In this document: positions 1 to 64,000 of the stretch, piece by piece
Layout: each line of letters starts with the position of its first letter
How positions within the stretch are numbered: the first letter of the stretch is position 1
Assembly: GCF_000621545.1 (NCBI RefSeq)
Contig: NZ_JHYA01000011.1
Location: 1-64,000 of the forward strand
Source: Anaerovibrio lipolyticus LB2005
GTDB lineage: Bacteria > Bacillota > Negativicutes > Selenomonadales > Selenomonadaceae
Direction of reading: 5' to 3'
Length of the DNA: 64,000 bases
Notes under the pieces: generated by a model
Databases searched by the model: none
Told to the model about the DNA's origin: nothing
The model's input: only the letters and a program-made list of their open reading frames with translations
Made by a program: the position numbers and the translations under genes

Positions 1-258
1 GGCTGTAGCTTTTTTTAAGATTTCATTTTCCATCTCAAGTTCACGCATCTTCTTCTGAAGAGCATTATACTCTTTTAAGGAAATGGTTTTATTTTCATCA
101 ACCTTGATGGTTGCTGCATATAGCTTCTTCCATTTGTAGATGGTTTGCTCGACTAAGCCATATTCATCTGCGAGCTCTTTAACCGGTTTGCCAGATAGGT
201 ACAAATCGATAATCTGACGCTTGAATTCTTCAGAGTATCGGTTGCCGTTGTGGGCCAT
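1..258 (-). CDS. IS3-family transposase OrfA (HTH_Tnp_1), partial
   Basis: This is the N-terminal part of a small transposase subunit, cut by the window edge. The start is the ATG at 258, with GGAAAGGA just upstream. The protein begins MAHNGNRYSEEFKRQIIDLY and continues with a helix-turn-helix (GKPVKELADEYGLVEQTIYKW), then a leucine-zipper-like stretch (LKEYNALQKKMRELEMENEI). That order is typical of IS3-family OrfA, which binds the terminal repeats. The second frame (OrfB, DDE integrase) would lie beyond the edge. No disruption is seen in the visible part. Confidence 0.85.
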   Translation of the reverse strand, partial: MAHNGNRYSEEFKRQIIDLYLSGKPVKELADEYGLVEQTIYKWKKLYAATIKVDENKTISLKEYNALQKKMRELEMENEILKKATA

Positions 259-313
259 GTGAAACACATCCTTTCCTAATCAAGATTTTAATGTGTCGCA
301 CTTTTTGTGTCCA
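1..313 (-). mobile_element. IS3-family insertion sequence, 5' end only
   Basis: The element runs off the left edge of the window. Its outer end is TGGACACAAAAAGTGCGACA on the minus strand, starting with TG as IS3-family inverted repeats do. The end lies at about 313, roughly 55 bp upstream of a minus-strand OrfA-type reading frame. Only one end is visible, so neither the second inverted repeat nor a target duplication can be checked. Confidence 0.75.
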
Positions 314-351
314 CTAAATCATACTAACATCACATCAATATAATTTCATCA

Positions 352-762
352 TTGTGTGATGCCTTTTCTTTGATATGTATTTTGTTAATAGGCATTAATC
401 TATATAATAGTAACTGGATGTTTGCCATTTTGGGCGTACCATTTCTGGTGAGATTATTTGTGTCTAATTTATCTAATTGGTTTCCTACAAATAATGATGA
501 TAAAAATTTTAAAAGAGCAATGTTAAATTTTCAACATTCCCCCCTCTATACTGAGTTTCATAGGATAAACACAATGTTATCACCATTTATATTAGAATAT
601 GCTTTAGCTCATTATTATAGAGTGGCCTCTTTACTAGGGATTAGCTATGCGGATTTTATTAATACTGGTGGCGATGTTACTAAAGTTCCGGAAACTGATG
701 CATTCTATACGTTTATAAATGAGGATATAAAAAATCTTTGCCACAGAAAAACTGACAGATGA
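352..762 (+). CDS. Hypothetical membrane-anchored protein, possibly 5'-truncated
   Basis: I do not recognise this 136-aa product. It has a hydrophobic N-terminus (about residues 5-38, SLICILLIGINLYNSNWMFA onward), then a soluble region with no motif I can name. The start is uncertain. TTG at 352 is the first usable start, the frame is open from 328, and there is no clear Shine-Dalgarno. It begins only 39 bp after the IS3 end, so an upstream portion may have been lost when the IS inserted. Base composition is AT-rich, like its neighbours and unlike the housekeeping genes after 4.2 kb. Confidence 0.45.
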   Translation: MCDAFSLICILLIGINLYNSNWMFAILGVPFLVRLFVSNLSNWFPTNNDDKNFKRAMLNFQHSPLYTEFHRINTMLSPFILEYALAHYYRVASLLGISYADFINTGGDVTKVPETDAFYTFINEDIKNLCHRKTDR

Positions 763-817
763 GTTTTTCATTGCTTGCAACATAAAAAATTAGCAAGGAT
801 TTTTTATATATAAGAAC

Positions 818-1315
818 TTATGATGGCTCTGGACCATATTGATTTTCTCCCGATGTTCCTTTTTTAAATATTAAATAAATAAAAAAGAAAAGACCAACTA
901 TTGGGGTGCATAAAAAGATAATATAAAACCCTGCTTTATCAACATCATGGAATCTACGAATAGAGAATATTTCCCATGCAATGAAAAGAATCAATCCAAA
1001 TATCTGTATTATTAAATCATTATCTATAAAGAAGCATGGGAAAAAAGCAATAAAAAATAGAATATTGCCTATAATGTAGTCTTTCCTATTTATTCTTCCT
1101 GACCACAATGTACTTAACCTTGTTATAAAAACACCAGAATAATAATTTTTATCTTTTGTATTGAATGGCTTTTCATTTATTGAGTTGTCGCTGGTAGTAT
1201 GCGTATCTTTCTTTACTAATTCTTTATCAATAAGATTATTGTCCAATTTAGTTCCACAATACATACAAAAAGTTGAGTCATCTGATATTGGTTTTCCACA
1301 TTTGCTGCAATACAT
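818..1315 (-). CDS. Zinc-ribbon plus DUF805 membrane protein
   Basis: A 165-aa inner-membrane protein of unknown function. It opens with a zinc ribbon (MYCSKCGKPI...CMYCGTKLD; CxxC pairs at residues 3-6 and 17-20). A polar linker follows, then a DUF805-type membrane domain with three or four helices. The DUF805 signature is visible as WSGRINRKDY near the start and IRRFHDVDKAGF later. I chose the ATG at 1315 because AAAAAAGGAGG lies just upstream; the longer frame to 1363 has no such support and runs into the next gene. It follows the gene at 1332-2054 on the same strand, which carries a near-identical N-terminal zinc ribbon, so the two probably form a small operon. Confidence 0.75.
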   Translation of the reverse strand: MYCSKCGKPISDDSTFCMYCGTKLDNNLIDKELVKKDTHTTSDNSINEKPFNTKDKNYYSGVFITRLSTLWSGRINRKDYIIGNILFFIAFFPCFFIDNDLIIQIFGLILFIAWEIFSIRRFHDVDKAGFYIIFLCTPIVGLFFFIYLIFKKGTSGENQYGPEPS

Positions 1316-1331
1316 ATATATGCCTCCTTTT

Positions 1332-2054
1332 TTATTGCTTTGGTGAAATTTTAATACTTTCAATTACCTGTTCTGAAATCCTATCACCATAGTTAAGAGA
1401 TGCCCTGTATCCAATGTATACGCACCAAATAATATTATTTTTACGAAATGCTACAGACCGAGCCTTATATTCATCTATTCCTTCTGTGAATGTCATATTC
1501 AGCTTTGTTCCTTTTAGTTTTCCGATATTTACCTTTTCGTATTTTCCAGAATAAAGGTTAGTTGTTTTCTTTTTCAATTCCTTTACCATTGATAGTAATG
1601 CATCAGCTTCACTAAATTCTTCGTCTGAATTAATAAGCTCAATCTCTCCAATTTCACAAATATAATTTTTATCGTATCCAGTTTTATAGACATATCGTTT
1701 TATATTGGGACCAGGATTATCTATTCTTTGTTCTTCCATTTTAACTGGAGATAGCATAGTTAAAGTTGATTTAGTTCCTTCAGCACTAACTTCGTTTAAA
1801 TTGATAGAGAACGGCCAACCGTAATAATCGAAAGCATTTATGCAAGTTACAATGATAAATATGGCTAAACATAATATGGCGACACCTTTTTTTCCTATTT
1901 TACTAATGGGAAATTTACTTACAATATCTACAATATGTATACCTGATAGCTTATTACCTTTATGAGGATTTTCTTGTATTTTAATTTTTTCTCCACAGTA
2001 TTTACAAAATAGCGCATCATCAGGCAGTTCCTTACCGCACTTTCTACAATACAT
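1332..2054 (-). CDS. Zinc-ribbon, single-TM hypothetical protein
   Basis: A 240-aa protein with a zinc ribbon at the N-terminus (MYCRKCGKEL...CKYCGEKI). Then come a basic linker, one strongly hydrophobic helix (GVAILCLAIFIIVTCI, roughly residues 78-93) and an extracytoplasmic domain of about 140 residues with no motif I recognise. The start is the ATG at 2054; GGAGG lies 7-8 nt upstream, whereas the GTG at 2060 abuts it. It sits upstream of the DUF805 protein and shares the MYCxKCGK opening, which suggests two metal-sensing or tethered envelope proteins of related origin. Function unknown. Confidence 0.65.
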   Translation of the reverse strand: MYCRKCGKELPDDALFCKYCGEKIKIQENPHKGNKLSGIHIVDIVSKFPISKIGKKGVAILCLAIFIIVTCINAFDYYGWPFSINLNEVSAEGTKSTLTMLSPVKMEEQRIDNPGPNIKRYVYKTGYDKNYICEIGEIELINSDEEFSEADALLSMVKELKKKTTNLYSGKYEKVNIGKLKGTKLNMTFTEGIDEYKARSVAFRKNNIIWCVYIGYRASLNYGDRISEQVIESIKISPKQ

Positions 2055-2111
2055 GAACACACCTCCAGTGAAATATTATTCTCACAAATTATTCTATAAA
2101 TAATATTATAA

Positions 2112-2261
2112 CTCCTGCTTGTTATACAATTTTTTGATGATGCGTATAGTGGTGAAATTGAGATTTCTCACGAAGTTATGCAGAAACTGGATTATATAAT
2201 TTCCGTGGCGAAACAGCTTATGCAGGAAGTAGCTGTTATTGATTATAAGATGACTGCGTAG
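2112..2261 (+). pseudogene. Open remnant of an unidentified gene
   Basis: The plus strand is open from 2112 to a TAG at 2259-2261. It encodes a charged, helix-like tail (DDAYSGEIEISHEVMQKLDY and onward) with no ribosome-binding site and no start except an internal ATG at 2178. After the stop the same style of sequence continues (KNRYLEQSEVLFTRYKQRLQ) in frame to about 2400. It looks like the decayed 3' end of a larger gene inside the accessory patch. It could also be a chance reading frame. Confidence 0.3.
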
Positions 2262-2401
2262 TATAGGAATACGAAAAACAGATACTTGGAACAGAGCGAA
2301 GTCTTATTTACCCGCTACAAACAGCGATTGCAGGTAAGAAACCAAAATGATAAAATCAAACCAAGAAAGGAAAGCGTTAAATTTGTAGTTGGGGGGATAT
2401 T

Positions 2402-2674
2402 ATGATTTACCCATTTATGACTTTAGAAGATGATACTGTGATTCCCCACACTGAAATGCATGATGATGGTACTGTGAAAGTTTATATCGAAACTCCTGAT
2501 GAGCAGGATTGTTTTCATAGTATGGAGTGCTTTTTGCCATCATATAAGGCTGAAAATATAAAAGGATACACCAAGGAAGAAGTAGACTACTATTTAGCAT
2601 TTATTAAAGAGGCGGCAAATCTGATTATTGAATTCTCACAGGAAGGTGGCTTTGATCATGCCGCAGCTATTTAA
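2402..2674 (+). CDS. Small conserved hypothetical protein
   Basis: A 90-aa acidic protein with no membrane segment. It has a GGGGGG Shine-Dalgarno 3-8 nt before the ATG. The end (FIKEAANLIIEFSQEGGFDH) suggests a short helical cap. Its last 17 bases overlap the start of a truncated DUF4160 frame, so the two were probably translationally coupled. DUF4160 genes commonly sit as the second gene of small two-gene modules resembling toxin-antitoxin pairs; that is known of the family's context and is not proof of function here. Confidence 0.6.
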   Translation: MIYPFMTLEDDTVIPHTEMHDDGTVKVYIETPDEQDCFHSMECFLPSYKAENIKGYTKEEVDYYLAFIKEAANLIIEFSQEGGFDHAAAI

Positions 2675-2762
2675 AATTGGTAGTTATTGGGTGTTCTTTT
2701 GGTCAGATGAAGGGTTGCCTACAGAACCAGTTCATGTTCAATTTGTGAATTCTAACTGGTAA
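2658..2762 (+). pseudogene. DUF4160 protein, truncated after 34 residues
   Basis: The frame starts MPQLFKIGSYWVFFWSDEGL and reads through EPVHVQF, a close match to the conserved N-terminus of DUF4160 proteins, which are usually about 80-90 aa. Here it ends at a TAA after 34 residues, so most of the domain is missing. No continuation of the family is evident in the next 100 bp. It overlaps the preceding gene by 17 nt. This is either a decayed copy or a deletion product. Confidence 0.6.
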
Positions 2763-2778
2763 ATACAATATTTTTCTA

Positions 2779-2807
2779 TGGAAAAATATATATACATGAG
2801 TTATAAT
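2779..2807 (+). promoter_or_regulatory. Promoter for candidate antisense RNA
   Basis: TGGAAA at 2779-2784, a 17-bp spacer and TATAAT at 2802-2807 form a sigma-A type promoter. Transcription would start near 2814 and run toward the hairpin at 2867-2903, convergent with the small peptide gene at 2900-2965. Confidence 0.5.
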
Positions 2808-2813
2808 GGACAC

Positions 2814-2905
2814 AAGAAAAGGGTGCTGTCTAGCGGTCGCCCTCAGATTGTTATAAGTTTTACTTTATAAACCGCCTAAGTTTGATCGGCTAGGGCGGTT
2901 TATTT
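2814..2905 (+). ncRNA. Candidate antisense RNA of a type I toxin-antitoxin locus
   Basis: A transcript of about 90 nt is predicted from the promoter at 2779-2807 to the hairpin at 2867-2903, followed by a T-rich run. It holds no reading frame of note. It is fully complementary to the 3' part of the message for the 21-residue hydrophobic peptide on the minus strand. This is the geometry of txpA/ratA-like type I systems, where toxin and antitoxin RNAs share a 3' overlap. Existence as an RNA is inferred, not shown. Confidence 0.45.
2867..2903. terminator. Shared hairpin terminator of the toxin/antisense pair
   Basis: ATAAACCGCC at 2867-2876 pairs with GGCGGTTTAT at 2894-2903 around a 17-nt loop. 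The plus strand continues TTTCTTTGTTT, a weak U-tract. The hairpin includes the stop codon of the small peptide on the minus strand. Confidence 0.6.
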
Positions 2906-2965
2906 CTTTGTTTCCACGATTATTAGCAATATTAGCAGTAAAACTACTATAATACTATCGCTCAT
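2900..2965 (-). CDS. 21-residue hydrophobic peptide, candidate type I toxin
   Basis: The peptide begins MSDSIIVVLLLILLIIV and ends with a short charged tail (ETKK). That is a single membrane helix of about 14 residues with a basic end, the usual build of membrane-acting type I toxins and small holin-like toxins of Firmicutes. I chose the ATG at 2965 because AAGGGG lies 8 nt upstream; an in-frame ATG at 2971 is too close. A minus-strand promoter (TTGATT, 17 bp, TATAAT) lies about 50 nt upstream. No homology search was possible, so the assignment rests on size, hydrophobicity and layout. Confidence 0.5.
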   Translation of the reverse strand: MSDSIIVVLLLILLIIVETKK

Positions 2966-3016
2966 GGGCATCACCCCTTGCGAGGGCAAATATTCCGCCA
3001 AACAACACCCATTGAT

Positions 3017-3045
3017 ATTATATAATACATAGAGTCGATAATCAA
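3017..3045 (-). promoter_or_regulatory. Promoter of the small hydrophobic peptide
   Basis: On the minus strand TTGATT (3045-3040), a 17-bp spacer and TATAAT (3022-3017) form a good sigma-A promoter. The start would be near 3010, giving a 5' leader of about 45 nt before the peptide's ATG at 2965. Confidence 0.5.
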
Positions 3046-3065
3046 TTTCGAGTATTATTTTGGTA

Positions 3066-3101
3066 CAAAAATGCAACGAAAATATTTTCGTTGCATTTTT
3101 G
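3066..3101. terminator. Perfect 36-nt palindrome, bidirectional terminator-like
   Basis: CAAAAATGCAACGAAAAT followed by its exact reverse complement. The A-rich and T-rich outer arms make it a plausible intrinsic terminator in either direction. It separates the toxin-like locus from the AlbA-type gene. Confidence 0.6.
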
Positions 3102-3157
3102 CTTTACATATTATATGATTATTGCAACATAAACGACATGAAACAGGAGGGAGAGAG

Positions 3158-4075
3158 ATGAAAGAGGGGCAGAACTTGGAAGGTTCAAATCTGCATTTTG
3201 AAGAGCTGGCTTGCGGAAGTAATCAGCTCACCTTTGATTATTTGGAGAAAAAGCTGAAGGAAATATTGGGAGTATCAAAGCTCACGGATGATATTTTACG
3301 GACCTTTGGCTTTTACAATGAGGAAAAACAATATAATATTGCAGCGGCATTATTTGCAGACGAAAATAAAAATAGTGGTATTGATATGGCCAGATTCGGC
3401 AATAGTATCAGTGAAATAATGGATAGAGAAACCTATTCGGGGATATCTGTGCTAAAACAATACGATATGGCTGTGGCCATGTATGAGCGTTATTATCAAT
3501 ACGATAAAATTGATGGGATAGAGCGAAGAAAGGTTGACATTATTCCTGAGAAGGCATTTAGGGAGGCTGTGGCCAATGCTTTGGTTCATCGAACTTGGGA
3601 TAATAACCCTTATATCAGAATATCCATGTTTTCTGACAGAATAGAAATCGCTTCTCCAGGGGGATTGCCAAAGGGACTTACCAAGGAAGAATATATCAAT
3701 GGTTTTATTTCCGACCTGAGAAATCCAATAGTGGCCAATGTCTTTTTTAGATTGCATCTTATTGAAATGTTTGGAACAGGCATTAAGCGGATAAAAGAGG
3801 CTTATAATGGTGCAACCAGACAGCCATCCTTTGAAGTGACTGACAATGCAGTATTTGTGGTGTTACCGGCTTTCACCACTACCTACGAGATAACCACGGA
3901 CAATAAAAAGGTAATGGAGGTGTTGGAAGTTGGCATGAGGCTTTCCAGCAGTGAAATCGCCGATAAACTGGATTGGAGTAAGTCAAAAACCATTCGGGCT
4001 CTGAATACCCTCCATACCAGCGGATACATTAAACGAAAAGGAAATGGCCGGGGAACAACATATTCCATAAATTGA
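3158..4075 (+). CDS. RecG-like/Schlafen-type ATP-binding regulator lacking its AlbA domain
   Basis: A 305-aa protein matching the C-terminal two thirds of the transcriptional regulators often annotated as RecG-like or AlbA_2 proteins. Visible are the HATPase_c_4-type region (FREAVANALVHRTWDNN, SPGGLPKGL, RNPIVANVF, EMFGTGIKRIKEAY) and a C-terminal winged helix (SSSEIADKLDWSKSKTIRAL). Family members normally start with a 110-130 residue AlbA_2/Schlafen DNA-binding domain that is absent here. The start at 3158 has a good AGGAGGG Shine-Dalgarno, so the short form may be translated. Shortening could reflect a deletion in the accessory patch. Regulatory target unknown. Confidence 0.7.
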   Translation: MKEGQNLEGSNLHFEELACGSNQLTFDYLEKKLKEILGVSKLTDDILRTFGFYNEEKQYNIAAALFADENKNSGIDMARFGNSISEIMDRETYSGISVLKQYDMAVAMYERYYQYDKIDGIERRKVDIIPEKAFREAVANALVHRTWDNNPYIRISMFSDRIEIASPGGLPKGLTKEEYINGFISDLRNPIVANVFFRLHLIEMFGTGIKRIKEAYNGATRQPSFEVTDNAVFVVLPAFTTTYEITTDNKKVMEVLEVGMRLSSSEIADKLDWSKSKTIRALNTLHTSGYIKRKGNGRGTTYSIN

Positions 4076-4200
4076 AAGTATTGACTGTTGGTGACATTGT
4101 ATATATTAAGTACCCTAACCAACTGTTTTGTGATATGATATATGCGATGTTTTACAATAGTTGAATTTTATATACAAACAGAAAAGTGTAAGGTGAAGTA

Positions 4201-7200
4201 ATGCAGAATTTGTTATCTGTCATGTTAAAGGACAGTTCAATAGAGCAAATGAGCACCTGCTATAACAGAGGAAAGGGGCAGGCCTTTGTGTACGGTTTAT
4301 CCGGTACCCAAAAGCATGCCTCCTTTTGTGCTTGTTATGCGGAAAATCCAAGAACGAGTATAATCATCACCTATGATCAGGACGAGCTGGGGGCATGGAA
4401 GGACAATCTCACGTCTTTGCTGCCTGATACTGAGGTGGTGGAGCTGCCTGTTCTTGATATGGTGGATTTTAATGCGGCAGCCAAGGGTATTGCCAGAAAT
4501 TCCCGCCGTATGGAAATATTGGGAAGCCTCCTTAAGGGGGATACCAGAATTATATTGGCCACTGCCCAGGCAGCAGCCCAGAAGGGTATATCACCAAAAC
4601 AGTTTAAGGCCCTGAGTCTAAAGCTGAAGGTGGGCACTGTCATCGAGCGTGATGATTTGCTGGATCAGCTGGTAAAAATGGGCTATGAACGGGTGGACCA
4701 GGTGGATATGCAGGGGGAATTCTGCGTCCGTGGCGGTATTGTGGACGTATTCCCCGTAAATAGTCATGCTCCATATCGTATGGAATTCTTTGATGATGAG
4801 GTGGATTCCATACGCTTTTTTGATGTGGAAAACCAGACCTCCATATCCAAGACTGACAAGGCAGAAATTCTGCCCTTCGATGTATTTGATGATAAGCATC
4901 GCAAGGCCATGTTTACGGAATTTATTACCAATGAGGCGGCAGTAATTGTTGATGATCCACTGAAAGTACGTGAAGAAATCATAAAGCTGGCTAAGGAAAA
5001 TCCGGATATCAAGGGCCGTCTTTTTTCCTGGGAGGATTTTCTGGGGAAAATTAATTCCTATAATGTAATTTACATGGCCATGATGCTTCATAGCCTTCAC
5101 AGTATAAATCTCGACCACCTTATTGGTGTATCCGTACAGGGGGTGGCTTCCTACCAGCGCCAGTTTGATATGTTTACCAACGATATGGAAAGCTGGCTGG
5201 GGGATAAGAATCAGGTTATCGTTACTCTGGGGGATATGGCCAAGGTATCCTCTGTGCGGGAAATATTGGGCCGAAACCGTCTGGCATCCGTTGAAGGGGA
5301 TACGGATACTGCCCTTAGACCAGGAGTGGCAACGGTAGTTAAGGGAAGTCTTTTAAATGGCTTTGAGCTGCCGGGGGCCAAGCTGGTTGTAATTTCGGAA
5401 AAGGATATATTCGGACGCCAGAAAAAGCGCCTTTCCCGCATCAGCAAGGAGGACCGCATACATCATTTCCGCGAGATCAACGTGGGGGATTATGTGGTTC
5501 ATTCCCAGTATGGTATTGGTAAATACTGCGGTGTAAAGACCGAGGAAATCAACGGGATTAAGAGGGATTACCTCTATATTCAGTATGGCGGTGAGGATCG
5601 TCTTTTCGTGCCTACTGACCAGGTAAGCATGCTGCAGAAATATATCGGCAAGGAAGGTGAGGTGCCAAGACTCCACAAGATTGGCAGCTCCAGCTGGACC
5701 AAGACAAAGAATAAGGTCCGTTCCTCCGTAAAGGATATTGCCAAGGAGCTCATCAATCTCTATGCCAAAAGGAAGCGGGATGAGGGATATGCCTTTTCTC
5801 CGGATACTGTATGGCAACGGGAGTTTGAGGATGCCTTCCCTTATGAGGAAACCCATGACCAGCTGACAGCCATAGCTGAAATCAAGGCGGATATGGAGCG
5901 TCAGCAGCCTATGGACCGTCTCCTTTGCGGTGATGTGGGCTTTGGCAAAACCGAGGTGGCCATCCGTGCGGCCTTCAAGGCTGTTATGGACGGCAAGCAG
6001 GTGGCGGTGCTGGTGCCTACCACTGTTTTGGCTCAGCAGCATTACCAGACCTTTGCGGAAAGATTTCATAATTTTGGGCCAACTGTGGAGGTTATTAACC
6101 GCTTCAGAAGTCAAAAGGAACAAAAGGCTGTGGTGGCCAAGGTTGAGTCCGGTCAGGTGGACATTCTCATTGGGACCCATGCCATTTTAAATGCCAAAAA
6201 GGTTAAATTCCATGATTTGGGACTTCTCATAGTGGATGAGGAGCAGCGCTTTGGCGTTTCCCAAAAGGAAAAGATAAAGCAGATGGCCATAGGCATAGAT
6301 GTGCTTACTCTAAGTGCCACCCCTATTCCAAGAACTCTCCATATGTCTTTGGCAGGAGCTAGGGATATGAGCGTTATTGAAACGCCGCCCCAGGAGAGGT
6401 TCCCGGTTCAGACCTATGTGGTGGAGGAAAACGATAATATTATCCGTAACGCTATTAACAGGGAGCTGAAGCGTGGGGGACAGATTTATTTCGTATATAA
6501 TCGGGTGGATAGTATTTACTCAATGCTGGCCCGATTGGAAAAGCTGGTTCCTGATGCCAATATCCGGGTGGGCCATGGTCAGATGCCGGAGGCCCAGCTG
6601 GAGCGAGTTATGGTGGAATTTTACGAGGGACAGTTTGATATACTCCTTTCCACCACTATTATTGAAAGCGGACTGGATGTGTCCAATGCCAATACAATTA
6701 TTGTGTACGACGCGGATAAATTCGGTCTGGCCCAGCTTTACCAGATGCGGGGCAGAGTAGGCCGTTCACGGAATATTGCTTACGCTTATCTCCTGTACAA
6801 GCAGGATAAGGTGCTGTCGGAGGTGGCAGAGAAGCGACTTCAGGCCATTAAGGAATTTGCGGAATTGGGAGCTGGCTTTAAGATTGCCATGCGTGATTTG
6901 GAAATCCGTGGGGCGGGAAATCTCCTTGGCTCCCAGCAGCATGGCCATATTGCCAGTGTGGGTTTTGAAATGTATTGTCGCATGCTGGATGATGCGGTGC
7001 AGGAGCTTAAGACAGGCAAGCCAGTGGAGCGTCAGACAGACCCATTGGTAGAGATAAAGGTTCAGGCCTATATCGACAATGAATACGTGGGCAACGCCAT
7101 GCACAAGATTGAGATTTATCAGCGTCTGGCAGCTCTGAGAAATAATGAAGCCCTGAACAGGCTTATGGATGAGATGGTGGACCGCTTTGGTGATCCACCA

Positions 7201-7503
7201 CAGTCTGTGATGAACCTCTTTACGGTGGCCCGTATCAGAAATGAGGCCAGACTTTCGGGAGTTCAGCGCATAACAGAGGGCAGCCAGTATCTGGAAATTT
7301 ATTTTGCCGGTGAGCCTAAATGTCCGGTGGAAAATCTTCTGGAGGTTTCCGGGATGTACGGCAACCATGTGAAATTTGACAATCAGGCCAAGGCTATGCT
7401 CATTGATTTAAGTATTGTGCCAAGGGCTACTATTCACGACTTTGTGCTGGCAATTATGGAAATATTAAACGGCAAGGCTGTGGCTGGTGCCGCTTCAAAA
7501 TAA
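4201..7503 (+). CDS. mfd: Transcription-repair coupling factor Mfd
   Basis: A DNA translocase that removes stalled RNA polymerase at lesions and recruits UvrA for nucleotide excision repair. Length (1100 aa) is normal for the family. Domains in order: UvrB-like N-terminal modules; a CarD-like RNA polymerase interaction domain near residues 430-510 (VGDYVVHSQYGIGKYCGV); RecG-like helicase motifs with Walker A (GDVGFGKTE, about 579-587), DEEQ box (about 678) and SATPIPRTLH (about 706); and a C-terminal TRCF domain. GGTGAAGT precedes the ATG. As in Bacillus, it lies just upstream of yabN. Confidence 0.97.
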   Translation: MQNLLSVMLKDSSIEQMSTCYNRGKGQAFVYGLSGTQKHASFCACYAENPRTSIIITYDQDELGAWKDNLTSLLPDTEVVELPVLDMVDFNAAAKGIARNSRRMEILGSLLKGDTRIILATAQAAAQKGISPKQFKALSLKLKVGTVIERDDLLDQLVKMGYERVDQVDMQGEFCVRGGIVDVFPVNSHAPYRMEFFDDEVDSIRFFDVENQTSISKTDKAEILPFDVFDDKHRKAMFTEFITNEAAVIVDDPLKVREEIIKLAKENPDIKGRLFSWEDFLGKINSYNVIYMAMMLHSLHSINLDHLIGVSVQGVASYQRQFDMFTNDMESWLGDKNQVIVTLGDMAKVSSVREILGRNRLASVEGDTDTALRPGVATVVKGSLLNGFELPGAKLVVISEKDIFGRQKKRLSRISKEDRIHHFREINVGDYVVHSQYGIGKYCGVKTEEINGIKRDYLYIQYGGEDRLFVPTDQVSMLQKYIGKEGEVPRLHKIGSSSWTKTKNKVRSSVKDIAKELINLYAKRKRDEGYAFSPDTVWQREFEDAFPYEETHDQLTAIAEIKADMERQQPMDRLLCGDVGFGKTEVAIRAAFKAVMDGKQVAVLVPTTVLAQQHYQTFAERFHNFGPTVEVINRFRSQKEQKAVVAKVESGQVDILIGTHAILNAKKVKFHDLGLLIVDEEQRFGVSQKEKIKQMAIGIDVLTLSATPIPRTLHMSLAGARDMSVIETPPQERFPVQTYVVEENDNIIRNAINRELKRGGQIYFVYNRVDSIYSMLARLEKLVPDANIRVGHGQMPEAQLERVMVEFYEGQFDILLSTTIIESGLDVSNANTIIVYDADKFGLAQLYQMRGRVGRSRNIAYAYLLYKQDKVLSEVAEKRLQAIKEFAELGAGFKIAMRDLEIRGAGNLLGSQQHGHIASVGFEMYCRMLDDAVQELKTGKPVERQTDPLVEIKVQAYIDNEYVGNAMHKIEIYQRLAALRNNEALNRLMDEMVDRFGDPPQSVMNLFTVARIRNEARLSGVQRITEGSQYLEIYFAGEPKCPVENLLEVSGMYGNHVKFDNQAKAMLIDLSIVPRATIHDFVLAIMEILNGKAVAGAASK

Positions 7504-7549
7504 TTTGTTAATATGTGATGAATGAAACTTATGTGGGAGGATTGTATAA

Positions 7550-8986
7550 ATGGGCAGTATTACTGTTATTGGCCTTGGCCCCGGTGATTTTGGACTCATA
7601 ACCATAGACAGCTGGGAGCGTATGAAAAACGCCCAGTATTTGTATTTCCGTACGGAAAAGCACCCTACGGTACCAATGATAAAGGAAAGGGGTATCAGCT
7701 TTACCTCCTATGACAGCTTCTATGAGGGGGCAGAGAGCTTTGAGGCCCTTTATGAGGCCATTGCCAAGGATTTGGTTAAGAAGGCTGCAACAGATGATTT
7801 GGTATATGCAGTGCCGGGCAGTCCTATGGTGGCTGAAAAAACCGTGGTCCTTTTGCGGGAATACTGTCAGCAGGAAAATATTAAGCTGGATATCCAGCCG
7901 GGGATGAGCTTTGTGGAGGTGCTGTACAGCAAGCTGGGCATTGACCCTATTGATGGCATGACCATAATTGATGCAGAGGATTTTGACCAGCTGCCGGTGG
8001 ATATGCCTACAGGACTGGTTATTACCCAGGTTTACAGCCCTCAGATTGCATCGGATACCAAATTGAGTCTTATGGAGGTATTCCCCGATGAATATCCTAT
8101 TACCTACATTCATAAGCTGGGAATGCCAGACGAAAGCATTCGTACCATTGAGCTTTTTGAGCTGGATCGCCAGCCGGATATAGACTATCTCACCAGCCTT
8201 TATGTTCCACCTTTTAAGAGCAAGGAGGAGTTCGATATTACTCCGCTTAAAGATATTGTACACACTCTCCGCTCCCCAGGTGGATGCCCTTGGGACATTG
8301 CCCAGACTCATGAAAGTATTCGCACCAATTTAATAGAGGAAACCTATGAGGTGCTGGAGGCTATTGAACTTCAGGACCCTCACCTTTTGTGTGAGGAATT
8401 GGGGGACTTGCTTTTGCAGGTCGTCTTCCATGCCCGCATGGCAGAGGAAACAGGGGCTTTTTCCATGCAGGAGGTTATTGATGAAGCCACAGAGAAGCTG
8501 GTTCGTCGTCATCCACATATTTTCGGTGACGTGCAGGCTTCAGATGCCGGGGCGGCAGTAATGGCATGGGAGTCCATTAAGAAGAAGGAAAAGAAGGACA
8601 GAGACTCTGTATTGGATGGGGTTCCAATGGGACTGCCAGCCCTGATGAGTGCCCAAAAGCTCCAGCACAAGGCCGCAAAGGTTGGCTTTGACTGGGATGA
8701 AATTGCACCGGTTTGGGACAAGATAAGTGAAGAAGTGGAGGAGCTGAAGGAGGCCCAGCTGGAAGGTGATCCAAAGCATATTGAGGAGGAGCTGGGAGAT
8801 GTACTGTTTACCGTGGTAAATCTTGCCCGCTTTTTGAAGGTAGACTCGGAGCTGGCTCTTATGAATACCAACAGAAAGTTTACCAAGCGCTTCCACTATG
8901 TGGAAAAGAAGGTAAAAGAATCTGGCAAAAAATGGTCAGAGTTCACCTTAAATGAGCTGGATGAGCTGTGGAATGCGGCGAAATAG
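7550..8986 (+). CDS. yabN: YabN: tetrapyrrole-methylase-like plus MazG pyrophosphohydrolase
   Basis: A two-domain fusion common in Firmicutes. The first 210 residues form a SAM-dependent tetrapyrrole methylase-type fold (ITVIGLGPGDFGLIT; AVPGSPMVAEKT). The rest is MazG, with the metal-binding pattern EETYEVLEAIE...CEELGDLLLQ near residue 262 and a second copy (EEVEELKEAQ...IEEELGDVLF). MazG hydrolyses non-canonical or excess NTPs to NMP and pyrophosphate; the role of the methylase-like half is not established. It follows mfd by 46 bp with a GGGAGGA ribosome-binding site, so the two are probably co-transcribed. Confidence 0.94.
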   Translation: MGSITVIGLGPGDFGLITIDSWERMKNAQYLYFRTEKHPTVPMIKERGISFTSYDSFYEGAESFEALYEAIAKDLVKKAATDDLVYAVPGSPMVAEKTVVLLREYCQQENIKLDIQPGMSFVEVLYSKLGIDPIDGMTIIDAEDFDQLPVDMPTGLVITQVYSPQIASDTKLSLMEVFPDEYPITYIHKLGMPDESIRTIELFELDRQPDIDYLTSLYVPPFKSKEEFDITPLKDIVHTLRSPGGCPWDIAQTHESIRTNLIEETYEVLEAIELQDPHLLCEELGDLLLQVVFHARMAEETGAFSMQEVIDEATEKLVRRHPHIFGDVQASDAGAAVMAWESIKKKEKKDRDSVLDGVPMGLPALMSAQKLQHKAAKVGFDWDEIAPVWDKISEEVEELKEAQLEGDPKHIEEELGDVLFTVVNLARFLKVDSELALMNTNRKFTKRFHYVEKKVKESGKKWSEFTLNELDELWNAAK

Positions 8987-9027
8987 TGCTAAAATTCAAA
9001 AAAATTCAATAATTTTTTATACTTTTC

Positions 9028-9056
9028 TTGCAGAAACCCAGTGTTTATGGTATATT
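9028..9056 (+). promoter_or_regulatory. Promoter of hup
   Basis: TTGCAG at 9028-9033, 17-bp spacer, TATATT at 9051-9056. The leader then carries a small hairpin (TGAAAACC 9073-9080 with GGTTTTCA 9094-9101) before the Shine-Dalgarno. Confidence 0.65.
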
Positions 9057-9129
9057 GAAGACAACGAAGGGGTGAAAACCTAGTAATTATGCGGGTTTTC
9101 AGTTATACCTAAATAAGAGGAGGATGTAT

Positions 9130-9462
9130 ATGAATAAGTCTCAGTTGGTTGCAAAGGTTGCAGAAAAGGCTGGCCTTACCAAGAAGGATGCTGAAAAGGC
9201 AGTAAATGGCCTGTTTGCAAGCGTACAGGAAGCTCTGGTAGCTGGCGACAAGGTTCAGATGATTGGTTTTGGTACTTTCGAGGTTAAAGCTCGTGCCGCT
9301 CGTACCGGCCGTAACCCTCAGACTGGTGAGGAAATCAAGATTGCAGCTTCTAAGAACCCTGCATTCAAAGCTGGTAAGGCTTTGAAGGATGCTGTAAACC
9401 CTAAGAAGGGCGCAGCTCCAGCTAAAAAGGACAAGAAGGCTAAGAAGGGCAAGAAAAAATAA
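9130..9462 (+). CDS. hup: HU-family DNA-binding protein with lysine-rich tail
   Basis: A nucleoid-associated protein that bends and compacts DNA as a dimer. Residues 1-90 are canonical [22 protein letters not shown] at the start, the [20 protein letters not shown] arm signature, and [12 protein letters not shown] at the end of the fold. Unusually, about 20 further residues form a Lys/Ala/Pro tail ([14 protein letters not shown]) like a histone H1 tail. I chose the ATG at 9130 over that at 9124 because GAGGAGG ends at 9123. Own promoter and own terminator make it monocistronic. Confidence 0.95.
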
Positions 9463-9486
9463 AAAACGTTATTTCTTATACAATCT

Positions 9487-9517
9487 GGCTGCCGCAAATT
9501 TCTGAGGCAGCCTTTTT
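9487..9517 (+). terminator. Terminator of hup
   Basis: GGCTGCC (9487-9493) pairs with GGCAGCC (9506-9512), followed by TTTTT. Confidence 0.85.
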
Positions 9518-9561
9518 GTTGCCTTCCGTGGGGGAGGCTTGGATTAAGGGAACCGATATTT

Positions 9562-10320
9562 ATGGATAAAAAAACAGTTTTGATTACTGGTGGTACTTCA
9601 GGGATTGGTCTGGCCACCGCTATAAGATTTGCCGGAAAAGGGTATAATGTGGTTTTGCTGGGACGGAATGCTGATCGAGGCCTGCGGGCTGTAAAGACCG
9701 TAATGGAAAGAATCGGTGGTGCCAGCTGCAATTATATTCCCTGTGATGTGAGAAAAATAGATGATTGTAAAAATGCTGTGGAAAAGGCAACGGAGCTTTA
9801 TGGCTCCATTGATGTGCTGGTTAATTCCGCAGGGGTTTACTTCGAACGGGCTATTGAGGATATGGGGGAAGAGGATTTTGCCCTCATCATGGATATAAAT
9901 GTTAAGGGAACGTATTTTATGACCCAACAGGCTGTTTCGGCAATGAAGAAGCAGGGTTCTGGTGTAATAGTAAATGTTTCCTCTGATGCGGGGATTCATG
10001 GGAATATGCTTTGTAGTGCCTACTGTGCCTCCAAGGGAGCCGTAAATCTGTTCACCAAGGCTATGGCTTTGGAGCTGGCACCGTGGAATATAAGAGTCAA
10101 CAGTGTGTGCCCGGGAGATGTGATGACACCTCTCACGGAAAAACAGCTGGAGCAATATCCTGATCGGGAAGCAGCACTGAAAGAAATGAGTTCTGTTTAT
10201 CCATTGGGGAAAATCGGAACCCCTGAGGAAATTGCGGGAGTAATTGAATTTTTGTGTTCAGCTGATGCAGCCTTCGTCAACGGTGCTATATGGAGTGTGG
10301 ACGGAGGAATTACAGCTTAG
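9562..10320 (+). CDS. Short-chain dehydrogenase/reductase
   Basis: A 252-aa classical SDR oxidoreductase using NAD(P)H. The Rossmann dinucleotide motif TGGTSGIG is at residues 9-16, NSAG lies near residue 90, the catalytic serine in VNVSSDAG and the YCASK catalytic tyrosine/lysine pair near 155. The end AIWSVDGGITA is the typical SDR C-terminus. The substrate cannot be read from sequence; FabG-like and sugar-alcohol enzymes share this pattern. It lies between hup and a lipid glycosyltransferase, where Bacillus has yabO/yabP/yabQ, so the neighbourhood does not define a pathway. Confidence 0.85.
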   Translation: MDKKTVLITGGTSGIGLATAIRFAGKGYNVVLLGRNADRGLRAVKTVMERIGGASCNYIPCDVRKIDDCKNAVEKATELYGSIDVLVNSAGVYFERAIEDMGEEDFALIMDINVKGTYFMTQQAVSAMKKQGSGVIVNVSSDAGIHGNMLCSAYCASKGAVNLFTKAMALELAPWNIRVNSVCPGDVMTPLTEKQLEQYPDREAALKEMSSVYPLGKIGTPEEIAGVIEFLCSADAAFVNGAIWSVDGGITA

Positions 10321-10329
10321 TGTAAAATG

Positions 10330-10358
10330 TTGATACTTTTTTAGCGGTGTGGTACAAT
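10330..10358 (+). promoter_or_regulatory. Promoter of the glycosyltransferase, overlapping a hairpin arm
   Basis: TTGATA (10330-10335), 17-bp spacer, TACAAT (10353-10358). An inverted repeat TAGCGGTGT (10342-10350) / ACACCGCTA (10386-10394) followed by TATTTTTT overlaps it. That repeat could terminate transcription from the upstream SDR gene. Confidence 0.55.
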
Positions 10359-10428
10359 GAGCCTTATTAAGCGGCGGAAACAATGACACCGCTATATTTT
10401 TTGCACATATTTAAGGAGGTACTGGTGC

Positions 10429-11544
10429 ATGAAGCCAAAGGCTAAGTCCTTTCTCATTGTAACGGCGTCTGTGGGCTCAGGCCACGAAAAGGCGGCAGCG
10501 GCAGTGGCTGAAGGCATAAAAAAACAGCATCCTGATGCTGTCATAAATATTATTGATTTCATGTCCGTGAAAACCTCCTGGGTAAATGCTTTTATGAAGA
10601 GCTGCTACCTTAATATGCTGTACTTTGTGCCGAATCTTTACGAGTTTATGTACCAGTTTACCGCCGGCAAAAAGAAGGGCGGCTTTGTAAAATGGGCCAT
10701 GAGCTCCGTTATTGTGTATTCCATGAAGACACTTATAAAAAAATACAGGCCGGATACCATTATCTGTACCCATCCCTTCCCTGCAGATGCAGTGTCCCAT
10801 CTCTTGGAGCATAAAAGGGCTGACTTTGATTCCTGTGCCATAATTACAGATTATTCTGTTCATCAGATGTGGGTCTGCCCAAAGCTGAACCATTATTTTG
10901 TGGCCATTGATTCCATGCGGGAACAGCTGGTGGAATTCGGTATCAGCCGTGATATTATTCACGTCAGTGGCATTCCCGTTTCAGAGCCATTTTGCCACAG
11001 CTATGACAAGGTATTGTGCCGTCAGGAGCTGGGCCTTGATACGGATATGCCTGTGGTCCTAATGATGGGAGGCGGTCTGGGCCTCGGGGGGATGGATGCC
11101 GCCATGGATCAGCTGGAAAAAATCAAAATGAAATTACAGCTGCTCGTCATAGCCGGCCGTAATGAAGACCTAAAGAAAAAGGTGGACGCCTTTGCTGCAA
11201 AATCCCACCACAATATTATAACCTGGGGATATACTGATAGGGTGCCGGTTATGATGGCTGCCTCTGATATCCTCATAACCAAGCCTGGGGCCCTGACCTT
11301 AACAGAGGCTATGTCCTTGGGACTGCCAATGGTGCTTCATGAGCCGATACCAGGACCGGAGACGGATAATGCCCGTTTCATGTCCGAGGGGGGCATGGCT
11401 GTGTGGCTTCATTCCGGGGACAGCCTTTCCAAGATAATTGGTGATTTGCTGGCCCATCCTGAAAAGCTGGAGCAAATGAGCCAAAATTCCTTGAAATACA
11501 GGCGTACTGATGCTGCCAAAGAAATTGCCCAGCGCATGGGCTAA
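10429..11544 (+). CDS. MGDG-synthase/UgtP-like glycosyltransferase (GT28)
   Basis: A 371-aa GT-B glycosyltransferase that probably transfers a hexose from a UDP-sugar to diacylglycerol or a related lipid acceptor at the cytoplasmic membrane face. The N-terminal domain opens SFLIVTASVGSGHEKAAAAV, the hallmark of plant MGDG synthase and Bacillus UgtP. The C-terminal donor-binding half has GGGLGLGG, then ASDILITKPGALTLTEAM with GLPMVLHEPIPGPE. There is no signal peptide. AAGGAGG precedes the ATG. Acceptor and sugar are inferred from the family. In a diderm this could serve glycolipid or envelope precursor synthesis. Confidence 0.85.
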   Translation: MKPKAKSFLIVTASVGSGHEKAAAAVAEGIKKQHPDAVINIIDFMSVKTSWVNAFMKSCYLNMLYFVPNLYEFMYQFTAGKKKGGFVKWAMSSVIVYSMKTLIKKYRPDTIICTHPFPADAVSHLLEHKRADFDSCAIITDYSVHQMWVCPKLNHYFVAIDSMREQLVEFGISRDIIHVSGIPVSEPFCHSYDKVLCRQELGLDTDMPVVLMMGGGLGLGGMDAAMDQLEKIKMKLQLLVIAGRNEDLKKKVDAFAAKSHHNIITWGYTDRVPVMMAASDILITKPGALTLTEAMSLGLPMVLHEPIPGPETDNARFMSEGGMAVWLHSGDSLSKIIGDLLAHPEKLEQMSQNSLKYRRTDAAKEIAQRMG

Positions 11545-11555
11545 GATAAAATCAA

Positions 11556-11593
11556 AATTTTCAGTATTTTAGATTTATTTTTCATGCTATAAT
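11556..11593 (+). promoter_or_regulatory. Extended -10 promoter with a CodY-box-like sequence
   Basis: TGCTATAAT (TATAAT at 11588-11593) is an extended -10 with no good -35. AATTTTCAGTATTTT at 11556-11570 matches 12 of 15 positions of the CodY consensus AATTTTCWGAAAATT and overlaps the -35 zone. The region is AT-rich, so the match could be chance. Confidence 0.35.
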
Positions 11594-11691
11594 ATGTGTG
11601 AAAAGCTGTCTGGAAAAATCTGGATAGTTTCTATTTTTCTCTTTTTGCTGTTTTCATTTAGTTACACTATAGAAAGTGTGTGGTGGTTAAT

Positions 11692-12726
11692 TTGGCAGTT
11701 ACCGCATTGGAAAGTGGAGAAAACGGTGCTCTTTTGTGCCCGGAGTGCAAAAGACCCTTAGTGTATAAAGATGGTGGCCAGGTACGGGTAGTGGATGGCA
11801 AGGTAGATTATGAAAATATTAAGCCTCGCCATGTGTGCTTTTATTGTCAAAAGTTCTACAGAGAAATGCTTCATTCCGGATATTATGATGTCTTTGATTT
11901 GGACGATGAGCTGAAGGAAGAAGCCAAGACCTTGCATCTGGATATTCCGGGGACTGACGAGGAGTCTGGGGAAAAATCATCTAAGGATGTTGAAACTGTG
12001 GTTCATCTTATTAAGGGGCGGGGTGGCAGCTATAATTGTCCCCGTTGCAAAAATACCCTGCGCTGCACCGAAGGTGGTGCCATAAGAGTCATAGGGGATA
12101 AGGTGGATTACGAAAGCATTAAGCCGAAGTTTATATGTGATAGTTGTAAGGTGTTTTATCGTGAGCTTCTTACCTCTGGTATGTATGATACCTTTCCATT
12201 GGAGGAAGAGGACCAGCAGGAACAGCCGCAGAAGAACACCGTTACGGATATTAATCCGGTGGTGGCCCTTGCCAAGAATGGCTCCGGCCATTATCTCTGT
12301 CCTGCCTGCAATCAGGAGCTGGAATTTTCTGATGGGGGCCAGGTGCGGGTAGTCAATGGCAAGGTGGACTATGAAAATGTTAAGCCACGTTATATATGTC
12401 GTCGTTGTGAGACCTTTTACCGTGAGCTGTTAAGCTCAGGCCTTTATGAGAGATTTGATTTGGAGGAGCTGACTCTGCCACCGGAAAGAAAGAAGATTAT
12501 CGGAACTGGTGATTTGGAGCCTATGCAGCTCAAAAAGGACGAAAATGGCAATTGCTCCTGCCCTCGCTGCGGTGCCAATATGAGGTATCTGGAGCCGGAG
12601 GCCGTTAAGATTATTAATGGGCGTGCTGACATGAGAGATACTGTGGCCCGATTTGCCTGTGATGAGTGCAGCTCCATCTATAGGCGCATTGCCACAACGG
12701 ATTATTATCAGTGGAGTGAAAATTAA
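11692..12726 (+). CDS. Four-fold zinc-ribbon repeat protein, function unknown
   Basis: The product (about 344 aa) consists of four copies of an 80-residue unit. Each has a CPxC knuckle, then GGxxRVxxGKVDYExIKPxxxC, a second CxxC knuckle and FYRELLxSGxYDxF. Units start near residues 18, 102, 190 and 272. The fourth is diverged (ADMRDTVARFACDECSSIYR). Acidic linkers separate them. Each unit offers four cysteines, so about four zinc ions are expected. I do not recognise the family. The start is probably TTG at 11692 (GGTGG 6 nt upstream); the frame is open to GTG 11680. It lies upstream of divIC. Confidence 0.75.
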   Translation: MAVTALESGENGALLCPECKRPLVYKDGGQVRVVDGKVDYENIKPRHVCFYCQKFYREMLHSGYYDVFDLDDELKEEAKTLHLDIPGTDEESGEKSSKDVETVVHLIKGRGGSYNCPRCKNTLRCTEGGAIRVIGDKVDYESIKPKFICDSCKVFYRELLTSGMYDTFPLEEEDQQEQPQKNTVTDINPVVALAKNGSGHYLCPACNQELEFSDGGQVRVVNGKVDYENVKPRYICRRCETFYRELLSSGLYERFDLEELTLPPERKKIIGTGDLEPMQLKKDENGNCSCPRCGANMRYLEPEAVKIINGRADMRDTVARFACDECSSIYRRIATTDYYQWSEN

Positions 12727-12758
12727 TTGATGATTAAGAACCAGAAAGGAGGACGTTT

Positions 12759-13064
12759 GTGAGCAGGACAAGATTACATAGTGCAAGACCTCAGAGGCGT
12801 CAGATTAACTGGTTCGTTATTATAATGGCCCTTATGTTTTTGCTGGCAGCCTTTAAACTGGGTGAACAGGCTTTTACCTATCATGATCTGAGCCAGGACA
12901 AGGTTCAGGCGGAGGCAAGGCTTAAGGCGGCTCAGGAGGAAAATGAACAGCTGCAGCAGGAAAAGGAGCAGCTGGTGGATCCTTCTTATGTTGAGAAGCT
13001 GGCCAGAGAGGATTTGGGCATGACCAAGGACGGGGAAATTCCTTATATTTATCAAAAAAAGTAG
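12759..13064 (+). CDS. divIC: Septum formation initiator DivIC/FtsB family
   Basis: A 101-aa bitopic division protein. A basic cytoplasmic N-terminus (SRTRLHSARPQRRQ) is followed by one membrane helix (WFVIIMALMFLLAAF, about 18-32), then a coiled coil (residues 45-72, heptads in VQAEARLKAAQEENEQLQQE) and a short conserved end (YVEKLAREDLGMTKDGEIPY). It acts with FtsL and DivIB/FtsQ in the divisome. The start is GTG at 12759 with AAAGGAGG upstream. Its position before an S1-domain gene and tilS matches the Bacillus divIC-yabR order. Confidence 0.9.
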   Translation: MSRTRLHSARPQRRQINWFVIIMALMFLLAAFKLGEQAFTYHDLSQDKVQAEARLKAAQEENEQLQQEKEQLVDPSYVEKLAREDLGMTKDGEIPYIYQKK

Positions 13065-13086
13065 GTACTCTCAGGCCTTGAAATTC

Positions 13087-13116
13087 TTGACACTGTAAGA
13101 AACAGGATAGTATAAT
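13087..13116 (+). promoter_or_regulatory. Promoter of the S1-domain gene
   Basis: TTGACA (13087-13092), 18-bp spacer, TATAAT (13111-13116). Confidence 0.75.
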
Positions 13117-13155
13117 AACTTGTGTTAGTGTTATATTATCTAAGGAGGAAGTATT

Positions 13156-13641
13156 TTGTCCATTGAAGTTGGTAGTATTGTTGAAGGCGTTGTCTCCGGC
13201 ATTACTAATTTTGGTGCTTTTGTTAACCTTCCAGAGGGTAAGGTTGGCCTTGTGCACATATCTGAAGTAGCAGATGTTTACGTAAGTGATGTTAAGGAAT
13301 TCCTGAAAGAGCAGGATAATGTAAAGGTCAAAGTACTTTCCGTTGATGAAAAGGGAAAGATTGCACTTTCCATAAAACGCGCTCAGGAAAAGAAACCAGA
13401 AGAGCAGCAGAGTTTCGAAAAGAAGCCTTTTGAAAAGAAGAATTTTGAATCTCGTCCTGTATCCAGCAAGCCAGCTGGTGGATTTGGCCGTAATGCCGGT
13501 GGCAGTCGTTTCAATAATGCAAATGCATCCTTTGAGGACAAGCTGTCCCGCTTCCTTAAGGACAGTGACGAACGACTCACTGATCTTAGCCGTAAGACAG
13601 ATTCAAAGCGCGGTGGCCGTGGCGGTGGCCGCAGAAGATAA
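13156..13641 (+). CDS. yabR: S1-domain RNA-binding protein (YabR-like) with RG-rich tail
   Basis: A 161-aa protein with one S1/OB RNA-binding domain in residues 1-75 (GSIVEGVVSGITNFGAFVNL; GLVHISEVAD; VKVKVLSVDEKGKIALSIK). The tail carries FEKKPFEKKNFE repeats and ends in a Gly/Arg stretch (RGGRGGGRRR), a build suited to non-specific RNA contact. It starts at TTG 13156 with AAGGAGG upstream. In Bacillus the equivalent yabR follows divIC. Target RNA unknown. Confidence 0.88.
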   Translation: MSIEVGSIVEGVVSGITNFGAFVNLPEGKVGLVHISEVADVYVSDVKEFLKEQDNVKVKVLSVDEKGKIALSIKRAQEKKPEEQQSFEKKPFEKKNFESRPVSSKPAGGFGRNAGGSRFNNANASFEDKLSRFLKDSDERLTDLSRKTDSKRGGRGGGRRR

Positions 13642-13654
13642 AAACAGACTTTTT

Positions 13655-13684
13655 AAAAGCACCTTTAATAAGGTGCTTTTTTGC
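13655..13684 (+). terminator. Terminator after the S1-domain gene
   Basis: AAAAGCACCTT (13655-13665), loop TAAT, AAGGTGCTTTT (13670-13680) and more T. It ends only about 15 nt before the tilS start codon. Confidence 0.88.
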
Positions 13685-13700
13685 TTTATGGAGGGTAATT

Positions 13701-15116
13701 ATGACATTGGAAAAACGCCTAACAGAATATTGGCAGTCTAATTCCCTTACAGAGCCAGGAAACACTGTAATAGTGGCCTGCTCCGGCGGACCGGATTCTT
13801 TGGCCTTATTGGATATTTTATGGAGCTTGAAGGAAAAGCTGGCTATTAAGGTGGTGGCTGCACATTTTGAGCATGGTATAAGAGGACAGGCTTCCAAGGA
13901 CGATGAGTCCTTTGTGAAGAATTACTGCCTTGAAAGGGAAATCCCCTTTTATTCAGAGTCGGCCAACATCCCAGAGCTTAGCAGGGCAAGGGGAGAGTCT
14001 CTTGAGACCTGTGCCAGACAAATGCGATATGCCTTTTTGGATAAATTGGCTGGGGAATTGGGGAATGCTTTTATTGCCACCGCCCATCATGCTGATGACC
14101 AGGCGGAAACCGTATTGATGCATCTATTACGTGGGACTGGACTTAACGGGCTTACGGGAATTTTGCCAAAGCGGGGAAATATTATTCGCCCATTGTTGGC
14201 CTTTACCAAGGCAGAGCTGGTGGAATATTGTCATCATCAGGGCCTTTCGCCGCGGCATGACGCCACCAACGAGGAGACTGACTGCACCCGTAACAGGCTG
14301 CGTCTTCAATTGCTGCCTTTATTAAAGAAGGAATATAACAAAAACATTACCCGTAGCTTGTGCAACCTTGCGGAAACGGCCTCTGCTGAGGAGGAGCTGC
14401 TGCATGAGCTTACCATCAAGGCAGAGGAGAGGCTGTGTCAGTTTGATGGGCAGGGAGAAAATAGCTATAAAATTAAAATTTCTGATTTTATAAAGGAGCC
14501 GCTGGCTATCAGACGGAGGCTTATTCAGCAGATGGTCAGCAAGATAAGTCACGGCACGGCCCTTTCATTTCAGCATATCGAAGCGGTGCTGGAGCTTATT
14601 GACAGAAATGCTACCGGCAGCTCACTGAATCTTCCGGACAGATGTACTGCCAAAATCAGTTATGATTTTTTTTATTTATCAAAAAAAACTGAAAAAATTT
14701 TGACAAGTCATGGTACAATAGAAGATACACCATATAAAATTCTTAAGCTGGGGAGTTCTGTAGTCTTGCCCTATGGTGATACTATATCTGCCTATGTAGC
14801 TGATTCCCTGGAAGGGGAGAAGTCCTTTTCCAAAAATAAAATATATTGCGATGCCGCCAGATGCGGTACAGAGCTTATGGTACGTTACCGCCACGATGGT
14901 GACAGAATCAGATTTGAGAATGGCAGCAAAAAGCTGAAGGATTTTTTTGTAGATGCAAAGGTGGAACGGAGCAGTCGGGACAGGGTGCCTTTGGTGGTCA
15001 ATAGCTGTACAGGTGATATCATCTGGGTGGTTGGGCTGAGGCAAACTAAGGTGGCCCTGGCTGACAAGGAGACAAAGCAGTATATAATACTTTCTTATGA
15101 CAAAGGAGAAGAATAA
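13701..15116 (+). CDS. tilS: tRNA(Ile)-lysidine synthase TilS
   Basis: An essential enzyme that converts C34 of tRNA-Ile(CAU) to lysidine using ATP and lysine. The PP-loop SGGPDS is at residues 28-33. The catalytic N-terminal half continues with FEHGIRGQASKDDESF, ARQMRYAFLD and FIATAHHADDQAETVLMHLLRGTGL. A C-terminal TilS substrate domain follows (VRYRHDGDRI, KLKDFFVDAK, DIIWVVGLR). Length 471 aa is normal. A GGAGGG Shine-Dalgarno precedes the ATG. It is followed by hpt with a 1-nt gap, as in Bacillus. Confidence 0.96.
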   Translation: MTLEKRLTEYWQSNSLTEPGNTVIVACSGGPDSLALLDILWSLKEKLAIKVVAAHFEHGIRGQASKDDESFVKNYCLEREIPFYSESANIPELSRARGESLETCARQMRYAFLDKLAGELGNAFIATAHHADDQAETVLMHLLRGTGLNGLTGILPKRGNIIRPLLAFTKAELVEYCHHQGLSPRHDATNEETDCTRNRLRLQLLPLLKKEYNKNITRSLCNLAETASAEEELLHELTIKAEERLCQFDGQGENSYKIKISDFIKEPLAIRRRLIQQMVSKISHGTALSFQHIEAVLELIDRNATGSSLNLPDRCTAKISYDFFYLSKKTEKILTSHGTIEDTPYKILKLGSSVVLPYGDTISAYVADSLEGEKSFSKNKIYCDAARCGTELMVRYRHDGDRIRFENGSKKLKDFFVDAKVERSSRDRVPLVVNSCTGDIIWVVGLRQTKVALADKETKQYIILSYDKGEE

Positions 15117-15117
15117 A

Positions 15118-15654
15118 ATGGAAAAAGATTTGGAAAGTGTAATGTTTGATGAAGAAACTATTGCAGCAAAGGTTGCTGAGCTTGGTCAGCAGATTGCCAA
15201 GGATTATGAGGGCAAGGATGTAGTTGTGGTAGGTATCTTAAATGGTGCAGCAGTATTCTTTACTGACCTTATCAGACAGATTAAACTGCCAATCAATATT
15301 GATTTTATCGCAGCCTCCAGTTATGGGGATGCTGCTGTGTCCAGCGGCAAAGTTAACATTAAGAAGGATTTGAACAAGGATATTGCCGGCCGTCATGTGC
15401 TTTTGGTGGAGGATATTATTGATTCCGGCATTACCATGAGCAATCTTATGGCTCTCCTTCGTGACCGCAAGCCAGCCAGCGTTAAGCTGTGTGCACTCCT
15501 TTCCAAGCCATCCCGTCGTCAGGTGGATGTAGATATCGACTATTGCGGCTTTGAGGTTCCGGACGAGTTCCTGGTAGGCTATGGCCTTGATTATGCTGAG
15601 AAGTACAGAAACCTGCCAGTAATTGGCGTTCTTAAGAGAGAAATTTATTCATGA
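15118..15654 (+). CDS. hpt: Hypoxanthine phosphoribosyltransferase
   Basis: A purine salvage enzyme making IMP or GMP from hypoxanthine or guanine and PRPP. At 178 aa it has the normal size. The PRPP-binding loop LLVEDIIDSGITMSNL lies near residues 97-112, the flexible loop AASSYGDAAVSSGKV near 70-84, and the base-contacting FEVPDEFLVGYGLDYAEKYR near 150-169. The ATG at 15118 has AAAGGAG 9 nt upstream; the longer frame to 15097 would overlap tilS without a Shine-Dalgarno. The tilS-hpt-ftsH order is conserved in Firmicutes. Confidence 0.96.
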   Translation: MEKDLESVMFDEETIAAKVAELGQQIAKDYEGKDVVVVGILNGAAVFFTDLIRQIKLPINIDFIAASSYGDAAVSSGKVNIKKDLNKDIAGRHVLLVEDIIDSGITMSNLMALLRDRKPASVKLCALLSKPSRRQVDVDIDYCGFEVPDEFLVGYGLDYAEKYRNLPVIGVLKREIYS

Positions 15655-15688
15655 TATTTTCATGATACTGTAAGATAATCTTTCAATG

Positions 15689-15697
15689 TGATATAAT
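15689..15697 (+). promoter_or_regulatory. Extended -10 promoter of ftsH
   Basis: TGATATAAT (TG at 15689-15690, TATAAT at 15692-15697) with only a weak -35. It lies about 85 nt before the ftsH start. Confidence 0.5.
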
Positions 15698-15781
15698 TAT
15701 GAGTTGTGAAGATTGTAATACCATTTACCATTGGTTGAATTTTTATTTCACCAGGTTATTGCCTTTTTAGGGGGTTGAGGT

Positions 15782-17779
15782 TTGAATAAGTTTATCCGTA
15801 ATGTGGGTTTTTACCTGCTTATCATTCTGGTTGCTATATCATTAATTGATTATTTCTCTGCCAAGGGTCCTTCCAAGATGGAGATGAATTATTCATCCTT
15901 TGTACAGGAGACCAATGATGGCAAGGTAGCAAAGGTAGTTATTGTTGAAAATATCATTAAGGGTACCTTAAGTGATGGTACCGAATTTACTACTGTGCTG
16001 CCTACTTATCCTAGTGAGAACAGTGATATTATCAAGCTGCTCTCCGATAAAAATGTAGATATTAAGGCGGAAAATCCGCCAGAACCACCATGGTGGTCCA
16101 CCCTGTTGTCCTCTGTATTGCCTATCCTTCTCTTGGTGGGTGTATGGTTCTTTATCATGCAGCAGAGCCAGGGGGGCGGCGGCAAGGTTATGTCCTTTGG
16201 TAAGAGCCGTGCAAAAATGAGCGGTGGCGACAAGGTTAAGGTTCGCTTTGATGACGTGGCTGGTGCTGATGAGGCAAAGCAGGAGCTGGAGGAAGTCGTA
16301 GAATTTCTGAAGCATCCGGGCAAGTTTAATCAGCTGGGAGCCAAGATTCCAAAGGGCGTACTTCTCTTTGGTCCTCCGGGTACTGGTAAAACCTTGCTGG
16401 CCAAGGCTGTTGCTGGTGAGGCTGGAGTACCGTTCTTCTCCATCAGCGGTTCCGATTTTGTGGAAATGTTCGTAGGTGTTGGTGCTTCCCGCGTTCGCGA
16501 TCTTTTTGATCAGGCCAAGAAGAACTCACCTTGTATCGTATTTATTGATGAGATTGATGCCGTAGGCCGTCAGCGTGGTGCGGGCCTTGGCGGTGGCCAC
16601 GATGAGCGTGAGCAGACCCTTAACCAGATGCTGGTTGAGATGGACGGCTTCGCTGCCAACGAGGGCATTATCATTATTGCGGCTACTAACCGTCCTGATA
16701 TTCTGGACCCTGCCCTGTTGCGTCCAGGCCGTTTTGACCGCCAGATTGTGGTGGACAAGCCAGATGTTAAGGGCCGTGAGGCTATTCTGAAGGTTCATAC
16801 CAAGGATAAGCCGGTGGACAAGGATGTTGATCTTAATGTATTGGCAAGACGGACTCCGGGCTTTACTGGTGCAGATCTTTCCAATCTTGTAAATGAGGCG
16901 GCACTTCTTTCTGCCCGCCGTGACAAGAAGACCATTGCCATGCAGGAGATGGAGGAATCCATCGAGCGCGTAATGGCAGGTCCTGAGCGTAAATCCAAGG
17001 TGATGAGCGACAAGGAAAAGAAGCTCACTGCTTATCACGAGGGTGGTCATACTTTGGTAGGTATGCTCCTTCCAAATGCTGACCCTGTCCACAAGGTTAC
17101 CATTATTCCTAGAGGCAGAGCTGGCGGCTATACCCTTATGCTTCCTAAGGAGGACCGCTCCTATGCTACCAGAAGCGAGCTTCTGGATCAGCTTAAAACA
17201 CTGCTGGCAGGCCGTGTGGCTGAGGAAGTGGTTTTGAAGGAAATCAGCACTGGTGCCCAGAATGATATCCAGAGAGCATCCCAGCTTGTAAGAAGCATGA
17301 TTACCCAGTATGGTATGAGTCCTACCCTTGGTCCGGTGGCTTACGGTGAAAGCCGTGACCATCAGGTGTTCTTGGGACGTGACATAAATAATCAGAGAAA
17401 TTACTCTGAGAATGTGGCCAGCGATATCGATAAGGAGGTTCGCAAGTATATTGAGGAGGCTTATGAAGCCTGCCGCGTACTTCTTACTGAAAATATCGAC
17501 AAGCTCCATGTTATTGCTGAGGCACTCATTGAGAAGGAAACCTTGGAGGCTGCCGAGCTGAAGGAGCTTGTTGGCTTTGGTAATGTCACCGAAAAGGAAG
17601 AGGCTGAAAAGAAAACGGAAGAGCCTAAGGATGACGACGATGAGCCAAAGCTGATTCCTTTGGAGCCAGTGGAAGAGACCCCTGTTCAGGGCGATGCTTC
17701 TACTGAAAAGGATGAGGACGAGGTGGAGGTTCCCTATACAGAACCGGAACCAAAACTGAATAGTACCACTGAAAAATAA
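15782..17779 (+). CDS. ftsH: ATP-dependent zinc metalloprotease FtsH
   Basis: A membrane-anchored AAA+ protease that degrades misassembled membrane proteins and regulators. Two N-terminal membrane helices (residues 5-24 and about 105-125) bracket an extracytoplasmic domain. Walker A GPPGTGKT is at about 197-204, Walker [17 protein letters not shown] near 250, and the second region of homology is [20 protein letters not shown]. The zinc site HEGGH is near 419, with the third ligand in [11 protein letters not shown]. The last 55 residues are very acidic. It starts at TTG 15782 after a GGGGG/GAGG region. Length 665 aa is typical. Confidence 0.97.
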
Positions 17780-17797
17780 CGAGGTTTATTATCCATA

Positions 17798-17838
17798 GGG
17801 GGCTGAAGCATGAAATCATTAATGCAGCAGCCCCTTTT
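17798..17838 (+). terminator. Terminator after ftsH
   Basis: GGGGGCTG (17798-17805) pairs with CAGCCCC (17828-17834), followed by TTTT. Confidence 0.75.
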
Positions 17839-17870
17839 GATGGTTTTATGGAAAAGTGAGGTTTAATTTT

Positions 17871-18842
17871 ATGCGACAGGGGATTTTGGGGCTTTTGCGG
17901 GCTGCCGGTGACTCATATCTCTCTGGTGAGGAAATCGCGGAGAAGCTGGGAGTGTCCCGCACGGCTGTATGGAAGCATATAAATGAATTAAAGGCTGCTG
18001 GCTATAATATTGTAAGCCAGGCCAGAAACGGCTACAAGCTTGTGGGAGCCCCTGACAGGCTTCTGCCAGAGGTTATAAGCCATGGTCTGGGCAATAAAAT
18101 AATTGGAAGTAATATCGTGGCCTTTGAGGATATCGCTTCAACGAATACAGAGGCCAAGAGATTGGCAGCTCAGGGGTCTCCGGATGGGACCATAGTGGTG
18201 GCGGAAAGCCAGAATACGGGCAAGGGCCGTCTGGACCGCAGCTTTTTCTGTCCCAAGGGCGGCATCTGGTTTTCTGTTATATTAAAGCCGGATTTTCTTC
18301 CCCAGGAGGCACCAAAGTGTACCCTTATGGCAGCTGTGGCCATCGCTGAGGCCATGGAAAAAGTGGGGTTAAGGGCTGGAATAAAATGGCCAAATGATAT
18401 ATTATATCAAGGTCGGAAGCTGGTGGGGATTCTCACTGAGATGAGCGCAGAAATCGACCGTATAAATTACGTGGTAATTGGTATGGGGATTAACGCTATT
18501 ATTGATCCGAAAATATTCCCCGAGGATATAAAGGATAAAGCCGGTTCCATGTCCATGTTTTTAGGAGATTTTGACAGGGTAGCCTTTTTCCAGGAGGTAC
18601 TCAGGCGGCTTGAAGTGCATTATCTGGATGTGAGAAGAAGGGGCTTTGCGGGCGTTCTTGAAAGCTGGCGCCGCCTATCCATAACCCTTGGTGAAAGCAT
18701 TAATGTATTGGGTATCAATGAAACCTTTGCCGGGGAGGCCGTGGATATTGATGAGGACGGGGCTCTGCTGGTGAAGCCTGAGGGCAGTGAGGAAATCCGC
18801 AAGGTTTACGCCGGAGATGTATCCATTCGCCCAAGAAAGTAA
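17871..18842 (+). CDS. birA: Biotin ligase / biotin operon repressor BirA
   Basis: Attaches biotin to carboxylase carrier proteins via biotinyl-AMP and, through its N-terminal winged helix, can repress biotin genes. The HTH is at residues 16-45 (YLSGEEIAEKLGVSRTAVWK). The catalytic core has EDIASTNTEAKRLA, AESQNTGKGRLDRSFFCPKG, GIKWPNDILYQGRKLVGILTE and GMGINA. The biotinyl-AMP loop reads GKGRLDR where GRGRxGR is usual, a substitution worth noting. A C-terminal SH3-like domain ends the protein. The ATG at 17871 has GAGG 9 nt upstream, better than GTG 17856. It is followed by coaX, a common pairing. Confidence 0.94.
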   Translation: MRQGILGLLRAAGDSYLSGEEIAEKLGVSRTAVWKHINELKAAGYNIVSQARNGYKLVGAPDRLLPEVISHGLGNKIIGSNIVAFEDIASTNTEAKRLAAQGSPDGTIVVAESQNTGKGRLDRSFFCPKGGIWFSVILKPDFLPQEAPKCTLMAAVAIAEAMEKVGLRAGIKWPNDILYQGRKLVGILTEMSAEIDRINYVVIGMGINAIIDPKIFPEDIKDKAGSMSMFLGDFDRVAFFQEVLRRLEVHYLDVRRRGFAGVLESWRRLSITLGESINVLGINETFAGEAVDIDEDGALLVKPEGSEEIRKVYAGDVSIRPRK

Positions 18843-18871
18843 GTTAGTAAAATGAAAGTGTGGAGGCAAGT

Positions 18872-19636
18872 ATGCTTTTAGTAATAGATATTGGCAACAG
18901 TAATGTGGTGTTGGGGACCTATGATGGCAAGAAGCTGTACCGTCATTGGCGTGTATCTACAGAGCGTCAGAAAACCAGTGATGAATACGGTATGGAGATC
19001 AATAATCTCTTTCTGTATCACGGTATCAAGATGGAGGATATTACCGCTGTCATTATTTCCTCAGTAGTACCTCCATTGGTGGTGCCTATGGAGAAAATGT
19101 GCGAGCGCTACTTCCATTTAAAGCCTCTTATTGTGGGCCCTGGTATTAAAACCGGTATCCGTCTGAAGTATGAAAATCCGCGTGATATCGGTGCGGACCG
19201 TATTGTTAATGTGGTTGGTGCCTACGAGCAGTACGGTGGTCCTCTTATTGTTATTGATATTGGTACTGCCACCACCTTTGATGTGGTGGATGAAAATGGC
19301 GATTTTCTGGGTGGTGTAATTTCCACTGGCCTTGGAACATCTGCTGAAGGGCTGTTCCAAAAGGCTGCCAAGCTCCCAAGAATTGAGCTGGTTACCCCGA
19401 AAAACGTAATTTGCCGCAACACAATAACTGGTATGCAGGCTGGTATTATTTTCGGCTTTGTGGGCCAGATAGATGAAATAGTTCGCCGTATTAAACAGGA
19501 ATATGGCAAGCCAATGAAGGTCATTGCCACCGGCGGTTATGCCAAGATGATTGCCAAGGAATCCCAGACCATTGATGAAATCGACCATTTCCTCACACTG
19601 ACGGGGCTGCGGGTTCTCTATGAAAGGAATCAGTAA
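18872..19636 (+). CDS. coaX: Type III pantothenate kinase CoaX
   Basis: Phosphorylates pantothenate, the first step of CoA synthesis; type III enzymes are not feedback-inhibited by CoA. This 254-aa ASKHA-fold protein shows the phosphate-1 motif [16 protein letters not shown] at the start, [20 protein letters not shown], the phosphate-2 motif [20 protein letters not shown] and a C-terminal [19 protein letters not shown] lies 5 nt before the ATG at 18872, which decides the start over GTG 18860. Confidence 0.96.
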
Positions 19637-19639
19637 TTA

Positions 19640-20596
19640 ATGAAAATTGGAAATTTCGAATTCCCTATCCCTGTATTTTTGGCTCCTATGGCGGGAGTAA
19701 CGGATACTCCATACAGAATATTGGCCCGGGAAATGGGCTGTCCCTTGGTTTATTCGGAGATGGTCAGTGACAAGGGAATTAACTACCGCAATGAGCACAC
19801 ATTGAAAATGCTTCACACTGAGGAGGCTGAGCGGCCTATGGCCATGCAGCTTTTTGGAGCGGAGCCTGACAGTGTGGCCAGAGCTGCTGAATATATAGAA
19901 TCCCTAGGGTGTGCTGATATTCTTGACTTTAATATGGGCTGTCCGGCTCCAAAAATCGTCAAGAACCATGAGGGCTCAGCCATGATGCTGGATCCGGAGC
20001 GGGCCTTTAAGGTGCTGAAAGCCCTTGTGGGAGCAGTAAGTATGCCCGTTACCGTCAAAATGCGCATTGGCTGGGATGAAAATCGCATAAATGTATTGGA
20101 AATGGCCAAGCTGGCAGAGGAAGCTGGAGTAAAGGCTGTGGCAGTACATGGCCGTACCCGTGAGCAGTTCTATCGGGACCATGCCAATTGGAGAATTATC
20201 CGCAAGGTAAAGGAGCATCTGAACATTCCTGTAATTGCCAATGGTGATATCAGAACGGTGGATGACCTTATAAAAATAAGAGAAATAACTGGCTGTGAGG
20301 CTGTTATGGTAGGCAGGGCAGCCCAGGGCAATCCTTGGATATTCCGCCAGCTTACCCAGTATTTAAAGACCGGGGAACGGTTGCCGGGGCCAACCATGGA
20401 GGAGCGTAAGGAAATTATTCTTCGTCACTTGGATATGCTGCTGAAATTCAAGGGAGACTACGTGGGCCCAAGGGAAATGCGGAAGCATGCCACCTGGTAC
20501 ACCAGAGGCATCAAGGGCAACGCCGAGCTCCGCGTCCTTTTCAATAAGGCTGAAACCCGTGACGACTTCTTGCGTATTCTCGCCAAAATGAAATAA
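19640..20596 (+). CDS. dusB: tRNA-dihydrouridine synthase DusB
   Basis: A flavoenzyme reducing uridines in the tRNA D-loop. It is a 318-aa TIM-barrel protein. FLAPMAGVTDTPYRILAREM opens the barrel. FNMGCPAPKIVKNHEGSAMM carries the catalytic cysteine, followed by VTVKMRIGWD, VAVHGRTREQFY and a phosphate-binding VIANGDIRTVDDL...GRAAQGNPWIF. It starts 3 nt after coaX with little Shine-Dalgarno, suggesting translational coupling. DusB-like genes sit in the equivalent place after coaX/hslO in Bacillus. Confidence 0.95.
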   Translation: MKIGNFEFPIPVFLAPMAGVTDTPYRILAREMGCPLVYSEMVSDKGINYRNEHTLKMLHTEEAERPMAMQLFGAEPDSVARAAEYIESLGCADILDFNMGCPAPKIVKNHEGSAMMLDPERAFKVLKALVGAVSMPVTVKMRIGWDENRINVLEMAKLAEEAGVKAVAVHGRTREQFYRDHANWRIIRKVKEHLNIPVIANGDIRTVDDLIKIREITGCEAVMVGRAAQGNPWIFRQLTQYLKTGERLPGPTMEERKEIILRHLDMLLKFKGDYVGPREMRKHATWYTRGIKGNAELRVLFNKAETRDDFLRILAKMK

Positions 20597-20616
20597 ATTA
20601 TATGAGGAGGATTATT

Positions 20617-22020
20617 ATGGCAAAGGAACAGAAAAAGGACCCAAAGAAGGTTCCGGTTTGGAATAAATATACTGAAGCAGAAAAGAAAGCCCTCCACAAG
20701 CTGAATGAAGGCTACAAAAGCTTCCTCAGCCAGTGCAAAACTGAGCGGGAAAGCGTGGTTGAGGCTGTAAAGCAGGCTGAAAAGGCAGGCTACAAAAATC
20801 TTGATGACATTATTAAGTCTGGCAAGAAGCTCTCTGCAGGGGATAAGGTTTATGCAGTCTGCATGGGCAAGGCCATTGCCATGTTTAATATAGGAACTGA
20901 ATCTCTGGAGGATGGTATGGCCATTTTAGGTGCCCATATTGACACCTGCCGCCTTGATTTAAAGCAGCATCCTCTCTATGAATCCGATGGTATGGCTTAT
21001 TTTGATACCCATTATTACGGCGGTATCAAGAAATACCAGTGGGTAACCCTGCCATTGGCCCTTCATGGCGTGGTGGCACGTCTGGATGGCAGTGTACAGG
21101 AAATCGTCATCGGCGAGGATGAGGGAGATCCTGTATTCTGCGTAACTGATCTTCTTATTCACTTATCCCAGGAGCAGATGGAAAAGAAGGCCAGCAAGGT
21201 GGTAACTGGTGAAAATCTGGATATTCTTATTGGCAGCTACCCATTAAAGGGCGAGGAAAAGGATGCAGTGAAGGCTGGTATTCTTAAGCTCCTTAAGGAT
21301 AAGTACAATATTGAGGAAGATGATTTTATTTCCGCTGAGCTTACCATGGTTCCTGCCGGCAAGGCAAGGGATTTGGGCCTTGACCGCAGTATGGTACTGG
21401 CCTATGGCCATGATGACAGAGTGTGTGCCTATACCTCATTGGTAGCCATGCTTGAAACCAAGAAGGTTAAGCGTACCGCTTGCTGTCTGCTGGTAGACAA
21501 GGAGGAAATTGGCTCTGTAGGTGCCACTGGCATGCAGTCCCGTTTCTTTGAAAACACTGTGGCAGAACTACTCCACGCTTTAGGGGGTTATGATGCCATT
21601 TCCCTGCGCCGTTGTCTGGCCAACTCCTGGATGCTGTCCTCTGATGTAAGCTCCGCTTATGATTCCCTTTACGCCTCCGCCTTTGACAAGAAGAATGTGG
21701 CATATCTGGGAAAGGGTATGGTATTCAATAAGTTCACCGGCCGTGGCGGCAAGTCCGGCTCCAATGATGCCAGTGCGGAATACCTTGGCAAAATTCGTGC
21801 CATTATGGAAAAGCACAAGGTTACCTTCCAGACTGCCGAATTAGGTCGTGTGGATCTGGGGGGCGGCGGCACCATCGCTTACATTATGGCTCTTTATGGC
21901 ATGAATGTAATTGATAGCGGTGTGGCTGTTCTTAGCATGCATGCTCCTTGGGAGGCCGTAAGCAAGGTTGATGTTTACGAAACAATGAAGGGATATAAGG
22001 CCTTCTTACAGGAAATTTAA
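20617..22020 (+). CDS. M18-family zinc aminopeptidase
   Basis: A cytoplasmic aspartyl-type aminopeptidase. Metal ligands and conserved loops are visible: GAHIDTCRLDLKQHPLYE, YYGGIKKYQWVTLPLALHG, LAYGHDDRVCAYTSL, VDKEEIGSVGATGMQS with the catalytic glutamates, and VDLGGGGTIAYIMA with MHAPWEAVSK near the end. Length 467 aa fits M18. A lysine-rich N-terminal stretch (MAKEQKKDPKKVPVW) is like clostridial members. The ATG at 20617 has TGAGGAGG upstream. M18 enzymes remove N-terminal acidic or neutral residues; exact specificity is not readable. Confidence 0.9.
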   Translation: MAKEQKKDPKKVPVWNKYTEAEKKALHKLNEGYKSFLSQCKTERESVVEAVKQAEKAGYKNLDDIIKSGKKLSAGDKVYAVCMGKAIAMFNIGTESLEDGMAILGAHIDTCRLDLKQHPLYESDGMAYFDTHYYGGIKKYQWVTLPLALHGVVARLDGSVQEIVIGEDEGDPVFCVTDLLIHLSQEQMEKKASKVVTGENLDILIGSYPLKGEEKDAVKAGILKLLKDKYNIEEDDFISAELTMVPAGKARDLGLDRSMVLAYGHDDRVCAYTSLVAMLETKKVKRTACCLLVDKEEIGSVGATGMQSRFFENTVAELLHALGGYDAISLRRCLANSWMLSSDVSSAYDSLYASAFDKKNVAYLGKGMVFNKFTGRGGKSGSNDASAEYLGKIRAIMEKHKVTFQTAELGRVDLGGGGTIAYIMALYGMNVIDSGVAVLSMHAPWEAVSKVDVYETMKGYKAFLQEI

Positions 22021-22045
22021 ATTTGTTTATCCAGGTGAATGGTAT

Positions 22046-23509
22046 ATGAAAATGAAATTCATATTTTTATTGGTGGTATGCTTGATTGTATTGTCACAGC
22101 TTCCCATAAATGCCCATGCGGACAGGGGCAACAGTAAGGCTATTCCCCTCCGTGGCGTGGTGGAGGGCTTTTATGGTGTGCCCTGGACCCATGAGCATCG
22201 TCTTGATATGCTTAAATTCATGGCATCCAAGGATCTCAATGCCTATATTTATGCTCCCAAGGATGATGAATATCATCGTAAATATTGGCGTCAGCCCTAT
22301 CCAGAGGATAAATACAAGGAATTGCAGGAGCTGACCAAAAAAGCCAAGAAGCTAAATATAGATATTATTTTTGCGGTCTCTCCAGGCAATGATATTGCTT
22401 TTTCGGGGCAGGATATGTATGAAGACCGTTATGCCATGATTAACAAGATGCAGGCCATGTATGATATTGGCATCAGACATTTTGCTTTGTTTTTTGACGA
22501 TATTCCCACCAAGGATGCCCATGGTCAGGCAGAATTCGTCAATTGGGTAAATGATAACTTCGTTAAAGCCCGTCCTGATTGTAAACAGCTTATTTTGGTG
22601 CCTACGGAGTATTATCTTCGGGATATGGTAAAGAGCGGCTACGTTTCGGACTATACAAGAATATTGGCTGATGAGCTGGAAAAGGATATATTGGTGCTTT
22701 ATACCGGCGAAGAGGTTTGTCCTGACGGTCTTACGGAGAATACTATTCATCAGACCAATAAAATATACAGGAAGCCTATGGGAATCTGGTGGAATTATCC
22801 TGTGACAGATTACCAAAAGGAAAAGCTGGCTCTGGGGCCTCTGGATAAAATGGACAAGGCTATGGACTCAAAGGAGGTTCCAGCCTTCTTCATAAATCCT
22901 ATGGAAAAGGCTGAGCTTTCCAAGATTGCCATTGCCACGGGAGCAGATTTTGCAAAGAATCCCGGCAAGTACAATGAAAGCAAATCCTGGGATATGGCTC
23001 TTAAGGATCAGTTTGGGGATTTGTATGAGCCCATGAGAATTTTTGCCAGCCATTCCCAGCGGTTAGAGAATAAATGGGCCCATATTGGCCGTCCGGACGC
23101 CATTAACTTGCAGGTGCTGTATAAGAATCTTTGGGGGACAGTAACTGGCAAGGATACCATTCCGAAAAGAAAGACCATGGATGCCCTGAAAAAGGACAAC
23201 CGTAAAAGGGAAAGGGCCCTGAAGGAGCTTCAGGATGAGCTGCCCAAAAAGTACCTCAAAGAATGCAAGCTTCAGTTGGAGCAGCTTCAGACTCTTACTG
23301 AGGCTGAAAAATACGCTTTGATGATATTGGATAAAAAACCATCTGAGCTTAAGCAACCAGAGCTGTATAAAAAATTCAAGGAAGCAAAAGCCAGATATAC
23401 CCAGTATGAAGCCTATGCCAGAATTTCCGATGAAGCCATCTGGAGGTTTGTAAAGGATTTTGATGCTTGGTATGTGACCAGTGTAGGGGATGATAGTAGT
23501 GCTGACTGA
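22046..23509 (+). CDS. Exported GH84-type beta-N-acetylglucosaminidase
   Basis: A secreted or periplasmic glycoside hydrolase of the O-GlcNAcase/hyaluronidase-like GH84 family. A signal peptide (residues 1-25, KFIFLLVVCLIVLSQL then cleavage near AHA-DR) precedes the barrel. The barrel opens with RGVVEGFYGVPWTHEHRLDM, YIYAPKDDEYHRKYWR and FAVSPGNDI. The paired catalytic aspartates are in HFALFFDDIP, with LVPTEYYL and YTGEEVCP further on. The C-terminal 120 residues are helical. GH84 enzymes use substrate-assisted catalysis on GlcNAc. The natural substrate is unknown (peptidoglycan fragments, host glycans or modified proteins). It overlaps the CDF transporter gene by a few bases. Confidence 0.85.
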   Translation: MKMKFIFLLVVCLIVLSQLPINAHADRGNSKAIPLRGVVEGFYGVPWTHEHRLDMLKFMASKDLNAYIYAPKDDEYHRKYWRQPYPEDKYKELQELTKKAKKLNIDIIFAVSPGNDIAFSGQDMYEDRYAMINKMQAMYDIGIRHFALFFDDIPTKDAHGQAEFVNWVNDNFVKARPDCKQLILVPTEYYLRDMVKSGYVSDYTRILADELEKDILVLYTGEEVCPDGLTENTIHQTNKIYRKPMGIWWNYPVTDYQKEKLALGPLDKMDKAMDSKEVPAFFINPMEKAELSKIAIATGADFAKNPGKYNESKSWDMALKDQFGDLYEPMRIFASHSQRLENKWAHIGRPDAINLQVLYKNLWGTVTGKDTIPKRKTMDALKKDNRKRERALKELQDELPKKYLKECKLQLEQLQTLTEAEKYALMILDKKPSELKQPELYKKFKEAKARYTQYEAYARISDEAIWRFVKDFDAWYVTSVGDDSSAD

Positions 23510-24653
23510 TGTTCTCATAAAAAGATTTGTCAAAAACAGTGAACAGATTAACGATACTACAGTGCGTACCAGCTACGGCTACCTCAGTGGTGGCGTGGGC
23601 ATAATGGTGAATGTAATTCTCTGCCTGATAAAGCTGTTTATTGGTTTTGTTTCCGGCTCCATTGCCATCGTCGGTGATGCCATACACAATTTGGCTGATG
23701 CGGGAGCTTCTGTTATAACTATCTTGGGCTATCGCATGTCTGCCAAGCCAGCGGATCCTGAGCATCCCTTTGGCCATGGCCGTATAGAATACATTGCGGG
23801 TCTTATAATAGCAGGAGCTATTTTGGTAATTGGCATTGAGCTGCTCCATTCCTCCGTGGAAAAGGTGCTTAATCCTGAGCCAATGGACACCTCCGTAACC
23901 GTCATCGTGATTTTAGCCATGTCCCTTATGCTTCAGCTATGGCTGGGGCTATTTAACAGGGGACTGGGCAAGCGGATAGACTCACCGGCCATGCTGGCAG
24001 CAGCCACTGACAGTCTCAGTGACTGTGTTGCCACCTTCGTGGTTATTATCTGCCTTATTGTGGACCTCACCACTGGCCATGATTTTGATGGTATGGCTGG
24101 TATTATAGTGGCACTCTTTATTATCCACAGCGGCTGGGGGGCAGCAAGGGATACGCTGCAGCCCCTTTTAGGGGAACCGCCTGACCCTGAGTTTGTTCGG
24201 GCCATTACCCGCCGTACTCTGGAGGAAAAGCAGATATTGGGTGTTCATGATGTTATCGTCCATAACTACGGGCCGGGAAGAATTTTCGTTTCCCTTCACG
24301 CAGAGGTTCCTTCGGATATGAGTCTTATGGAGGCCCATAATATCATAGACAGCCTGGAGGAATCCATCAGGGATGAATTCAAGGTTTCCATGACCGTTCA
24401 TGTGGACCCTATGGTGGTGGGTGATCCGTTACAAAATGAAATCAAGGAGAAGCTCTATCATATTGTGGCCTGTGTGGACCCCTTGATTACTTTCCACGAT
24501 TTCCGCCTTACATCCTCCGGAAGGATACTCTTTGATCTGGCTGTGCCATACAATTGCACCTTCACTGATGAGCGCATAATTGAAATGGTGGAGGAGGATA
24601 TCCATAAGGAATATCCGGACAAGGAAGTAACCATACAGATTGACAGATTGTGA
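23499..24653 (+). CDS. Cation diffusion facilitator (CDF) metal efflux transporter
   Basis: A proton-coupled exporter of Zn, Mn, Fe or similar divalent metals. About 385 aa with six membrane helices in the N-terminal 210 residues. Binding-site signatures are SIAIVGDAIHNLADAGAS (HNxxD type) and HPFGHGRIEYIAGL; a second DSLSDCVATF pair is in TM5. The C-terminal 170 residues form the cytoplasmic ferredoxin-like domain, longer than usual and apparently doubled. GTG 23499 has AGGGG 9 nt upstream; ATG 23490 is possible but too close. It overlaps the 3' end of the GH84 gene, implying coupling. The DxxxD/HNxxD pattern does not by itself settle the metal. Confidence 0.88.
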   Translation: MLTDVLIKRFVKNSEQINDTTVRTSYGYLSGGVGIMVNVILCLIKLFIGFVSGSIAIVGDAIHNLADAGASVITILGYRMSAKPADPEHPFGHGRIEYIAGLIIAGAILVIGIELLHSSVEKVLNPEPMDTSVTVIVILAMSLMLQLWLGLFNRGLGKRIDSPAMLAAATDSLSDCVATFVVIICLIVDLTTGHDFDGMAGIIVALFIIHSGWGAARDTLQPLLGEPPDPEFVRAITRRTLEEKQILGVHDVIVHNYGPGRIFVSLHAEVPSDMSLMEAHNIIDSLEESIRDEFKVSMTVHVDPMVVGDPLQNEIKEKLYHIVACVDPLITFHDFRLTSSGRILFDLAVPYNCTFTDERIIEMVEEDIHKEYPDKEVTIQIDRL

Positions 24654-24692
24654 CATATTTTGAAATAAAATGAAAAAATGTGTTATTTACTG

Positions 24693-24721
24693 TTGACACT
24701 TTTTACCTTAAGTGCTAGTAT
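24693..24721 (+). promoter_or_regulatory. Promoter of the first cobalamin riboswitch
   Basis: TTGACA (24693-24698), 17-bp spacer, TAGTAT (24716-24721). Transcription would begin near 24728, about 20 nt before the riboswitch. Confidence 0.7.
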
Positions 24722-24746
24722 CATATTTGTAAGATGAATTAAATAA

Positions 24747-24952
24747 TGATTGGAACAGGTGCCGAAAGGCCTAATAGAGAAGCTGGTTAAATGCCAGCAC
24801 GGTCCCGCCACTGTATCAGGGAGCGAGTCACAATTATGTCACTGGATTTTATCTGGGAAGGCGTGATGAGCGATGATCTGGAGTCAGGAGAACTGCCTGT
24901 TTAACAATCACCGTTTGACCTGCGAGTGATGGGGATGGGGATTTAGCAACGT
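24747..24952 (+). promoter_or_regulatory. Cobalamin riboswitch 1
   Basis: A B12-sensing aptamer. Diagnostic blocks are all present: GGAACAGGTGCC at the 5' side, GGTCCCGCCACTG in the core, CTGGGAAGGC, and the B12 box GAGTCAGGAGAACTGCCTG near 24881-24899. A closing stem TGATTG (24747-24752)/CAATCA (24905-24910) is visible. A conserved tail (ACCTGCGAG then a GGGGATT end) follows, as in riboswitch 2. The next structure is a strong terminator at 24964-24989, so ligand-controlled attenuation is likely. No gene follows directly. Confidence 0.93.
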
Positions 24953-24963
24953 AGATTGTTTAA

Positions 24964-24989
24964 ATCCTGGCTGAGTGTCAGGATTTTTT
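24964..24989 (+). terminator. Terminator of cobalamin riboswitch 1
   Basis: ATCCTG (24964-24969) pairs with CAGGAT (24979-24984), followed by a T-run. Confidence 0.8.
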
Positions 24990-25310
24990 ATTTGTATTGC
25001 CTAAACCTTTCGCTTTCAGGTTACTGAATAAGTCGAAAGGTTTTTTCTTGTGGTTTCAGCGCTGCAAGGAAAAGCATTGCTCATACATTTCATTTCATTC
25101 ATTGGTTGCCTGGTGCAACACTAGCTTTCGGATAGGTGGAGCTATCCGAAAGCTATCTTTCTTTTAAATGTGGATAATTGAAAAAATGTAAACAATAGTT
25201 TGAACAAAAGTTTAAAAGCATAGTTATAATAACCGATGGTTATAATTAACAGTAAAACATGAAAAAAATACATAATTTCTAAAAAATTAATACCTACTGT
25301 TAAGTTTATC
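24990..25310 (+). other. Gene-free interval with two further terminator hairpins
   Basis: No reading frame with a ribosome-binding site is seen here. AACCTTTCG (25004-25012) pairs with CGAAAGGTT (25034-25042), followed by TTTTC. A 14-bp stem TAGCTTTCGGATAG (25122-25135) / CTATCCGAAAGCTA (25142-25155) with a 6-nt loop is followed by TCTTTCTTTT. With the riboswitch terminator this makes three in a row. AATTTCTAAAAAATT at 25274-25288 resembles a CodY box with three mismatches. Confidence 0.6.
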
Positions 25311-25339
25311 TTGACATTTAACTTTCAGACTGTTTTAAT
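25311..25339 (+). promoter_or_regulatory. Promoter of the GntP-type permease
   Basis: TTGACA (25311-25316), 17-bp spacer, TTTAAT (25334-25339). A small leader hairpin GACTC...GAGTC follows at about 25350-25368. Confidence 0.65.
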
Positions 25340-25408
25340 ATAGAAGCTGACTCTAAAACAAGGAGTCGTTAAATACAATTATCTAACAATTTAGGAGGAG
25401 ATTTTGTA

Positions 25409-26824
25409 ATGGACACAGCAATAATTCTTATTGCGCTTATCGGTCTTATGTACATGGCATATCGTGGTGCTTCCGTAATTTTGGTTGCTCCACTGTTTGC
25501 CGTAGTTGCTGCACTTGGAAGTGAGCATGCAGTTTTACCAATATTCAGTGAGCTTTATATGACAAAGGCCGCTGAATATGTAAAGAATTACTATCCAATC
25601 TTTCTGTTTGGTGCTGTTTTTGCCCGTCTTATGGAAAAGGGTGGCATGGCAGCATCTGTTGCAGGTAAGATTATTGAAATTTTAGGTGAAAAGCGTGCGG
25701 TACTGGCAGTGCTTTTAGGTTGCGGTGCTTTGACCTATGGTGGTCTTTCCGTATTCGTAGTTGCATTCGTTATGTATCCTTTCGGTGCTGTAGTATTCAA
25801 GCAGGCTGATATTCCAAAGCGTCTGTTGCCAGCCGCATTGTGGATGGGTATCTTCTCCTTTGCAATGGTTGCTTTACCTGGTACTCCACAGATTCAGAAC
25901 ATTATCCCATCTTCCTACTTTGGTACCTCCACTTGGTCCGGTGTGGGCATTGGTTTGTTCGCCTCCCTGGTTTTCCTTCTTATGGGCTGGGGTTGGATTT
26001 CCTTCCGTGCAAAGCGCCTTAAGGCTGCTGGCGAGGGCTATGGCCGTCACATTGAGTTTGGTCAGAGACGCCACAAGCTCCCTAATCCAAATTGGAAGGT
26101 TTCCTGTGTTCCACTTTTAATGGTTATTGTTCTTAATGTTATTCTTTCCAACCCATTTGGTTGGGAATGGGGCTTCCACTGGGATCAGAATTCACTGGAG
26201 TCCCTGGGTGGACTTAAGTTGTCTCTCTTGGCTCAGTCTGTAGCCAAGATTTCTGCTGGTTGGTCCATCAGTATTTCCTTGATTCTCAGCTCTATTGTGG
26301 CTGCCTTTATTGCCCGTCGTCATCTTCGTCTTCAGGACGGTATGCTCCCTACCATTAATGGTTCCGCAGTATCCTCCTGTAGTGCTGTACTGAATGTTGC
26401 TTCTGGTTACGCTTTCGGTTGCGTAGTTGTAAGCCTTGGCGGTTTCGCTGTTATCAAGGATTTTCTCTTGAACCTTGACTTCGGTGGTGGTCCACTGTTT
26501 TCTGCAGTGCTTACCACCAACGTAATGTGCGGTATCACCGGTTCCGCATCCTCCGGTTTGACCATTGCCCTTTCCATGCTGGGTGAGCAGTGGGCACAGA
26601 TGGCCACTGCAGCCGGTATTCCTCTGGAGGCTCTCCACCGTATTGTAGCAGTTGCTTCCATCGGTATTGACCCAGTTCCGCATGCGGGAGCTCTTGTTAC
26701 CCTGTTGGCAATCTGCGGACTCAGCCACAAGGAATCCTATGCGGATATTATCGTACTCATGGGTATGAAGTTCCTCGTACCTTTCCTCTGTATACTGTTC
26801 TACATGATTACAGGTATTGCTTAA
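25409..26824 (+). CDS. GntP-family (gluconate:H+ symporter-like) permease
   Basis: A 471-aa integral membrane protein with about twelve hydrophobic segments, resembling the COG2610 GntP group. Family-like features are GALTYGGLSVFVVAFVMYPF with IPKRLLPAALWMG, the ALPGTPQIQNIIPSSYFGTS loop, and a C-terminal half with TTNVMCGITGSASSGLTIAL and IDPVPHAGALVTLL. GntP proteins take up sugar acids or hydroxy-acids with protons. The substrate is not readable. AGGAGGAG precedes the ATG. The permease lies between two cobalamin riboswitches but has its own promoter, so B12 control of this gene is unproven. Confidence 0.8.
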   Translation: MDTAIILIALIGLMYMAYRGASVILVAPLFAVVAALGSEHAVLPIFSELYMTKAAEYVKNYYPIFLFGAVFARLMEKGGMAASVAGKIIEILGEKRAVLAVLLGCGALTYGGLSVFVVAFVMYPFGAVVFKQADIPKRLLPAALWMGIFSFAMVALPGTPQIQNIIPSSYFGTSTWSGVGIGLFASLVFLLMGWGWISFRAKRLKAAGEGYGRHIEFGQRRHKLPNPNWKVSCVPLLMVIVLNVILSNPFGWEWGFHWDQNSLESLGGLKLSLLAQSVAKISAGWSISISLILSSIVAAFIARRHLRLQDGMLPTINGSAVSSCSAVLNVASGYAFGCVVVSLGGFAVIKDFLLNLDFGGGPLFSAVLTTNVMCGITGSASSGLTIALSMLGEQWAQMATAAGIPLEALHRIVAVASIGIDPVPHAGALVTLLAICGLSHKESYADIIVLMGMKFLVPFLCILFYMITGIA

Positions 26825-26859
26825 TAGATAAAATTGCAATATACTATACCTAGTTAAAT

Positions 26860-27075
26860 ATTTGGAACAGGTGCCAAGGCCTAGTTGCTAGGCTGGCCTA
26901 ACATGAGAAACCGGTTAAAGGCCGGTACGGTCCCGCCACTGTATCAGGGAATCAGGCGTTACTATATGTCACTGGAGTATTCTGGGAAGGCAACGCCATG
27001 GTTATGATCTGGAGTCAGGAGAACTGCCTGTTGAACAATCACCGTTATTACCTGCGAGAGATAGGAAGGGGATTA
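26860..27075 (+). promoter_or_regulatory. Cobalamin riboswitch 2, upstream of cbiK
   Basis: A second B12 aptamer with the same blocks as riboswitch 1: GGAACAGGTGCC, GGTCCCGCCACTG, TCTGGGAAGGC, the B12 box GAGTCAGGAGAACTGCCTG near 27012-27030, then CAATCACCG and the ACCTGCGAG tail. The peripheral stem after GTGCC is longer than in copy 1. A terminator at 27106-27147 lies before cbiK, so high cobalamin should switch off the cbiK operon. Confidence 0.94.
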
Positions 27076-27105
27076 TTTACAGGTTCTCATGGATTTGTAA
27101 GTAGT

Positions 27106-27147
27106 AAGCTCTTTCGCGAGTATTCGCGGAAGGGCTTTTATTTTTTA
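27106..27147 (+). terminator. Terminator controlled by cobalamin riboswitch 2
   Basis: AAGCTCTTTCGCG (27106-27118) pairs with CGCGGAAGGGCTT (27125-27137), followed by TTATTTTTT. Confidence 0.8.
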
Positions 27148-27178
27148 AAAATTTATTTAAAAGAGAGGTAATTAACTT

Positions 27179-28174
27179 ATGAAGAATTTAAAGAAAATGG
27201 TAGCATGCTCCCTGGCTTGTGCCGCATTATTCGCAGTGAACGTAAACAGCTCTGAGGCTGCTTACTCCCTGAATCCAGAGGTTACCACTGCAACCACTGC
27301 TTTGAAGAACGCTTCCCAGATTGGCGTAATGGTAAACGAAAACAAGGCATTGGCTAACAAGGCTAACAAGGATGCTATCGTAGTAATGAGCTTCGGCACC
27401 ACCTACAAGGAGAATCGCGACAAGACCATTACCCAGACTGTGGCTGACATTCAGGCAGCTCATCCTGGCGTAAAGGTGGTTACTGCTTTTACCTCCCATA
27501 TCATCATTGACCGAATCAAGGCCAACGAGGGTATTACCTACCCAACTCCTGAGGAGGCGCTGGAGCAGCTGAAGAAGGAAGGCTACACCCGTGTAGCTCT
27601 CACCACCTTGGATGTAATTCCTGGTATGGAGTATTCCTATGATGTTGCTGTATTCCATCAGTACAAGAACGATTTCAAGAAGATGACCATGGGTACTTCT
27701 CTCATGTACTGGATGGGCCAGGAGGAGCAGCGTGACGATATTATGGAAACCATGAACGCTTATGCTACCCAGTTCCCTAAGACCGGTAAGGAGGATGCTG
27801 TCCTGATTCTGGAGCATGGTACTCCACATCCTGCAAATGCTTATTACACTGTAATGCAGAACCGTCTGAATCAGCTTGGCTATGACAATGCTTACATCTA
27901 CACTGTAGAGGGCTGGCCTTCCTTGGAGACTATCATTCCACAGCTGAAGGCAAAGGGCATCAAGAATGTAACCCTTATGCCTATGATGATGGTTGCCGGT
28001 GACCATGCCAACAACGATATGGCAGGTGACGAGCCAGATTCCCATAAGTCTATTCTGAAGGCTGAGGGCTTCAATGTTAATACCTACATTCACGGCCTTG
28101 GCGAGAACAAGGCAATCCGTGATATCTATGTTGAAAGAGCAAATGAAGCTTGGGATGCTTTGCAGGCAAAATAA
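27179..28174 (+). CDS. cbiK: Exported sirohydrochlorin cobaltochelatase-type CbiK
   Basis: An anaerobic class II chelatase that inserts Co2+ (or Fe2+) into sirohydrochlorin. The mature part shows VVMSFGTTYKENRDKT, the metal-binding histidines in ILEHGTPHPANAYY and MMVAGDHANNDMAGDEP, and EGWPSLETII. Residues 1-28 form a clear signal peptide (MKNLKKMVACSLACAALFAV, cleavage near SEA-AY), so the protein acts outside the cytoplasm. A periplasmic CbiK is known in Desulfovibrio. It lies under cobalamin riboswitch 2 and upstream of exbB-exbD-tonB. That suggests a role in tetrapyrrole or metal handling during uptake rather than in cytoplasmic B12 synthesis. Confidence 0.92.
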   Translation: MKNLKKMVACSLACAALFAVNVNSSEAAYSLNPEVTTATTALKNASQIGVMVNENKALANKANKDAIVVMSFGTTYKENRDKTITQTVADIQAAHPGVKVVTAFTSHIIIDRIKANEGITYPTPEEALEQLKKEGYTRVALTTLDVIPGMEYSYDVAVFHQYKNDFKKMTMGTSLMYWMGQEEQRDDIMETMNAYATQFPKTGKEDAVLILEHGTPHPANAYYTVMQNRLNQLGYDNAYIYTVEGWPSLETIIPQLKAKGIKNVTLMPMMMVAGDHANNDMAGDEPDSHKSILKAEGFNVNTYIHGLGENKAIRDIYVERANEAWDALQAK

Positions 28175-28202
28175 TTTGGTTTAAATTTCATGATTGAAGC
28201 AG

Positions 28203-28242
28203 TACCCCCTTGGTTGTGATATACTAAGGGGGTAATGTTTTT
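28203..28242 (+). terminator. Hairpin after cbiK with embedded promoter for exbB
   Basis: TACCCCCTT (28203-28211) pairs with AAGGGGGTA (28226-28234), followed by ATGTTTTTT. An extended -10 (TGATATACT, 28217-28225) lies in the loop and could start an exbB transcript, so the hairpin may partly uncouple cbiK from exbBD-tonB. Confidence 0.6.
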
Positions 28243-28261
28243 TGTGCAAGGAGGATTTTTC

Positions 28262-28879
28262 GTGGAACTAATAATGACTGGAATAGATTTTTTTCATAAA
28301 GGCGGCCCTGTAATGTATTTATTGCTGCTTTGCTCCATGTTTGTGGTGGCTATTGCCATTGAGCGCAGTATGTATTTTAAGGCCAAGGATCCTGGTCGCA
28401 GCTTTGCCCGTAATTTTGCGGATATGCTCAGCCAGGGAGACAGAAACGGGGCTGCTGAGCTGGCAAGCTCAACCAAGGGCATAATTCCTTCCCTTTTGTC
28501 CAAAGGAATGGCCTTCACTGGTGATGAAAATGTGCCTCTCACTACTTTTTTTGAGGTACAGTCCGGTATTGCCCTTACCCGTTTTCGCAAGCGACTCTAT
28601 TATTTAAATGTCATTGTTACCATGGCACCACTCCTTGGACTTTTAGGTACCATCAGCGGTATGATTTCTGCTTTTAGTGTATTTAATCTGGAGTCTGGTC
28701 AGGCAGGAGCAATTACCGGTGGTGTAGGTGAGGCCCTTATTGCCACTGCCATGGGACTTTGCACCGCTATTATTGCTTTGGCTGTTCATGCCTATTTTAC
28801 TCAGCGCATTGACAGTATCATTTCCGATATGGAGCAGTGCTTCTCCCTGGTGGAGGGTATGGCAGAGGAGCGTGATTGA
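28262..28879 (+). CDS. exbB: ExbB/TolQ/MotA-family proton channel
   Basis: The inner-membrane proton channel that powers TonB. 205 aa with three membrane helices: near residues 15-35 (GGPVMYLLLLCSMFVVAIAI), and two in the C-terminal MotA_ExbB domain (VTMAPLLGLLGTISGMISAF; ALIATAMGLCTAIIALAVHA). The start is GTG at 28262 with AAGGAGG 7 nt upstream. It is followed by exbD with a 2-nt gap, then tonB: the complete energising complex for outer-membrane receptors, which supports a diderm organism. No receptor gene is in the window. Confidence 0.93.
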   Translation: MELIMTGIDFFHKGGPVMYLLLLCSMFVVAIAIERSMYFKAKDPGRSFARNFADMLSQGDRNGAAELASSTKGIIPSLLSKGMAFTGDENVPLTTFFEVQSGIALTRFRKRLYYLNVIVTMAPLLGLLGTISGMISAFSVFNLESGQAGAITGGVGEALIATAMGLCTAIIALAVHAYFTQRIDSIISDMEQCFSLVEGMAEERD

Positions 28880-28881
28880 TT

Positions 28882-29292
28882 ATGCGCATCCGTGATCGTC
28901 ATGATTTCGACAAGCCTGAGGTAATGATTATACCAATGATAGATATTATGTTTTTCCTCCTGGTATTTTTCATGCTCAGCACCCTTTACATGGTTAATCT
29001 TAAGACGGTTCCCGTTAATATGCCCAAGGCCCAAAGTGCGGAAACTCAGATGAGTGTCAACTATCTTGTAACCATGAAAAGCGATGGCTCCCTGTGGCTG
29101 GAGGATAAGCTCATCGGGGAGAAGGAGCTGATTGCCAAGGCAAAGGCGGAAAATGCCAAAAATCCGCGGTTCGCAGTGGTGGTAAGGGCTGACCAGAATC
29201 TGGATTATGGCATGGTTATCGGTCTTTTGGACAAGTTTAGGGCTGCTGGTATTACTAAATTCGGTTTGGCGGCGGAGTCTGGAGGTAATTAA
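28882..29292 (+). CDS. exbD: ExbD/TolR-family protein
   Basis: Partner of ExbB. 136 aa with a short cytoplasmic N-terminus and one membrane helix carrying the essential aspartate (VMIIPMIDIMFFLLVFFMLS, residues 14-33; the D of PMID is the proton site). The periplasmic domain follows (VRADQNLDYGMVIGLLDKFR). ATG 28882 follows the exbB stop with a 2-nt gap. Confidence 0.93.
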   Translation: MRIRDRHDFDKPEVMIIPMIDIMFFLLVFFMLSTLYMVNLKTVPVNMPKAQSAETQMSVNYLVTMKSDGSLWLEDKLIGEKELIAKAKAENAKNPRFAVVVRADQNLDYGMVIGLLDKFRAAGITKFGLAAESGGN

Positions 29293-29293
29293 T

Positions 29294-30118
29294 ATGAATC
29301 CGGACAAAAATGATTCAGACGAAAAGCGTGAGTACCGGGCCTGGCTGGGGTCCTTGGCTATTCACGTGGTTATATTTGCAATTGTATGCTTTACGGGACT
29401 CTTTGTTGTGGTATCACCTCCCCAGGAGCAGCCCTTGGATGTAAGTCTTTATGATGCAGACGCTGGGGGCGGCAATCGTGGTGGAGGGGCAGCTGCTGCG
29501 GCGGCCGCACTGCCACCGGCACCAACGGCCCCGGCTATTGACGATGTGGTGCTGGACAAAAAGAAGGAGGAGCTTCTGCCTAAAATAGAAGAATCCTTCA
29601 CCAAGGAACCGGAAAAACAGGAGATATTTAAAAAGGAACACAATGCTCCCACGGCTCCAGCGGTAGTCACTTCTCCAAATGGTGAGGGAAATGGCACTGG
29701 CGACAGCCTTTCCCCTAATGGTGGAAATGGCAGTGGCGGAGAAGGCAATGGCACTGGCAGTGGCCCATCGGGGAATGGCAACGGTGGCGCTGGAAATGGC
29801 ACTGGAGATGGCCCCGGAAACGGAGATGGTAACGGCAAGCGCCCGGCCATAGCTCCTACCCTTATAGAAGCACCTGAACCAGTGTATCCTGAAAGCCTTC
29901 GTCAGCGTAATATTAAGGGACAGGTTATCGTTCGCATTGTGGTTGGAACTGATGGTGAAGTGATGAGCGCAGATATTGAGTCCTCCTCTGGTTATGGAGA
30001 AATGGACCAGTCTGCCCTTAATGCAGCTTGGGGATATCGTTATACTGTTGCTTACAATGAATATGGTCAGGCTGTTCCTTTCCAGAAAAGGGTAAGAATT
30101 ACCTTTAAATTGCGATAA
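29294..30118 (+). CDS. tonB: TonB-family energy transducer with Gly/Asn-rich linker
   Basis: A 274-aa protein linking ExbBD to outer-membrane receptors. One N-terminal membrane helix (LAIHVVIFAIVCFTGLFVVV, about 18-37), then a long periplasmic linker. A C-terminal TonB domain follows (EPVYPESLRQRNIKGQVIVR, VGTDGEVMSADIESSSGYGE, ending FQKRVRITFKLR). Instead of the usual Pro/Glu/Lys stretch, the linker has a poly-Ala run, a short Pro/Ala segment and about 60 residues of GNGTGDG-type repeats. GGAGGT precedes the ATG at 29294. Confidence 0.92.
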   Translation: MNPDKNDSDEKREYRAWLGSLAIHVVIFAIVCFTGLFVVVSPPQEQPLDVSLYDADAGGGNRGGGAAAAAAALPPAPTAPAIDDVVLDKKKEELLPKIEESFTKEPEKQEIFKKEHNAPTAPAVVTSPNGEGNGTGDSLSPNGGNGSGGEGNGTGSGPSGNGNGGAGNGTGDGPGNGDGNGKRPAIAPTLIEAPEPVYPESLRQRNIKGQVIVRIVVGTDGEVMSADIESSSGYGEMDQSALNAAWGYRYTVAYNEYGQAVPFQKRVRITFKLR

Positions 30119-30148
30119 TATAGTAATATTTTTATGGAGTACCCATTT

Positions 30149-31015
30149 ATGATAAAGATTCAAGGCCTTATAAAGGAATTTCAAGTAAAAAACAAAGATA
30201 AGAAAACAGTTACCAAGCGGGCGGTGGATAATCTTTCCCTTCATGTAAAGCCAGGGGAGATTTTTGGTATACTGGGGCCAAATGGTGCCGGAAAAACCAC
30301 CACTATTCGCATGCTTACTATGGAAACAAAACCTACCCTTGGAGAAATTTATTATAATGGGGAATCCATCAAAAAAAATCCGTTGGAAATAAAGAAACTC
30401 ATTGGTGTGGTGCCCCAGCATATTAATTTTGATAATGATCTGACTGTGGGGGAGAATATGGAGCTTCACGGCCGCCTTCATCACATGAGCTCTGAAAAGC
30501 GTAAGCAGCGCATTCAGGAGATGCTGGATTTTGTGGAGCTGGGGGATACCATTAATCGTATGCCCCGTTCCCTTTCCGGAGGCATGAAGCGTCGTCTTCT
30601 TATTGCCCGTTCCCTTATTCATGAGCCTAAAATTCTCTTCATGGATGAGCCCACTGTGGCCTTGGATCCCCAGGTGCGTCGTCGTATCTGGGACCTTATA
30701 AGAGCATTGGCCGCCAAGGGAACCACAGTTATTATTACTACCCATTATATTGAGGAAGCGGAAGCCCTTTGTAATCGGGTGGCCATCGTAAATAAGGGCA
30801 AGCTCATTGCCATTGATACCCCTGAGGCCTTTTGCAAAAGTCTGGGGCGGATTACGGTGGAATGGGATGATGCAGACGGGCACCAATATCAGTTCTTTGA
30901 AAGCCGTCAGGAGGCGGCAGCCTTTGCGGGAACATTGGAGCATGGGGCACATATCAGAAGAACTAATCTGGAGGATGCCTTCATTGAGCTCACCGGCAGA
31001 AAGGAGGGGGTATAA
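30149..31015 (+). CDS. ABC-2 type transporter ATP-binding protein
   Basis: An ATPase of the drug/polysaccharide/NodI-type exporter class (289 aa). Walker A GPNGAGKTTT, Q-loop VVPQHINFD, signature LSGGMKRRL, Walker B ILFMDEPTVALD and the switch histidine in ITTHYIEEAEA are all intact. The C-terminal extension (VEWDDADGHQYQF onward) is like other exporters. ATG 30149 has GGAG upstream. It overlaps its permease by one base and follows tonB by 30 bp, so it probably belongs to the same transcript. The exported substrate is unknown. Confidence 0.9.
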   Translation: MIKIQGLIKEFQVKNKDKKTVTKRAVDNLSLHVKPGEIFGILGPNGAGKTTTIRMLTMETKPTLGEIYYNGESIKKNPLEIKKLIGVVPQHINFDNDLTVGENMELHGRLHHMSSEKRKQRIQEMLDFVELGDTINRMPRSLSGGMKRRLLIARSLIHEPKILFMDEPTVALDPQVRRRIWDLIRALAAKGTTVIITTHYIEEAEALCNRVAIVNKGKLIAIDTPEAFCKSLGRITVEWDDADGHQYQFFESRQEAAAFAGTLEHGAHIRRTNLEDAFIELTGRKEGV

Positions 31016-31752
31016 TGCTGCAGGATATTTGTACCGTCTTTTGGCGGGATTGGGTGGTATTGAAACGACGTTTGCCAAAGTTTATCCTTAGCCGCATGGT
31101 GGCCCCTATGCTGTATTTGGTGGCCTTTGGCTGGGGCTTGGGAAGGAACATCCAGGTGGGCTCCGGCTCATATCTGGATTTTTTAGTACCTGGTATTATG
31201 GCCTTAAACTCCATGAATATCAGCTATAACAGCCTTACCCCTCTTTGTACTGAGCGTATTTATCACAGAAGCATTGGGGAATATATTATTGCGCCTATGC
31301 ATTTTAATGCCTTTATTATTGGCAAGATTTTGGCAGCTGTGCTGCGTGGGCTTATTTCTTCTGCAATTATTATGATTTTGGCCCTGGCCTTTGGGGCAAA
31401 CCTCAATATTACTCCGTTGTTTGTGGGAATTCTCATATTAAACTGCATAATATTTGCGGAGGTGGGATTTTTCGCCGCCATGAAAATGGACAGCTATGAG
31501 GAGCTGTCCCAGGTGAATACCTATGTGCTGTTGCCCATGTCCTTTTTGTGCGGTACATTTTTCAGTACACGTACCTTGCCGGAGGTTTTTCGCTGGTTCA
31601 TCGATGTATTGCCACTGACCCATACCTCCTATCTTTTAAGAGGGATTTCCACCCAGAGCCCCGTGGCTTTGGAGTCAGTTGCGGTGTTGGCGGTTTATGC
31701 TATAATAGGTTTTATATTGGGCAACAAGGCCTTTCGCGATCAGTTAAAGTAA
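31015..31752 (+). CDS. ABC-2 type transporter permease
   Basis: A 245-aa membrane protein with about six helices and the ABC-2/NodJ pattern: FILSRMVAPMLYLVAFGWGL at the start, VPGIMALNSMN, SIGEYIIAPMHFNAFIIGKI, then LPMSFLCGTFFSTRTLPEVF and DVLPLTHTSYLLRG, characteristic of this exporter class. It starts within the stop of the ATPase gene. One full transporter needs two copies of each. The link to CbiK/TonB is positional only; export of a metallophore or tetrapyrrole-related molecule would be a guess. Confidence 0.88.
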   Translation: MLQDICTVFWRDWVVLKRRLPKFILSRMVAPMLYLVAFGWGLGRNIQVGSGSYLDFLVPGIMALNSMNISYNSLTPLCTERIYHRSIGEYIIAPMHFNAFIIGKILAAVLRGLISSAIIMILALAFGANLNITPLFVGILILNCIIFAEVGFFAAMKMDSYEELSQVNTYVLLPMSFLCGTFFSTRTLPEVFRWFIDVLPLTHTSYLLRGISTQSPVALESVAVLAVYAIIGFILGNKAFRDQLK

Positions 31753-31761
31753 ATTGTAGCC

Positions 31762-31797
31762 CTATTCAGTTAGTATTCTATATTCTGACTGAATGTA
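31762..31797. repeat. Inverted repeat after the ABC-2 permease
   Basis: ATTCAGT (31764-31770) pairs with ACTGAAT (31788-31794), with flanking CTA/TGTAG complementarity. It has no good T-run; it could be a weak terminator or an operator. Confidence 0.35.
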
Positions 31798-31834
31798 GAG
31801 TAGTTTTACATGTTAGCATCGGATAAAAAGGAAT

Positions 31835-31963
31835 ATTGGGAGATGTAGCTGGGGACGTATTTTGCGTCGGTACTTAGTGAATCCAAGCCTATGGGCGTAG
31901 GATGAACTTAGTATCCGTTACGCAAACTAGTGAGCGAGAGCGTTCCCCAGTACATCTCCCAAT
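31835..31963 (+). ncRNA. 129-nt rod-like structured element, candidate RNA
   Basis: The interval 31753-32019 holds no gene. ATTGGGAGATGTAGCTGGGG at 31835-31854 pairs almost fully with CCCCAGTACATCTCCCAAT (31945-31963). Inside are further nested stems: TTTGCGT/ACGCAAA, CGGTACT/AGTATCCG, and ATCC-GCC-TATG-GGC-GGAT at the tip. An asymmetric bulge (CTAGTGAGCGAGAG) lies on the 3' side. It does not match the riboswitch classes I know, nor tmRNA or SRP RNA. It may be a small RNA, a leader for znuC, or a palindromic insertion element. Confidence 0.5.
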
Positions 31964-32019
31964 GAGACTGTATTATAGTGCAGTGTAATCAACATTATTG
32001 TACACATAGTAGGAATAAT

Positions 32020-32895
32020 ATGCTGAAAAGATTATTTAGGCACACTAAAGGAGAGGGCAATGACTGCTCCAAGCTGTGCTGTACCAAAATCGAAAATTTC
32101 ACAGTTAAAGTAGGTAAGCTGACTATATTTGAGGATGTGAATCTTCATGTCCACTGCGGTCAGCTTACGGCCGTTATTGGACCAAATGGGGCGGGGAAAA
32201 GCACCCTTCTCAGGGCTATTTTAGGGGAGATTAGTCATACCGGAACCTTAAAATATGCCGATGCCAAGGGAAAGCGTACGGGAAAGCCGATTATTGGCTA
32301 CGTTCCCCAATATCTTAAATTTGATGTCAGTGCCCCTATTACGGTGCTGGATTTGTTTTCCGCCTGCCGCTCCCGTCGTCCTATCTGGCTTTTGCCCTCC
32401 AACATTCGTAGTGAGGTGGAGGAAAGTCTGAAACGGGTTAAGGCGGCTGATCTCATTGATCGCCGTTTGGGGGCTCTTTCCGGTGGAGAGCTTCAGAGGG
32501 TGCTTTTGGCCTTAGCTCTAAATCCAATGCCGGACATTCTCCTTTTGGATGAGCCAGTATCTGGTGTGGACCAGAATGGTCTGGAAATCTTCTATAATAT
32601 TTTGGAGGATTTGCAGAACAACGAGGATATGGCCATTATCCTCATATCCCACGATCTTAATATGGTGGCCCGTCACGCTGATCAGGTGGTGCTCATGAAT
32701 AAGGGCGTGGTATGCTCCGGCACCCCGGAGGAGGTTTTCCATGACAGCAGAACCCGAAAGATTTTTGGTATGCTTACAGAGGGCGGTGTCAATCACGGAG
32801 GTACCGGCTTTGTTTGGGTTGAGCATAAGAAGAAAAAGCATCAGCAGGGTTGTGGCTGTCCTGATTGTGCAGAAGCAGAGGGGGATGAGGAATAA
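32020..32895 (+). CDS. znuC: Zinc/manganese ABC transporter ATPase (ZnuC-like) with Cys/His tails
   Basis: The ATPase of a metal importer. Walker A GPNGAGKSTLL, Q-loop VPQYLKF, signature LSGGELQRVL, Walker B ILLLDEPVSGVD and HDLNMVARH are intact, and it pairs with a ZnuB-type permease. Unusual extras are an N-terminal extension with DCSKLCC and a C-terminal tail with HKKKKHQQGCGCPDC, both likely to bind metal. ATG 32020 has AGGA 5 nt upstream. No periplasmic binding protein (ZnuA) is nearby, so it must be encoded elsewhere. Metal specificity (Zn or Mn) is inferred from the family. Confidence 0.88.
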   Translation: MLKRLFRHTKGEGNDCSKLCCTKIENFTVKVGKLTIFEDVNLHVHCGQLTAVIGPNGAGKSTLLRAILGEISHTGTLKYADAKGKRTGKPIIGYVPQYLKFDVSAPITVLDLFSACRSRRPIWLLPSNIRSEVEESLKRVKAADLIDRRLGALSGGELQRVLLALALNPMPDILLLDEPVSGVDQNGLEIFYNILEDLQNNEDMAIILISHDLNMVARHADQVVLMNKGVVCSGTPEEVFHDSRTRKIFGMLTEGGVNHGGTGFVWVEHKKKKHQQGCGCPDCAEAEGDEE

Positions 32896-33698
32896 TGGAA
32901 TGGCTTGAGTACGATTTTATGAAAAATGCCTTTCTGGCAGTTCTTCTCATAACCCCGCTGTTTGGCTTGCTGAGTACCATGGTGGTATCAAACCGCATGG
33001 CCTTCTTTTCGGATTCCCTGGGACATGGCGCTTTTACGGGCCTGGCCATTGGTGCGGTGGTGGGGATTATATCACCGATGCAGTCTTTGATATTGTTTTC
33101 TGTTGTATTTGCTCTGCTTATTACCTGGATTAAGAATAAAAGCTCAGCCTCCACAGATACCATTATCGGGGTGTTTTCATCTACTGGTATTGCCCTGGGC
33201 CTTATGATGATGTCTTATGGTGGCGGCTTTAATAAATTCAGCAATTACCTCATTGGTGATGTGTTGAGCATTACTACCCAGGAGTTAGGTTCCCTGCTTT
33301 TGGTGCTGGTGCTGGTGTTTGTCCTTTGGGGGCTGATGTTCAATAAGCTGCTGGTGCTAAGCATCAACCAGTCCTTTGCCCGCAGCCGTGGTATAGATGT
33401 AATGCTTACTGAAGGAATATTTGCCGCCATGGTGGCGGTGGTGGTGGCCATCAGTATTCAGTGGGTAGGTCTTTTGATTATTAATTCCCTGCTGGTGCTT
33501 CCTGCTGCTGCTGCCCGCAACGTTTCCAACAGCGTAAAGCAATATCACGTTGTATCCATTGGCAGTGCCATGATTTCCGGCATTTCGGGACTTATGTTGG
33601 CATACCATTTCAATATGGCTGCCGGTGCCACTATTGTGGTAATATCAGCTGTTATTTTCTTTATTACCCTACTGTTAAAGCCACGCTTTGTTCGTTAG
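32895..33698 (+). CDS. znuB: Zinc/manganese ABC transporter permease (ZnuB-like)
   Basis: A 267-aa ABC-3 family permease with about eight membrane segments. Family marks are MVVSNRMAFFSDSLGHGAFTG near residues 30-50, LIGDVLSITTQELG, and VVAISIQWVGLLIINSLLVLPAAAARN. The ATG overlaps the stop of znuC by one base, so translation is coupled. Confidence 0.9.
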   Translation: MEWLEYDFMKNAFLAVLLITPLFGLLSTMVVSNRMAFFSDSLGHGAFTGLAIGAVVGIISPMQSLILFSVVFALLITWIKNKSSASTDTIIGVFSSTGIALGLMMMSYGGGFNKFSNYLIGDVLSITTQELGSLLLVLVLVFVLWGLMFNKLLVLSINQSFARSRGIDVMLTEGIFAAMVAVVVAISIQWVGLLIINSLLVLPAAAARNVSNSVKQYHVVSIGSAMISGISGLMLAYHFNMAAGATIVVISAVIFFITLLLKPRFVR

Positions 33699-33720
33699 CC
33701 TTTGCTGTGCTGACTTTCTC

Positions 33721-33749
33721 TTGCGGATTAAGCCACTGGATGGTATAAT
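33721..33749 (+). promoter_or_regulatory. Promoter of tRNA-Arg
   Basis: TTGCGG (33721-33726), 17-bp spacer, TATAAT (33744-33749). Confidence 0.7.
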
Positions 33750-33790
33750 GTCCCTTGTGAGAATTTTCATTCCGCAATGACATTTCATTT

Positions 33791-33865
33791 GCGCTCGTAG
33801 TCCAGTGGATAGGACGTTAGCCTCCGGAGCTGAAAGCGTGGGTTCGACTCCCGCCGAGCGCACCA
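33791..33865 (+). tRNA. tRNA-Arg (anticodon CCG)
   Basis: Acceptor stem GCGCTCG/CGAGCGC, D-arm GTCC...GGAC, anticodon stem TTAGC/GCTGA enclosing CTCCGGA with CCG at the anticodon position (reads CGG), and T-arm CGTGGGTTCGACTCCCG. The CCA end is encoded. The promoter is upstream, and a terminator follows at 33879-33909. Confidence 0.95.
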
Positions 33866-33878
33866 CCAATAATTATTC

Positions 33879-33909
33879 AACTGCCTTACAGCTTGTGGGG
33901 CAGTTTTTT
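33879..33909 (+). terminator. Terminator of tRNA-Arg
   Basis: AACTGCC (33879-33885) pairs with GGCAGTT (33899-33905), followed by TTTT. Confidence 0.8.
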
Positions 33910-33975
33910 GTATTTCTTTTGAGGTGAACTGTTTTTCTGGAGTGAATATTAAAGAATATACATAGATAGTATTTT

Positions 33976-34460
33976 GCCTTCCCCTCGAGGGGAAGGGGGA
34001 CCGCTACTGTATGTAGCGGTGGATGAGGTGTAACATATATGAATAAAGAAAATAATTCATTTTTAACAGGTAACGCACAAAAATTACGTAAAAATATGAC
34101 TAAGGAAGAACGGCATCTTTGGTATGATTTTTTAAAAAAATTATCTGTCAATATTAATAGGCAAAAGGTTTTGGGAAACTATATTTTGGATTTTTATTGT
34201 GCTAGTAAGAAATTAGCCATAGAATTAGATGGAACACAACATTTTGAGGATATAGGCAGAGAAAAAGATGCATTACGTGATAATTATTTGAATGAAAGAG
34301 GTATAAAGGTTCTCAGGTATTCCAACAAAGAAGTTAATCAAAATTTTTCTAATGTATGTGAAGATATTTATATTCATCTTTTTGGACAACAGTAAGCGAG
34401 AAAAGTTTGATGACACCTCATCCGAGCGCTTTGCGCTCACCTTCCCCTCGAGGGGAAGGC
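33976..34460 (+). mobile_element. Inverted-repeat element carrying a DUF559 endonuclease gene
   Basis: Both ends carry a composite repeat in opposite orientation. The outermost part is a GC-rich palindrome CCTTCCCCTCGAGGGGAAGG (33977-33996 and 34440-34459). Next comes a short hairpin whose sequence differs between ends (ACCGCTAC/GTAGCGGT at 34000-34020; GAGCGC/GCGCTC at 34424-34438). Innermost is GGATGAGGTGT (34021-34031), found inverted as ACACCTCATCC (34413-34423). The DUF559 gene lies between. No clear target duplication is seen. Confidence 0.65.
34039..34395 (+). CDS. DUF559 Vsr-like endonuclease-domain protein
   Basis: A 118-aa protein of the DUF559 family, which shares the PD-(D/E)XK fold of very-short-patch-repair endonucleases. 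Marks: LRKNMTKEERHLWYDFLKKL at the start, the catalytic-looking core ILDFYCASKKLAIELDGTQH (D, E and D spaced as in the family), then RGIKVLRYSNKEVNQNF. Its Shine-Dalgarno (GAGGTG) is part of the inner terminal repeat. Base composition is AT-rich against GC-rich repeats and neighbours, suggesting transfer. DNA target and activity are unknown; a role in spreading the surrounding element is my inference. Confidence 0.85.
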   Translation: MNKENNSFLTGNAQKLRKNMTKEERHLWYDFLKKLSVNINRQKVLGNYILDFYCASKKLAIELDGTQHFEDIGREKDALRDNYLNERGIKVLRYSNKEVNQNFSNVCEDIYIHLFGQQ

Positions 34461-34470
34461 TTACTATACC

Positions 34471-34499
34471 TTGACTTACAACACATATTTTGCTAAAAT
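34471..34499 (+). promoter_or_regulatory. Promoter of the glyQS T-box leader
   Basis: TTGACT (34471-34476), 17-bp spacer, TAAAAT (34494-34499). It begins only 11 nt after the DUF559 element ends. Confidence 0.75.
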
Positions 34500-34532
34500 T
34501 CTTCATAGCGATGAAGAAGAGGAGTAGTCCTT

Positions 34533-34692
34533 TAGGAACTGTCACGGAATAACTCCTGTATCTTGCTTGTCTAAATATTCACTGTCTGCGTTGTCGTCCT
34601 TCGTCATAGCACCACTATGACTCACTTCTCCGCCTAGACAGTAAATATTTATTCTTCGCAATATCCTAGGATTTACTCCGTGACAGTTCCTA
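34533..34692. repeat. 160-bp imperfect palindrome inserted in T-box Stem I
   Basis: TAGGAACTGTCACGGA (34533-34548) is matched exactly by TCCGTGACAGTTCCTA (34677-34692). Pairing continues inward with few mismatches (AATATT...AATATT, ACTGTCT/AGACAGT) to a tip CATAG-CACCA-CTATG near 34606-34620. There is no coding capacity. It looks like a miniature inverted-repeat or other repeated palindromic element. Confidence 0.75.
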
Positions 34693-34815
34693 TCAAGCGA
34701 TGCAGGGGTGGTGCGAGCCTGCTGTTGGGACGAATGGCACTTTGGAGCGTAAGTAAATATCCATTGAGGCGGAATGCTTTGGCATTCAAGCAGGGTGGAA
34801 CCGCGGGTTATCTCG

Positions 34816-34855
34816 TCCCTGTAACATTATTAACCGATGTTACAGGGGCTTTTTA
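34816..34855 (+). terminator. T-box terminator
   Basis: CCCTGTAACAT (34817-34827) pairs with ATGTTACAGGG (34837-34847), followed by GCTTTTT. The 5' arm also pairs with the T-box side in the antiterminator. Confidence 0.85.
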
Positions 34856-34892
34856 TATGCATCTGTAACAAATCAGAAGGAGGCAAACTCTT

Positions 34893-35774
34893 ATGAAATA
34901 TCAGGAAATAATCCTGGCCCTTCAGCAGTTCTGGTCCGAGCAGGGCTGTATTCTGGGCGAACCTTATGATGTAGAAAAGGGTGCCGGCACCATGAACCCA
35001 TTCACTTTCCTCAGAGTTCTTGGACCTGAGCCTTGGAATGTGGCCTATGTGGAGCCTTCCCGCCGTCCGGCAGATGGTCGTTATGGTGACAACCCAAACC
35101 GCCTTTATCAGCACCATCAGTTCCAGGTTATTATGAAGCCATCCCCTGACAATATTCAGGAGCTTTATCTGGCATCTCTGGAGCGTCTTGGCATCAACCC
35201 TAAGGAGCACGATATCCGCTTTGTAGAGGATAACTGGGAATCTCCAACTCTTGGTGCCTGGGGCCTTGGCTGGGAGGTATGGCTTGATGGTATGGAAATC
35301 ACCCAGTTCACCTATTTCCAGCAGGTGGGCAGTCAGGATATTAAGCCAACTGCCGTTGAAATTACCTATGGTCTGGAGCGCCTTGCTATGTACATTCAGG
35401 GCGTGGAGAATGTATACGACATTCAGTGGGTTGGCAACTACACCTATGGTGATGTATTCCATCAGAACGAGTTTGAGCAGTCCACCTATGCCTTCGATCT
35501 GTCTGATGCAGATCTGCTCTTTGAGCTTTTCGACAAGTATGAAAAAGAGGCTGTTCGCATAATCGAAAAGGGCTATGTTCATCCAGCCTATGACTATGTA
35601 TTAAAGTGCTCCCATGCATTCAATATGTTGGATGCCCGTGGTGCTATTTCCGTATCTGAGCGTGCTGCCTTCATTGGTCGCGTTCGTAAGCTCGCCCGTA
35701 TGTGTGCCGCATGCTACTTGAAGCAGCGTGAGGAGCTGGGCTATCCAATGATGGGAAAGGGGAATAAGGCATAA
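34893..35774 (+). CDS. glyQ: Glycyl-tRNA synthetase alpha subunit
   Basis: The catalytic subunit of the bacterial alpha2beta2-type GlyRS, charging tRNA-Gly. 293 aa, normal length. Conserved runs include [52 protein letters not shown] and [26 protein letters not shown] Shine-Dalgarno precedes the ATG. It overlaps glyS by one base. The T-box upstream should raise expression when tRNA-Gly is uncharged. Confidence 0.97.
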
Positions 35775-37837
35775 TGAGCAAGACTTTATTATTAGAAATT
35801 GGTACTGAGGAAATTCCAGCCTATGCAATGCCTGGTATTATCGCTCAGCTTAAGGAAAATGCCGAGAAGACCTTCACTGACCTGCGTCTTTTCTATGACA
35901 ATGTAAAAACCATGGGTACTCCACGTCGTCTGGCCCTTATCGTGGAGGGACTGGCTGAAAATCAGGAGGACCTTTCCAAGGAGAACCGCGGTCCGGCTGT
36001 TAATATCGCCTTTGATGCCGATGGCAATCCTACCAAGGCAGCTCAGGGCTTTGCCCGGGGCCAGGGTATTGATGCCAAGGATCTGGTTACCAAGGATGGT
36101 TATGTATATGCCATGGTACATGAGGTGGGCGGCAAAACCGTTGACCTTCTCAGCGATACATTGAAGGGTCTGGTGGATGGCCTGAATTTCCCAAACAATA
36201 TGCATTGGGCTGATCTGGACTACAAGTTCATTCGTCCCCTTCGTTGGCTGGTGGGCCTCTATGGTGAGGATGTTATTGATTTTGAAACTGCCAATGTAAA
36301 ATCCGGCCGCATTTCCCGTGGCCATCGTTTCCTCTCTGATGGGGATTTTGAAATTAAGTGCGCTTGCAGCTATGAAAAGGCTTGTGAGGAGCAGTTCGTC
36401 ATCGTTGACCATAACCGTCGCCGTGAGATGATTCGTCAGCAGATCGTGGAGCTGGCTGAGTCCAAGGGTGGCAAGGCTCAGATTGAGGAAGGTCTGCTGG
36501 AGGAGGTTCTATATCTGGTAGAATATCCAACTGCTCTTTGCGGTACCATTGATGATAAGTATCTGAAGCTCCCTGCTGAGGCTGTTATCACCCCAATGCG
36601 TGACCATCAGCGTTATTTCCCTGTATTGAAGGATGGCAAGCTGATGCCTCTCTTTATTACCATCCGTAATGGTGGCAGCGAGCATCTGGAGGTTGTACAG
36701 CATGGTAATGAGCGCGTTCTTCGTGCCCGCCTTGAGGATGCCCAGTTCTTCTTCGATGAGGACCGCAAGAAGTCCCTGGAGGAGCATTGTGACAAGCTGA
36801 AGACAGTAGTATTCCAGGAAGGCCTTGGCTCTATATACGACAAGGCTGGCCGTTTGGAGAAGCTGGCAGCATATATTGCAGACCAGCTTAAGGTTTCCGA
36901 CCAGGAGAAAAAGGATGCTGTTCGTGCAGCCAAGATCTGTAAGGCTGATCTGGTAACCGGCATGGTAACTGAATTCACTGAGCTTCAGGGTATCATGGGC
37001 CGCGAATATGCCCTTCTTGATGGTGAGAACGAAGCAGTAGCCCAGGCTATTGACGAGCATTATATGCCAAGAAGCGCATCTGATGGACAGCCTGCTTCTG
37101 TAGCCGGCCGTATCGTTTCTTTGGCTGACAAGATTGATAATCTGGTGGCAACCTTCAGCCGCGGTCTTATTCCAACAGGCTCCCAGGATCCATTTGCCCT
37201 GCGTCGTCAGGCCCTTGGTATGGTAAATATGCTGGTGGAGGCCAAGTACCACATTTCCCTTTCCGGTCTTGTGGCAAAGGCTATGGAGCTCCTTAATATC
37301 ACTGATGCCAAGGCTCAGGCCAAGATGCAGGAGGATGTGGCTGACTTTATGAAGCTTCGTCTGAAGAATGTTCTTTCCGATGCTGAAATCCGCTATGATG
37401 TGGTGGATGCAGTATTTGTGGATGTTGATGATATTTATTCCGTAACCCTCCGTGCCCAGGCTGTCAATGAGGCAGTTAAGAAGGAAGGTATGGAAGAAAC
37501 GATTCAGTCCTTTAACCGTGCCGGCAACATTTCCCGCAAGGATGAAACCGTTGCTCCTGGCTGTGATGCTTCCCTCTTTGTGGAGGTAGCAGAGGGCGTG
37601 CTGAATGATGAGTTCAAGGTAGCTTCTGCCAAGGTTGAAAGCCTGCTGGCAAATCAGGACTATGCTGGTGCCATTGCTGAGCTTACCAAGCTGGCAGCTC
37701 CTATTGATGGCTTCTTTGATGCTGTTATGGTTATGGACAAGGATGAGAAGATTAAGAACAACCGCCTTGGATTGTTGAAGGCTGTTGATCAGCTCATCTG
37801 CAAGGTGGCAGACTTTAGCAAGATTGTTTTAGGATAA
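35774..37837 (+). CDS. glyS: Glycyl-tRNA synthetase beta subunit
   Basis: The tRNA-binding subunit of tetrameric GlyRS, 687 aa as usual. Seen are LLLEIGTEEIPAYAMPGI at the start, TMGTPRRLALIVEGL, MHWADLDYKFIRPLRWLVGL, an HD-like domain (VTEFTELQGIMGREYAL; VSLADKIDNLVATF, GSQDPFALRRQALG) and a C-terminal anticodon-binding-like region (DGFFDAVMVMDKDEKIKNNR). Translationally coupled to glyQ. Confidence 0.97.
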   Translation: MSKTLLLEIGTEEIPAYAMPGIIAQLKENAEKTFTDLRLFYDNVKTMGTPRRLALIVEGLAENQEDLSKENRGPAVNIAFDADGNPTKAAQGFARGQGIDAKDLVTKDGYVYAMVHEVGGKTVDLLSDTLKGLVDGLNFPNNMHWADLDYKFIRPLRWLVGLYGEDVIDFETANVKSGRISRGHRFLSDGDFEIKCACSYEKACEEQFVIVDHNRRREMIRQQIVELAESKGGKAQIEEGLLEEVLYLVEYPTALCGTIDDKYLKLPAEAVITPMRDHQRYFPVLKDGKLMPLFITIRNGGSEHLEVVQHGNERVLRARLEDAQFFFDEDRKKSLEEHCDKLKTVVFQEGLGSIYDKAGRLEKLAAYIADQLKVSDQEKKDAVRAAKICKADLVTGMVTEFTELQGIMGREYALLDGENEAVAQAIDEHYMPRSASDGQPASVAGRIVSLADKIDNLVATFSRGLIPTGSQDPFALRRQALGMVNMLVEAKYHISLSGLVAKAMELLNITDAKAQAKMQEDVADFMKLRLKNVLSDAEIRYDVVDAVFVDVDDIYSVTLRAQAVNEAVKKEGMEETIQSFNRAGNISRKDETVAPGCDASLFVEVAEGVLNDEFKVASAKVESLLANQDYAGAIAELTKLAAPIDGFFDAVMVMDKDEKIKNNRLGLLKAVDQLICKVADFSKIVLG

Positions 37838-37843
37838 ATAATA

Positions 37844-37893
37844 GACGCAGAGACAGTGGCTTTTAAACTGTTTAAGCCATCTGTCTCCGCGTC
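37844..37893 (+). terminator. Long hairpin after glyS
   Basis: GACGCAGAGACAGTGGCTT pairs with AAGCCATCTGTCTCCGCGTC with single bulges. No strong T-run follows, so it may protect the 3' end rather than terminate. Confidence 0.5.
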
Positions 37894-37910
37894 ATATATT
37901 TAACTAAATA

Positions 37911-37945
37911 AAAAATGCTGTTCCGAAAGGAACAGCATTTTTTGA
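37911..37945. terminator. Bidirectional terminator between glyS and a minus-strand gene
   Basis: AAAAATGCTGTTCC, a GAAA tetraloop and GGAACAGCATTTTT form a perfect 14-bp stem with A- and T-runs on both sides, serving the convergent genes. Confidence 0.9.
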
Positions 37946-37956
37946 TGATGTTTAAA

Positions 37957-38169
37957 TTAGTCTTTTACAACCTCAGCCAAGGTAGCTGCTACAGACTTGC
38001 TCATGATGTCCAGAGCAGTATCAACAGCCTTGAGGAACATCAGACCGCCGTCAGCAACACCACGACCATTAGAAACAGCGTTCAGGTCGATATATTCATG
38101 AACTGGCAGCTTGCCGCGCTCTTCAGCAATCTTTGCTTTGAGAATTGCTTCGATAGATTCCTGAGTCAT
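37957..38169 (-). CDS. Small hypothetical protein, 70 aa
   Basis: A soluble, helix-rich protein of unknown function. It begins MTQESIEAILKAKIAEERGK, then VHEYIDLNAVSNGRGVADGG and a C-terminal helix (LKAVDTALDIMSKSVAATLA). The Shine-Dalgarno GAGGGGAG lies 9 nt before the ATG at 38169 and it has its own terminator, so it is a real gene rather than a shadow of the open plus strand. It is divergent from dgt. No motif I can name. Confidence 0.7.
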   Translation of the reverse strand: MTQESIEAILKAKIAEERGKLPVHEYIDLNAVSNGRGVADGGLMFLKAVDTALDIMSKSVAATLAEVVKD

Positions 38170-38273
38170 TTAAAACTCTCCCCTCTAAATTCATAATAAA
38201 CATAATATGCTATATTATATCATAGAAAAATACTTTTGTGTACACTGTTTTTAATTAAAGAAACCTCCAACCC

Positions 38274-38302
38274 TTGACATAAGTGGGTTAAAATGATAAA
38301 CC
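38274..38302 (+). promoter_or_regulatory. Possible promoter of dgt
   Basis: TTGACA (38274-38279), 17-bp spacer, weak -10 TAAACC (38297-38302). Confidence 0.4.
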
Positions 38303-38336
38303 ATAAATAGAGATTATGCAAAAGGCGGTGTGACAT

Positions 38337-39335
38337 ATGAAGGTTAGGGAAAGAACTGAGGAAAATGAATATCAGATGCTGTCTCCCTTGGCGGCCAAAA
38401 GTCGTGATGCAGAAAGGGAACGCCCTGAGGATGATTGCGAATTCCGTACCAGATTCCAGCGGGATAGAGATAGAATTATTCATTCCAAGTCCTTCCGCCG
38501 CTTAAAGCACAAGACTCAGGTCTATATTATTTCTGGTGACCACTACCGCACCCGTATGACCCACAGCCTTGAAGTTTCCCAGATAGGCCGTACCATTGCC
38601 AGAAGTCTGCGTCTTAACGAAGACCTTACGGAGGCCATTGCCCTAGGGCACGATGTGGGCCATACAGCCTTTGGCCATGCGGGGGAAGCTGTTCTTGACC
38701 GTCTTACAGGCCACTTTGCCCACAACGAGCAGAGCCTGCGGGTGGTAAAGTATCTGGAAAAGGGTGGCAAGGGTCTTAATTTGACCAGGGAAACCATGGA
38801 TGGTATTCTTAATCATAGTGGCAAGGGAATACCTTTTACTATGGAAGGAAAAATTATCCACTGGGCTGACCGTATAGCCTATCTTTGCCATGATTATGAC
38901 GATAGTATGCGGGCGGATATATTAAAGCCTGATGGCTTGCCGAAGATTGTCATTGAAAAAATCGGCACTGATACCTCAAAAATGATAACCGCTATGGTAT
39001 CGGACATGATTCGTTCCTCAGAAAAAGCAGGAGATATTACCTTCTCCGAGGAAATGACCGAGGCTATGAGAATTTTTAGAGAATTTATGTTCAATAATAT
39101 ATATCACTCAGAACGGCTGGCCAAAGAGCGGGGGCAGGCAGTTTTTGTTATTGAGCAGCTTTTTAAGTATTTTATGGACAATCCTGACAAGATGCCCCAT
39201 GAGTTTCAGGCTCGCCAGGCCCAATGGGGGCTGGAGCAGACGGTGGTGGATTATGTGGCCGGCATCACTGACAGCTATGCCGTACAACTTTTTAATGATA
39301 TTTTCATGCCGCCTGTGGGGGTAATGGTGAAGTAA
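38337..39335 (+). CDS. dgt: Deoxyguanosinetriphosphate triphosphohydrolase-like HD protein
   Basis: A 332-aa HD-domain dNTPase that cleaves dGTP (or other dNTPs) to the nucleoside and triphosphate. Conserved: FRTRFQRDRDRIIHSKSFRR, LKHKTQVYI, TRMTHSLEVSQIGRTIAR and the HD metal site ALGHDVGHTAFGHAGE near residues 101-116; a further metal-binding aspartate lies in HWADRIAYLCHDYDD. Length fits the short Firmicute form. In Clostridia and Negativicutes it commonly precedes dnaG-rpoD, as here. Confidence 0.92.
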   Translation: MKVRERTEENEYQMLSPLAAKSRDAERERPEDDCEFRTRFQRDRDRIIHSKSFRRLKHKTQVYIISGDHYRTRMTHSLEVSQIGRTIARSLRLNEDLTEAIALGHDVGHTAFGHAGEAVLDRLTGHFAHNEQSLRVVKYLEKGGKGLNLTRETMDGILNHSGKGIPFTMEGKIIHWADRIAYLCHDYDDSMRADILKPDGLPKIVIEKIGTDTSKMITAMVSDMIRSSEKAGDITFSEEMTEAMRIFREFMFNNIYHSERLAKERGQAVFVIEQLFKYFMDNPDKMPHEFQARQAQWGLEQTVVDYVAGITDSYAVQLFNDIFMPPVGVMVK

Positions 39336-39375
39336 TTTCAAGGTTTGTCACCATTAGTTGAGATACTAATATGAT

Positions 39376-39477
39376 TTTGTCAAGAAAGCAAGATGAAAAC
39401 ATACGGGTTTTCATCAGCCCTTACACGAAATCTAAGGCTTATCTTGACAAATTTGTATAGATTCGCCAAGATTTCGT
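39376..39477 (+). other. Interleaved inverted repeats (pseudoknot-like) upstream of dnaG
   Basis: The gap 39336-39675 holds no gene. TTTGTCAAGA (39376-39385) pairs with TCTTGACAAA (39442-39451). ACGAAATCT (39425-39433) lies inside that loop but pairs with AGATTTCGT (39469-39477) outside it. A third hairpin GATGAAAAC/GTTTTCATC is at 39392-39415. TCTTG at 39442 could instead pair with CAAGA at 39467. This crossing pattern is what a pseudoknotted regulatory RNA would show. A TATAAT at 39618-39623 lies downstream with a poor -35. Confidence 0.45.
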
Positions 39478-39675
39478 AGTAAAAAAAGGATATTTTAGAT
39501 TTATATTGAATATTAATAGTGCAAGGGATTTGAATAAGGCTAGACGAATTTTTGGTGGGTTCTTGCAGGAATTTTATGTTTAGCCTCGAATTATACTGTG
39601 TGCCTTTTGGTATCAAGTATAATGGTATGACAAATCTTTGCACTGTTTTTATGCGTTGGAAAAGGATGAGTACAC

Positions 39676-41472
39676 ATGGCAACCTGGCTGACAGACGAAT
39701 TCGTGGAAAGAGTTCGGTCAGAATCAGATCTAGTTTCTGTAATCTCCACTTATGTACCGCTGAAGCGCAAAGGAAAACAGTTTTGGGGCTGCTGCCCATT
39801 TCATAATGAAAAAACACCTTCCTTTGCTGTGACCCCGGAGAAGGGATTTTTTTACTGCTTTGGCTGTCACGCAGGTGGGGATGTTTTTAAGTTTATATCT
39901 ATGATTGAAAGCCTTTCCTACAGGGAGGCCATAATTTTTCAGGCAGAGAAGCTGAACATTCCCCTTCCTGAAAGAGAGCGGACACCTGAGGAAATAGCCC
40001 GGGAGGAAAAGCTGAAAAAGCTCCGGGAGGCCCATGAACTGGCTGGTAAATTTTTCCATAATTGTCTTACTATGACAAAATATGGAATCGCTGGTTTGGA
40101 TTATTTTCATCATCGTGGTATAAACGACAATATAATAGAAGAATTTAACCTTGGTTTTGCACCTGATGCCTGGGACAAGCTCACCACTGCCTTTGCAAAG
40201 CGTGGTATTGATACCGAGCTTTTGCTGGAAAGCGGTTTGGTGGTAAAAAGGCAGAAGGGGCAGGGGGAATATGACAGATTCCGCAACAGGGTCATGATTC
40301 CAATTATGGATGAACGGGGCCGTGTGTGCGGTTTTGGGGGCCGTGTTATTGATAATGGCAATCCCAAGTATTTAAATTCCCCTGAGACTGCTTTGTTTAA
40401 CAAGCGCAGACTCCTCTTTGGGCTTGACAAGGCCCATAGGGCTATTAGCCAGGAAGGCTTTTCCCTTGTGGTGGAAGGCTATATGGATGTAATTTCCGTA
40501 GCTGCAGCCGGCATCAAAAATGTGGTTGCTTCCCTGGGAACAGCATTTACCGTAGATCAGTGCAAAAAGCTGTTGCGCTATGCTCCTGCTATTTATTTTT
40601 GCTATGACAGTGATAGCGCCGGGCAGGAAGCTATCGCCAGAGCCATAGGCATAGCTGCTGAAACCTCTGCCATAGTTAAGGTAGTTCAGCTTCCGGATTG
40701 CAAGGATCCTGATGAATATATCAGAAAGCATGGAGCTGATGATTTCAGAAAGGTTGTAAGTCAGGCTGTTTCTGTGGTGGAGTTCCGCTTACGGCACGTT
40801 ATGGCCCACAGTGATGTATCCGGCCTGGAGGGCAGGCTTAAAGCCTTGTCAGAAATGCTTCCTATTTTGGCCACTATCAAAAATACTGCTGAGCGTTCAG
40901 CCTATGTATCCAAGGTTGCACAATTGCTAAGTGTGTCAGAAAATGATATACTTGTAGAGTTAGGCAAAAAAAGTCGCTGGCCAGTAAACCAGCCCAGCTC
41001 CGGCAGGACCGTAAGAAGTGTGGTGCGTCAAGTTGATGACGCAGGCCGCCGGGCAGGCAGGGTAATCATTCGCATGGTATGGGATGAGCCCGCTATCCTG
41101 GATCATTTTGTAAGTCTGGTGCCTATGGAGTCAGTGCCTGACGAGATTCACAAAAGAATATTGGAGGCTCTGTATGAAAAGTACAGGGCGGGTGAGAAAA
41201 TAAGCGACATAATGGGGTTGGCCAATTTAGGCGACGAGGCAGTAGAGGAATTATCCCGGGCTGTAGTCGAGGATTTAGGAGAGGAAGACCACTCTGTTTT
41301 ATATGAAGCTTGTGTGCGCCAATTACGAAGAAATTATCTGGTGAGTCAGTATGAAGTGCATTCAAAAAATGCCGAGGAATTGTATCGGCAGGGTGATGCA
41401 AAATATTTGGAGGAGCTGGCCACCAGTCAGAAAATAAAACATGAAATGGATGAATTACAAGGTGTTAATTGA
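39676..41472 (+). CDS. dnaG: DNA primase
   Basis: Makes RNA primers at the replication fork. 598 aa. An N-terminal CHC2 zinc finger ([21 protein letters not shown] with CFGCHAGG, residues 37-65), then the TOPRIM core ([20 protein letters not shown], near 272; [14 protein letters not shown] near 312) and a C-terminal DnaB-interaction region. GGATGAG precedes the ATG. It is followed after 38 bp by rpoD, the conserved macromolecular-synthesis pair. Confidence 0.97.
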
Positions 41473-41510
41473 CAATCAACTACCAAAATTCTGAGAAAGG
41501 AGGTTTATCA

Positions 41511-43325
41511 ATGGCTGAAAAAAAGAAAAAGACAACCACTACTGAACAGGAAGATGCTAAGGCAGTAGCAACCCAGAAAAAAACAAAGACCACCAAGGCA
41601 GCAGAGCCAGCGGAGAAGAAGACTGGTAAGACTACCGCCAAGAAATCTACCAAAACTACAACTACCAAAACAACTGCCAAGACTGTAGAAAAGAAGACGG
41701 CGTCACCAGCCAAGGCTGCAAAGACTACTACTAAAGCAGTAAAGAAGACAGTTGCTGAGGATAGTGCAAACAAGACAGACAAGGGCGCCAAGGCTGAAAA
41801 GGATGCCAAGGCAACCAAAGCTACAAAAGCCGGCAAAACAACAAAGAGTACCAAAGCTAAAGAAAGTGCTAAGCCAAAGGCTTCAGTTGAAGCAGAGAAC
41901 ACTGTGGATAATGCCATGGATATGGAGACTGGCAATTTAGCTGATTTAGTGGAGCGTGCCCGTGATAATGGGAATAAGATAACAGCAGGGGAGATTATGG
42001 AAGCATTACAGAAACAGGATATATCTCCAGAAGAGCTGGATGAGATTATCGTTGACAAGTTCAGTAAGAATGGTGTGGAAGTTTCTTTTGACGATAACGA
42101 CTCGGATGATGATGTTGATAAACCTGAAGACGAAGAAGACGTCGACGTTGAGGTTGGTATTAACATACCTGACGGTGTAAATATAGATGACCCAGTTCGT
42201 ATGTATCTGAAGGAGATTGGCCGTGTGCCACTTCTTACAGGCTCTGAGGAGAAGGAACTGGCAGAGCGTATGGAGGACGGCGTATCCGCTGAAATCCGTT
42301 TGGCTGCCGATGAGGTTGTTAAGCATGATGCTGAGGCCGGCACTGACAGTGTAAGACCGCTGTCCGAGTGGACGGAGCTGCTGAAGCTGGACAACAATGA
42401 TGTTACCCGTAAATATCTTCATGTGGACAATGACAGTGTAAATGCCATTGTGGAGCAGTACAAGGAGGATATTGACGGTCTGGAGGACTTTGATAGTGAG
42501 CTCTTCACCAATTATAATGAAGCATTAGGCTATGCTGAGCTTGAGGTGGAGCCACTTTCCAAGACTGATATTATCGCCATGAATACCGCCAAGGCCTTTG
42601 GTGAGGATGCCCAGAAACGTCTGGCAGAGGCTAACCTTCGCTTGGTTGTAAGTATCGCCAAGCGTTATGTAGGTCGTGGGATGCTTTTCCTTGATTTGAT
42701 TCAGGAAGGTAATCTGGGCCTCATAAAGGCTGTGGAGAAGTTTGACCATACCAAGGGGTATAAGTTCAGTACCTATGCTACCTGGTGGATTAGACAGGCC
42801 ATCACCAGAGCTATTGCGGATCAGGCCAGAACCATCCGTATTCCGGTTCACATGGTGGAGACAATTAATAAACTGATTCGTGTTACCAGACAGCTGGTTC
42901 AGGATTTGGGTCGTGACCCTAAGCCTAACGAGATCGCCAAAAAGATGGATATCAGCGTTGAGCGTGTTAGGGAAATCATGAAGATAGCCCAGGAGCCAGT
43001 TTCTCTGGAAACTCCTATTGGTGAGGAGGAGGACTCCCATCTTGGTGACTTCATTGAGGACCACGATGCACCGGCACCTGCAGAGCAGGCATCCTTTATG
43101 ATGCTGAAGGAGCAGCTGGCAGAGGTGCTTGATACCCTTACAGAGCGTGAGCGTAGGGTTTTGGTTCTGCGCTTCGGTATTGAGGATGGACGTGCCCGCA
43201 CTCTTGAGGAGGTTGGGCAGAGCTTCGGTGTAACCCGTGAGCGTATCCGTCAGATTGAGGCCAAGGCCCTGAGAAAGCTGCGTCATCCAACCCGCAGCAA
43301 GAAGCTGAAGGATTTCCTCGACTAA
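41511..43325 (+). CDS. rpoD: Primary sigma factor RpoD/SigA with long Lys/Thr/Ala-rich N-terminus
   Basis: The housekeeping sigma factor. 604 aa, much longer than Bacillus SigA (about 370). The extra length is an N-terminal low-complexity stretch of about 120 residues built from KKTTAK/TKAAK-type repeats. Region 1.1-like and acidic segments follow, then the standard core: [13 protein letters not shown] (1.2), [20 protein letters not shown] and [20 protein letters not shown] (2.1-2.4), and [12 protein letters not shown]...[20 protein letters not shown] (4). ATG 41511 has AAAGGAGG. The frame is open further upstream but without support. Confidence 0.96.
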
Positions 43326-43349
43326 GTTCTGCATATATCGTTAATATTC

Positions 43350-43377
43350 AAAGGGGACTGCTTACGCCGTCCCCTTT
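43350..43377 (+). terminator. Terminator after rpoD
   Basis: AAAGGGGAC (43350-43358) pairs with GTCCCCTTT (43369-43377); a weak T-run (ACTGTTTTAT) follows. Confidence 0.65.
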
Positions 43378-43391
43378 ACTGTTTTATATTA

Positions 43392-43600
43392 GGCAGTGGG
43401 GCTGTGTTTTTCGCGACGGTCCCGGTTCTAAAACTTTTTCTTGCATTTATATAGTGAAAAAAATCATAACTCGCTTCGCCCTTAAAGGACAAGATTCGCG
43501 TCGCTCAGACAAATGATTTTTTTCACTAATATTAAGGTTTAGCAATAAAAAGTTTCTTTACGTACCGTGCCGTATTGCTCAAAACATCAACCCCACTGCC
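43392..43600. repeat. 209-bp palindromic intergenic element, copy A
   Basis: Nested inverted repeats span almost the whole rpoD-trmK gap. GGCAGTGGGG (43392-43401) pairs with CCCCACTGCC (43591-43600), and AAACTTTTT (43431-43439) with AAAAAGTTT (43547-43555). A perfect 16-bp stem joins TAGTGAAAAAAATCAT (43452-43467) and ATGATTTTTTTCACTA (43513-43528). Positions 43515-43590 resemble copy B at 49332-49407. There is no coding capacity. Confidence 0.75.
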
Positions 43601-43625
43601 CTTAATAAACAAAAGAGGTGACAAA

Positions 43626-44303
43626 ATGTTAGATGACCGCTTGCAAGCTGTGGCAGATTTTGTTCCACCGGCCTCCAGTGTGGCCGACATCGGTACCGAC
43701 CACGGCTATCTGGCCATTGAGCTTTTTAAAATAAATAGCACCCGTAGAGTAATTGCTGCAGATTTAAATGCAGGCCCATGCCAGGCTGCCCGGCGCACTA
43801 TTTCTGAGGCTGGCTTCAGTGAAGTAATAGAGGTCCGCCAGAGGGACGGACTGGCTGCCCTGACTCCCGGTGAGGTGGATACTGTCTGTATCGCTGGCAT
43901 GGGGGGCAAGCTGGAGGCAGATATCCTGGAGGCACAGCCTGATGTAACAGCCAAGCTGCAATGCCTGGTGCTTCAGCCACAAAATGGCTTTGAATATCTT
44001 AGGGGCTGGCTTTATGACCATAATTGGCACATAGAGGATGAGAGGCTATCCAAGGTTGATGGCAGGGTATATCAGATAATAAAGGCCATTCAGGGGCATA
44101 AAGAACCCCTTACAGAGGCGGAGCTTATTTTGGGTCCAGTCCTTATCAAAAACCGCCCTGCGCTGTTTGCTGAACACGTTCAAAACAACATTGAACAGCT
44201 GGATAAAATCCGTCAGGGCCTTCAAAAGGGCGGCAGTCACACCAGGGACAAGCTGGCAGAGATTGAAGCCAGAATAAAGCTGTTGGAGGAATATACATTA
44301 TGA
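43626..44303 (+). CDS. trmK: tRNA (adenine(22)-N1)-methyltransferase TrmK
   Basis: Methylates A22 in tRNA. 225 aa. SAM-binding motif I is SSVADIGTDHGYLAIEL near residues 17-33, then VIAADLNAGPCQAARRTI, TVCIAGMGGKLEADIL and CLVLQPQNGFEYLRGWL. It ends in a coiled-coil-like helix (IRQGLQKGGSHTRDKLAEIE). ATG 43626 is preceded by GAGGTGAC. It overlaps the following nif3-type gene by 4 nt, as yqfN-yqfO do in Bacillus. Confidence 0.94.
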   Translation: MLDDRLQAVADFVPPASSVADIGTDHGYLAIELFKINSTRRVIAADLNAGPCQAARRTISEAGFSEVIEVRQRDGLAALTPGEVDTVCIAGMGGKLEADILEAQPDVTAKLQCLVLQPQNGFEYLRGWLYDHNWHIEDERLSKVDGRVYQIIKAIQGHKEPLTEAELILGPVLIKNRPALFAEHVQNNIEQLDKIRQGLQKGGSHTRDKLAEIEARIKLLEEYTL

Positions 44304-45121
44304 AGTGTCAGACTATAATGGGTATTATGGAAAAGCTGGCCCCTAAAAAGCTGGCAGAGAACTGGGATAATCCCGGCCTTCAGCTGGGAAATCCGGAGCA
44401 GGAGATAAGTAAGATTTTGGTGTGTCTTGATGTTAGTCAGCCAGTGGTGGACAAGGCTATTGAGATTGGGGCGGATATGATAATATCCCATCACCCGGTG
44501 ATGCTCTTTAAGGGACTTCTTAGTATTAGAACCGATACTTATGATGGCGAAATGCTCCAAAAAATATTGTCCCATAACATTGCCGTGTATTCTGCCCACA
44601 CTAATCTGGATATTGCTCAGGGCGGGTGTAATGATATTTTGGCACAATTGTGGAATCTGGAAAAGGTAGAAGGACTTGCCCTTACAGACTCGGAAACTGG
44701 GGACAGTTTAGGACGAATTGGCTATCTCTCCAAGCCCATGCCCATAGAAGCATTTTCCAAAATGCTGTGTGATACTCTTAGATGTCATCATGTGCGTCTT
44801 GTGAAGGGCGGTAAGGATATGGTGAAAAAGGTGGCCCTTTGCAGTGGTGCCGGTGCTGAATTTATAAGCAAGGCAGTGTTTAAGGGAGCCGATGTGTATG
44901 TAACTGGCGATATTAAGTACCATGAAGCCCAACAGGCTGTAAAGCAGGGCATTAATCTTATTGACGCCGGCCACTTTGCCACTGAATTTCCCATGGTAGA
45001 GGCCGTGGCGAAATATCTTCGTCAGGAGATGGCCACCATGAAACATGGGACTGATGTGGAGGTTTGTGAGGATAATATATCCGAAGATTTCTTTAAGGTA
45101 GTTGGCGGGAAAGAAGGCTGA
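44300..45121 (+). CDS. Nif3-like dinuclear metal-center protein (YqfO family)
   Basis: A 273-aa hexameric metalloprotein, probably a GTP cyclohydrolase-I-type-2-like hydrolase of unproven role. Metal ligands are visible in ADMIISHHPVMLFKGLLSI (HH near residue 65), VYSAHTNLDIAQGGCND and DAGHFATEFPMVEAVA. It lacks the inserted PII-like domain of long YqfO forms. Overlap with trmK implies coupling. Confidence 0.9.
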   Translation: MKCQTIMGIMEKLAPKKLAENWDNPGLQLGNPEQEISKILVCLDVSQPVVDKAIEIGADMIISHHPVMLFKGLLSIRTDTYDGEMLQKILSHNIAVYSAHTNLDIAQGGCNDILAQLWNLEKVEGLALTDSETGDSLGRIGYLSKPMPIEAFSKMLCDTLRCHHVRLVKGGKDMVKKVALCSGAGAEFISKAVFKGADVYVTGDIKYHEAQQAVKQGINLIDAGHFATEFPMVEAVAKYLRQEMATMKHGTDVEVCEDNISEDFFKVVGGKEG

Positions 45122-45123
45122 TT

Positions 45124-45774
45124 ATGACAAGACAGGAAACCATGGAGCTATTTAAGAGCTTCCCTATTTATGGAATTACAGCAGAAAAAGCATCATTGGG
45201 GCGTAGCAACTATGAAGTGGTAAGGGCCATGCTGGAAGCTGGAATCCGCTTTGTACAGTATCGTGAAAAGGAAAAGAGTGGTCTGGCCCGTTACAGGGAA
45301 TGTGTGGAGCTTCGAAGGCTCACCCGTGAATATGGGGCGGCATTTATCATTGATGATTTTGTGGATTTGGCCCTTGCTGTGGAAGCTGACGGAATTCATG
45401 TGGGGCAGGATGATTTGCCTGTGGAAGTTGTCAGACGAATCGTGGGGAAAGACGTGGTTATCGGACTTTCGACCCATAACCCGGACCAATTAGAGGCAGC
45501 AAACCGCTTAAAAGATGTGATAGATTATGTGGGAGTAGGTCCTGTCTTTGCTACTCAAACCAAGGCCACTGCTGAGCCCGTGGGCTTTTCCTACGTTGAG
45601 TATGCAGCTCAAAATTCTCTTGTGCCATTTGTAGCAATTGGTGGCATAAAAACTCAAAATATTTTTCATGTATGGGAACATGGAGCTAAAAATATGGCTG
45701 TAGTTACCGATATAACGCAGTCTGATAATATCGAACAAAAAATACATGAGTTGGTCAATAATATCAAAAGATAA
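45124..45774 (+). CDS. thiE: Thiamine-phosphate synthase
   Basis: Joins HMP-PP and HET-P to give thiamine phosphate. A 216-aa TIM barrel with RFVQYREKEKSGLARYR (pyrophosphate/metal contacts), FIIDDFVDLALAVEADGIHV, GQDDLPVEVVR, VIGLSTHNPDQLEAAN, YVGVGPVFATQTKA and FVAIGGIKTQNI, all as in ThiE. It is the last gene of the rpoD-trmK-nif3 run and lies just upstream of rnpB. No TPP riboswitch is visible here and no other thi genes are in the window. Confidence 0.92.
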   Translation: MTRQETMELFKSFPIYGITAEKASLGRSNYEVVRAMLEAGIRFVQYREKEKSGLARYRECVELRRLTREYGAAFIIDDFVDLALAVEADGIHVGQDDLPVEVVRRIVGKDVVIGLSTHNPDQLEAANRLKDVIDYVGVGPVFATQTKATAEPVGFSYVEYAAQNSLVPFVAIGGIKTQNIFHVWEHGAKNMAVVTDITQSDNIEQKIHELVNNIKR

Positions 45775-45816
45775 TCAAAACATAACCATTATATGACCAA
45801 TTTTGGCCTATGTGGT

Positions 45817-45845
45817 TTGACACCTTTTTTTCAGAATGATATAAT
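45817..45845 (+). promoter_or_regulatory. Promoter of rnpB
   Basis: TTGACA (45817-45822), exactly 17 bp, TATAAT (45840-45845): a consensus sigma-A promoter, fitting a strongly expressed stable RNA. Confidence 0.9.
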
Positions 45846-45852
45846 TATCGTG

Positions 45853-46207
45853 TTATGAGCGTGAAAGACAATCGCTGACGATTTACTTCGTTTGAGGAAA
45901 GTCCGGGCTCCACAGGGCAGTGTGCTGGATAACGTCCAGCGAGGGTGACCTTAGGGAAAGTGTCATAGAAAAGGAAACCGCCTGGTTCGCCAGGTAAGGG
46001 TGGAAAGGTGCGGTAAGAGCGCACCAGCAGTCAGGTGACTGGCTGGCTTGATAAACCCCACATGGAGCAAGACCGAATAGGGAAGGGTATGAGGCGGCCC
46101 GCTGACCTTCCGGGTGTGTCGCTAGAGCTGTCAGGCAACTGGCAGTCCAGATAAATGATTGTCACCGCTTCGGCGGAACAGAACTCGGCTTATTGATCAC
46201 TCATAGC
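45853..46207 (+). ncRNA. rnpB: RNase P RNA, bacterial type A
   Basis: The catalytic RNA that matures tRNA 5' ends. Recognisable universal blocks are GAGGAAAGTCCGGGCTCC near 45894-45911, AGGGTGACCTTAGGGAAAGT, GAAACCGCC, GTAAGGGTGGAAAGGTGCGG, GTAAGAGCGCACCAGCAG, the CTTGATAAACCCCAC then GGAGCAAGACCGAATAGG stretch, and ACAGAACTCGGCTTA at the 3' side. The ends pair (TATGAG with CTCATA). Length about 355 nt is normal. Confidence 0.96.
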
Positions 46208-46246
46208 ATTTTTACAATCTAATATAATGGGCATATATATCTATAA

Positions 46247-46395
46247 AAAGCCTAATCCAGCCCATGGAGCGGGGGAACCAAATTTTTGGGGTGAATGAAA
46301 ATCAGCTGTTGCAGCACGGATGCTGCACAAGTGGATCTTAAAGGGTAGTCTTTCTCAACCCTAACCCGACAGCTAACCTCGTAGGCGCATAGAGA
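46247..46395 (+). promoter_or_regulatory. c-di-AMP riboswitch (ydaO/yuaA type)
   Basis: Characteristic sequence: AATCCAGCCCATGGAGCGGG, GGAACCAAATTTTTGGGGTG, GGATCTTAAAGGGTAG, and CCTAACCCGACAGCTAACCTCGTAGGCG at the 3' side. It lies directly upstream of an NlpC/P60 hydrolase, a classic target class. Cyclic di-AMP binding normally turns expression off. No separate promoter was found between rnpB and this element. Confidence 0.94.
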
Positions 46396-46408
46396 GAGGA
46401 GTGTCTTT

Positions 46409-47071
46409 TTGGGTAAGTTTATGCGTATTTTCGCGCTATCCATGATGTTTGTGTGCGTTTTTTCCGTGTGCAATGCGACAGCATTTCGTATGGGAGATCA
46501 GGGAAGTGAGGTGGCAGAGATCCAGGGTCAGTTAGCTAACCTTGGATATGATGTTGCCGCTGACGGTGACTTTGGACCAGCTACTGTAGAAGCAGTTAAG
46601 ATGTTCCAGAGCAACCAGGGGCTTGATGCTGATGGTCTTGTTGGCCCTTCTACTTATTCTGCTTTGATGGGTAGAGAGATGCCACAGGTAAGCCGTAGCT
46701 TTAACTCCATTTCCCGCCGTATCATTGCCAATTCAATGAACTACATTGGTGTACCTTATGTATTTGGTGGTACTTCCCCAAGTGGTTTCGATTGTTCTGG
46801 TTATGTACGCTATGTATTTGCAAATGCCGGAATTTACCTTCCACGCACTGCAGATGCACAGTATGAGGTTGGTATGCCAGTATCCCGTGGTGAGTTAATC
46901 CCAGGCGATTTGGTATTCTTCTCCACTTACGATTATGGTGCATCCCATGTTGGTATCTATCTCGGCGATGGTTCCTTCATCAATGCATCTTCCAGCCGTG
47001 GTGTTGCTGTAGATTCCCTGTACAGTGGTTACTGGGGTTCATGCTACATCGGCGCACGCAGAGTAATTTAA
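46409..47071 (+). CDS. Exported NlpC/P60 peptidoglycan endopeptidase
   Basis: Cleaves peptide bonds in peptidoglycan stems. 220 aa: signal peptide (residues 1-24, MRIFALSMMFVCVFSVCNAT), a PG_binding_1 domain (GSEVAEIQGQLANLGYDVAA...DGLVGPSTYSALMG) and an NlpC/P60 domain. The catalytic cysteine is in SGFDCSGYVRYVF, the histidine in GASHVGIYLGDGSFI, and GDLVFFSTY lies between. The start is TTG 46409, 7 nt after GAGGAG. The riboswitch upstream ties it to c-di-AMP and hence osmotic/cell-wall control. Confidence 0.94.
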   Translation: MGKFMRIFALSMMFVCVFSVCNATAFRMGDQGSEVAEIQGQLANLGYDVAADGDFGPATVEAVKMFQSNQGLDADGLVGPSTYSALMGREMPQVSRSFNSISRRIIANSMNYIGVPYVFGGTSPSGFDCSGYVRYVFANAGIYLPRTADAQYEVGMPVSRGELIPGDLVFFSTYDYGASHVGIYLGDGSFINASSSRGVAVDSLYSGYWGSCYIGARRVI

Positions 47072-47084
47072 AACTTCTATTTGG

Positions 47085-47109
47085 CGGAGCTTAGTGCTCC
47101 GTCTTTTTT
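47085..47109 (+). terminator. Terminator after the NlpC/P60 gene
   Basis: CGGAGC (47085-47090) pairs with GCTCCG (47096-47101), followed by TCTTTTTTTT. Confidence 0.85.
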
Positions 47110-47171
47110 TTGTCTTAATTCCATTTTCCTCGTTAAAAAAATAAGACGCTTAAAAGACTCAATTATCGCAA

Positions 47172-47203
47172 TAAAAAGAACCTGCACTGGGGTACAGGTC
47201 CTT
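47172..47203 (-). terminator. Terminator of folB
   Basis: On the minus strand a stem GGACCTG/CAGGTTC (47201-47178) is followed by TTTTTAT. Confidence 0.65.
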
Positions 47204-47224
47204 TGCATATACAAAATTATTAAA

Positions 47225-47587
47225 TTATTGAGCCTTGCGGATAACCTCAACTTCTACGAAATCCAAGGCACCAGAGATAGGCACATACTGCTTGCGGATG
47301 GTAACCTTAACTTCAGCCACCACGTCACTGTGAGCAATCAGCTTGTCGCCAATATGTCCCCCCAGAGCCTGCAGCACATGGAACTTCTTGTTTTCTACTG
47401 CTTCCTTTACTATGGAATAAATGGCACTGGAGTTAATGGTGTCTGCCATATCATCACTATCCACAACCTTGTCGCTCTTGGTGGTTACTTCCACATCAAA
47501 GTAAAATTTCTGGCCCTGCTCACGCTCATACTCGTACTGACCGTGGAATCCATAAAACATCATATTGTTTATTCTGATTTTTGCCAC
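47225..47587 (-). CDS. folB: Dihydroneopterin aldolase
   Basis: A folate-synthesis enzyme converting dihydroneopterin to hydroxymethyl-dihydropterin and glycolaldehyde. 120 aa: KIRINNMMFYGFHGQYEYER at the start, GQKFYFDVEVTTKSDKVVDS, DTINSSAIYSIVKEAVENKK and VEVKVTIRKQYVPISGALDFVEVE-like end with the conserved lysine region. The start is GTG 47587, 9 nt after GGAG; TTG 47596 abuts the Shine-Dalgarno. It lies downstream of a DHPS-like N-domain gene on the same strand. folP's catalytic part and folK are not here. Confidence 0.88.
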   Translation of the reverse strand: MAKIRINNMMFYGFHGQYEYEREQGQKFYFDVEVTTKSDKVVDSDDMADTINSSAIYSIVKEAVENKKFHVLQALGGHIGDKLIAHSDVVAEVKVTIRKQYVPISGALDFVEVEVIRKAQ

Positions 47588-47685
47588 ATAAATCAACTCC
47601 TTTGGAATATTTTGTCGTATAGGTACTTATTCGCCAAAGGAATTTTAATTCCTGCCTAAAAAAATATAAATAAAGATATAATATT

Positions 47686-48039
47686 TTACAAATACTCTTT
47701 TTCAATTTGATGGGCAATGGCCTTTAATCCCCAGGGCTGTTCCTTGAGACGAGCTACAGCATGTCTGAGCTGGTGCAGGGTGGCACCGATAATTACATCC
47801 GTGTGGCTGGCACTTAAATTTACCGTACCTGCGGAAACAGCTGCCTCGGCCCCTTGACTAAGCATAGTCTGCTTTAAAATGTTGGCTGCTCTGGTATCCA
47901 CATCAGTTATTCTAAAGCAGCGGAAAATCAGCTTTTCCTTCATTATTTCTATACCTCGTGCAGAAGCCTGGATGCTTTGCAGTTCCTTTTCAATATCATT
48001 GGAGGATAAAGGGGATAAAGTTATAATATGGCTTTCCAT
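47686..48039 (-). CDS. Stand-alone protein like the N-terminal domain of clostridial DHPS
   Basis: A 117-aa protein resembling the extra N-terminal domain found before the TIM barrel in many Clostridia-type dihydropteroate synthases. Matching traits are IQASARGIEIMKEKLIFRCF, AANILKQTMLSQGAEAAVSA, GTVNLSASHTDVIIGATLHQ and PWGLKAIAHQIEKEYL at the end. The catalytic barrel is missing: the frame stops after the domain and folB follows 98 bp later. It may be a functional separate subunit or a remnant of folP. GGAG lies 9 nt before the ATG. Confidence 0.6.
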   Translation of the reverse strand: MESHIITLSPLSSNDIEKELQSIQASARGIEIMKEKLIFRCFRITDVDTRAANILKQTMLSQGAEAAVSAGTVNLSASHTDVIIGATLHQLRHAVARLKEQPWGLKAIAHQIEKEYL

Positions 48040-48134
48040 GGGAAAATCTCCTTATTTTTATTTGCGTTTATTAACCTTTTCATTGTATCATAATAAAGTA
48101 TTAGATAACATAGGGAACTTAGGAGGCATATTTT

Positions 48135-49190
48135 ATGACAAAGAAGCGGCTTAATCCAGAAAGCTTTGACTTTCCGGTAGACGAGATTAAGAGCGGACTG
48201 TATAGTGACATATATTTTCTCCGTACTCAGGAGATTCTCAATCATGCTGACTATCATCCAACTGTAACCATGCAGATTTTTCAGCGTGATTATGCCACCC
48301 TCTGCGGTATAGATGAGGCCATTGCCCTTATTAAGCGTTGTGCCTATCATCCGGAAAAAATCAAGATTCGCGCTCTCCATGATGGCGATAAAATCGAGCC
48401 ATGGGAGACCGTTATGACCATTGAAGGGGATTTGGCTGATTTCAGCCACTTGGAAACCGTGTATCTTGGTATTATTGCCCGCCAGACCAAGGTGGCAACC
48501 AACTGTGCCAAGGCAGTGGAGGCAGCTAACGGCAAGCCTGTATTGTTCTTCCCATCCCGTTTTGACCATTATGCAGTTCAAAAGGGGGACGGTTATGCAG
48601 CCAAGATTGGTGGCATGACTAATGTTTCCACACCTGCTAACGCTATTAGCTGGGGAATTGAAGCAGCAGGTACCATTCCTCATGCTCTTATTGCAGCTTG
48701 CGAGGGCGATACCCTTAAGGCCACTGAGATGTTTGATAAATACATCGATCCTAAAATCGGTCGTGTGGCCCTGGTGGATTTCAACAATGACTGTGTAGGC
48801 ACCAGCCTGAAGGTGGCTCGTGCCCTGGGTGACAAGCTCTATGGTGTGCGCCTTGATACCTCTGACAAGATGGTGGACAAGTCTCTTATCGGTCAGATGG
48901 GCCATTTCAAGCCAACCGGCGTAAACGAGCAGCTGGTAAGAAATGTTCGTGAAGCACTGGATGCTGAGGGCTTCAATCATGTGAAAATCATGGTTTCTGG
49001 TGGATTCAATCCTGAGCGTATTCGTCTCTTTGAGACTAATAATGTTCCTGTAGATGTATATGCTGTGGGCAGCAATATTTTTGCCACTAATGCGGACTTC
49101 ACCGCTGATATCGTTTTGGTTAACGGCAAGCCATGTGCAAAGGCAGGCCGGGCATATAGTGATAACCCAAGACTTGAGGATGTGGATTAA
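48135..49190 (+). CDS. pncB: Nicotinate phosphoribosyltransferase (short form)
   Basis: An NAD salvage enzyme coupling nicotinate and PRPP to nicotinate mononucleotide. 351 aa, shorter than E. coli PncB but normal for this subgroup. Visible: KSGLYSDIYFLRTQEILNHA, VTMQIFQRDYATLCGIDEAI, ETVYLGIIARQTKVATNCAK, FFPSRFDHYAVQKGDGYAAK, GTIPHALIAACEGDTLKATE, GVRLDTSDKMV and a phosphate-binding MVSGGFNPERI. A nicotinamide-type activity is possible but less likely. TTAGGAGG precedes the ATG. Confidence 0.9.
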   Translation: MTKKRLNPESFDFPVDEIKSGLYSDIYFLRTQEILNHADYHPTVTMQIFQRDYATLCGIDEAIALIKRCAYHPEKIKIRALHDGDKIEPWETVMTIEGDLADFSHLETVYLGIIARQTKVATNCAKAVEAANGKPVLFFPSRFDHYAVQKGDGYAAKIGGMTNVSTPANAISWGIEAAGTIPHALIAACEGDTLKATEMFDKYIDPKIGRVALVDFNNDCVGTSLKVARALGDKLYGVRLDTSDKMVDKSLIGQMGHFKPTGVNEQLVRNVREALDAEGFNHVKIMVSGGFNPERIRLFETNNVPVDVYAVGSNIFATNADFTADIVLVNGKPCAKAGRAYSDNPRLEDVD

Positions 49191-49192
49191 TT

Positions 49193-49270
49193 ATGGGTGA
49201 TGTAATCATCTTAATATTGGTGTTCCTGATGATTCTCTACGCATATTGGGATAAGCTGTTTACAAATTAA
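49193..49270 (+). CDS. 25-residue single-helix membrane peptide
   Basis: The ATG lies 2 nt after the pncB stop and the frame encodes MGDVIILILVFLMILYAYWD plus five residues. It is one membrane helix with charged ends. The Shine-Dalgarno is weak (GTGG 8 nt upstream), so translation may be coupled to pncB. A strong terminator follows 12 nt later. Function unknown; it could be a chance frame. Confidence 0.45.
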   Translation: MGDVIILILVFLMILYAYWDKLFTN

Positions 49271-49282
49271 ATAATATTTTTC

Positions 49283-49315
49283 GGCAGACTGCAATTATTG
49301 TAGTCTGTCTTTTTT
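49283..49315 (+). terminator. Terminator after pncB and the small peptide
   Basis: GGCAGACTGCAAT (49283-49295) pairs with ATTGTAGTCTGTC (49297-49309), allowing G-U pairs, followed by a T-run. Confidence 0.85.
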
Positions 49316-49316
49316 A

Positions 49317-49419
49317 TATAAGTGGAACTATGATTTTTTCCACTAATACTAAGGTTGAGCAACAAAAAATTTATTAACGCACCGAACCTAATTGTTCAAA
49401 TCATTAGTTCCACTTTATA
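49317..49419. repeat. Palindromic intergenic element, copy B
   Basis: AAGTGGAACTA (49320-49330) pairs with TAGTTCCACTT (49405-49415), and TGATTT with AAATCA just inside. Within lies a core (49332-49407) like copy A at 43515-43590, including TTGAGCAA...TTGTTCAA, a hairpin that keeps pairing through a C-to-T change. There is no coding capacity. Confidence 0.7.
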
Positions 49420-49433
49420 TAACAACTAAACAC

Positions 49434-49462
49434 TTCACAATCTATTAATTATTTTATACAAT
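49434..49462 (+). promoter_or_regulatory. Promoter of dprA
   Basis: TTCACA (49434-49439), 17-bp spacer, TACAAT (49457-49462). Confidence 0.5.
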
Positions 49463-49499
49463 ATAGATATAATTCAGAAAAAAATAAGTGGAGAGAACC

Positions 49500-50603
49500 A
49501 TGGAAAAATATTATTTATCAGTTTTACAGAATATCCCAGGGATGACCAGCACTATATTAGCCAAACTGTTGGAGAATTTTAAATCTGGTGCAGCTATCTG
49601 GCAGGCATCAGAAAAGGAGCTGGCCCATACCAACCTCTTAACAGAAAATAAACTGGAGAGCTTCCTGCAATTTCGCCGGGACAATTTCTCCTATCCAGAG
49701 AAATTGCCGGATATATGCCATAAGCAGCACATTAAGCTGGTATCACAGGAGGATGAGGAGTACCCTATTTTATTGAAGGAAACCTTCGAACCACCCCACA
49801 TTTTATTTTACAGAGGTCACTTAGATAATACTCAGCCCAGCATTGCTATGGTTGGCTCACGAAAAATAAGTCCCTATGGCAGGGCGGTGGCTGAAAGATT
49901 TTCCTCTGGCCTTGCTTCCTTGGGAATAACCATTGTCAGCGGTGCGGCCTATGGGGTGGATACTGAAAGCCATAAAGGGGCATTATCTGTTGGGGGTATA
50001 ACGGAAGCCATTCTGGGTTGTGGAGTGGATGTGGCCTATCCACGTTCCAATATAAAATTATTGGAAGAAATAACTGAGAGGGGGGCGGTTATTTCTGAAT
50101 ACTTACCAGGTACCCAGCCCACCAAGTATACCTTTCCAGCCCGTAACCGAATTATTGCCGGCATGTGTAGTGGCACCCTGGTTGTGGAGGCGGCCCAAAG
50201 AAGTGGTGCTCTTATAACTGCGGACTATGCCCTTAAGGAAAATCGTGATGTATTTGCCATTCCTGGTGGTATCTTTACCCAGGAAAGTATTGGCTGTAAT
50301 AAGCTGATTCAGCAAGGGGCCAAGCTGGTACTTGACATTGGCGATATAATATCAGAGTACGGTGATTTTATAAAAAACAAGACTTTATCAGCAAAAAATG
50401 ATAATATGGAAAAGAAATTTGCATTATCAGAGGAAGAAAGGCGTATTTACAGCCTTCTTACTCCTGACAGACCATTATCAGTTGATGAGATCATATACAA
50501 TTTGCATGGCGGCGACCCTGCCAGCGTAGCCTTTTTGCTGCTCCAGTTGGAAATACGGGGGATAATAAAGAGTAATGAGGCTCATTTGTATGTAAGGAAA
50601 TAA
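49500..50603 (+). CDS. dprA: DNA-processing protein DprA/Smf
   Basis: Loads RecA on incoming single-stranded DNA during natural transformation. 367 aa: N-terminal SAM/HhH-like region (NIPGMTSTILAKLLENFKSG), Rossmann core (IAMVGSRKISPYGRAVAERF, SGAAYGVDTESHKGAL, LGCGVDVAYPRSN, TFPARNRIIAGMCSGTLVVE, GGIFTQESIGCNKLIQQGA) and a C-terminal winged helix (SVDEIIYNL). ATG 49500 has GGAGAG upstream. dprA-topA order is as in Bacillus. Confidence 0.95.
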   Translation: MEKYYLSVLQNIPGMTSTILAKLLENFKSGAAIWQASEKELAHTNLLTENKLESFLQFRRDNFSYPEKLPDICHKQHIKLVSQEDEEYPILLKETFEPPHILFYRGHLDNTQPSIAMVGSRKISPYGRAVAERFSSGLASLGITIVSGAAYGVDTESHKGALSVGGITEAILGCGVDVAYPRSNIKLLEEITERGAVISEYLPGTQPTKYTFPARNRIIAGMCSGTLVVEAAQRSGALITADYALKENRDVFAIPGGIFTQESIGCNKLIQQGAKLVLDIGDIISEYGDFIKNKTLSAKNDNMEKKFALSEEERRIYSLLTPDRPLSVDEIIYNLHGGDPASVAFLLLQLEIRGIIKSNEAHLYVRK

Positions 50604-50616
50604 AGGGGGACATTTT

Positions 50617-52917
50617 GTGACTGCAACGCAAAATGAAGACGTAAAGAAAAAGAAAACAGCAGCCAAAAAAACTGCTGCCAAAAAGACCACCAAGAAAACT
50701 GCCAAAAAGACCACTGCCAAGTCCAAGAAAACCAAGGACACCAAGAACACTCTGGTATTGGTGGAGTCTCCTACCAAGGCCAAGACCATTGAGCGTTACC
50801 TTGGCAAAGGCTATGTGGTTAAGGCCTCTATGGGGCATCTCCGGGACCTGCCAAAGAGTCAGTTTGCCATAGATGTGGACAATAATTTTGAGCCAAAGTA
50901 TATTAACATCCGTGGCAAAGGTGATCTGATAAAGGAATTGAAAAAAGAAGCCAAGAAGGCTGATAAAATATATCTGGCAAGCGACCCGGACCGTGAGGGC
51001 GAGGCCATTGCCTGGCATTTGGCACATATCTTTGACATCGACAGTAATTCTGACTGTCGTATTGTATTTAATGAAATAACCAAGCCAGCTATTCAGGCGG
51101 CTGTCAAGGACCCCCATTCCATCAATTTGGATATGGTGGATGCCCAGCAGGCCCGCCGCATGCTGGATCGTATAGTGGGTTACAAGCTGAGCCCACTTCT
51201 TTGGCGTAAGGTCAGAAAGGGCCTTAGTGCCGGTCGTGTACAGTCAGTTACTGTAAAGCTTATTTGCGACCGTGAAAAGGAAATAAAGGACTTCGTGTCT
51301 GTAGAGTATTGGACAATTGGCACCAAGCTGAAAAAGGGGACTTCTCCTCAGTTTGAGGCGGAGCTTTCCCAGATTAACGGTAAAAAGCTGGAAATCAGCA
51401 AAGGGGACCAGGCCAGGGCTATTCAGGAGAAAATGGAAGCCTGCAAATGGAAGGTAAGCGACATCAAGGAACGTCAGACCTCCCGCAAGGCGGCACCACC
51501 TTTTACGACATCCAGTCTACAGCAGGATGCTGCCAGAAAGCTGGGCTTTACATCCAAGCGTACCATGATGGTGGCACAGCAGCTTTACGAAGGTATTGAT
51601 TTAGGACGCAAGGGCCCTGTGGGTCTTATCACATATATGCGTACTGATTCCGTGCGTATTTCAGAGCAGGCACAGCAGGAGGCCAAGGAATATATACTTG
51701 AAAACTTCGGCGAAAAGTATTATCCCGCCAAAGCCAATGTTTACTCCGTTGGGAAGAAGGCCCAGGATGCCCATGAGGCTATTCGCCCTACCAGTGCCAT
51801 GATGGTACCACAGCAGATTGAAAAATATCTCAGCAAGGACCAGTTTAAGCTGTATCAGCTCATTTGGCAGCGCTTTGTGGCCAGCCAGATGGTACCGGCT
51901 GTATTTGACAGACTTACTGTTACCATTAAAAATGACGGTAAGGCCAAGGATGTTAAGGAAGAATTTACTCTGAAGTCCACTGGCTCCAAGATGAAATTTG
52001 CCGGCTTTACAGCCGTTTATACCATGGCAGATACCAATGACAAGGATGTAATTCTGCCAGATATGACTATAGGTGATGAGATTAACCTCTTTAAGGTTAA
52101 TCCGGTTCAGCACTTTACTGAGCCACCACCTCGCTATAACGATGCCTCTCTGGTTAAGACCTTGGAGGAAATGGGAATTGGCCGACCAAGCACTTATGCT
52201 CCAATTATCGAAACCATATTGGCCCGTGGTTATGTACAGCGTATCAGCAAATCCTTCCAGCCAACTGAGCTGGGAGATATTGTGGTGGATATGCTGAAGG
52301 AATATTTTAAGGATATTGTAGATGCCAAGTTCACCGCTGATTTGGAGGGCAAGCTGGACAGCGTTGCCGTAGGCAAGGTGGACAAGACAGATCTCCTTCG
52401 CGAATTTTATGGGCCATTTGCAGAGACCCTGGAGAAGGCTGACGAGGCCATTGGCCATGTAGAGCTTCCAGTGGAGGTTTCTGATGTGCCATGTGATATT
52501 TGTGGCCGCATGATGGTGGTTAAACAGGGGCGTTTTGGCAAGTTCCTTGCTTGTCCTGGATTCCCTGAATGCCGTAATACCAAGGCAATTTTGAAGGACA
52601 CCGGCGTAAAGTGCCCTAAATGTGACGGCCATATCGTGGAGCGTAAATCCCGCCGTGGTAAGGGCTTCTATGGCTGCAACAAATATCCGGAGTGTGATTT
52701 TGTAAGCTGGGATGCACCGATTCCAGAGCCATGTCCTGAGTGCGGTTCACTGCAGCTGAAGCATTATTACAGAAATGGTCGTGGACTGGTATATTGCTAT
52801 AATGCAGACTGCAAGACCAGAATTGACCATCCGATAAACAAGGAGCTTTTAAAGCAGGCCAAGAAAGCCCAAAAGGCAGAGGAGGCCCAAAAGTCAAAAG
52901 AGGAACAGAATGGATAA
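50617..52917 (+). CDS. topA: DNA topoisomerase I with Lys-rich N-terminal extension
   Basis: Relaxes negative supercoils. 766 aa. Residues 10-42 are a Lys/Thr/Ala repeat ([20 protein letters not shown]), then TOPRIM ([35 protein letters not shown]), LSAGRVQSV, the catalytic tyrosine in [14 protein letters not shown] (near 337) and [12 protein letters not shown]. Three C-terminal zinc fingers follow ([39 protein letters not shown]). The start is GTG with AAGGGGG upstream. It overlaps trmFO by 8 nt. Confidence 0.96.
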
Positions 52918-54220
52918 AATAATCGTAGTTGGCGCCGGAATGGCAGGCAGTGAAGCTGCCTGGCAGGCTGCCAGCAGAGGGATAAAGGTTGATTTATATG
53001 AGATGCGCCCGGTAAAGAATACACCAGCTCATAAGACTGATCTGTTTGCGGAGCTTGTTTGTAGCAACTCCCTTCGTGGCGCTGGCCTGGAAAATGCTGT
53101 AGGTGTTCTTAAAGAGGAAATGCGTCGTTTAGGCTCCGTTATCATGGAGGCTGCGGACGCCACCAAGGTTCCGGCAGGTGGGGCTTTGGCTGTGGACCGT
53201 TTGGGCTTCAGCCGTTACATTACCGAAAAGGTAACCAATCATCCATTAATCAACGTCATTCATAGGGAGCTGGAAGAAATTCCCTATGAAGATAATGCAG
53301 TTACCATCGTTGCAAGTGGCCCTCTTACAGAAGGCAAGCTGGCAGAAAAAATTGGGGAGCTTATGGGACAGGAGTATCTTTATTTCTATGATGCTGCTGC
53401 ACCAATAGTTACCCTGGAGTCAATTGATATGACCAAGGCCTGGAAGGCTTCCCGCTATGGCAAGGGTGAGGCGGCTTATATTAATTGCCCCATGAATAAG
53501 GAGGAATACCATAAGTTCTGGACAGAGCTGGTTAATTCCGAGAAGGCACCTACCCATAATTTTGAAAAGGAAAAATTTTTTGAGGGCTGTATGCCAGTGG
53601 AGGAAATGGCCTCCCGTGGTGAAGACACCCTGCTTTTTGGGCCACTAAAGCCAGTGGGATTGGAAAATCCTGCGGATGGCAAGCTGCCTTATGCAGTGGT
53701 ACAGCTTCGTCAGGACAATGCAGATGGTACCCTTTATAATATTGTAGGCTTTCAGACACATCTGAAATGGCCAGAGCAGCGTCGCGTATTTGGAATGATT
53801 CCAGGGCTTGAAAATGCAGAATTCGTCCGTTATGGGGTAATGCACAGAAATACCTTTATTAATTCCCCGGAAACCATGCGACCTACCATGCAGTTCAAGG
53901 GCAACGATAATCTTTTCTTTGCAGGCCAGATGACAGGCGTTGAGGGCTATGTGGAATCCGCTTCCTCCGGCTTGGTGGCTGGCATTAATGCAGCCCGCAT
54001 TTGTAAAGGCTTGGAGCCGGTAGTATTCCCACAGGAAACCGCCCATGGTTCTCTGTGTCACTATATTACTACTGCCCCTGCAAAGCACTTCCAGCCAATG
54101 AACGTAAACTTTGGCATCATGTCCCCTATAAAGGAAAAAATCCGCGACAAAAAGCTCAAAAAGCAGCGCATCGCTGAGCGGGCATTAGAGACATTAGAAA
54201 AGTTTAAGGAGCAGTTATAA
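52910..54220 (+). CDS. trmFO: Methylenetetrahydrofolate-tRNA-(uracil-5-)-methyltransferase TrmFO
   Basis: A folate/FAD-dependent enzyme forming m5U54 in tRNA. 436 aa: FAD-binding [20 protein letters not shown] at the start, [39 protein letters not shown], the active-site cysteine region [15 protein letters not shown], and [20 protein letters not shown]. It overlaps topA. In Bacillus, xerC/codV lies between trmFO (gid) and clpQ; here hslV follows at once. Confidence 0.96.
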
Positions 54221-54763
54221 ATGGATACACAATTTCATGCAACCACAATAGTTGCAGTTAAGCATAATGGCAAAACCGCCATCGCTGGTGATGGCCAGGT
54301 TACCTTTGGTCAGAATACCATAATGAAGGCAAGTGCCAGAAAGGTGCGTCGCCTGTACCATGGCAAGGTGCTGGCTGGATTTGCCGGTTCTGTGGCCGAT
54401 GCCTTCACTCTTTTTGAAAAATTTGAGGCAACCCTGGAGGCCTATAACGGCAATCTGCCAAGAGCTTCTGTGGAGCTGGCCAAGCAGTGGCGTACAGACA
54501 AGGTGCTTCGCAAGCTGGAGGCCCTCCTGTTGGTGGCAGACAAGGAAAATCTTTTAATGATTTCCGGTAATGGCGAGGTTATTGAACCGGATGGTGAAGT
54601 AGGAGCCATTGGCTCTGGCGGCTTTTACGCTCTTTCAGCAGCCCGTGCCCTTGTAAAGCATACTGAGCTTTCTGCTGCGGAAATTGCCAAGGAAGCCCTT
54701 ACCATTGCCGCAGATATTTGTGTATACACCAACCACAATATTAAGGTTGAAGAATTGGACTAA
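54221..54763 (+). CDS. hslV: HslV (ClpQ) protease subunit
   Basis: The proteolytic chamber of the HslUV complex. 180 aa: [20 protein letters not shown] places the catalytic threonine at residue 8 after a seven-residue leader, with [39 protein letters not shown] and [16 protein letters not shown]. Residue 2 is Asp, so the N-terminal-serine mechanism known for Bacillus CodW is not available unless cleaved differently. The ATG abuts the trmFO stop with no gap. Confidence 0.96.
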
Positions 54764-54789
54764 TAGTACGAATACGGAGGAATTTATAA

Positions 54790-56184
54790 ATGAATGAACA
54801 GACTCCAAAGCAAATTGTTGAGGAATTAGATAAATATATAGTAGGACAGAAGGCAGCCAAGCGTTCCGTGGCTATTGCCCTTAGAAATCGTTGGCGCAGC
54901 CGTCAGCTTGACAGCGAAAGTATGAAGGATGATATTATTCCAAAGAATATCCTTATGATTGGTTCCACAGGTGTGGGCAAAACCGAAATTGCCCGACGCT
55001 TGGCCAAAATGGTAAAGGCTCCATTCATTAAGGTGGAGGCTACTAAGTTTACTGAGGTTGGTTATGTAGGCCGGGATGTGGAATCCATTATCCGCGATTT
55101 GGCTGAGACCTCCGTGCGTATGGTACGTTCTTCCCGTCTGGAGGAGGTACAGGAGAAGGCTGCGGAAATGGCAGAGGAGCGAATCCTTGATGTTATGGTT
55201 CCACAGCCAAAGAAATCCGTGGTGAATCCATTTGGTCAGCTCTTTGGCAGCTCCAATGATGAGGAAGCCGAGGGGAATTCTGATGAGGAACCAAAGCAGT
55301 ACCAGGCAGGACGTGAATGGTGCCGTAAAAAGCTCCTGGCCGGTGAGTACGAAGACAAGATGATTGAAATTGATATTGAAGATAACAATAAGCCAATGGT
55401 GGGTATGTTTGCTGGTTCTTCTTTAGAGGGAATGGGTGACAATATTCAGGATATTATTGGCAGCATGATGCCAAAGAAGCACAAAAAGCGTAAGGTTACT
55501 GTGGAGGCAGCCCGTAAGCTGTTCCAGCAGGAAGAAGCCATGAAGCTGGTTGATATGGAAGAGGTTACTGAGGAAGCCGTAAAGGTGGCAGAAACCAGCG
55601 GTATCGTATTTCTTGATGAGATTGACAAGGTGGCCTCCAGCGGTGGTCATGGCAGTAATCATGACGTGGCCCGTGACGGCGTACAGCGTGATATCCTGCC
55701 AATCGTTGAAGGCTCCACTGTAATGACCAAGTATGGTCCTGTAAAGACTGACCATATACTCTTTATTGCCGCCGGTGCCTTCCACACCTCAAAGCCATCT
55801 GATTTAATTCCGGAGCTTCAGGGCCGCTTCCCAATTCGCGTGGAGCTTACTTCCCTGGACAAGGAAGATTTCAAGAGAATTCTCACTGAACCACAGAATG
55901 CCCTTATTAAGCAGTATAAGGCTCTTATGGGTACTGAAGGCATAGATTTGGAATTCACCGATGAGGCCATTGATTGTCTGGCAAAGCTGGCCTGTGATGT
56001 AAACAACCAGAATGAAAATATAGGTGCCCGTCGCCTTCACACTATTTTGGAGAAGCTGCTGGAAAATCTTTCCTTCGATGCACCTGATCTGGAGGAAAAG
56101 CATGTGGTTGTTGATGAGGCCTATGTCAAGGAAGCACTTTCTGAGATTGTTGTTAATCAGGATGTGAGCCAGTTTATTCTCTAA
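54790..56184 (+). CDS. hslU: HslU (ClpY) ATPase subunit
   Basis: The AAA+ unfoldase that feeds HslV. 464 aa: [20 protein letters not shown] at the start, Walker [17 protein letters not shown] near 57-72, [20 protein letters not shown], an I-domain with an acidic linker, Walker [15 protein letters not shown] near 276, [15 protein letters not shown] and [15 protein letters not shown]. The extreme C-terminus (SQFIL) is the HslV-activating tail. AGGAGG-like sequence (CGGAGG) precedes the ATG. Confidence 0.96.
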
Positions 56185-56253
56185 TAATGGGAAAAGCTGG
56201 AATACGCAAGTGTATCAAAAAAGAAGAATATTTAAAATATAAATAATTAAAAC

Positions 56254-56285
56254 AAAAATAATCACAATTTTATGTGATTATTTTT
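56254..56285. terminator. Bidirectional-type terminator after hslU
   Basis: AAAAATAATCACA (56254-56266) pairs with TGTGATTATTTTT (56273-56285), followed by G then TTTTTT. Confidence 0.8.
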
Positions 56286-56354
56286 GTTTTTTGTGGTAGA
56301 ATAAATTGCACTAAAAAGGAAAAAAGATAAATTATAACTAGGAGGGAAAAGAGT

Positions 56355-57146
56355 ATGGCTACTCTTTTGGAGAGAACAAGAAAAATTAACAGAGTATTGC
56401 AGCGGTTTCACAATGTAGAATACAAGGAAATTGCCACGGTGCTCAGCAATGTTATTGATGCAAATGTATATATTGTAGATACAGATGGCAGTATTTATGG
56501 CTATGCGTTCCAGGATGATTTTGAATGTGATTTGATGGTTGACAATGTAGTGGCTGTGGGAAAATTCCCCCGCCATTATGTAAACTGGCTCAACAAGATT
56601 GATGAGACCTCTGCCAACCTTCGTTCCAAGTCCGGTCTCTGTGCTTTTGTGGATGATAGTGAGACCAAGTGCAAGTTCCATGGAAAGAATACCACCATTG
56701 TTCCTATTTATGGCGTAGGTGAGCGTATTGGTACCCTGGTGGTGGCACGATACAATGAGGATTTTACCAATGACGACCTTCTTTTGGCAGAGTACAGTGC
56801 GGCCGTAGTTGGTATGGAAATGCTCCATGACCGTTCCAGAAAAAATCAGGAAGAGACCCAGAAGAAGGAAAATGTCCGCATGGCTCTGGGAACTCTGTCC
56901 ATATCCGAAGCACTTGCCACTATTGAAATCTTCCGTGAACTGGGAGGCAAGGATGGCGCCGTTAACGCCTCCAAGATTGCCGCTAACCTGGATATTACCC
57001 GTTCCGTTATCGTTAATGCCCTTCGCAAGCTGGAGTCTGCTGGTGTTGTTGAACCAAAGTCCCAGGGGATGAAGGGAACTCATATTAAGGTGTTGAATGA
57101 GTATCTTTGGAAGGGTATCGAAGAATTGGCAAAAGAAGCTGAATGA
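56355..57146 (+). CDS. codY: GTP- and branched-chain-amino-acid-sensing repressor CodY
   Basis: A global nutrient regulator. 263 aa: N-terminal GAF domain (TLLERTRKINRVLQRFHNVE; VDTDGSIYGYAFQDDFEC), a linker helix, and a C-terminal winged helix (GAVNASKIAANLDITRSVIV, NALRKLESAGVVEPKSQGMK). It is followed by the flagellar run, as in Bacillus (clpQ-clpY-codY-flgB). CodY commonly controls motility and amino-acid uptake. It has its own terminator. Confidence 0.97.
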   Translation: MATLLERTRKINRVLQRFHNVEYKEIATVLSNVIDANVYIVDTDGSIYGYAFQDDFECDLMVDNVVAVGKFPRHYVNWLNKIDETSANLRSKSGLCAFVDDSETKCKFHGKNTTIVPIYGVGERIGTLVVARYNEDFTNDDLLLAEYSAAVVGMEMLHDRSRKNQEETQKKENVRMALGTLSISEALATIEIFRELGGKDGAVNASKIAANLDITRSVIVNALRKLESAGVVEPKSQGMKGTHIKVLNEYLWKGIEELAKEAE

Positions 57147-57180
57147 TAACAAAGGATTGTTCTCATTAGTGATGATTTTA

Positions 57181-57228
57181 AAAGCAAGGAGCTTGTTATC
57201 TTTAGGTTACAAACTCCTTGCTTTTTTT
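57181..57228 (+). terminator. Terminator after codY
   Basis: AAAGCAAGGAG (57181-57191) pairs with CTCCTTGCTTT (57214-57224), followed by TTTT. Confidence 0.88.
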
Positions 57229-57452
57229 AACAAAAAAATATAATAAAAATTAACCTAAAGCGATAATAAAGTATAGTGGACAATAGTCACATTTCCTTGC
57301 TATTTATGGAAAAAGTGTGAAAAAATCTTCTTGATTCTCAATAAATATGTTAGAATATACAAGGATTTTTTTATTATTTGTAGAATTGTAGTAGTATATC
57401 GAATTGCGCCTATTTGCGTTATAAGATAATTTTTTTAGGAGGATATGACCCC
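57229..57452 (+). promoter_or_regulatory. Upstream region of the flagellar operon
   Basis: With the codY terminator this fills the 306-bp codY-flgB gap; no gene is seen. Candidate promoters are weak: TTAACC (about 57249) with TATAGT at 16 bp, and TTGATT (about 57331) followed by AGAATATA. CCTAAAGCGATAAT resembles a sigma-28 type -10, but its -35 is unconvincing. Confidence 0.3.
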
Positions 57453-57866
57453 ATGTTGGACCAGATTTTTAATACTTCTACTATGGATTATCTGTCACGA
57501 GGCATGTCAGCAGCTAACCTCAGACATGAAGTAATCAGTAACAATATAGCCAACGTAAATACTCCTAAGTTTAAGAAAAGCGACGTTGTATTTGAAAGCC
57601 TGTTGGCCAAGGAAATGGGCCTGGATAAAAAGCTGGGTCTTGAAATGGTGCGTACCCATGACCGCCATTTGCCTATTCCTATGAGGGAGCGGGCAGAGGC
57701 TACTGTGGTTATGGACGAAAGTACCACAATGAGAACAGATAAGAATAATGTTGATATTGACAAGGAAATGGCAAATATGGCCAAGAACCAGATTTATTAC
57801 AATGCCATGACTAAGGAAATGGGCAGCTTTATTCAGAAGCTGAAGACTACTATTACCAGCAAGTAA
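57453..57866 (+). CDS. flgB: Flagellar basal-body rod protein FlgB
   Basis: A proximal rod component. 137 aa: MLDQIFNTSTMDYLSRGMSA start, the flagellar rod motif HEVISNNIANVNTPKFKKSD, then NNVDIDKEMANMAKNQIYYN and a C-terminal helix. ATG 57453 has TTAGGAGG about 10 nt upstream. It is the first gene of flgB-flgC-fliE-fliF-fliG-fliH-fliI-fliJ. Confidence 0.95.
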   Translation: MLDQIFNTSTMDYLSRGMSAANLRHEVISNNIANVNTPKFKKSDVVFESLLAKEMGLDKKLGLEMVRTHDRHLPIPMRERAEATVVMDESTTMRTDKNNVDIDKEMANMAKNQIYYNAMTKEMGSFIQKLKTTITSK

Positions 57867-57930
57867 AATAGCAAATTACAGAGTATATTATTAATTCTTT
57901 CATTATATATTACAGAATGGAGAACAGCTT

Positions 57931-58389
57931 ATGAGTATGTTTGGTGGCATAGATGCGGCTGCTTCCGGTTTGACAGCTGAGCGTCTCAGAATGGATGTTA
58001 TATCCAACAACATTGCTAATGTTAATACTACCCGTACTGAGAACGGTACCCCGTTCAAGCGTAAGTTCGTGGTATTTGAACCTAGAGAAATGCACAACAA
58101 GAATTTTGCCAGAGTTCTCTCCGGTGAAATTTCCAAGTCCGAGTTTGGCAAGAAGAGTGGCGATGGCGTTCGTGCTGTGGCTATTCAGGAGGATCCAAGT
58201 CAGGGCAAGCTGGTATATGATCCGGGCCATCCAGATGCAAATGCGGACGGCTATGTTGAGCTGCCAAATGTTAACATTGTAAATGAGATGGTGGATATGA
58301 TTACTGCATCCCGCGCCTATGAGGCCAATGTTACTACCATTAATGCAGCGAAGAGTATGGCTACACAGGCCTTGAGTATCAGTAAATAA
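57931..58389 (+). CDS. flgC: Flagellar basal-body rod protein FlgC
   Basis: A proximal rod subunit. 152 aa: GGIDAAASGLTAERLRMDVI, SNNIANVNTTRTENGTPFKR, VAIQEDPSQGKLVYDPGHPD and a C-terminal VNIVNEMVDMITASRAYEAN typical of rod/hook proteins. GGAG lies 8 nt before the ATG. Confidence 0.95.
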   Translation: MSMFGGIDAAASGLTAERLRMDVISNNIANVNTTRTENGTPFKRKFVVFEPREMHNKNFARVLSGEISKSEFGKKSGDGVRAVAIQEDPSQGKLVYDPGHPDANADGYVELPNVNIVNEMVDMITASRAYEANVTTINAAKSMATQALSISK

Positions 58390-58402
58390 ATGAGGTGACA
58401 TG

Positions 58403-58705
58403 ATGCAGATAGAAGCATTAAAAATGACTCCGGTTTCTATGCATGCTGAGAGCCATTTGGGTGAGACCCAGGAAGCTCCTGTCGTAAAGACCTTCGGTGA
58501 ATATCTTGGGGATGCCTTGGGCAATGTAAATGCCCTTGAAAAAGAATCAGAGAAAATGAATGCCCTGCTGGCAGCCGGCCGGGTAGAAGATATATCTCAG
58601 GTTGTAGTGGCAGCTGAAAAGGCTGATATCGCATTGCAGCTTACCCTTCAAGTTCGCAATAAAGCTGTGGAGGCTTATCAGGAAATTATGCGCATGCAGG
58701 TGTAA
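58403..58705 (+). CDS. fliE: Flagellar hook-basal body protein FliE
   Basis: Links MS-ring and rod. 100 aa: FGEYLGDALGNVNALEKESE, AAEKADIALQLTLQVRNKAV and EAYQEIMRMQV at the end, the family signature. ATG 58403 is chosen over 58400 because GAGGTG lies 5-6 nt upstream. Confidence 0.93.
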   Translation: MQIEALKMTPVSMHAESHLGETQEAPVVKTFGEYLGDALGNVNALEKESEKMNALLAAGRVEDISQVVVAAEKADIALQLTLQVRNKAVEAYQEIMRMQV

Positions 58706-58749
58706 TTTTTTGATAAAATCATGCAAAACACAGCGAAGGGATTGAGATA

Positions 58750-60339
58750 ATGGGCGAGTGGAAAGAAAAATACCTTCAGCTTTGGGAAAAAACCACTAAA
58801 AAACAGCGTTATTTGGCCATCGGCGGAATTGTACTGCTGGTGCTTCTGATTATTGGTGCCAGCTTCATGTATGGCGGCAAGCCTGATATGGTTCCTTTGT
58901 TCACGAATATGGAGACAAAGGATGCTGGTGAAGTAGCGGCAAAGCTCAAGGAAGATAAAATAGAATACGAGGTTCAGGAGACTAAGCAGGGCACCACAAT
59001 TTTGGTTCCATCTGCCAATGTTCATGAAGCCAGACTGCAACTTGCTACCGAGGGACTCCCTCATGGTAACAAGGGCTTTGAGATATTTGATGATAGCAAG
59101 CTGGGCGTTACTGAGTTCCAGAACAAGGTTAACTATCTCCAGGCGTTGCAGGGCGAGCTGACCCGTACTATTGAACAGATTGAGGCTGTAGAGAAGGCCA
59201 GAGTGCATATTGTACTCCCGGAGGACAGCCTTTATAAGAAGAATGAAAAGCCAGCAACAGCATCCATTATGCTGAAGCTGAAGGCAAACACTCAGTTAAA
59301 CAAAAAAGAAATAAAGGGCATTGTTAACCTGGCTTCCAATAGTATCCAGGGTCTTTCGCCTGAAAATATTACTGTAGTTGACGAAACTGGTAAAATCCTC
59401 AACGATCCAGATGATGAAGAGGAAAATAGTGTAAGCGTCAAGACCATGACTCAGCTGGAAATGACCCGCAAGGTTCAGGACCGTATGCAGAAGGATGTTC
59501 AGACCATGCTGGATCAGGCCTTGGGCGAGGGACGTTCCTATGTCCGTGTCAATGTGGAGCTTGATTTTGACCAGCGTCAGACTGATACTCAGACCTTTAC
59601 TCCTGTAGTAGATGATTCTGGTATTATCCGCAGTGAGCAGACTGTCAATGAGTCCTATAATGGTACTTCTAATGCTCCAGGTGGTCCTGCGGGCACTCAG
59701 TCCAACGTACCAGGGTATGTGGCTACTGAGAATAATTCCAATGCTGAGTATTCCAAGAAGGAAACCACCAAGAACTACGAAATTAACGAAGCCAAGGCAA
59801 AGACCATTGCTTCACCTGGCTCCATTAAGCGTGTAAATATTGCCGTTCTGGTAAATGACGATATTACTCCTGCCCAGCAGGAGAGCATTTCCCGTTCTGT
59901 ATCCTCTGCCGTTGGTATCAATCCGGATCGTGGGGACACAGTCTCTGTTGAGCCGTTGCCATTCAGCACAGAGCTGGCTGACAGACGTGCAGCTGAGGAA
60001 CAGGCGGAAAAGGATCGTCAGGCCAGAAATATGTATATTGCCATCGGCCTGATACTCCTGATAATTGCTCTTATCGTTGGCTTCTATATCAGAAGAAAAC
60101 GGGAAAAGGAGCGTTTGGCAAGGGAGGCTGCCGAGGAACAGGCAAGATTGGAAGAGGAAGAGAGATTGCGTTTGGAAGCAGAACGTGCTGCTGCTATTGA
60201 GGCTGGTACTGTTGAGCCAGACGAGCTCACTCCAGAGGAGCAGGAACATCTCAACGAGCGCCAAGTTATCGAGGAACTCATCCGTACCAAACCTGCCGAG
60301 ATTGCTTTGCTTGTTAAGACTTGGCTGTCGGAGGACTAA
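58750..60339 (+). CDS. fliF: Flagellar MS-ring protein FliF
   Basis: Forms the membrane ring of the motor and houses the export gate. 529 aa: first membrane helix YLAIGGIVLLVLLIIGASFM (about 20-39), YscJ/FliF domain (MVPLFTNMETKDAGEVAAKL; GFEIFDDSKLGVTEFQNKVN; KARVHIVLPEDSLYKKNEKP), a Ser/Gly/Asn-rich middle, second membrane helix YIAIGLILLIIALIVGFYI near 426-444 and a charged cytoplasmic tail that binds FliG (IEELIRTKPAEIALLVKTWL). Confidence 0.96.
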   Translation: MGEWKEKYLQLWEKTTKKQRYLAIGGIVLLVLLIIGASFMYGGKPDMVPLFTNMETKDAGEVAAKLKEDKIEYEVQETKQGTTILVPSANVHEARLQLATEGLPHGNKGFEIFDDSKLGVTEFQNKVNYLQALQGELTRTIEQIEAVEKARVHIVLPEDSLYKKNEKPATASIMLKLKANTQLNKKEIKGIVNLASNSIQGLSPENITVVDETGKILNDPDDEEENSVSVKTMTQLEMTRKVQDRMQKDVQTMLDQALGEGRSYVRVNVELDFDQRQTDTQTFTPVVDDSGIIRSEQTVNESYNGTSNAPGGPAGTQSNVPGYVATENNSNAEYSKKETTKNYEINEAKAKTIASPGSIKRVNIAVLVNDDITPAQQESISRSVSSAVGINPDRGDTVSVEPLPFSTELADRRAAEEQAEKDRQARNMYIAIGLILLIIALIVGFYIRRKREKERLAREAAEEQARLEEEERLRLEAERAAAIEAGTVEPDELTPEEQEHLNERQVIEELIRTKPAEIALLVKTWLSED

Positions 60340-60344
60340 AGACT

Positions 60345-61367
60345 ATGGATATGTATGGTGATAAAGAACCAGAAATGACAAATCAGCAGAAAGCTGCGAT
60401 TTTGTTTATAACCCTCGGCCCAGAGTATTCTGCCATGCTGTTCAAGCACATGAACGATGAAGAAATTGAAAAGCTTACATTGGAAATTGCTAATCAGAAG
60501 CAGATTTCTCCAGAGCAGAAAAGAGCCGTAATCAGTGAATTTTATCAGATGGCCATGGCCAAGAGCTACTTGTCCTCCGGTGGTCTGGAATATGCTCAGA
60601 ACGTACTGGAAAAAGCCCTGGGCTCCGAAAAGGCGTCTGCTATTATCAGCCGTCTTACTACCAGCCTTCAGGTGCGTCCATTTGACTTCCTGCATAAGAC
60701 TGACCCAAGCCAGCTGTTAAACTTTATTCAAAATGAGCATCCTCAGACCATAGCTCTGATCATGGCCTATCTTGACCCAGATCAGGCTGCTACCATTTTG
60801 GCTTCATTGCCAACGGAACGCCAGGCTGAGGTTGCCAAGAGAATTGCTATCATGGACCGTACATCACCAGATGTACTCCGTGAGGTGGAAAGAGTTTTGG
60901 AACGCAAGCTGTCTGCTCTGGTAACTCAGGACTTCACCGATGCCGGTGGTGTAAAGGCTATCGTAGAGGTACTGAACCGCGTAGACCGTGCTACAGAGAA
61001 GGGTATCGTGGATGCCCTGGAAGTGGACAACCCAGAGCTCACCGAAGAAATCAAGAAGCTCATGTTCGTATTCGAGGACATTGTAATGATCGACGACCGT
61101 TCCCTTCAGATGGTACTCCGCGAGGTGGATACCAAGGACCTTTCCTTGGCCCTCAAGGCTACCAATTCCGATGTTCAGGGCAAGGTTTTCAAGAACATGT
61201 CCAAGCGTGCCGGCGATATGCTGCGTGAAGAAATCGAGTTCATGGGCCCTGTTAAGATTCGCGACGTTGAGGAAGCTCAGCAGCGTATCGTAAATGTCAT
61301 CCGTCGTCTGGAAGAAAAGGGCGAGATTGTTATTTCCCGTGGAAAGGGTGACGAAATGATTGTCTAG
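60345..61367 (+). CDS. fliG: Flagellar motor switch protein FliG
   Basis: A rotor protein that takes torque from the stator. 340 aa: MTNQQKAAILFITLGPEYSA start, QNEHPQTIALIMAYLDPDQA with the armadillo-like middle (EHPQ motif), and a C-terminal torque helix region (MFVFEDIVMIDDRSLQMVLR; VDTKDLSLALK) carrying the charged residues. ATG 60345 has GGAGG upstream. The upstream in-frame part would overlap fliF. Confidence 0.96.
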   Translation: MDMYGDKEPEMTNQQKAAILFITLGPEYSAMLFKHMNDEEIEKLTLEIANQKQISPEQKRAVISEFYQMAMAKSYLSSGGLEYAQNVLEKALGSEKASAIISRLTTSLQVRPFDFLHKTDPSQLLNFIQNEHPQTIALIMAYLDPDQAATILASLPTERQAEVAKRIAIMDRTSPDVLREVERVLERKLSALVTQDFTDAGGVKAIVEVLNRVDRATEKGIVDALEVDNPELTEEIKKLMFVFEDIVMIDDRSLQMVLREVDTKDLSLALKATNSDVQGKVFKNMSKRAGDMLREEIEFMGPVKIRDVEEAQQRIVNVIRRLEEKGEIVISRGKGDEMIV

Positions 61368-62151
61368 GGTGCTGAAAGGTGTAGTCTGGAAGGATGATCC
61401 CCATATAGTGGAGACTCCCAAATTTGAGCGTCCCAAGGAGCAGGTGGAAGACGATTCCCCGGAGATGAGCGAAGAAGCTCGTGAAAACATGTTGGCCAAT
61501 ATCCGCCGTAAGGAGGAGGCGGCCATTCAAAAGCTCAAGGATGCTGAAATAGCCAGTGAAATCACAAGACAGGAAGCCCGGGTTGAGGCAGAAAAAATTA
61601 TTTCTGAAGCCACCACCCAGGCGGATAAGATAAAAGATGAAGCTAGGGAAGCCGGAAGACAGGAAGGCATTGAAGCCGGACGTCAGGAGGGCATGGAGCA
61701 GATCAAAGAGGAACAGCATCATATAATTGTTGATGCCAATGCCAAAGCTGAGAACACCGTAAAGGTGGCCCAGCAGGAGGCTCTTGATTATGTAACAAAG
61801 GCAGAAAATACCATTGCTGAAATGGTCATTGAAATTGCCAATAAAGTCATTCCCCAGCATTTTATTGATATACCACAGATGGTATTGCCATTGGTGCAAA
61901 ATGCCATCGAAAAGGTCAAGGACCAGCCCCAGATTACTGTCCGGGTTTGCCCTGAGGCCTATGAATTGGTGCTTATGGCCCGCTCCGATTACCTTACCAC
62001 CATGGAGGGAAAGTGTGAGCTGACCATTGAATCCGATGAAACCTTGAAATTAGGTGATGTGGTTGTTGAATCACCTAATGGAACTATAGATGCCAAGCTG
62101 AGCACTCAGCTTGAAGTAATTGAGCAGTCTATTAGGGATGTTATGAAATAA
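61360..62151 (+). CDS. fliH: Flagellar export regulator FliH
   Basis: A stator and negative regulator of the FliI ATPase. 263 aa: a central coiled coil (SEITRQEARVEAEKIISEAT; GRQEGIEAGRQEGMEQIKEE) with GxxxG-like repeats characteristic of FliH, then a V-ATPase-E-like C-terminal domain (VRVCPEAYELVLMARSDYLT). It starts at TTG 61360 overlapping the fliG stop. The stop overlaps the fliI start. Confidence 0.88.
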   Translation: MSRVLKGVVWKDDPHIVETPKFERPKEQVEDDSPEMSEEARENMLANIRRKEEAAIQKLKDAEIASEITRQEARVEAEKIISEATTQADKIKDEAREAGRQEGIEAGRQEGMEQIKEEQHHIIVDANAKAENTVKVAQQEALDYVTKAENTIAEMVIEIANKVIPQHFIDIPQMVLPLVQNAIEKVKDQPQITVRVCPEAYELVLMARSDYLTTMEGKCELTIESDETLKLGDVVVESPNGTIDAKLSTQLEVIEQSIRDVMK

Positions 62152-63458
62152 TGGAAATCAACCTGAAAAAGTTTACTAACGCAGTTGAAAACAGCAAGCC
62201 TATGCGTATGATAGGCAAGGTGGTACAGATGGTTGGTCTGGTTATTGAGTGCCAGGGACCAAATGTAAGCATGGGGGAATTGTGCTATGTTAAGTCGCAT
62301 TTTCCCGATGTGGAGCCAGTTCCTTCTGAAGTAGTAGGCTTTCGAGATGGTAAGGTTCTTCTCATGCCTTTGGGTGATTCCAAGGGCATTGGACCAGGCT
62401 GTGAGGTTGTATCCGCCCAAAAGGTTCTCCAAGTCAAGGTTGGTCCGGAGCTTTTGGGAAGGGTAATCGATGGTCTGGGAAATCCCATAGATGGCAAGGG
62501 TCCTATCCTTTGCAAGGAGGAATATCCCCTCCAGGCTGATCCGCCGGCCCCTCTTGACAGGCCGGTTATCAAGGAATCCCTTTATGTTGGTGTAAGGGCC
62601 ATTGATGGCCTTATAACCATGGGACAGGGCCAGCGAATTGGTATTATGGCCGGCAGTGGTGTTGGTAAATCCACCCTTCTGTCCATGATAGCCCGTAATA
62701 CCGAAGCCGATATCAGCGTAATATCACTGGTGGGGGAGCGTGGCCGTGAGGTGAAGGAGTTTATCGAGCGTGATTTGGGAGAAGAGGGCTTAAAGCGTTC
62801 TGTAGTAGTTGTAGCTACATCAGATAAGCCTGCACTGGTGCGCATCAAGGGCGCCATGACAGCCACTGCTATTGCGGAGTATTTCCGCGACAGAGGCCGT
62901 AAGGTTATCCTTATGATGGACTCAGTAACCCGATTTGCCATGGCTCAGCGTGAGGTGGGACTTACCGTTGGTGAGCCACCAGCCACAAGAGGCTATACAC
63001 CGTCAGTATTCGCCCTTCTCCCAAGACTTTTGGAGAGAGCGGGTACCAGTGAAAAGGGTTCCATAACCGGGATTTATACTGTACTGGTTGATGGTGATGA
63101 TATGAATGAGCCAATAGCCGATGCGGTGCGAAGTATTCTGGATGGTCATATTGTGCTTTCAAGAAATATTGCGGCCCAGAACCACTTCCCAGCCATAGAT
63201 GTATTAGCCAGCGTATCCCGTGTAATGTCAGCCGTTGTGCCGGATGAACACATGGATGCCAACCGAAAACTAAGGGCCCTTATGGCAGTATATAAGGATG
63301 CCGAGGATTTGATACACATTGGTGCTTACGTCAAGGGCTCCAGCCCGAAAATTGACGAGGCCATACAGAAAATAGATGCCATAAATGACTTCCTATGTCA
63401 GGGGGTATTCGAGGTTCAGGGCTTCGATGAGACCATAGAGAGATTGGAAGCCATTTAG
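62151..63458 (+). CDS. fliI: Flagellum-specific ATPase FliI
   Basis: The export-apparatus ATPase. 435 aa: Walker A GIMAGSGVGKSTLLSMIARN near residues 164-183, GERGREVKEFIERDLGEEGL, Walker B VILMMDSVTRFAMAQREVGL and GEPPATRGYTPSVFALLPRL. It is related to the F1 beta subunit. The ATG overlaps the fliH stop. Confidence 0.97.
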   Translation: MEINLKKFTNAVENSKPMRMIGKVVQMVGLVIECQGPNVSMGELCYVKSHFPDVEPVPSEVVGFRDGKVLLMPLGDSKGIGPGCEVVSAQKVLQVKVGPELLGRVIDGLGNPIDGKGPILCKEEYPLQADPPAPLDRPVIKESLYVGVRAIDGLITMGQGQRIGIMAGSGVGKSTLLSMIARNTEADISVISLVGERGREVKEFIERDLGEEGLKRSVVVVATSDKPALVRIKGAMTATAIAEYFRDRGRKVILMMDSVTRFAMAQREVGLTVGEPPATRGYTPSVFALLPRLLERAGTSEKGSITGIYTVLVDGDDMNEPIADAVRSILDGHIVLSRNIAAQNHFPAIDVLASVSRVMSAVVPDEHMDANRKLRALMAVYKDAEDLIHIGAYVKGSSPKIDEAIQKIDAINDFLCQGVFEVQGFDETIERLEAI

Positions 63459-63482
63459 TATAGACGGTGGAGGCAGTGAAAC

Positions 63483-63932
63483 ATGAAAAAGTTTCGGTTC
63501 CAATTGGAAACCCTATTGAAGGTTACCAAAATGAATAAGGACCAGGCCCAGGTTGAACTGGCCACTGCCACCAAAAAGCTTGAAGAAGCAAGACATCACC
63601 TGGAGGAATTGCTGGAGCAGATGGCTCAAGGCCATAAGGATTACGATGCCCTTACCAGCAAGGGAACTATTACAGTGGGAACTCTGATGACCTATAACAG
63701 CTTCTTCAATTACAAGCGTGAACAGATAGAGCAACAGCAGCATTACATTATGGAATGCCAGGCTGAAAGGCAGAAACGCATGACAGAACTGGTGAAGATA
63801 ATGAACAAGCTGAAGAGCATTGAACAGCTGAAGGAAAAACGGTTCCAACAGTACATGGCTGAGGTCCTCTTTGAGGAACAGAAGGTGCTGGATGAAATCG
63901 GCGGTCAGCTCTATTTCCGAAATATGGGTTAA
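63483..63932 (+). CDS. fliJ: Flagellar export chaperone FliJ
   Basis: A 149-aa antiparallel coiled-coil protein that couples FliI to the export gate. It starts KKFRFQLETLLKVTKMNKDQ, typical of FliJ (FxLxxLLxxxxxxE). Long charged helices follow with a break near residue 65 (KGTITVGTLMTYNSFF). It lies 24 bp after fliI. Confidence 0.9.
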   Translation: MKKFRFQLETLLKVTKMNKDQAQVELATATKKLEEARHHLEELLEQMAQGHKDYDALTSKGTITVGTLMTYNSFFNYKREQIEQQQHYIMECQAERQKRMTELVKIMNKLKSIEQLKEKRFQQYMAEVLFEEQKVLDEIGGQLYFRNMG

Positions 63933-63961
63933 CACATCTATACATGTGAAGGTGATTTTAG

Positions 63962-64000
63962 ATGATGAGAATAGAAGGGCTGGAAAGTGTTGTCCAGCGT
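63962..64000 (+). CDS. Start of a downstream gene, cut by the window edge
   Basis: Only MMRIEGLESVVQR is visible, 29 bp after fliJ, with AAGGTGAT upstream. In related Negativicutes flagellar operons a lytic transglycosylase often follows fliJ and begins in this style, but 13 residues cannot settle it. Confidence 0.5.
   Translation, partial: MMRIEGLESVVQR

Follow-up and report, generated by a model that had tools for sequence, protein, structure and literature searches.

The window analyzed here, a 64,000-nucleotide stretch of DNA from Anaerovibrio lipolyticus LB2005 (genome G000), carries glyQ (34893-35774, + strand; PF02091, 500.8 bits) and glyS (35774-37837, + strand; PF02092, 711.3 bits), preceded on the same strand by a leader at 34502-34857 in which a match to RF00230 is followed by a terminator stem and T-run reaching 34854. 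Directly upstream of the leader we read from the sequence a putative sigma-70-type promoter, TTGACT ... TGCTAAAAT (34471-34499, + strand), and comparison of leaders showed that its TTGAC and GCTAAAAT are retained in the nearest relatives. The 5' strand of Stem I (34506-34534, +) consists of AGCGATGA, the S-turn AGTA, GTCC (34527-34530), and then TTTA, and the 3' strand (34727-34748, +) consists of GGGAC, the specifier loop GAATGGCA, CTTT, and GGAGC, the glycine specifier codon GGC occupying 34736-34738 (+) within the loop. The distal part of Stem I (34696-34722, +) holds the T-loop AGCGA and the hairpin GCAGG/CCTGC with the T-loop TGCGA; the consensus of the T-loop motif is AGAGA and UGxRA (PMC7583486). 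The T-box sequence AGGGTGGAACCGCGGG, antiterminator, and terminator follow at 34792-34854 (+). Between the two strands of Stem I lies a palindromic mobile element of 156 bp, GGAACTGTCACGGA ... TCCGTGACAGTTCC (34535-34690, +). Identical palindromes, CCTTCCCCTCGAGGGGAAGG, lie on either side (33977-33996 and 34440-34459) of a DUF559 (PDDEXK-like) gene at 34039-34395; the gene is present in G002, whereas G004 lacks it at this site and has one palindrome there, which suggests a separate mobile cassette adjoining the T-box. Elsewhere, the window contains a pair of cobalamin riboswitches on one strand, about 2 kb from each other (24740-24914 and 26852-27045), and, at 45856-46403, an RNase P RNA gene with a c-di-AMP riboswitch ~30 nt after it.

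The initial annotation had read the leader as a glycine T-box with a palindrome inside Stem I, and both the RF00230 alignment and the relatives with an empty site, described below, agree with it. In the covariance-model alignment, RF00230 covers 34502-34823 over its whole length (model positions 1-219/219; 57.8 bits, E 5e-12) and requires a 191-nt insertion exactly at the position of the palindrome in Stem I. The model aligns AGCGATGA...AGTAGTCC as the 5' strand and GGGACGAATGGCACTTTGGAGC, with GGC, as the 3' strand, which puts the 5' strand to the left of the palindrome; the specifier GGC is preserved, and GUCCU is paired with GGGAC, as had been proposed to be possible across the insert. Because 57.8 bits falls below the Rfam gathering cut-off for RF00230 of 93 bits, a default Rfam scan misses the T-box of the window. 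All but one of the orthologous glyQS leaders also score under this cut-off, and the score drops as the insert grows in the glyQS leaders of the genus, from 72-93 bits for those that are insert free or have a short remnant to 62.7 bits for a deleted copy and 55-58 bits for a full copy. The specifier GGC (Gly) agrees with the downstream glyQ and glyS; the distal double T-loop (AGCGA, TGCGA), AGGGTGGAACCGCGGG, and the terminator with its T-run are all present; and every T-box motif examined in the alignment and the sequence is intact despite the insert. Judged by these sequence features, the leader is a glycine T-box with Stem I split by the palindrome, and glyQ and glyS are predicted to be the genes that it regulates.

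We then asked whether the split is an insertion or an ancestral arm of the T-box, since the presence of the same arm in all relatives would have pointed to the latter. Instead, five leaders of the same genus have spacers of only 6 to 13 nt between the Stem I strand and AGCGA (6 nt in G013, G010, and G003, 7 nt in G012, and 13 nt in G005). The complete insert, with a spacer of 165 nt, is found in G000, G008, and G014, and because G008 matches the cultured Anaerovibrio lipolyticus DSM 3074, it is not an assembly artifact of one MAG. The glyQS leader of G004 has a copy of the element with an internal deletion, and remnants are found in G002 (~12 nt) and, with element ends still recognizable, in G009 (33 nt) and G011 (a comparable stub); the spacers of G002, G004, G011, and G013 were read directly from the leader sequences. 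From these comparisons we concluded that the palindrome is an insertion and not an ancestral T-box arm.

The element belongs to a dispersed family. Outside glyQS, a full element is 88% identical in G011 and 75% identical in G004, and G001, G004, G007, and G015 have many copies of a shorter core. The ends of 16 near-identical copies, 12 in G194 and four in G017, are exactly GGAACTG...CAGTTCC or GGAGCTG...CAGCTCC, and a perfect 3-bp target duplication, TTA or TAA, surrounds all of them (16/16), implying that the family is mobile (MITE-like). A separate copy in G011 has TTA at both sides. At the T-box copy of the window, the left TTA (34532-34534, +) remains and the right copy, expected to be TTA, is a degenerate TAT (34691-34693, +) when set against the perfect duplications elsewhere. 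The element is noncoding, dispersed, multicopy, and shorter than 600 bp; its terminal inverted repeats are exact over 16 nt, including the flanking TA; and glyQS and valS orthologues free of the insert provide the empty sites. By its sequence, then, the insert has the properties of a MITE that were examined, apart from a known parent.

Elements of the IS5/IS1031 and PIF/Harbinger group typically produce TWA duplications. A search of the carrier genomes for PF13358 (DDE_3) gave hits in 0/8, and inspection by eye of open reading frame starts near lone terminal repeats in three Selenomonadaceae and three Streptomyces genomes revealed no recognizable transposase. An IS630/Tc1-mariner origin, raised by the TA/CTAG flanks, was dropped in view of the lack of PF13358 hits and of the exact copies with 3-bp TWA duplications.

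Most elements extracted from reference genomes are 158 to 162 bp long, within a family range of ~155 to 162 bp. A core covariance model found copies in 53/189 genomes of the family Selenomonadaceae, representing 15/30 genera, with a maximum of 28 copies per genome, in G004 and G194; it found exactly one copy in the genome of the window, that in the glyQS T-box, where the conserved core hairpin GTTGTCGTC ... CTCCGCCT spans 34583-34645 (+; 72.5 bits, E 1.4e-15). The core pattern matched at least 119 stretches in reference genomes, and Streptomyces, Nocardioides, Blautia, Roseburia, other Lachnospiraceae, Propionibacteriaceae, and one Acidobacteriota were among the matches listed. Viral contigs and phages contained no match to the core pattern or to a Lachnospiraceae copy. 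In an alignment of 31 diverse copies, the invariant columns GTTGTCGTC..TC and CTC..TCC.CCGCCT flank a hairpin, and the core hairpin of ~50 nt is near invariant across copies. Across 35 cores, two helices pair in 88% of cells, and two-sided changes numbered 59, whereas shuffling gave an expectation of 17.5 (0/500 shuffles as high), a control that is inflated by related sequences; the signal was destroyed by sliding the partner by 1 to 3 columns. Pairing of the outer arms alone is no evidence for an RNA, because these arms already form inverted repeats in the DNA. G001, G007, and G015 contain palindromes of several hundred base pairs with CTGTTCAGACA ends, in which the same core is nested in much larger arms, and G004 has elements of 285-286 bp, apparently with a second insertion of ~120 bp inside.

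We found no published account of this element family in the open-access literature. It is quite possible, if short of probable, that these copies make up an undescribed family of ~160-bp mobile palindromes spanning several phyla (Selenomonadaceae, Lachnospiraceae, Streptomyces and other Actinomycetota, and one Acidobacteriota), in which the ends vary with lineage and compensatory change preserves a core hairpin whose unpaired strands are near invariant. Conservation of this kind suggests that a host or transposition factor may read the core as folded single-stranded DNA or RNA.

A second T-box contains a copy of the element. G004 has a T-box whose Stem I carries, in its distal loop, an oppositely oriented copy; downstream is an open reading frame that reads, by eye, as valyl-tRNA synthetase (valS). 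This T-box, with its insert, scores 96.1 bits with RF00230, the T-loops AGAGA and UGAGA are kept on either side of the insert, and the orthologous valS leaders of other species are empty at the site, several of them with TTA or TAA there. Another core element, with GTGCACTG ends, is located between valS and the terminator of its T-box in G004 (C202; L097 898-969), so that the valS leader region holds two elements of the family. The longest other T-boxes of the genus (300-411 nt) contained no element, and no T-box was matched at 10 loci that hold other Selenomonadaceae copies; several further proximities of core and T-box were discarded as products of a loose pattern. Two of ~60 loci in the genus are T-boxes, and one of these was where the analysis began, so that the data show no preference for T-boxes. 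In open-access text, we found no case described in which a mobile element interrupts Stem I of a T-box.

Counting the flanking TA, the insert measures 160 bp (34533-34692); its exact 16-nt terminal repeats, TAGGAACTGTCACGGA (34533-34548, +; 34677-34692, -), occur nowhere else in the window, and its outer 25-nt arms are 92% complementary. The initial annotation had described a near-perfect palindrome with exact 16-nt ends; the ends are indeed exact, but "near-perfect" is too strong, as the ungapped self-complementarity is 62/160 and the middle is the conserved core, mostly unpaired. Folded alone, the 160 nt are predicted to form a single hairpin (-63.6 kcal/mol, 114/160 nt paired), and the complete leader has a folding z of -6.2. 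When the Stem I pairs of Rfam were enforced and the energy cost was compared with and without the insert, the cost was 5.5-6.2 kcal/mol with it and 6.3-7.0 kcal/mol without it, the element folding as a separate hairpin in the constrained structure. The proposal that the insert is an extra hairpin compatible with Stem I is thus borne out in the model, where it is predicted to add no cost. Unconstrained folding did not recover Stem I either with or without the insert, and nearest-neighbor energies leave out the K-turn, S-turn, and T-loops; for these reasons, the folding speaks for compatibility, not for function.

We consider it very likely that the glyQS leader represents the tolerated insertion of a small, nonautonomous MITE-like element that forms an extra hairpin in Stem I of the T-box. 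The element would have inserted at TTA, within the short stretch linking the upper helix of Stem I (GTCC) to the first distal T-loop (AGCGA), and it is placed between helix and T-loop, outside any contact motif. In the transcript, the insert would fold first and independently into a long hairpin, across the base of which the two halves of Stem I would then join, giving a three-way junction with all tRNA-contact motifs kept. Its independent folding, a continued response to tRNA-Gly, and a near-neutral effect on the leader are what we would infer from such an arrangement.

An unlikely alternative is that the insert has been domesticated and is selectively kept, the added arm tuning tRNA binding, RNAP pausing, or leader stability. 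The element and the 3' part of the leader are 99-100% identical in G000, G008, and G014, against differences of 7.6-12.8% at glyQ third positions, and in G000 and G014 the insert is the sole remaining copy, all of which would fit selective retention. In the glyQS gene tree, however, the carriers G014, G000, and G008 cluster with G002 (98/99), which is the sister of G008 (100/99 support) and, although nested among carriers, has lost nearly all of the insert; an essential role for the insert is unlikely because G002 kept only a short spacer; the insert may still tune the switch, as the initial annotation had suggested. Furthermore, the stretch that runs from the intergenic region to the end of the leader is 96-99% identical between G000 and G004, but their glyQ and glyS are only 77-91% identical, so that the leader block has evidently been exchanged by recombination between them. 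Recombination of the leader also explains the high identity and, being real, means that the similarity of the insert among carriers is no clean evidence for selection. The stubs of G009 and G011 point to one of two histories, an older insertion followed by repeated deletions or a spread by recombination, and tiny palindromes made of element ends alone (e.g., GGAACTGGCAATAAATGAACAGTTCC) at other loci resemble them.

Less likely again is a broken switch, in which the leader has lost its ability to sense tRNA-Gly, leaving glyQS constitutive or partly terminated. Stem I is interrupted beside the distal T-loops and deletions recur in the clade, as such damage might predict, but the T-box motifs are intact, the constrained fold carries no added cost, and the 3' part of the leader is identical at 127-128/128 positions among carriers while glyQ third positions drift, to which recombination may contribute. 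We think it still more doubtful that the insert acts as an intervening sequence at which RNase III cleaves the transcript, so that, as in fragmented 23S rRNA, base pairing would keep the nicked Stem I together: the hairpin is predicted to be long (-63.6 kcal/mol), and RNase III has been proposed to target the NEMIS transcripts of Neisseria (PMC2229807), but the hairpin has many bulges and loops around the core, and a cut in the nascent leader would free a 5' strand held by just ~11 pairs. Finally, an ancestral, lineage-specific arm that evolved in place, its short forms arising by loss, is highly improbable and was rejected, for although G009 and G011 have short hairpin-like spacers and G001 and G015 have a different, unrelated hairpin (GGCAGATGGCAAGGTAGATGGCTGTCTGTGCC) at the same point of Stem I, homologous copies with target duplications are scattered over many unrelated loci and other genera, and outgroup leaders have short spacers.

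With a tolerated insertion as the preferred reading, one genus displays every step, namely, empty site, full insert, internal deletion, stub, and near-clean loss, and offers natural pairs of leaders, including that of a cultured type strain, for testing the tolerance of a tRNA sensor. The insert also leads to a mobile palindrome family with a structured core conserved across phyla and no known partner protein, and if the proposal of an undescribed family spanning several phyla is true, such elements would be a source of unexplained lineage-specific arms in T-boxes and other riboswitches.

Among known systems, the element resembles IS5 (IS1031 group) and PIF/Harbinger elements in its 3-bp TNA/TWA target duplication and in terminal repeats starting with GG, and it differs from them in that no transposase was found adjoining or matching it. 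Like bacterial MITEs (PMC10969869), it is shorter than 200 bp, noncoding, and dispersed, with terminal inverted repeats, target duplications, and a stable predicted hairpin transcript; unlike them, it is almost wholly palindromic, keeps a near-invariant core across phyla with variable ends, and has no parent transposase found. The pneumococcal BOX repeat, which sits between two trp T-boxes that still appear functional (PMC3049150), is likewise a mobile structured repeat that makes a composite leader in which the T-boxes apparently still work, but BOX lies between two complete T-boxes, whereas the Anaerovibrio element splits Stem I itself. According to PMC2229807, which cites Ogata 2002, Rickettsia palindromic elements (105-146 bp) are known inside tmRNA and RNase P (M1) RNA and so are likewise tolerated within essential structured RNAs; they are another element family in another host, and the RNAs concerned are catalytic or translational, whereas here the RNA is a cis-regulatory tRNA sensor. 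The leader itself resembles the B. subtilis glyQS class of T-boxes in the AGUA S-turn of Stem I, the GGC specifier, the double T-loop, the lack of Stem II, and the T-box antiterminator and intrinsic terminator upstream of glyQS, and it departs from the glycyl class in that 165 nt, not ~6 nt, separate the upper Stem I strand from the first T-loop.
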